A stretch of 23,861 nt of DNA. Source: a virus. Below, piece by piece: positions 1-23,861 of this stretch (position 1 is its first letter; the number at the start of each line of letters is the position of its first letter). The position numbers were made by a program, and so were the translations under genes. Below the pieces are notes generated by a model. The model was given only the letters and a program-made list of their open reading frames with translations, ran no database searches and was not told the DNA's origin. The stretch lies in IMG/VR virus record IMGVR_UViG_3300044633_000282, positions 1 to 23,861 of that record, one strand, 5' to 3'.

Positions 1-2348
1 TGGTAAAACCAGAACTCTACAGTATAATTACCGGTACCCATTGCAACTAACGAACCTGCGTTTGCCGTCAAATAATTACTACCACTAAACGCCATACTAC
101 CAGTACCATACTTTTTAGTGTTGGCATCTATTGAAACAGATCCGGTATTAGTTACTGTAAGATTATATGGTGATTTATCTAACAAATCATCACCTGTTAA
201 TCTTAACGATACACTAGACCAATTTGCATCACCTGTGATTGACATACTGCTAGTTGGTAGTGCTGTAGTTGGGGGGGTAAATGTTGAAGTATATCGAGCA
301 ACTCCTTTAGTTACTCTTAGATCATCAATGTAACCTGCCGCATAGGTGTTACGCGGATTATTAGAACCGATGACACATGTTGTATCGGTGAAATTTTGAG
401 TTAATGTAATTGCCACTACCGACACACCATTAATATAACTTGTTAATGTTCCTGCACTTCTAACAAACGCATAATGGTTCCAAGTGTTAATAGTTGCAGT
501 ACCTGCATTTGATTTTTCTACATTCGTGTATATTTCAGCAGCACCGTTATTCATTGTTGAAAATGCAATTCCTGTTGCGTTACTGTTAGTATCTCTAGTA
601 TCTAATACGCAATGCCCCCATGCAGTCGATGCCGAAGTGTAGTACATCCAATATTCAACTGTAAAATCGCCAGTTCCAAATGCAAAAACACTGTTAGAAG
701 CAGTAGTTAAGCATCCACTAGAACCATTGAAATACAATGATCCAGTTCCGTATTTTTTGTTGGTAGATGATATTCTAGTGTTGCCTGCAACAGTAACAGT
801 TGCGTGATTGTTAGAATAATCAGTTAAATCATCGCCAGTTAATCGTAACGACACGTTTGACCAATATGCATCAACATCAGTTGAATCAGCAGTTAACAAT
901 AAACTTACATTGTTAATATATGGATCAGTTGTAGCTGCTGCTGTAACTGGAAACGATTGTGATGGTGTAGAAAATGCAGTAGTATATCTTGCAATACCTT
1001 TAGATACTCTCAAATCATCTACATACCCATTTAACCATGCACCTTGCCCAGTTTCAGCACCAATATACGTATTAGCACCAGTTCCAATGCTGCCAGTAAA
1101 TGCAACTGAACCTTTAGCTACACCATTTACGTAAAAATTAAGAGTATTACCATATCTAACAAATGCAATATGATACCAAGTATTAATAACCATTCCGTGT
1201 GCAGTGCCTAAGTATGGTGTATCATTATTATGGCAGAGTAATTTAGTTTGACCGATCATACAATTAAATCCGTCACCTCCATTGTATGAGCCAACACCTA
1301 TTAGCACCATGTGACTAGACCAATTAGTTGGCCATGCATCACTAGTTGGCATCGCATTTAAGTTTACCCATGCTTCAACGGTCCAATCTAAACTTCCCAT
1401 TCCGTATATTGTTGAATATCCCGGATAGTACATATAACTACCATTACCGTTAAATGAAATAGATCCAGATCCGTATTTTTTTGTAGACGATGTAATATTA
1501 ACGGTGCTTATTGGAACAAGGAATGATCCAACAGACGAAGTATCTATTATTTGATATGATGGCAACACAGATAATGGTGGGTTAAAGTTAGAAGTATATC
1601 TAGCAATACCTTTGGTTATTCTTAGGTCATCTATATATCCCCTTACTTGACCGTTATTCCAGTAGTCTCGACCAATAAGTATATTTCCGCCACTGAATAC
1701 TTTTCCAGAAAACGTTAGTGTAGTAGCTTGTGCAACGCCATTTAAGTAACATGTAACTGTATTTGAATTACAAACAACTGCGATGTGATACCACATGTCC
1801 ATAGTAAGGGCAGTGCTTGAAAATGCAGTAGAAGAGCCTGTCCAAAATGTAGGTTTACCGTCAGATAAGTAAAATGGTGTCATTGCAGTATCAACAGTTG
1901 AACCAAAAAATTGTTCAAATCTGTTAGAACCGGTTGATTCGTATGCACCTGATGCAGATGGCCGATAGAACCAAAATTCAATAGTCCAATTATTCTGAAT
2001 GTCAAGTAACCCGCCTGATACAAACGGTACTGTTAAATAGTTTGGATTTGCAGTAGATGTATACGGAAAGAAAATTGCATTAGATCTGTATTTTTTAACA
2101 GTTGATGATAATTGAATACTCCCATTAGTAGTGACTACTGAGTGAGTAGTAGAATAATCAATAAACGTAGTTCCGCTTGCAATTCCATCACCGGTTAATA
2201 ATAAACCAACATTTGAAAAGTATGGATCAACATCTACTGTATTGCCATCAAGCAATAATGTAACATTATACCAATATGGATCAGTTGGAACAGTTGGAAC
2301 AGGTGTAACTGCACCTGCTGCAGCTTGCATTAATGATCTAGCACTCAT
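1..2348 (-). CDS. Giant multi-LamG tail/adhesin protein, cassette 3 (3' end outside window)
   Basis: Open from the ATG at 2348 to the window edge (782 codons seen, stop not reached). Four LamG (concanavalin A-like, laminin-G type) domains are recognisable at about residues 28-258, 262-468, 480-695 and from 704 on. Each has the pattern of a SLLLTGDD opening, a KKYGTGS strand, a W-Y-H-x-A core strand, and a closing GYIDDLR-TKG-ARYT-F-PP linker. The N-terminus starts MSAR, like MSSR and MSNR in the other two LamG giants. The start codon overlaps the stop of the 169-aa gene upstream (ATGA), and AAGGA lies 6 nt before the ATG. LamG domains in phage fibres generally bind surface glycans or proteins; the target here is unknown. 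It is probably about as long as its two paralogues (seven domains), but that lies outside the window. Confidence 0.85.
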   Translation of the reverse strand, partial: MSARSLMQAAAGAVTPVPTVPTDPYWYNVTLLLDGNTVDVDPYFSNVGLLLTGDGIASGTTFIDYSTTHSVVTTNGSIQLSSTVKKYRSNAIFFPYTSTANPNYLTVPFVSGGLLDIQNNWTIEFWFYRPSASGAYESTGSNRFEQFFGSTVDTAMTPFYLSDGKPTFWTGSSTAFSSTALTMDMWYHIAVVCNSNTVTCYLNGVAQATTLTFSGKVFSGGNILIGRDYWNNGQVRGYIDDLRITKGIARYTSNFNPPLSVLPSYQIIDTSSVGSFLVPISTVNITSSTKKYGSGSISFNGNGSYMYYPGYSTIYGMGSLDWTVEAWVNLNAMPTSDAWPTNWSSHMVLIGVGSYNGGDGFNCMIGQTKLLCHNNDTPYLGTAHGMVINTWYHIAFVRYGNTLNFYVNGVAKGSVAFTGSIGTGANTYIGAETGQGAWLNGYVDDLRVSKGIARYTTAFSTPSQSFPVTAAATTDPYINNVSLLLTADSTDVDAYWSNVSLRLTGDDLTDYSNNHATVTVAGNTRISSTNKKYGTGSLYFNGSSGCLTTASNSVFAFGTGDFTVEYWMYYTSASTAWGHCVLDTRDTNSNATGIAFSTMNNGAAEIYTNVEKSNAGTATINTWNHYAFVRSAGTLTSYINGVSVVAITLTQNFTDTTCVIGSNNPRNTYAAGYIDDLRVTKGVARYTSTFTPPTTALPTSSMSITGDANWSSVSLRLTGDDLLDKSPYNLTVTNTGSVSIDANTKKYGTGSMAFSGSNYLTANAGSLVAMGTGNYTVEFWFY

Positions 2349-2854
2349 TTTATATCCTTGCCCATAACAAGCCCAGACCAAGTAGTGCCACCGTCGTAAG
2401 TATAAAACCCTAATGTGTCTCTACCAGAAGTAGTTAATGTAGGAGCAGTGCCACCTACCCATTTAACACCCCACCATGTGATATTAAATGCGCCGCCATT
2501 AGTAATTTCAAGAATAAATTCAGCAACAGTACCAGTTGCTGGAGTATTAGTTACTGAAAAAGTAGTATTAGCAGCAGGAGCAGCAATAAACCAGTTACCT
2601 AATGAAAGATTAATTTCACTAGTAATACTAACTTTTGTTTCAAAGTTAGCAATTGCAGTTATTGTTTTATTTGTGATAGTTTGTGCATCAGTAGTACCTA
2701 CAAGTGTGCCAGCTGGCGCTGTTAGTGCAGTTACTGCTGATGTACCGTTACCTTTTAAAATTCCAGTTAATGATGTTGTTCCAGTACCGCCGTTTGCAAC
2801 AGCAGTCACACCATAAGTTCCGTTTTTTATAACAGATGAAAGTACTACAGCCAT
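2345..2854 (-). CDS. Small tail-fibre-like protein, cassette 3 (169 aa)
   Basis: A paralogue of the 180-aa protein at 7660-8202 and the 209-aa protein at 13417-14046. It has an N-terminal GGTG segment (VANGGTGTTSLTGILKGNG), then GTLVGTTDAQTITNKTI, a beta-rich domain, KWVGGTAPTLTTSGRDTLGFYTYDGGTTW, and a C-terminal GKDIK. The GGTG and TxTNKTI motifs are common in phage tail-fibre proteins, but I know no exact function. Its last codons encode the Shine-Dalgarno of the LamG gene it overlaps by 4 nt, so the two are probably translated together in a defined ratio. Its own start is set by AAGGA 6 nt upstream and lies inside an inverted repeat (2838-2904). It could be a connector or trimerisation partner for the LamG protein; that is inference. 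Confidence 0.85.
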   Translation of the reverse strand: MAVVLSSVIKNGTYGVTAVANGGTGTTSLTGILKGNGTSAVTALTAPAGTLVGTTDAQTITNKTITAIANFETKVSITSEINLSLGNWFIAAPAANTTFSVTNTPATGTVAEFILEITNGGAFNITWWGVKWVGGTAPTLTTSGRDTLGFYTYDGGTTWSGLVMGKDIK

Positions 2855-2904
2855 ATTAATTCCTTTTTATGTATTTATTAGAATTTTATGGCTGTAGTAC
2901 TTTC
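2838..2904 (-). promoter_or_regulatory. Perfect 18-bp inverted repeat enclosing a late-promoter motif and RBS
   Basis: Arms 2838-2855 and 2887-2904 are exact reverse complements (18 of 18), separated by 31 nt. On the mRNA the 5' arm lies just after the stop of the upstream LamG gene. The 3' arm contains the ATG and first codons of the 169-aa gene. The loop holds AATAAATA (2872-2879) and the AAGGA ribosome site. If the motif works as a T4-type late promoter, initiation near 2866 would give a transcript without the 5' arm, whereas read-through mRNA could fold and hide the start codon. No U-tract follows the stem, so an intrinsic terminator is less likely. Confidence 0.7.
2860..2879 (-). promoter_or_regulatory. 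Late-promoter-like motif fused to Shine-Dalgarno (cassette 3)
   Basis: AATAAATA at 2872-2879 matches the T4/cyanophage late-promoter pattern (TATAAATA or NATAAATA). In T4 the start site falls about 6 nt after the element, here near 2866. That would leave a 12-nt leader containing AAGGA before the ATG at 2854. The 18 nt TAAATACATAAAAAGGAA are identical to those ahead of the cassette 2 gene. Confidence 0.6.
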
Positions 2905-2908
2905 TACA

Positions 2909-5900
2909 TTACGACAATGATGTTGGTAATGGTGCTGTTGGTGGTGTGAAGTTTTGGGTGTAACGAGCAAGACCCTGCGTTACCCGCAAATCGTCAATAT
3001 ATCCGTTAAAATAACTAGCATCAGCTGATGTTATATAACCTACATACGTGAGATTATATGTTGTTGGTCTCACAGGCGTATTTGTCGATGTTGATTGTGA
3101 TGTACCATTAACAAATAATCTAGTAGTAGTGCCATCGTATGTTACTGCAACATGATACCAAGTTAACGTAGATATTGACGATGCTGACATTACTATTGGT
3201 ATTGCAGCATTACCGTAATTGTATTGGTAATATAGTGCGCTAGAACTATAATAAAATAGTAGTTGATGTCCGTTAGATTGACTCCAACTTCCTGCACCGC
3301 CACCGTTACTAAATGGTATTTGCATAGAAGTGTTGGTCGACAGGTACATCCAATACTCGATAGTATATGGTTGTGCAATGTTTAATGGAAGAGATGCAAC
3401 ACTTAAATAATCACCAGTACCATCAAACGCTAAACTACCTGTACCATATTTCTTAGTACCAGTACTAATCTGAGCATTACCGTAAGCTGTTATAGTCTTA
3501 GGCATACTGCTCAAATCCGTAAACGATGTACTTCCATTAGTACCATCACCATTTAACAACAAACTAACCTGAGCATAATTATAATCATACTGAGTACCAG
3601 TTACGATTGGGTCTTCGTATGTAGGTGGCGTAAAGTTAGCGGTGTATCTGGCGTAGCCTTTGGTAACTCTTAGGTCGTCGATGTAGCATGGAGATTGATT
3701 AACGGGGTCACTCGTACCTCCAATTACTGCAGTACTAGCACTTCCACTATCAACACTAGCTGATGATGTGTATGTAGCTTCAACCACACCATTAACAAAT
3801 AATCTAAACGTAGAGCCGTTTCTTGTGACTGCAACATGATACCAAGTATTATCATTTACCGTTGTTGTAGATGTCAGTATATTACCCGCATTATTCATGT
3901 TATATACTTCCAACATGAATTTCCTAACAGCAGGGATAGTAGCGTGACTAGATAATATAACAAAACTATTTGTAGCCCATGCTCCGGAGTTAGAATTACC
4001 ATATATCACAGGATAATTAGAAGCAACTACATTAGGTGAATTATACCAAAATTCTACAGTGAAATCACCAGTACCAAATGCTAAATTAGATGAACTCGGT
4101 ATCGTTAGATATTGACCACTACCACTAACCGCCATACTACCCGTACCATATTTCTTAGTAGTAGTATTAACAGTAACAGAACCCGTATTTGTCACAGTCA
4201 AGTTATTAGGTGATTCATCTGTAAACGATGTACTACCATTAGTACCGTTGCCTCTTAGCAATAATGATGTGCTACTGCGATTAACGTCAAATGGTGTACC
4301 AGTTGTAGTAGCTAATGCGTAGGTTGGTGGGGTGAATGATGTTGTGTAACGAGCAATGCCTTTGGTAATGCGTAGGTCGTCGATGTAACCCAAAAATGTA
4401 TTATCGCCTGGATTGTAACCACGGGTTGCAATTATTGGTCTACTTGCTCCGTTAATGTATGTAGTAGAGTCAGAATAAGTAGAACCATCTTGTACACCAT
4501 TTAAGAACATTTTTGTACTTGTTCCTGAGCGACAAACTGCAATATGATACCAAGTATTTGTTGTTAGTGTTGAACCTGTAATTCTGTCAGCACTATTAAC
4601 AAAATATCTTAATTGCCCTGCTTGTGTGTAAATGCAAGGGTAATTACCATCCGTTGATAATGGACGTTGATCATAGAAAATCGTAGTACCACTACCCCAG
4701 TTTGAAGTTTGTATCCAAACTTCAATAGTGAAATCTCCAGTACCGTAAGCAAAGTTAGAACTACCATCTAATGTCAACCAGTCACCTGTACCGTCAAACG
4801 CAATAGAACCAGTACCGTACTTTTTCTGAGCAGTACTGATTTTAGCATCACCATAAGCTGTAATAGTCTTAGGACTACTACTCAAATCCGTAAATGTCGT
4901 GCTACCATTAGTTCCTTCACCTGTCAATAACAACGACACGTCAGCGTAATTAGGGTCAAAACCTGTTGAGATATACTGAGTAGCAAATGACTGGCTAGGT
5001 GGAGTAAAGTTTTGGGTGTATCGTGCGTAGCCTTTGGTTATTCTAACGTCGTCAATGTAACCTTTGAAACTTGGAATACCACCTGGATCATACCCTAGAT
5101 ACGCAGTACTTTGAGATTGTGTTGGATTGTTAGTTAACGTAACTGTTTTACTCAAAATACCATTAACGTACATTGACCAAATATTTGAAGTTTTACATAC
5201 TGCAACATGTGTCCACACGTTAGCTGCTATTGTTTGTGTACCTGATGCAGATAACCACCCGTTTGTAGCCCATGTAGAGCCATTAATAGATACAACAATA
5301 TCTAAATATCCACTTCTTACATTTATGATTATACCTGAATAATCAGGTGAATTTACCCTATCAGTATAAAGACATCCACCAGTTGTAGGGTCAGCCATCA
5401 TAATCCATGCTTCAAATGTATAGTCGTTTGCGCCTATAATAAAATTTGACGATAATGGAGTGCCCAAATAATCCCCAGTACCATCAAAGAACATACTACC
5501 AGTACCATTCTTCTTAACATCAGTGCTAAGTTGAACATTGCCATAAGGCGTTACCGTCAGGTTGTTTTGAGTACGGTCTTGGATTTTAAATGCTGGTAAT
5601 GCTGTGGTTGGAACTGTAATGGTTCTAGCGATGCCTTTGGTTACTCTTAAATCTGCAATATAGCCTTGGAAATATGCTGGCGTTGTTATTACACCAACAG
5701 CAGCTCCTGCTTGTGTAAGAGATACACCATTAAGCAAAGTAGACGATGTTGCTACTACACTACCATTTAAATATACATTTACCGTGCCAGACTGTCTAAT
5801 TGCTGCAACATGGTACCAAGTTCCAGTAGATGGTGTCCAGGTATAGCCAATCGCATATGATGCAGAACCGTGTCTGCTAGCATACAGTTTACCACCATTA

Positions 5901-7663
5901 TACCCTAACCAAAACGGACCATCTGCGACATTGATGATATTTGTTGTTTGAAAGAATGCACAATCTTGTACCGTTGAAAAATTAACCCAACACTCTACGG
6001 TAAAATCTCCAGTACCAAAATCAAATGCGGTATTAGACGGCATCGTCAAATATTTTGTTCCGCTAAATGCTAGTGAACTAGTATTGTATTTCTTATTAGT
6101 ACTTAACGTAACAGTTCCATTATTAGTAATAGCATTATGCTGATTAGACCAATCAATAAAATCATCACCAGTTAACATCAGTGACACATTCTGCCAATAC
6201 GGGTCGTATGCGTTGGTTGTGTTACCGTCTAGTAACAGCGATACATTGCCCCACCAAGGGTCAGCTGCAATAGTTGGAGGTATTGCTGGGAGTGTTGCGG
6301 TTGGTGGTGTAAAATTAGCTGTATATCGGGCGTATCCTTTGGTAACACGTAGGTCATCGATGTAACCATACAATGGTGAGTCGGTACCTACTGCATAATA
6401 TCCACTTGAACCAATCATTGGACGAGAAGCGCCATTTAGATAATTTATAGAATCAGTATAGGTTGAACCAACTTGGACACCATTGACGTATAATTTTGTG
6501 CTACCGGTGAACCGAGCTACCGCAATATGGTACCAAGTATTAGTAACCAATGTACTTCCAGTAATTACATTAGTAGTGTTAGCATAGTAATATAAAGTTC
6601 CACCTGCGCCTATATAAATCGCAGGGTAAGTACCGTTCGTAGACGTTGGGCGAGAATCGTATATTAATTGCTGTGACGCTACTGATACGAAGTTAACTTG
6701 TAATTCTATAGTAAAATCACCAGTACCAAATGCACAAAAATCGCCAGCGGATAAAGTTATTGCATCCCCAGTACCATCAAAGTACATACTACCAGTGCCA
6801 AACTTCTTAGTAGCTGTATCGATTCTAGCGTTACCGTAAGTTGTCACAGGTAATCTATAAACTGAACTATCTAATATCTCATGTGATGGTAATGCTTGTG
6901 TAGGTGGGGTGAAGTTAGTTGTGTATCGAGCAACACCTTTGGTTATTCTTAGGTCGTCGATGTATCCGGTAAATGGAGAATAACCACCTGAACTTGCATC
7001 ACCATTACCAATTGTATAGTACGGTGTAGATGTGCTATACATTGCGCTTGCATTAGTAGCTGTTGCCTGCAGCACACCATTTAAAAATAAAGTAAATGTG
7101 CTACCACTTCGAGTTACTGCAACATGATGCCACATATTAAACGCAGGGGCAGCAAGCGATGGTAACCCAACTCCAGTATCATACGTGAAGAAGTTAATTT
7201 TGCCGGTACCTGTATCATAATTAACACCTACGCTACCTGTAGTATATGTTGAGTTAATCATAAATATGCGACTATAATTTTGTATAGATGTAGTGTAAAT
7301 CCACATCTCAATAGTGAAGTCCCCAGTTTTAATATCTAATGCTGATGAGGTTGGCACGGTTAATATTGTACCTTGCGCACCGGTAGACGAACCACTAAAA
7401 TACATGCTTCCGGTACCAAACCGCTTAATGGTACTTGATACTGATACTGATCCAGTGTTTGTAATCGTTGATCTAACGTTCGACTTATCTAACAAATCAT
7501 TACCAGTCAACAACAATGATACATTAGCAAAGTTAGTATCAACATCAGTATCGCCATTTAGCAGTAATGATACTTTATCGTAATATGGGTCAGATGGCGC
7601 AGCTGTAGAAGCAATGCTTGCAGCATATCCAGCTGAAGCGGTTAACATTACGCGAGAACTCAT
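2909..7663 (-). CDS. Giant seven-LamG tail/adhesin protein, cassette 2 (1584 aa)
   Basis: I chose the ATG at 7663 (MSSRVML) over the in-frame start 33 nt upstream, because it overlaps the previous stop as ATGA, has AAGGA 6 nt before it, and matches the MSxR start of its paralogues. Seven LamG domains lie at about residues 29-260, 264-462, 467-690, 694-890, 902-1115, 1126-1349 and 1361-1578. Each shows KK-GTGS, F-T-GDFTIE-W, WYH-AV-R, F-NG and a closing GYIDDLR-TKG-ARYT-FTPPT. The borders match those of the 1565-aa protein domain by domain, while the cores differ. Cores 2 and 5 of this protein resemble each other (RP-ST-G-YP, ITGSTL-TNTWYH, NGASRP-I). It is probably a virion-surface adhesin that binds host glycans or proteins. 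No catalytic domain or signal peptide is visible. Confidence 0.9.
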   Translation of the reverse strand: MSSRVMLTASAGYAASIASTAAPSDPYYDKVSLLLNGDTDVDTNFANVSLLLTGNDLLDKSNVRSTITNTGSVSVSSTIKRFGTGSMYFSGSSTGAQGTILTVPTSSALDIKTGDFTIEMWIYTTSIQNYSRIFMINSTYTTGSVGVNYDTGTGKINFFTYDTGVGLPSLAAPAFNMWHHVAVTRSGSTFTLFLNGVLQATATNASAMYSTSTPYYTIGNGDASSGGYSPFTGYIDDLRITKGVARYTTNFTPPTQALPSHEILDSSVYRLPVTTYGNARIDTATKKFGTGSMYFDGTGDAITLSAGDFCAFGTGDFTIELQVNFVSVASQQLIYDSRPTSTNGTYPAIYIGAGGTLYYYANTTNVITGSTLVTNTWYHIAVARFTGSTKLYVNGVQVGSTYTDSINYLNGASRPMIGSSGYYAVGTDSPLYGYIDDLRVTKGYARYTANFTPPTATLPAIPPTIAADPWWGNVSLLLDGNTTNAYDPYWQNVSLMLTGDDFIDWSNQHNAITNNGTVTLSTNKKYNTSSLAFSGTKYLTMPSNTAFDFGTGDFTVECWVNFSTVQDCAFFQTTNIINVADGPFWLGYNGGKLYASRHGSASYAIGYTWTPSTGTWYHVAAIRQSGTVNVYLNGSVVATSSTLLNGVSLTQAGAAVGVITTPAYFQGYIADLRVTKGIARTITVPTTALPAFKIQDRTQNNLTVTPYGNVQLSTDVKKNGTGSMFFDGTGDYLGTPLSSNFIIGANDYTFEAWIMMADPTTGGCLYTDRVNSPDYSGIIINVRSGYLDIVVSINGSTWATNGWLSASGTQTIAANVWTHVAVCKTSNIWSMYVNGILSKTVTLTNNPTQSQSTAYLGYDPGGIPSFKGYIDDVRITKGYARYTQNFTPPSQSFATQYISTGFDPNYADVSLLLTGEGTNGSTTFTDLSSSPKTITAYGDAKISTAQKKYGTGSIAFDGTGDWLTLDGSSNFAYGTGDFTIEVWIQTSNWGSGTTIFYDQRPLSTDGNYPCIYTQAGQLRYFVNSADRITGSTLTTNTWYHIAVCRSGTSTKMFLNGVQDGSTYSDSTTYINGASRPIIATRGYNPGDNTFLGYIDDLRITKGIARYTTSFTPPTYALATTTGTPFDVNRSSTSLLLRGNGTNGSTSFTDESPNNLTVTNTGSVTVNTTTKKYGTGSMAVSGSGQYLTIPSSSNLAFGTGDFTVEFWYNSPNVVASNYPVIYGNSNSGAWATNSFVILSSHATIPAVRKFMLEVYNMNNAGNILTSTTTVNDNTWYHVAVTRNGSTFRLFVNGVVEATYTSSASVDSGSASTAVIGGTSDPVNQSPCYIDDLRVTKGYARYTANFTPPTYEDPIVTGTQYDYNYAQVSLLLNGDGTNGSTSFTDLSSMPKTITAYGNAQISTGTKKYGTGSLAFDGTGDYLSVASLPLNIAQPYTIEYWMYLSTNTSMQIPFSNGGGAGSWSQSNGHQLLFYYSSSALYYQYNYGNAAIPIVMSASSISTLTWYHVAVTYDGTTTRLFVNGTSQSTSTNTPVRPTTYNLTYVGYITSADASYFNGYIDDLRVTQGLARYTQNFTPPTAPLPTSLS
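3541..3619. repeat. Border repeat A, copy 1 (partner 9304-9382)
   Basis: A 79-nt tract encoding the junction into LamG domain 7. It is identical to 9304-9382 except for one base (t at 3554, c at 9317). It lies at the same domain position in the two giant genes. Confidence 0.85.
6121..6262. repeat. Border repeat B, copy 1 (partner 11854-11995)
   Basis: A 142-nt tract covering the domain 2/3 junction and the start of LamG domain 3. By eye it differs from 11854-11995 at three bases. The flanking domain-core DNA is far more diverged, so the conservation is local. Confidence 0.85.
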
Positions 7664-8202
7664 TTTACATCCTTTCCAAATATAAATCCAGACCAAGTAC
7701 CGTCACTATTCAAATAAAATCCAAGTACATCTTTTCCTGAACTAGTTAGTGTGGGTGCAGTACCGCCAACCCATTTAATACTACCAGCAACACCACCAAA
7801 CGTCCAAGTAATTGATTGCGCGCCGCCATTGGATAATTCTAGTACGAAACTAGCTGCGGTAGTAGTAGGTGCTGCTGGAACGTTTGATAATGTAAATGTA
7901 GAAATCGTAGCAGTTGCAGATTTTAAAAACCAATTACCTAGACTTAAATCAATAGTAGTACCAGTAGACATATCAACTCTAGTTTCGTAGTTAGCAAGTG
8001 CGGTGATTGTTTTATTAGTTAAAGTTTGTGTATCAGTAGTACCAACGATCGTACCGGATGGTGCAGTAACGGTAGTAAATGTACTTGTTCCGTTACCTTT
8101 TATAATACCGGTTAACGTTGCTGCGCCAGTTCCACCATTGGCAACAGGTAACGTGCCGTAGTTAGTACCACCACGTAGAATAGTTGAAAGATTTTTAGCC
8201 AT
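7660..8202 (-). CDS. Small tail-fibre-like protein, cassette 2 (180 aa)
   Basis: The middle member of a three-paralogue family with 2345-2854 and 13417-14046. It begins MAKNLSTILRGGTNYG, followed by TLPVANGGTGAATLTG, then GTIVGTTDTQTLTNKTI, a beta-rich stretch (ETRVDMS, IDLSLGNWFLK), KWVGGTAPTLTSSGKDVLGFY and a C-terminal GKDVK. The start has AAGGA 7 nt upstream in a 12-nt predicted leader behind a late-promoter-like motif. The stop overlaps the start of the 1584-aa LamG gene as ATGA, and the GKD codons (GGA AAG GAT) supply that gene's Shine-Dalgarno. It is a phage virion or tail-fibre component; the exact role is not known to me. Confidence 0.87.
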   Translation of the reverse strand: MAKNLSTILRGGTNYGTLPVANGGTGAATLTGIIKGNGTSTFTTVTAPSGTIVGTTDTQTLTNKTITALANYETRVDMSTGTTIDLSLGNWFLKSATATISTFTLSNVPAAPTTTAASFVLELSNGGAQSITWTFGGVAGSIKWVGGTAPTLTSSGKDVLGFYLNSDGTWSGFIFGKDVK

Positions 8203-8207
8203 AATTG

Positions 8208-8227
8208 TTCCTTTTTATGTATTTAGT
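8208..8227 (-). promoter_or_regulatory. Late-promoter-like motif fused to Shine-Dalgarno (cassette 2)
   Basis: ACTAAATA at 8220-8227 is followed by CATAAAAAGGAA. It shares an 18-nt core with 2860-2877. The predicted start near 8214 leaves a 12-nt leader to the ATG at 8202. It sits in a 45-nt gap after the tail-chaperone-like gene. The first two bases of the element deviate from TATAAATA. Unlike the cassette 3 copy it has no strong flanking inverted repeat. Confidence 0.5.
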
Positions 8228-8247
8228 ATTACACAAACTGTACTAAT

Positions 8248-8709
8248 CTATTCCGTTGGTGTTTCTTCAGGCGGATTTAATAACGGCCATTCTACAGTAG
8301 TTGGAAATTCTGCTTGTAGTGTAATATCACGCAACGCTTGTCTATACGTTGCATACGCAGCTTTATCAACTGGCACATCAGCAACTTGTGTCCAATCGGT
8401 GTCTTTTAACAACTGGTCACGTTTTATTCTAATTTCATTTGCTGCGATAATAACATCAGCTGCAATGTCATCTTCAGTCTTATCAGCTACTTCGACTGTA
8501 AAGACTTGATTATCTTCAATATATGGATCAACTGTGACAAGTTTTTGAGTTGCTTTATCATGCGGTTTCCAGATAGTAACTCCAAGTGCCGAGTTTGCTT
8601 CCATAAAGTCAGCATCGGGCCCAGTAGTTGGAAACGATGTTGCTGGGAAAAGTTTTTTGTAGTGACCAATTTCAATAATTTGATCGTCTTTAATAATTGC
8701 TATATCCAT
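8248..8709 (-). CDS. Tail assembly chaperone-like protein (Phage_tail_APC type, 153 aa)
   Basis: The C-terminal half reads IRIKRDQLLKDTDW-TQ-DVP then YATYRQALRDIT and EFPTTVEWP. This is the hallmark R-x-x-LL-x-x-[TS]DW...YRQ-LRDI...FP---WP pattern of the phage tail assembly chaperone family (Pfam Phage_tail_APC). The N-terminal part (MDIAIIKDDQIIEIGHYKKLFP) is typical of short aquatic-phage versions. Such proteins are thought to assist fibre folding or assembly and are usually not abundant virion parts. It lies between LamG cassettes 1 and 2 and may serve these fibres. The start at 8709 is preceded by GGAG immediately after the upstream stop (TAAGGAG). The stop is TAG, and a 45-nt gap with a promoter-like motif follows. 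Confidence 0.8.
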   Translation of the reverse strand: MDIAIIKDDQIIEIGHYKKLFPATSFPTTGPDADFMEANSALGVTIWKPHDKATQKLVTVDPYIEDNQVFTVEVADKTEDDIAADVIIAANEIRIKRDQLLKDTDWTQVADVPVDKAAYATYRQALRDITLQAEFPTTVEWPLLNPPEETPTE

Positions 8710-8719
8710 TTTTTTCTCC

Positions 8720-11700
8720 TTAAGAATATGATGTTGGTAATGGTGCTGTTGGTGGTGTAAAGTTTTGGGTGTATCTTGCTACACTATTTGTTATTCTTAA
8801 GTCATCGATATAACCAGTAAAATACGACCCAGCATCTCCACCAATTTTAAATGCATTGGATGATGAGTAATTTCTTGCTGTAGTGAAACTACCATCGAGA
8901 ATACCGTTAACAAATAGTCTAGTGGTACCTGCTGATCTACAAACTGCGACATGGTACCAGGTGTTTATAGATAAAGTTGTAGATCCTATAACATCATCAT
9001 TAACTGATGCACTAACGACATCAAATTTACTGGTATAGATTACAAGTCCAAAACCACCAGATGTACTATCTCTAAAAATAATTTCGACCCCAGAAACGCT
9101 TACAGGGTACACCCATGCTTCAAAAGTATAATCATTAGTACCTAATGCAATACTGTTACTTGGTATACTTAAATAGTTGCTACCACTGAATGAGATACTA
9201 CCAGTTCCAAACTTTTTAGCTGTAGTATTAACAGTAACAGAACCTGTATTGGTAATAGTCTTAGGACTACTACTCAAATCCGTAAACGTAGTGCTGCCAT
9301 TAGTACCATCACCATTCAACAACAAACTAACCTGAGCATAATTATAATCATACTGAGTACCAGTTACGATTGGGTCTTCGTAGGTTGGTGGTGTAAAGTT
9401 GGCGGTGTACCGCGCGTAGCCTTTTGTTATACGGAAATCGTCTATGTAACCAGACATTTGTCCCCCACCCCCAGACAAGCCATACCACCATCCTATATTA
9501 GCAAACGTATTTGTAAAATCAGTAGTGCTATCAGTAAAAGACGTACCTTGTTGTATACCATTGAAAAATAATGATACCTGGCCTTTGCATCTAACCAATG
9601 CCAAATGAAACCATGTATTTGCAATAGGTGCGGTGCTGCTAGTAGTTGCGGAATATGTACCATTATAGTATACTCCCCACGCATTATTATAATAACCTAC
9701 TGCCAAACCGGAAACACTTGGTGAGGTAGAGTTTGTAGGTGCTAACTGAAATAGTCCATTATTTGTAATAGCATCAAACATAGCCCAACATTCTATTGTT
9801 AAATCGTTTGTTCCAAAATTTCCTATTGAATTAGTTGTTCGTAATCCATTTCCCACTCCATTTATACGAATACTACCTGTACCATATTTTTTATATGTAG
9901 TATTAATTGCCGCTGTTCCATCTACAGTTATAGCGTAGTTATTAGGTGATTCATCTGTAAACGATGTACTACCATTAGTACCATTGCCTCTTAGCAATAA
10001 CGACGTATCAGCACGATTAACGTCAAATGCTGTACCAGTTGTAGTAGCTAATGCGTAGGTTGGTGGTGTGAAGTTGGTTGTGTAACGAGCGATGCCTTTG
10101 GTAACTCTAATATCATCTATATACCCTGACACTAATGGGTAGTTATCGTTACCTGAACCAAACCGATAAATTGTACTAGAAAGGTTCGCTGACGATGTTG
10201 CAGTCCCACCAGATACACCGTTTATAAATATATTGAATGTTGTACCTACTCTACATAAAGCTACATGCGTCCAACTATTTGTAGCTGTTGATACAGATGT
10301 GCTAATAAGCCATCCACTACCATGATATACACCAATTTTATTTGAAAGACCTGGGTCGTTATATAATAGTCCAAATCCTGCTGTATCACCGTACGTAGAC
10401 CTAGAATCAAAAATATATTGGTCAGCGGTACTAGATGAAAAGTTAACCCACATCTCAAGCGTAAAATCAGCAGTTCCAAACCCAGTATCGGTAACTACAA
10501 GTTTTGAACAATTTGACGTTGATGTCCCAGCAAACAATATACTACCGGTACCATATTTTTTTGTACTGGTGGTAATTGTGGCAGCTACGGGTCCATTATT
10601 AGTAATAGTCTTAGGACTACTACTCAAATCATTGAACGTCGTACTACCATTTGTCCCTTCACCTGTCAATAACAACGACACGTCGGCGTAATTAGGGTCA
10701 AAACCTGTTGAGATATACTGAGTAGGAAATGACTGGCTAGGTGGAGTAAAGTTTTGAGTGTATCTGGCGTAGCCTTTGGTTATGCGGAGGTCGTCGATGT
10801 AGCCTGTAAGAGCTTCTGACGTAAAAGCATGAGTAGATGTTCCAATATAATTTCCAGCAGAGCATGAATGTGAAGCAGATGAAGTTACTGTGTATATAGA
10901 CGTACCGTTAATAAATACTTTTAAGGTAGAGCCTGACCTAGTAACAGCGACATGACACCAAGTATTTATTGGAATAAAAGAAGATAAATCAGTAGCAGTC
11001 CCTACAAAAGAGAAATAGTCAAACCTAAACATTAACCCGGATATGTAATCACCTATACTAAAAAATGTTTGGAGATTATATGTACTTGCTCTATACACCC
11101 AAGCTTCAACAGTAAAATCACCTGTTCCAAAACTTAAAGAAGTTGATACAGGTACGGTTAAATAATCCCCAGTACCGTCAAAGTACATACTCCCAGTACC
11201 ATTCTTCTTAACATCAGTGCTAAGTTGAACATTGCCATAAGGTGTAAGCGTCAGGTTGTTCTGAGTACGGTCTTGGATTTTAAATGCTGGGAGTGCTGTG
11301 GTTGGTACTGTAATGGTTCTTGCGATGCCTTTGGTGATACGGAGGTCTGCTATTTGACCGTTAAAACTTCCATTATAAAATTTACCAATGGTTAATGGAT
11401 ATCCTGTAGATGATTGAGGCGTCCCAGTAATAGCAGTGTACCCATTTCCAACACCGTTTACCCATATTTGAAAACCAGAAGAATTTTTTGTTAATGCGAT
11501 ATGTGACCACACTCCTTGTGATATAGTCGCAGTTGATTTAATTGGGGTAACTACTGAACCGATATAATAATACATTGCTACTACACCAGACGCTATTGGC
11601 CCAAACGACCAGTAGTTGATGGAAGACGCAGGAGTCATATTACCGATCAAATTTGATACAAAATTACCTTCTGTTGTTGTAACTTGACAGCTACTAAGAC

Positions 11701-13417
11701 TTGTTGGATTAATCCAAAATTCTAATGTAAAATCTGAAGTCCACCAATCAAATAAAGTCGTTGAATATGATATACTTAAATAATTACTACCACTAAAATT
11801 GTAAGAACTAGCATTAAACTTCTTATTAACTGTACTCAGCGTAACCGTACCATTATTAGTAATAGCATTATGCTGATTAGACCAATCAATAAAATCATCA
11901 CCAGTTAACATCAGTGACACATTCTGCCAATACGGGTCGTATGCGTCAGTTGTGTTACCGTCTAGTAATAGCGATACATTGCCCCACCAAGGGTCGGCTA
12001 AGATGGTTGGAGGTATTGTTGGGAATGCTGTGGTAGGTGGTGTGAAGTTAGCTGTGTATCTTGCGTAGCCTTTGGTTATTCGCACGTCGTCTAAGTATCC
12101 ATTTGGATTTTGACCACTAGTTGAACCGCCAACCCCTATATAACCGGATGTACTCGCATCTAATGAAGCGGTACTAGTGTACGTGGATTCTAGCGCACCA
12201 TTTACAAACATCCTAAACGTACTACCCTGTCTGGTGACGGCTAAGTGGTACCATATACCATTTACAACTGATGTTGTACTAGCTAAAAAATTAACAGCTA
12301 TATTATTTGCACCAAATACAAATTTTGTAGTATCACTGTTATTATCCCTATCGTTTAAATACCAACAATCTGTAATCCAATCATTAGCTGCAGTCCCCCT
12401 ACATATAACTCTAGGAAAGCCGTTTACTTTGCTTATAGGTTGATACCAAAGTTCAATAGTAAAGTCGAAAGTTCCTAAACTAGTCGCAGAAGAGTTTGGA
12501 ATATATGCGTAATCCCCTGAACCATCAAAATACATACTACCAGTACCATATTTCTTAGTAGCAGTATCAATTCTAGCGTTACCGTAAGTAGTTACAGGTA
12601 AGCTATAAACAGACCTATCTAATATCTCATGTGATAGTAATGCTTGCGTAGGTGGGGTGAAATTGGCTGTGTATCTGGCAATGCCTTTTGTTATACGGAG
12701 GTCGTCGATGTAGCCGTTGACGCACATTTTACCACCATCTCCCCAACCATTACCGTTACCGCCTATATAACCTGAATTACAAGTTAACGAAGAACTATAA
12801 CTAGTATTTTGAGCTTCGATATTACCATTTACAAACAGTTGAATAGTTGTTCCTGACCGCACTAATGCTATATGATGCCATACAGTAGAAGCAAATGTAT
12901 TAGTAGATATTAGTACTCCATCTGTTCCATTTGCATGTAACGAGAATTTTTGAGAGTACTGTACTCCATTACCTGTAGAATTATATCGTATTGCAAACCC
13001 AGTAGCATCCCATGTAGGTGAAGATATTAAAGATGGGTATGATGAGGAAGACGCACCATTGTTATAATACCAACATTCTATTGTAAAATTGCTATTTCCA
13101 AAATCAAACACTGTATTTGTAGGTAATGACAAATAATCGCCAGTACCATCAAAATAATAACTTCCAGTACCAAATTGTTTTTTAACGCTAGTTACTGTTG
13201 CATTGCCATAAGCTGTAACAGCCAACTTGTTATTAGACTTATCCAGCAAATCATTACCAGTCAACAACAACGATACATTAGCAAAGTTAGTATCAACATC
13301 AGTATCGCCATTTAACAGTAATGATACCTTGTCATAATATGGATCAATAGCACCTACTACTGGATAATAACCAATCCCGCCAGTTGATGCTGCATTTATA
13401 ATCTTACGATTGCTCAT
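8720..13417 (-). CDS. Giant seven-LamG tail/adhesin protein, cassette 1 (1565 aa)
   Basis: The start MSNRKIINA overlaps the upstream stop by 1 nt (TAATG), with AAGGA 9 nt before it. Seven LamG domains lie at about residues 31-257, 266-462, 480-706, 716-893, 912-1119, 1138-1344 and 1362-1557. Each shows KK-GTGS, W-H-A-R, F-NG and GYIDDLR-TKG-ARYT-NFTPP. The order of border motifs is the same as in the 1584-aa paralogue: DPYYDKVSLLLNGDTDVD, ILD-SVY-LPVTTYGNARID, DPWWGNVSLLLDGNTT, IQDRTQNNLT, FDPNYADVSLLLTG, FDVNR, YDYNYAQVSLLLNGDG. The cores between borders are largely unrelated in detail. Domain 7 ends in a degenerate RITNSVARYT. It is a likely surface-exposed receptor-binding or adhesive fibre component; the ligand is unknown. 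Confidence 0.9.
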   Translation of the reverse strand: MSNRKIINAASTGGIGYYPVVGAIDPYYDKVSLLLNGDTDVDTNFANVSLLLTGNDLLDKSNNKLAVTAYGNATVTSVKKQFGTGSYYFDGTGDYLSLPTNTVFDFGNSNFTIECWYYNNGASSSSYPSLISSPTWDATGFAIRYNSTGNGVQYSQKFSLHANGTDGVLISTNTFASTVWHHIALVRSGTTIQLFVNGNIEAQNTSYSSSLTCNSGYIGGNGNGWGDGGKMCVNGYIDDLRITKGIARYTANFTPPTQALLSHEILDRSVYSLPVTTYGNARIDTATKKYGTGSMYFDGSGDYAYIPNSSATSLGTFDFTIELWYQPISKVNGFPRVICRGTAANDWITDCWYLNDRDNNSDTTKFVFGANNIAVNFLASTTSVVNGIWYHLAVTRQGSTFRMFVNGALESTYTSTASLDASTSGYIGVGGSTSGQNPNGYLDDVRITKGYARYTANFTPPTTAFPTIPPTILADPWWGNVSLLLDGNTTDAYDPYWQNVSLMLTGDDFIDWSNQHNAITNNGTVTLSTVNKKFNASSYNFSGSNYLSISYSTTLFDWWTSDFTLEFWINPTSLSSCQVTTTEGNFVSNLIGNMTPASSINYWSFGPIASGVVAMYYYIGSVVTPIKSTATISQGVWSHIALTKNSSGFQIWVNGVGNGYTAITGTPQSSTGYPLTIGKFYNGSFNGQIADLRITKGIARTITVPTTALPAFKIQDRTQNNLTLTPYGNVQLSTDVKKNGTGSMYFDGTGDYLTVPVSTSLSFGTGDFTVEAWVYRASTYNLQTFFSIGDYISGLMFRFDYFSFVGTATDLSSFIPINTWCHVAVTRSGSTLKVFINGTSIYTVTSSASHSCSAGNYIGTSTHAFTSEALTGYIDDLRITKGYARYTQNFTPPSQSFPTQYISTGFDPNYADVSLLLTGEGTNGSTTFNDLSSSPKTITNNGPVAATITTSTKKYGTGSILFAGTSTSNCSKLVVTDTGFGTADFTLEMWVNFSSSTADQYIFDSRSTYGDTAGFGLLYNDPGLSNKIGVYHGSGWLISTSVSTATNSWTHVALCRVGTTFNIFINGVSGGTATSSANLSSTIYRFGSGNDNYPLVSGYIDDIRVTKGIARYTTNFTPPTYALATTTGTAFDVNRADTSLLLRGNGTNGSTSFTDESPNNYAITVDGTAAINTTYKKYGTGSIRINGVGNGLRTTNSIGNFGTNDLTIECWAMFDAITNNGLFQLAPTNSTSPSVSGLAVGYYNNAWGVYYNGTYSATTSSTAPIANTWFHLALVRCKGQVSLFFNGIQQGTSFTDSTTDFTNTFANIGWWYGLSGGGGQMSGYIDDFRITKGYARYTANFTPPTYEDPIVTGTQYDYNYAQVSLLLNGDGTNGSTTFTDLSSSPKTITNTGSVTVNTTAKKFGTGSISFSGSNYLSIPSNSIALGTNDYTFEAWVYPVSVSGVEIIFRDSTSGGFGLVIYTSKFDVVSASVNDDVIGSTTLSINTWYHVAVCRSAGTTRLFVNGILDGSFTTARNYSSSNAFKIGGDAGSYFTGYIDDLRITNSVARYTQNFTPPTAPLPTSYS
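9304..9382. repeat. Border repeat A, copy 2 (partner 3541-3619)
   Basis: The second copy of the 79-nt junction into LamG domain 7, with one mismatch to 3541-3619. It is a candidate homology tract for recombination between the paralogous genes. Confidence 0.85.
11854..11995. repeat. Border repeat B, copy 2 (partner 6121-6262)
   Basis: The second copy of the 142-nt tract at the start of LamG domain 3, with three mismatches by eye to 6121-6262. The spacing to the partner is 5733 nt. Confidence 0.85.
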
Positions 13418-14046
13418 TATTTTAAGTCCTTACCAATCACATATCCAGTCCAAGTTGCTCCAGCATCATAGGTATAAAAACCAAATGAATCACGACCAGA
13501 AGATGTCAAACTAGATGGAGCAGTACCACTTACCCATTTAACAGTAGAAGTGCCACCAGCAGCCACTGACAATGTCCATGTAATAGTTGCTAATCCAGCA
13601 TTAGTTAAATCCAACACAAATGAACCAACTGAACCAGCAGCAGGAATATTACTTACAGTAAATGAAGTTGCACCAGCAGTTAATGTTTTAGTAAAATATG
13701 AACCTAATGATAAATCAATATCTAATGCAGCCATTGCTACTCTAGTTTCATAAGAACCTAATGCAGTAATAGTTTTGTTAGTTAATGTCTGTGTATCAGT
13801 TGTGCCAACAATTGTTCCAGTCGGAGCTGTTACTGCAGTAAATGCAGATGCACCATTGCCTTTTAAGATACCAGTTAATGTAGCCGCACCTGAACCACCT
13901 TGAGGAACTGATAACGCAGTAGTTAATCCAGTTAATGATGTGATATCACTGTTAGCTCCAGAAGCAGCTTGTCCTGCTAAGGTGTCAGTTGATTGTAATT
14001 CTTGTATTGTAGTGCCGTTAAGCACTAATGGATATCTTGATGTCAT
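13417..14046 (-). CDS. Small tail-fibre-like protein, cassette 1 (209 aa)
   Basis: The longest of the three small cassette paralogues. Its N-terminus differs from the others: MTSRYPLVLNGTTIQELQ, then ANSDITSLTGLTTALSVPQGGSG, which resembles other phage tail-fibre segments. The shared part follows: ATLTGILKGNGASAFTAVTA, GTIVGTTDTQTLTNKTI, a beta-rich region with ETRVAMAALDIDLSLG, KWVSGTAPSSLTSSGRDSFGFY, and a C-terminal GKDLK whose codons give AAGGA ahead of the LamG start. It overlaps the upstream gene by 1 nt (TAATG) and the LamG gene by 1 nt. There is no room for a promoter of its own, so it is probably translated from a longer operon transcript. Virion structural protein; precise role unknown. 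Confidence 0.85.
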   Translation of the reverse strand: MTSRYPLVLNGTTIQELQSTDTLAGQAASGANSDITSLTGLTTALSVPQGGSGAATLTGILKGNGASAFTAVTAPTGTIVGTTDTQTLTNKTITALGSYETRVAMAALDIDLSLGSYFTKTLTAGATSFTVSNIPAAGSVGSFVLDLTNAGLATITWTLSVAAGGTSTVKWVSGTAPSSLTSSGRDSFGFYTYDAGATWTGYVIGKDLK

Positions 14047-14384
14047 TAAGTTATACTCACCGGTATTGTTGTACTAGAACGGTTTAAAACTGCTAAGTAG
14101 CCAGTAGTTAATGAGACAGTAGAAACTGTAGTTCCGTCTCTTTTTAAAACTGCTACTGTTCTTGAAATTGTCCCCCAACTAGCAGTAGTACCGTCTGTTG
14201 TTAAGTATTTAGTGGCATTACCGGTCTGTGATGGCAATGAAATGGGAGCAGCTTGTGATACCCATGCAGTGCCGTTACTAGTTAATAAGTTACCAGCAGT
14301 ACCTACAGATGTTAATCCAGTACCACCATTAGTTACAGGTAGTGTACCATAATTAACGCCTCTTGATGTTAATTGTTTAGTCAT
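14046..14384 (-). CDS. Small GGTG-type tail protein (112 aa)
   Basis: It starts MTKQLTSRGVNYG, followed by TLPVTNGGTG, then a module shared with the glycine-rich and 644-aa proteins: AGNLLTSNGTAWVSQAAP, ISLPSQTGNATKYLTTDG, TTASWGTI. It ends in a short beta-like tail (TVAVLKRDGTTVSTVSLTTG, VLNRSSTTIPVSIT). The start overlaps the upstream gene by 8 nt (ATGACTAA), and the stop overlaps the next start by 1 nt, so it depends on translational coupling. It may be a truncated relative of the larger fibres in which only the modular linker is kept. Exact role unknown. Confidence 0.75.
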   Translation of the reverse strand: MTKQLTSRGVNYGTLPVTNGGTGLTSVGTAGNLLTSNGTAWVSQAAPISLPSQTGNATKYLTTDGTTASWGTISRTVAVLKRDGTTVSTVSLTTGYLAVLNRSSTTIPVSIT

Positions 14385-14733
14385 TGTTAGTTTCCGTTAG
14401 TTGCCATTCTAAAGTTAGTTCGTTCCATCGGTATAAATTACCATCAGATGGATAAGGTACTGGAGATTCCCACAACCAAGTAGTTTCATTTAACCCCCAC
14501 GATGCATATAGTTGTGGTGCATAAAACACATCGTTTACTCTGTCATAGGTGTAGCCAATCCCGGCATAATTTCCACGCAATGGTGTTCCTTCTGGATGGG
14601 TATTCCCAAATGTATTATAACTTGTTTGTATCCATTCTCCCGGGGATGAATCTACAAACGTATCAAAAAAATCCTGTTCTGCAACGATAACTTGTGTTAC
14701 TTTACCGTTGACTACTTTTGCAAAATGACTCAT
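14377..14733 (-). CDS. Conserved aquatic-phage protein of MSHFAKV type (118 aa)
   Basis: I set the start at 14733 (MSHFAKVVNGKVTQVIVAEQ), 99 nt inside a longer open frame, because the upstream extension is antisense-like and overlaps the previous gene, while this ATG sits 4 nt after that gene's stop. The visible order is SHFAKV-NG-VTQVIVAEQDFFD, GEWIQTSYNT, a P-RGNYAGIGYTYD segment, FYAPQ-Y-SW-L, TWLWE-PVPYP, and a C-terminal W-E-T-EWQL. I recognise this layout as a small protein recurrent in cyanophage and other marine T4-like tail gene clusters, generally annotated as hypothetical or structural. Its aromatic YP/W pattern recalls tail-fibre-associated proteins. No biochemical role can be assigned. 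Confidence 0.82.
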   Translation of the reverse strand: MSHFAKVVNGKVTQVIVAEQDFFDTFVDSSPGEWIQTSYNTFGNTHPEGTPLRGNYAGIGYTYDRVNDVFYAPQLYASWGLNETTWLWESPVPYPSDGNLYRWNELTLEWQLTETNND

Positions 14734-14737
14734 CTTA

Positions 14738-16129
14738 TTATCCTGTAAATGTACCCGATGATGTAAATGTATGATATGTGTAACCACCTGTTGTAACAAC
14801 AGTGCCTCCGGTGCCGCGTTGAGCTCCTGCATATCTAATAATTACTATTCCAGAACCACCTGCTTTACCGCCATTTCCTGCGTATCCACGACCACCACCA
14901 CCACCGCCACCAGTGTTTACAGTTCCAGCAACTGATTCTGTAGCAGGACTTCCTTTACCACCTTGTCCTCCACCGCCTGTGCCTCCTGACGATTGGGCGT
15001 TATCAGTTCCAGCTCCGCCACCGCCTGCATAATAACCAGAGTGTCCAGTACTTGTTGCAGTTGCCCATGTAGAAAAATTAAGCCCTATACCGCCATTACC
15101 TGGATCAACATTAGAACTACCGGCTGCACCTGCGCCACCACCACCGCCACCTGATGTTGAGCCACTTTGCGAACCATTAGCTTGTCCGCCCGCTGTACCT
15201 TGTCCAGTTGTACCTGAACCACCAGCTCTACCGCCCCAGCCACCGCCACCACCTGATCCACCAGCTTGACCAACGCCATTAGATATAGTATTTACGTTAC
15301 CTTTACCACCACCGCCCCCGCCTATTGCTGTGATTGATATTCCGGATATTGATGAATTAACACCGGATGAACTTGGATCTCCTGTAGCGCCTCCGGCACC
15401 TATTACAACAGAATATGCAGTTCCTGGAGAGAATGCAGTTGATCCATTAAGTAATCCTCCTGCCCCACCCCCACCGCCTGCATCGGAACCACCGCCACCA
15501 CCGCCACCTGCAACTACTAAGTATTCTGCAGAATAGGTTTGGGAGGGAGTTATATTAGAGTAAGTAATCCACCCTTGAGTAGCATTTATATATACGAGAC
15601 TAACTGACGCACGAGAAGACGTTACTGTCCCATTAATTACAATACCATCCAATTTATTACTATTTGGATTAATCGTTAGATTGTTTATAGCAAAAGTTCC
15701 CGCATAATCAACAAACAATACAATATCGTTAACTGCAGGTGATGCAGGTAATGTAACTGTTATTGCTCCTGATGTTGTGTTAACAGGATATGCGTTAAAT
15801 GCAGATGCTGTAAAACTAGCACTTTGTACTGATTGCCACGACAATATAGAAGCAGTATTCCAACTAGCAGTTGTGCCGTCAGTTGTTAAATATTTACCAG
15901 CATTATTTGTTTGTGTTGGTAATGTAATCGGCGGAGCAGATGATACCCATGTAGTTCCGTTACTAGTTAATAAGTTACCAGAAGTACTTGGCGCTACTGT
16001 TTGTATAGTTGCAGTACCATTACCTAACAACACACTATTAGTAGTTAATGTAGTAGCACCTGTCCCGCCACTAGGAACCGGTAATGTAGTATTACCATTT
16101 TTAATAATAGTTGAGAAATTTTTTGCCAT
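14738..16129 (-). CDS. Glycine-rich tail fibre/adhesin protein (463 aa)
   Basis: Residues 1-90 have GGTG and LLTSNGTTWV...KYLTTDGTTASW linker modules. Residues 98-190 are a beta module (ITVTLPASPAVNDIVLFVD, FAINNLTINPNSNKLDG) related to the repeats of the 644-aa protein. Residues about 201-445 form a glycine-rich domain introduced by AEYLVVAGGGGGGG, containing many G-rich runs and ending GKAGGSGIVIIRYAG. The tail is GGYTYHTFTSSGTFTG. The -EYLVVAGGGG...IVIIRY...YTYHTFTSSGTF- frame is a well-known phage tail-fibre glycine-rich domain. Glycine-rich loops of this kind form receptor-binding tips in T4-like adhesins (T2 gp38 type), so a role in host binding is plausible. The ATG at 16129 follows a 47-nt gap and has a weak AGG 9 nt upstream. 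Confidence 0.85.
   Translation of the reverse strand: MAKNFSTIIKNGNTTLPVPSGGTGATTLTTNSVLLGNGTATIQTVAPSTSGNLLTSNGTTWVSSAPPITLPTQTNNAGKYLTTDGTTASWNTASILSWQSVQSASFTASAFNAYPVNTTSGAITVTLPASPAVNDIVLFVDYAGTFAINNLTINPNSNKLDGIVINGTVTSSRASVSLVYINATQGWITYSNITPSQTYSAEYLVVAGGGGGGGSDAGGGGGAGGLLNGSTAFSPGTAYSVVIGAGGATGDPSSSGVNSSISGISITAIGGGGGGKGNVNTISNGVGQAGGSGGGGGWGGRAGGSGTTGQGTAGGQANGSQSGSTSGGGGGGAGAAGSSNVDPGNGGIGLNFSTWATATSTGHSGYYAGGGGAGTDNAQSSGGTGGGGQGGKGSPATESVAGTVNTGGGGGGGRGYAGNGGKAGGSGIVIIRYAGAQRGTGGTVVTTGGYTYHTFTSSGTFTG
15918..15999. repeat. Linker repeat C, copy 1 (partner 18025-18106)
   Basis: 82 nt encoding APSTSGNLLTSNGTTWVSS and the start of APPITLP. It differs from 18025-18106 at a single base. 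The two copies lie in different genes (glycine-rich and 644-aa fibres). Confidence 0.85.
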
Positions 16130-16176
16130 TATAAATTACCTGTATTAGATGATGAAAATATATGCATTTAGTGTCC

Positions 16177-17220
16177 TTATGATGTTGGTAATGCAGCAGT
16201 TGGACCAGGCGAAAAGTTACTTGTGTATATAGCATAGCCTTTGGTAATTCGAATATCAGCCATATGACCTTGGAAGTTTTCCCCACCGTCGGTGCCATTA
16301 GCACAAATCGCTACATTAGCAGTTGATGTAGTAAATGCAGCTGCAGACGAGTTAGTAGCAACTGAAATTCCATTAACAAATAAAGTAAATACATTACCGT
16401 ATCGAACAACCGCTAAATGGTACCATGTAGTCAGCGGAAACGCAAAAGGATAGTCTAAAATTCCAATTACTGTACTACCGGTATTAATATAGAATTGTAA
16501 ATGAGTACCACCCCCCCATCTAAATAAAAATGTAGAACCGTTGCTTTGATCTAATATAAATTTATCTCTAAGTCCTAAGCCGGTTCTGTATATCCATAAC
16601 TCCATTGTAAAATTAGCAGTACCTAATGCACCAATATTAGGTATAGTTAAATATCTTCCAGTACTGCTAAAATCGTATGAACTAGCATTAAATTTCTTTA
16701 CTGAGGTGCTTAATGGTGTTGAGCCATTATTAGTGACTGTGTAATGGTTATTAGAATAGTCGGTAAAATTTTCACCAGTTAATAATAATGCAACTGAGCT
16801 GAAATATGGAGCGATTGGTTGTGTACTATTTGATGACCCTGAACTAATACTTGTTCCTACTGCATTAGTAGCAGTTACTGTAAATGTATAACTTGTGCCA
16901 TTAGTTAATCCAGTAACAACTATAGGACTACTTGCCCCTGTAGCAGTCTGTCCACCTGAACTTGTAACAGTGTAACTAGTAATTGGTAATCCGCCAGTAT
17001 CTCCAGGTGCAGTAAATGGTACCGAAATTGAAGTTGTATTAACACCAACTGCTGTTCCGATAGTAGGTGCACCTGGAACAGTTGCAACTAATGGCCAAGC
17101 CGAATTAGCTCGTAATTGTAAAACATCAGTTAACGACCATCTTCCCGATGCTGTACCATTCTTAGTTCCTGCTGTAGAAATAGTAGTAACTGTAATTATG
17201 TTACCTTTATAACTTGGCAT
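16177..17220 (-). CDS. FN3 + LamG tail protein (347 aa)
   Basis: Residues 1-45 are a phage N-terminal segment (GKNGTASGRWSL-like, -LQLRANSAWP). Residues about 48-134 are a fibronectin type III domain (VPGAPTIGTA, ITSYTVTSSGG, VTGLTNGTSYTFTVTATNAVG). Residues about 143-341 are one LamG domain (VALLLTGENFTDYSNNHYTV, NFTMELWIY, TWYHLAVVRYGN, MADIRITKGYAIYTSNFSPG), close in style to the giant LamG proteins. It therefore looks like a single-LamG version with an FN3 spacer. The start overlaps the upstream stop by 1 nt (TAATG). It is probably a virion surface protein binding carbohydrate or protein; the ligand is unknown. Confidence 0.87.
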   Translation of the reverse strand: MPSYKGNIITVTTISTAGTKNGTASGRWSLTDVLQLRANSAWPLVATVPGAPTIGTAVGVNTTSISVPFTAPGDTGGLPITSYTVTSSGGQTATGASSPIVVTGLTNGTSYTFTVTATNAVGTSISSGSSNSTQPIAPYFSSVALLLTGENFTDYSNNHYTVTNNGSTPLSTSVKKFNASSYDFSSTGRYLTIPNIGALGTANFTMELWIYRTGLGLRDKFILDQSNGSTFLFRWGGGTHLQFYINTGSTVIGILDYPFAFPLTTWYHLAVVRYGNVFTLFVNGISVATNSSAAAFTTSTANVAICANGTDGGENFQGHMADIRITKGYAIYTSNFSPGPTAALPTS

Positions 17221-17588
17221 TAAGACATGTCCTCATACGAAATAACGTATTCAATAGCACTAGAAGTACCGCTAGTAACAACAATTGATTGATTTTCCAT
17301 TAGATATATAAACGAGTTTTTATCTAAAACTAATAATGTTGAATTTCCAGGAACTGCAACTTGAAAAACAATCCGATATGCAGTGCCGCCACCGGCTGCT
17401 GCCGAATTTACTGACACAGTTACTGCAGTTGTAGTTGCAGTTACATTTGATGCAGTTATATTATTTACTTTATATATATGCCCAGATGACGCTGCATTTG
17501 ATAGTAACGATGTAGCTGAGGTAGTTGCTGGTGCACCGTATGTTGTAGTAGCAATTACAGATGCTACGTTTAATAAATTTAATGCCAT
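17220..17588 (-). CDS. Small virion structural protein, hypothetical (122 aa)
   Basis: MALNLLNVASVIATTTYGAP, followed by a beta-rich protein with SGHIYKVNNITASNVTATT, a VAVPGNSTLLVLDKNSFIYL segment, and a terminal IEYVISYEDMS. The pattern (hydrophobic start, alternating Val/Thr strands, D/N-rich loop, EYVISYE-S end) resembles short proteins found in tail gene clusters of marine T4-like phages, but I cannot name a family. It lies 6 nt after the 644-aa gene and overlaps the FN3-LamG gene by 1 nt. No membrane helix or signal peptide is evident. Confidence 0.75.
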   Translation of the reverse strand: MALNLLNVASVIATTTYGAPATTSATSLLSNAASSGHIYKVNNITASNVTATTTAVTVSVNSAAAGGGTAYRIVFQVAVPGNSTLLVLDKNSFIYLMENQSIVVTSGTSSAIEYVISYEDMS

Positions 17589-17594
17589 ATTATA

Positions 17595-19529
17595 TTATCC
17601 AAAAATCATTGATAAAACCATTGCTTTACCTGAGGTAACTGAACCGCTATTAGTCGGAGTACCCTTCCATAACCAATTAGTAGTACTAGCAGAATATATA
17701 AATTCTGCGTAAGTGTGATTAACGTCTAATACAACTGAGGTGTCACTTTCTATAGTTGCACCTGCACCAGGTACTACTGTTAATGCATTAGTACCAAACA
17801 AACTATACATATCTAAAATACCTACTGTTGCTCCGTCTGCAGGCGATGCTGGCAATGTAATAGTAAATGTGCCACTTGTTGTATTTACTCTAATTAAATC
17901 ATTAACTGCAGCAGTATAATTTGCAGTTTTGATTGCGGTTACTTGCAATCCGGTTGTTATACTTGCCCATGATGCATTAGATCCGTCAGTTGTTAAGTAT
18001 TTTCCACTGTTGCTAGTTTGTGATGGTAATGTAATCGGTGGAGCAGATGATACCCATGTAGTTCCGTTACTAGTTAATAAGTTACCAGAAGTACTTGGCG
18101 CTACTGCAGCCATGTAATCAGTACCAGCTATTGCAGCACTTAATACAGATCCGTTACCTTTAAATAATCCAGTTATTGTTGTATTCGATCCTGCACCTAA
18201 TGCTGATCCAGTAAGCGGTACTGCAGGTGTGTCAAGTATTTGCCAATTGGTATTTGATAAATTGTATATAAATGCAACATACGTTCCAATTATATCAAGT
18301 ATGTAACTAGTAGCATCACTTTCAATAGTGTTACCATTAGGTAACACTGTTAATGCATTAGTGCCAAATGTGCTGTATACATCTAAAATACCAACAACAT
18401 CACCGTCATTTGGAGATGCAGGAAGAGTTATGCTAAATGCACCTGCAGTTGTATTGCACCGAACAAGATCGTTAGCAGATGCAGTATATGCTGATGTTTT
18501 TAATGCAGTTGCACTTAGACCAGTTTTTACTGTAACCCAAGATGCACTAGTACCGTCTGTTGTTAAGTATTTAGTAGCGTTACCAGTCTGTGATGGCAAT
18601 GAAATGGGCGCAGGTTGCGAACTCCAAGTAGTGCCGTTACTAGTTAATACATTGCCAGAAGTACCTACAGATGTTAATCCAGTACCACCACTTGCTACAG
18701 CTAATGTAGCACTAAGTCCAGCTGCAGTACCAGTTGTATTTTGATTAAACGTAGGTGCAGAACCGGACAAGTTTGCATATGTGTATCCGGTACAATTAGA
18801 TAACGTACCACTTGCAGGAGTTCCTAAAATTGGATTAACTAATGTAGGATTAGTTGCTAACACAACATTGCCTGAACCTGTAAATCCATTCCAAAATGCA
18901 GAAGAAGTACCTGACGGAGTTTCTAATAATCGCCAGTTTGAAGTATCACTAGTGTATATAAATGATTCGTATGAACCGTTTACATCTAACATAAATCCAA
19001 CACTATCGCCTTCTACAGTTTTTCCGTTTGGTAACAAAGTAACTGCGTAAGTAGCAAATGTTCCAGCAACATCTAAAATTCCAATAATAGAACCGTCAGC
19101 AGGTGCAGATGGGAACGTTACGTTAAACACGCCACCTGTAGTATCACACCTTACTAATTCATTTACGGCTGCAGTATATGCTGATGTTTTAATAGCAGTA
19201 GCGGTTAATCCACTTCCACCACCGCCGGATACTACAATATCGCCTGACCCTAATATAGTACTACCATTAATTGTTTTAATATTAGTACCGCTTACTAATT
19301 TAGCTTGTATAGTTGATGTATCAACACTTGCAACACCACTAGTTAACGTTATTCCAGAACCGGCAGAAATTTCCTGAATAGTAACTAAACTATCAGTTCC
19401 GCTTACTGTTTTCTTAAAAAACAATTTGCCGTCGTACGTATTTAGAGACAGTTCCCCTGAAACTAAACTAGTAGTTAAGGGAACTGCACTAGCAACTGTG
19501 CTTCGTTTAAGTTTTAACGATGTTGTCAT
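17595..19529 (-). CDS. Tail fibre protein with a triplicated ~98-aa module (644 aa)
   Basis: The N-terminus MTTSLKLKRS...SGELSLNTYDGKLFFKK matches the adaptor-like starts of the two genes before it. One module of about 98 residues occurs three times (108-206, 337-435, 527-625): AIKTSAYTA--N-LVR--TT-G-F---LP-SP-DG--VGILD, T-LPNG-TIESD, LD--G-Y--FIY---NW. Between copies lie SNPT-like linkers (TNPTLVNPILGTPASGTL) and LLTSNGTTW...KYLTTDG linkers. A related module occurs in the glycine-rich protein. Beta-rich repeats of this type are typical of trimeric phage fibres. A 12-nt gap with GGA separates it from the upstream gene, and it ends 6 nt before the 122-aa gene. No cleavage or enzymatic domain was recognised. 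Confidence 0.85.
   Translation of the reverse strand: MTTSLKLKRSTVASAVPLTTSLVSGELSLNTYDGKLFFKKTVSGTDSLVTIQEISAGSGITLTSGVASVDTSTIQAKLVSGTNIKTINGSTILGSGDIVVSGGGGSGLTATAIKTSAYTAAVNELVRCDTTGGVFNVTFPSAPADGSIIGILDVAGTFATYAVTLLPNGKTVEGDSVGFMLDVNGSYESFIYTSDTSNWRLLETPSGTSSAFWNGFTGSGNVVLATNPTLVNPILGTPASGTLSNCTGYTYANLSGSAPTFNQNTTGTAAGLSATLAVASGGTGLTSVGTSGNVLTSNGTTWSSQPAPISLPSQTGNATKYLTTDGTSASWVTVKTGLSATALKTSAYTASANDLVRCNTTAGAFSITLPASPNDGDVVGILDVYSTFGTNALTVLPNGNTIESDATSYILDIIGTYVAFIYNLSNTNWQILDTPAVPLTGSALGAGSNTTITGLFKGNGSVLSAAIAGTDYMAAVAPSTSGNLLTSNGTTWVSSAPPITLPSQTSNSGKYLTTDGSNASWASITTGLQVTAIKTANYTAAVNDLIRVNTTSGTFTITLPASPADGATVGILDMYSLFGTNALTVVPGAGATIESDTSVVLDVNHTYAEFIYSASTTNWLWKGTPTNSGSVTSGKAMVLSMIFG
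18025..18106. repeat. Linker repeat C, copy 2 (partner 15918-15999)
   Basis: An 82-nt tract with one mismatch to 15918-15999. It encodes the same linker in the 644-aa fibre gene. Confidence 0.85.
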
Positions 19530-19541
19530 ATCTGTCCGTTA

Positions 19542-22022
19542 TTAAAATGTTCCGCCATCAAGATCAACCCATGTAGGAAGACCACTTACCATTTGTAATA
19601 TCTGACCATCATTTCCTTTTGTTAGTTTTGATAATGTGTTAGCAGAAGATGCATATAAAATATCACCGGCTGCGTATGTGCTAAATCCAGTACCGCCATA
19701 AGCTGAAGCAACTACTGTACCGTTCCATGTACCAGTAGTAATAGTACCTAATGTTGTAATACTAGATTGACCAACATAAGTGCTTGCAATGTCAATACTA
19801 TCGGCATTTACTGTAATTCTATTTGATGTGCCAACAACGTCTAGTACACCTGATGTTAATGTTAAGCCGCCGCCTGCTACTGAACTAGCAATCGTTAATC
19901 CACTTGTAGTGTTTAAACCACTATTAGTAGCTAAGTTAACACTAAATGTATTACCAGATAACGTAATGCCGCTTGATGCTTGGTATGTGCCAGCACCTGA
20001 AAATTGTTGTAATATAACATTAGTAGTACCAATTGCAGTAACAACTTCAGTTTGTACCCAACCGGTATCACCTAAGGTAGTACCATTAACAATGAAGAAA
20101 AAGTTACCACCTGCAATTTCACCAGGGCTATCAAAGTCAGTTGCACGAGTTAACACAGTGCCGCCAGTTGCCCACACATAAACACCGTTATGCGCTTGAT
20201 TTTCTTGGTTTTTAACTAAGATTCTATCGCCATTAAGTAGTGTATAACCATCTAATGTAGTTAATGCAGTTACTAATGTTAATGTAGCACCTACACCACT
20301 TGTTCCGTTTGCATAAGTTACTGTACCTGCAAGAGCAGCAGAAGTAGCAACAGCAACAGCAGCATGTACACTTAACCCTTGTGCAGTAGCGTCTACATAG
20401 CTTTTAGTTGCAGCATCTTGCGGATTAGTTGGATCTGCTAACCCTGTAATTTTGTTTGCGTTCATTGCAAGTGCGCCGCTGAATGAACTTGTACTACTAA
20501 CAGTTAACGTACCTGCAACTGTTGTATTACCACTATCAGCAACAACTTGGAATTTATTTGTGTTAATATTAAAATTACCAGTTACATCTAGTGTACTTGA
20601 TAATGTAGCAGCACCAGTTACACCTAATGTGCTTGATAATGTAGCAGCACCAGTTACACCTAACGTACTCGATAATGTAGTTGCGCCAGTTACGCCTAAT
20701 GTACCAGCAACTGCAGTATTACCAGAAGTTGCTGCAATTGTAAATTTATTAGTTGCAACTGAAAAATCACTAACAACGTTTAATGTGCTTGATAATGTAG
20801 TTGCGCCAGTAACGCCTAAAGTACCTGCAATTGTAGTATTACCAGATGCTGATAATACTTGGAATTTATTTGTAGCAACAGTAACATCACCAGAAAACGT
20901 ACCAGTAGTAGCAGATAATGCAGCTAATGTACTTGCGCCAGTTACACCTAACGTACTCGATAATGTAGTTGCACCAGTAACACCTAATGTACCACCTACG
21001 GTTGCATTACTAGTAACACCTAACGTACTCGATAATGTAGTTGCACCAGTAACACCTAAGGTACCACTTACTGTAGTATTTCCAGTAACACCTAAGGTAC
21101 CTGCAATAGTAGTATTACCGCTAGCAGTATCAACTAAGAATTTAGTAACAGGTGTACCTGCACCGTCAGTAATTCTAAAATATTCAGTTGCAGATGCAGC
21201 ATCGCCTGAAATAGTAATGCCTTTGTTAAATGTAGCTAAATCAGTAAATGATGAAGTAGTATTAACAGTTAATGTTCCGCCTACATATACGTTACCTGCA
21301 AATCCTGCGCCACCGGCAACTTGTAATGCACCAGAAGTTGCATTACCTGTGTTAGCAGTAGTTTGAAGTAATTTTAATGCAGTTGTGCTTAATTGCGAAA
21401 CTTCTACTGCAATAGTACTATTACTTGCGTAAAAGTGGATTACGTCATCACTTGCTCCAGGTGATGATTCTGCAATAATATAAGTTAAGTTATCAACTGA
21501 TCTAACACCGCCTAACGATGCCCAGTTTGATCCTAAATAACCTTCAAATTGTGTAGTAGTTGTGTTAAATCTAACAGCACCAATAACTGCAGGTCCTTGC
21601 TGTGCAGTAGTACCAGATGGAATAACTAATCCGTTAGTGCCACTAATCGATACGTATCCAGTTCCATTTGGAGTAAGAACAATATTACCATTAGTATCAG
21701 TTGAGCTAATAGTATTTGAACTTCCAGTAACTGTTAAATTTCCTACATTTATAACATCAATTTTGCTATTAGAATCAACAACTATCGCAGAACTAGCAGT
21801 TAGTGTGCCTGGTGATTGATCCAACATATCGGTAAAGTACTTACCACCGATAACAAAATGATTTGCAGCATTACCGCTAGTTTCAGCGCCAATCCCAATA
21901 TATAATCTATCACCGCCGTTGTTATATGCGCCTCCTAGCGATGAATACGCTAATTCGCCTGCAGCAAGGGTAGTAGGATTTCCTGCAGCTGACGATCTTT
22001 TAATTCTAATTGTTGATGCCAT
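19542..22022 (-). CDS. Repeat-rich tail fibre protein (826 aa)
   Basis: Residues 1-45 are an adaptor-like start (MASTIRIKRSS, LAAGELAYSS, DRLYIGIG). Residues 60-180 are a beta domain with GAVRFNTTTTQFEGYLGSNW and GGVRSVDNLTYI, seen in many marine T4-like structural proteins. Residues about 309-506 carry a repeat of about 12 aa (TLGVTGATTLSS) broken by four KF-V--SGNTT-AGTL units. Residues 518-545 read MNANKITGLADPTNPQDAATKSYVD, the usual phage fibre motif before a distal domain. From 590 on comes GYTLLNGDRILVKNQ, GVYVWATGGT and RATDFDSPGEI, a common tail-fibre module. The C-terminus is WVDLDGGTF, a DGG ending shared with the two upstream proteins. ATG at 22022, CGGAG 8 nt upstream, 12-nt gap. 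Likely a long trimeric fibre shaft. Confidence 0.88.
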   Translation of the reverse strand: MASTIRIKRSSAAGNPTTLAAGELAYSSLGGAYNNGGDRLYIGIGAETSGNAANHFVIGGKYFTDMLDQSPGTLTASSAIVVDSNSKIDVINVGNLTVTGSSNTISSTDTNGNIVLTPNGTGYVSISGTNGLVIPSGTTAQQGPAVIGAVRFNTTTTQFEGYLGSNWASLGGVRSVDNLTYIIAESSPGASDDVIHFYASNSTIAVEVSQLSTTALKLLQTTANTGNATSGALQVAGGAGFAGNVYVGGTLTVNTTSSFTDLATFNKGITISGDAASATEYFRITDGAGTPVTKFLVDTASGNTTIAGTLGVTGNTTVSGTLGVTGATTLSSTLGVTSNATVGGTLGVTGATTLSSTLGVTGASTLAALSATTGTFSGDVTVATNKFQVLSASGNTTIAGTLGVTGATTLSSTLNVVSDFSVATNKFTIAATSGNTAVAGTLGVTGATTLSSTLGVTGAATLSSTLGVTGAATLSSTLDVTGNFNINTNKFQVVADSGNTTVAGTLTVSSTSSFSGALAMNANKITGLADPTNPQDAATKSYVDATAQGLSVHAAVAVATSAALAGTVTYANGTSGVGATLTLVTALTTLDGYTLLNGDRILVKNQENQAHNGVYVWATGGTVLTRATDFDSPGEIAGGNFFFIVNGTTLGDTGWVQTEVVTAIGTTNVILQQFSGAGTYQASSGITLSGNTFSVNLATNSGLNTTSGLTIASSVAGGGLTLTSGVLDVVGTSNRITVNADSIDIASTYVGQSSITTLGTITTGTWNGTVVASAYGGTGFSTYAAGDILYASSANTLSKLTKGNDGQILQMVSGLPTWVDLDGGTF
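20505..21098 (-). repeat. Imperfect tandem repeats inside the 826-aa fibre gene
   Basis: 36-nt units encode TLGVTGATTLSS-type 12-mers, interspersed with four SGNTTxAGTL units. Adjacent copies near 20590-20690 are almost identical in DNA, so the copy number is likely to vary by slippage or recombination. Confidence 0.8.
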
Positions 22023-22034
22023 TTAAATACTCCG

Positions 22035-22394
22035 TTAAAATTCACCACCATCCATGTCTTGTGATGATAATGCTGTTGTTGTGTTCCAGGTTAATGTAGT
22101 TCCGTTATATATTAACATCGAACCGTCTATGAGCGATGAACTTTGAACATCTGGAATGTCTGTAACCTTATTTATCTGATTTCCTTGGATACCTTGTATG
22201 CCCTGTATGCCCTGTATACCTTGTATACCTTGAATACCTGATGCATATACAAGATCGTTCCAATGTAAGATGCCGTTACCTATCTTAAATTTGCCAGTAT
22301 CAAGTTCAACTGTTATTTCGCCTTCTGCTAAAATAGGATTAGCAGCAGTCCATTCTGATGCAAGTCCTCTTCTAAGTTGAATATGCATTGCCAT
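22035..22394 (-). CDS. Mtd N-terminal-like short fibre/adaptor protein (119 aa)
   Basis: Residues 1-50 read MHIQLRRGLASEWTAANPIL, AEGEITVELDTGKFKIGNG, WNDL-YASG. This is the recognised phage N-terminal beta domain named after the major tropism determinant (Mtd_N). A short collagen-like run follows (GIQ repeated about seven times), then KVTDIPDVQSSSLIDG, a MLIYNGTTLTWNT strand and a C-terminal QDMDGGEF. It lacks any C-type lectin receptor domain, so it is more likely a connector or capping fibre than a tropism protein. The ATG at 22394 abuts the stop of the collagen gene (TAAATG), so coupled translation is likely. A GATAAATA string at 22169-22176 lies inside this gene and is treated as chance. 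Confidence 0.82.
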   Translation of the reverse strand: MAMHIQLRRGLASEWTAANPILAEGEITVELDTGKFKIGNGILHWNDLVYASGIQGIQGIQGIQGIQGIQGNQINKVTDIPDVQSSSLIDGSMLIYNGTTLTWNTTTALSSQDMDGGEF

Positions 22395-23639
22395 TTAAAT
22401 TCCGCCTCCGTCGACTGGTGGTAATCCACCGTAATTTGACCAGGGGGTGCCTCCGTCCAGATTGCCAATTCCGATAGTTGATCCACCTGTACCAGTTCCA
22501 CCACCAGTTGCACTTAAAATACCCGTTTGAGAAATTTCTAAACCTGTACCAATTATTACACCGCCTAATGTATTTATAGAAGCAATTGGTAAGGTGTACC
22601 CAGAAGTTCCGGCAGGTCCTTGTATACCTTGAATCCCTTGCGGTCCAGTTGCACCAGTTAACCCAGTATCGCCTTTAACGCCTTGTGGTCCAGTATTGCC
22701 TTGAATCCCTTGCGGTCCAGTTGCACCAGTTAACCCAGTATCGCCGTTAACGCCTTGTAGTCCAGTTGCACCGGTTAACCCAGTATCGCCTTGAATGCCT
22801 TGCGGTCCAGTTAACCCAGTATCGCCTTTAACGCCTTGTAGTCCAGTTGCACCTTGTAGTCCAGTTGCACCTTGCGGTCCAGTTAATCCAATATCACCTT
22901 GTGGGCCTTGTGATCCGGTATCGCCTTTAATGCCTTGGATGCCTTGGTCGCCTTGCGGTCCAGTTAATCCAATATCACCTTGGATGCCTTGTGGGCCTTG
23001 TGATCCGGTATCGCCTTTAATGCCTTGAGGACCAGTTAAACCAATATCACCTTGGATGCCTTGTGGTCCTTGCGGTCCTTGAATACCTTGCGGTCCAGTT
23101 GCCCCGGTTGGTCCAGTTGGTCCAGTTGGCCCTATAAGTCCTTGAGGACCTCTAAATGAACCAATACTTTGCCAAGCAGTACTGTTCCAAAAATATCCAT
23201 CACCGGTAGAAGTGATTACATAAAAATCACCAGTTACGTTATCAATGAGTGGTAAATCATTAGCTGTCGTTACTGCACCTTTAATAATAATAGATGTGCC
23301 GGTATCACCGGTATTACCTTTAGGTCCTTGCGGTCCAGGTGTAGTGGATGCAATTCGCCATCCACCTGCATATCGAATGTTTAATACACCGGTATTTGAG
23401 TTCCACCATAATGTGCCAGTAGCAACACCAGAAGGAGGATTAGCAGAAACAATAATAGTTGCATTTCCGCCACCTCCGCTACTTGACCCAATATTGATAG
23501 GGATACCTCCAAGAGTAACACCATCGGAAAGTCTTAGATCACCAATTTCTTCATTATAAAATATAGTTCCAATTACACCAACATACTCGTCGGCTTCAAT
23601 GGTTGTAACACGTCCTGATTTAATCTTTTGAATAGTCAT
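22395..23639 (-). CDS. Collagen-like tail fibre protein (414 aa)
   Basis: I prefer the ATG at 23639 ([19 protein letters not shown]) over an in-frame TTG 33 nt upstream, because the [34 protein letters not shown] start is the usual N-terminus of such aquatic-phage fibres. After it come residues about 65-101 ([17 protein letters not shown]), a short [13 protein letters not shown], a domain at about 115-160 ([17 protein letters not shown]), then about 184 residues of Gly-X-Y triplets at 164-347. The tail has [16 protein letters not shown] and ends [22 protein letters not shown]. Collagen-like triplets form trimeric rods in phage fibres. The DGG tail recurs in the next two genes. No Shine-Dalgarno is evident before the chosen ATG. 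Confidence 0.85.
22571..22578 (-). promoter_or_regulatory. TATAAATA inside the collagen gene, possible late promoter
   Basis: An exact match to the T4 late consensus, 177 nt upstream of the Mtd-N-like start. It lies in codons for SINTL, a common phage sequence, so the match may be dictated by coding. Weak support. Confidence 0.25.
22599..23150 (-). repeat. Collagen-like Gly-X-Y coding repeat
   Basis: About 61 triplets rich in [15 protein letters not shown] and GVK. Sub-blocks such as [16 protein letters not shown] recur with near-identical DNA, so expansion and contraction are likely. Confidence 0.9.
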
Positions 23640-23643
23640 ACTG

Positions 23644-23651
23644 TATTTATT
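23644..23651 (-). promoter_or_regulatory. AATAAATA late-promoter-like motif upstream of the collagen gene
   Basis: AATAAATA is followed by CAGT and the ATG at 23639, in the 48-nt gap after bS21. If it acts like a T4 late promoter, its start would fall at about the ATG itself, giving a leaderless message or implying a different start. This lowers confidence. Confidence 0.4.
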
Positions 23652-23687
23652 GTATGCTAAACAAAAGATCAATCAGTAGTTATGTGA

Positions 23688-23861
23688 TTAGTACATGCGT
23701 TTACGATTTGCAGATACTGGATTTGCTTCTTTTTGCAGTTTTTTACGATAGCGTGCTTTAGCTGCACCTGCTTCTCGTTTACGTTTCGTAGTTGGTTTTT
23801 CGTAAAACTCTTTTTTACGTAACGTTTCTAATTTTCCAGAGTCTTCAACTTTGCGCTTAAA
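23688..23861 (-). CDS. rpsU: Ribosomal protein bS21, 3' part (phage-type, partial)
   Basis: The visible 57 residues (5' end outside the window) read [20 protein letters not shown], then [37 protein letters not shown]. This matches bS21 from about residue 19 of the E. coli protein: the FKR start, the REFYEKPT-ERKR core, and a basic tail ending R-x-Y. bS21 sits on the 30S platform near the anti-Shine-Dalgarno end and helps initiation. Phage-encoded bS21 is known from aquatic phages, including SAR11 phages. A likely role is replacing or supplementing host bS21 to favour phage messages; that is inference. It ends TAA, and a 48-nt gap with a late-promoter-like motif follows. A host gene next to a prophage is a less likely reading. 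Confidence 0.85.

Follow-up and report, generated by a model that had tools for sequence, protein, structure and literature searches.

We found that the leader of a 169-aa tail-fibre-type gene in this viral DNA is probably a translational switch of the T4 gene e type, in which a predicted hairpin would silence read-through mRNA and a late RNA started from within the loop would be translated. The T4 precedent and the logic of late-promoter hairpins are documented, and a T4 review lists e, soc, 49, and I-TevI (PMC3014915). The hairpin before the 169-aa gene very likely belongs to the T4 e/soc/49/I-Tev kind.

The stretch analysed here (the window) is 23,861 bp long, is the entire virus record, and reads almost wholly on the minus strand. 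The virus is an uncultured bacterial virus and a relative of the jumbo phages. Besides a collagen-like gene and several genes of the fibre type, the minus strand carries three cassettes, each pairing a short tail gene with a large LamG gene. These cassettes lie in tandem at positions 1-14046 (-), each with a short fibre-type gene and a multi-domain LamG gene that overlap by 4 nt or 1 nt, and they apparently arose by duplication followed by divergence. The features discussed are:

1..2348 (-): third LamG ORF, sharing 4 nt (ATGA) with the 169-aa ORF and extending past the window edge
2345..2854 (-): 169-aa tail-fibre-type ORF of cassette 3 (phrog_9017, E 1.4e-10)
2838..2855 (-): 3' arm of the 18-bp stem, including the ATG (2854-2852) and first codons (inverted repeat and fold)
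2861..2865 (-): Shine-Dalgarno AAGGA, 6 nt before the ATG (sequence)
2866 (-): predicted late transcription start, the sixth base after AATAAATA, giving a 12-nt leader, AAAGGAATTAAT (from T4 late promoter geometry)
2872..2879 (-): loop segment AATAAATA, resembling a late promoter (motif; over-represented before genes of a 372-kb relative)
2880..2885 (-): 5' side of the upper 6-bp stem, AAUUCU, whose partner GGAAUU (2863-2858) includes the Shine-Dalgarno (fold)
2887..2904 (-): 5' arm of the 18-bp stem, GAAAGTACTACAGCCATA (inverted repeat and fold)
2909..7663 (-): upstream LamG (Laminin_G_3) tail ORF, with its stop TAA (2911-2909) 4 nt before the 5' arm
23615..23676 (-): collagen-gene hairpin, with arms at 23676-23652 and 23641-23615, AATAAATA (23651-23644) in the loop, and the ATG (23639-23637) in the 3' arm

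The original prediction described an exact 18-bp inverted repeat around the cassette 3 leader, and its two 18-nt arms are indeed 100% complementary and lie 31 nt apart. As it also stated, the 5' arm follows the upstream stop codon, and the start codon and first codons of the 169-aa ORF sit within the 3' arm. From the upstream LamG stop to the gene, the leader reads GAAAGTACTACAGCCATA-AAATTCTAATAAATACATAAAAAGGAATTAA-TATGGCTGTAGTACTTTC. The earlier account of the loop needed correction: AATAAATA and AAGGA both lie between the arms, but the RNA fold shows the stem resuming past a 1/2-nt internal loop with 6 extra pairs, which the first reading had missed. Because of this upper stem, most of the Shine-Dalgarno is paired and only 16 nt remain as the actual loop, AAUAAAUACAUAAAAA (2879-2864), which consists of the late-promoter-like AATAAATA and a spacer. 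In T4, a late promoter consists of an 8-bp TATA box, placed roughly one turn of the helix before the transcription start (PMC2988020). Judged by motif and position alone, AATAAATA is placed so that the predicted late RNA would be without the 5' arm.

No other pair of closely spaced inverted repeats in the window is as long as these 18-nt arms. When the window was dinucleotide-shuffled 60 times, exact arms peaked at 9-14 nt, and the exact repeat exceeds chance expectation. RNA structure prediction, which had been proposed as a check, bore the hairpin out, with -40.7 kcal/mol over 131 nt compared to -18.2 +/- 2.9 for shuffles (z -7.8). The late RNA from 2866 would begin AAAGGAATTAATAUG, and no stem is predicted to be possible in it. 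To compare the two RNAs, we computed the energy required to open the region from -15 to +6 around the start (the opening cost), which is predicted to be 23.1 kcal/mol in read-through RNA versus 1.9 in late RNA from 2866. By the same computation, the read-through/late values for T4 were 15.7/0.8 kcal/mol for e, 16.1/3.5 for 49, 15.6/3.5 for I-TevII, and 8.5/3.8 for soc. The similar cassette 2 leader (ATG 8202), said in the original prediction to have no such repeat, lacks a comparable stem, with a predicted read-through cost of only 5.4 kcal/mol (1.1 in late RNA). On these predicted energies, the 169-aa leader has the anatomy of T4 gene e and is at least as strong.

The likeness to T4 gene e (PMC3014915) covers both the predicted fall in opening cost and the layout, in which the 5' arm lies upstream of or overlaps the late promoter, the Shine-Dalgarno and AUG are in the stem, and the late transcript would lack the 5' arm. 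The window stem is, however, longer and perfect, the sequences are unrelated, and the window gene is a tail-cassette gene that follows another tail gene. At T4 soc and gene 49, the start region is likewise occluded, and soc too encodes a virion protein, although the soc stem is predicted to be weaker (its read-through value above) and both genes are unrelated to the 169-aa gene. T4 I-TevI/II/III, segB, and Aeh1 mobE (PMC3014915) also combine a hairpin with a late promoter, as do two GIY-YIG genes of the 372-kb relative described below; they are mobile homing endonucleases, whereas the window gene is a tail gene.

In the proposed switch, read-through mRNA from the upstream LamG gene would form the 18+6-bp hairpin, which would pair the Shine-Dalgarno, the AUG, and the first codons and leave no room for 30S binding. 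The 169-aa gene and the overlapping LamG gene would both be silent in this mRNA, the third LamG being controlled through coupling. A T4-type late sigma (gp55) would initiate at AATAAATA in the loop to give a transcript from near 2866; without the whole 5' arm, its AAAGGAATTAAT-AUG would be open and translated. Here we infer the promoter activity, the start site, the silencing, and the presence of late factors in this phage. The gene e logic put forward in the original prediction gains from the anatomy, the predicted energies, a design that recurs with covariation in other leaders, and gp55 in the 372-kb relative. The need for read-through silencing is less clear, as the upstream LamG gene (cassette 2) has a late-like promoter variant of its own, ACTAAATA, in front of it. 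Because this upstream neighbour is itself a tail gene, the benefit at the 169-aa gene is less obvious than in T4, and the likely use would be to tie cassette 3 output to its own promoter rather than to cassette 2 read-through, so insulating cassette 3. No terminator-like site was found on the minus strand between the upstream LamG ORF and the hairpin.

Relatives of this virus show signs of late transcription of the T4 type. A PHROG profile search of long contigs identified a gp55-type late sigma in the 372-kb relative G013 (E 1.9e-26) and the 327-kb relative G019 (E 1.4e-28). The nearest cultured matches of these proteins, at about 47% identity, were in jumbo phages of the PA5oct/Paride group. 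A single-protein T4 gp55 query against short relatives gave no match, and the 24-kb window itself has no gp55 gene. In G013, ATAAATA was observed upstream of 64 of 487 genes, compared to a mean of 26.6 and a maximum of 44 for permuted motifs; as a word within the window, it was not over-represented.

Exact-arm and loop-pattern scans of viral contigs found no relative carrying the 169-aa hairpin, and neither a nucleotide search of a phage collection with the hairpin region nor an Rfam search gave a match. Two pattern matches (L345/L346) were rejected as not homologous, as they lie before another gene whose ATG is not enclosed by a corresponding stem. Eight contigs have the combined promoter and Shine-Dalgarno sequence, ATAAATACATAAAAAGGAA, unchanged, in front of ORFs that lack this hairpin. 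As no relative has the 169-aa hairpin, the case for it is one of anatomy, energy, and analogy.

The same design recurs in an interrupted hairpin before the collagen-like gene (23676-23615 (-), z -4.5), which the first reading had not noticed and which has the order CTGATTGATCTTTTG..TAGCATAC-AATAAATACA-GTATGACTA..CAAAAGATTAAATCAG. An S21-like (rpsU) gene ends upstream of it, and after such a gene the hairpin would act as a classical early/late barrier. It is kept in about a dozen contigs, L177-L187 among them, while nearby non-coding upstream bases diverge. Arm changes include A-U to G-C in L182/L184, C-G to U-G in L185, and G-U for A-U, and 97.1% of alignment cells are paired versus 28-40% for slid versions. 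One-sided changes retain pairing as G-U in the mRNA sense, which points to an element acting at the RNA level. The distant contig L189 has at its collagen-type leader a different short perfect stem of 6 bp, CATACC-GATAAATATT-GGTATG, around GATAAATA.

A third hairpin family precedes a gp9/10-like baseplate gene (Pfam PF07880), with the order GATCCTCATTTTAC-GATAAATA-TTAGAATGAGGATC (L105:19611-19652). It has a stem of about 11-14 bp and is kept in L265-L281 despite different flanks, with A-U to G-C in L280/L281. Covariation support for the collagen-gene and gp9/10 hairpins is modest, as the sequences are few and shuffles sometimes match the observed counts. Our scan also identified single late-promoter hairpin cases in G010 and the 327-kb relative, and two GIY-YIG endonuclease genes of the 372-kb relative (L220, 263694; L221, 295425) ranked high, with the late motif within a stem over the Shine-Dalgarno. 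The same scan recovered T4 I-TevII and I-TevIII.

Similar leaders were observed in cultured phages 121Q and Paride, which also have a gp55 homologue. A late-promoter-like motif lies within a stem hiding the Shine-Dalgarno in 121Q (L364-L381) at 35078 (121Q gene 49, 14-bp stem) and at the tail sheath gene (262851), and in Paride (L349-L363) at the tail tube gene (281528); Paride has further late-motif hairpins at 277082 and 6308. Together, they precede a DnaJ-like gene, tail sheath, tail tube, and other genes, often at junctions from an early-type to a structural gene (dNMP kinase/tail sheath, homing endonuclease/tail tube). They differ from the window in that their leaders are not homologous to its leader, and their switching, too, would be predicted from sequence. 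In a swapped-arm control on 205 late leaders, strong stems occurred at approximately four to five times expectation (E <= -22 in 8/205 vs 1.0% of swapped pairs; E <= -24 in 6/205 vs 0.64%). Raw duplex energy showed no overall enrichment of strong leader stems at late-promoter starts relative to all other starts, and therefore only a minority of late genes would use hairpins. From these sequences, the predicted combination of hairpin and internal late promoter recurs independently at other genes of this phage group.

This recurrence bears on the other ways in which the 169-aa repeat could be read. It could be a mutational by-product without function, in which template switching placed an inverted copy of the gene start upstream of a normal late leader. 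The exact 18-bp identity, the absence of the hairpin from all relatives found, and the very similar cassette 2 leader without it are all in keeping with such an origin. We nevertheless consider this unlikely, because 6 further base pairs involve the Shine-Dalgarno and the loop is reduced to the promoter, and because the same layout arose elsewhere, two families of it showing covariation. A stem of recent origin would, on prediction, block translation of read-through RNA all the same. Long, perfect RNA stems are possible targets of a double-strand-specific nuclease, and the length and perfection of this one would suit an RNase III-type processing site at which read-through mRNA is cut, either parting the LamG message from the 169-aa message or destroying the start codon. 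As the main role this is somewhat less probable still: the conserved sister elements have far shorter stems (6 bp in L189 and about 11-14 bp at the gp9/10-like gene), and their common features are a loop with a late promoter and a stem that occludes the AUG or the Shine-Dalgarno. Such cleavage may act alongside the hairpin switch. A DNA-level element, such as a recombination or binding site for exchange of the repeated tail cassettes at whose junction the repeat is located, or a transcription terminator, is very improbable, given the G-U pairs retained in the mRNA sense in the sister element and, for the terminator, which we rejected on this ground, the absence of a U-tract after the stem and of any terminator call there.

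The preferred reading, a T4 gene e-type switch, extends beyond this gene. The T4 lysozyme hairpin has so far been regarded largely as an exception; the same layout is found here at unrelated tail genes of uncultured jumbo phages, and cultured jumbo phages of E. coli and Pseudomonas have similar ones. This suggests that a hairpin with a late promoter is a repeatedly invented means by which an operon can be read through into a late gene without translating it. The 121Q and Paride leaders are directly testable in laboratory phages, and the hairpin layout helps to spot late promoters in metagenomic phages.

The distance from ATAAATA to the ATG in the 372-kb relative (L207-L225) was found to be bimodal. 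At 3-7 nt there are 11 genes, none of which (0/11) has a Shine-Dalgarno, and at 13 nt or more there are 52 genes, 41 of them with one. Permuted motifs gave a mean of 2.8 and a maximum of 6 genes at 3-7 nt, versus the 11 observed. T4 has no genes with such short spacing, and Paride and 121Q showed no excess. Leaderless transcripts are reportedly mentioned in a paper on jumbo phage AR9; in the open literature, we found no report of leaderless mRNAs from T4-type late promoters. A broader and tentative possibility, which we hold to be less likely than not, is that hairpins enclosing a late promoter became widespread in one T4-type jumbo lineage as the standard gate between early and late translation ahead of tail genes. 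In part of these, the promoter would lie 4-5 nt from an AUG without a Shine-Dalgarno and yield a leaderless late mRNA, the AUG being buried in long messages and forming the 5' end in late transcripts. In the window, the collagen-like gene (23651-23637) belongs to the close-spaced, Shine-Dalgarno-free group, and the spacing pattern suggests leaderless late mRNAs in this lineage, this gene included.
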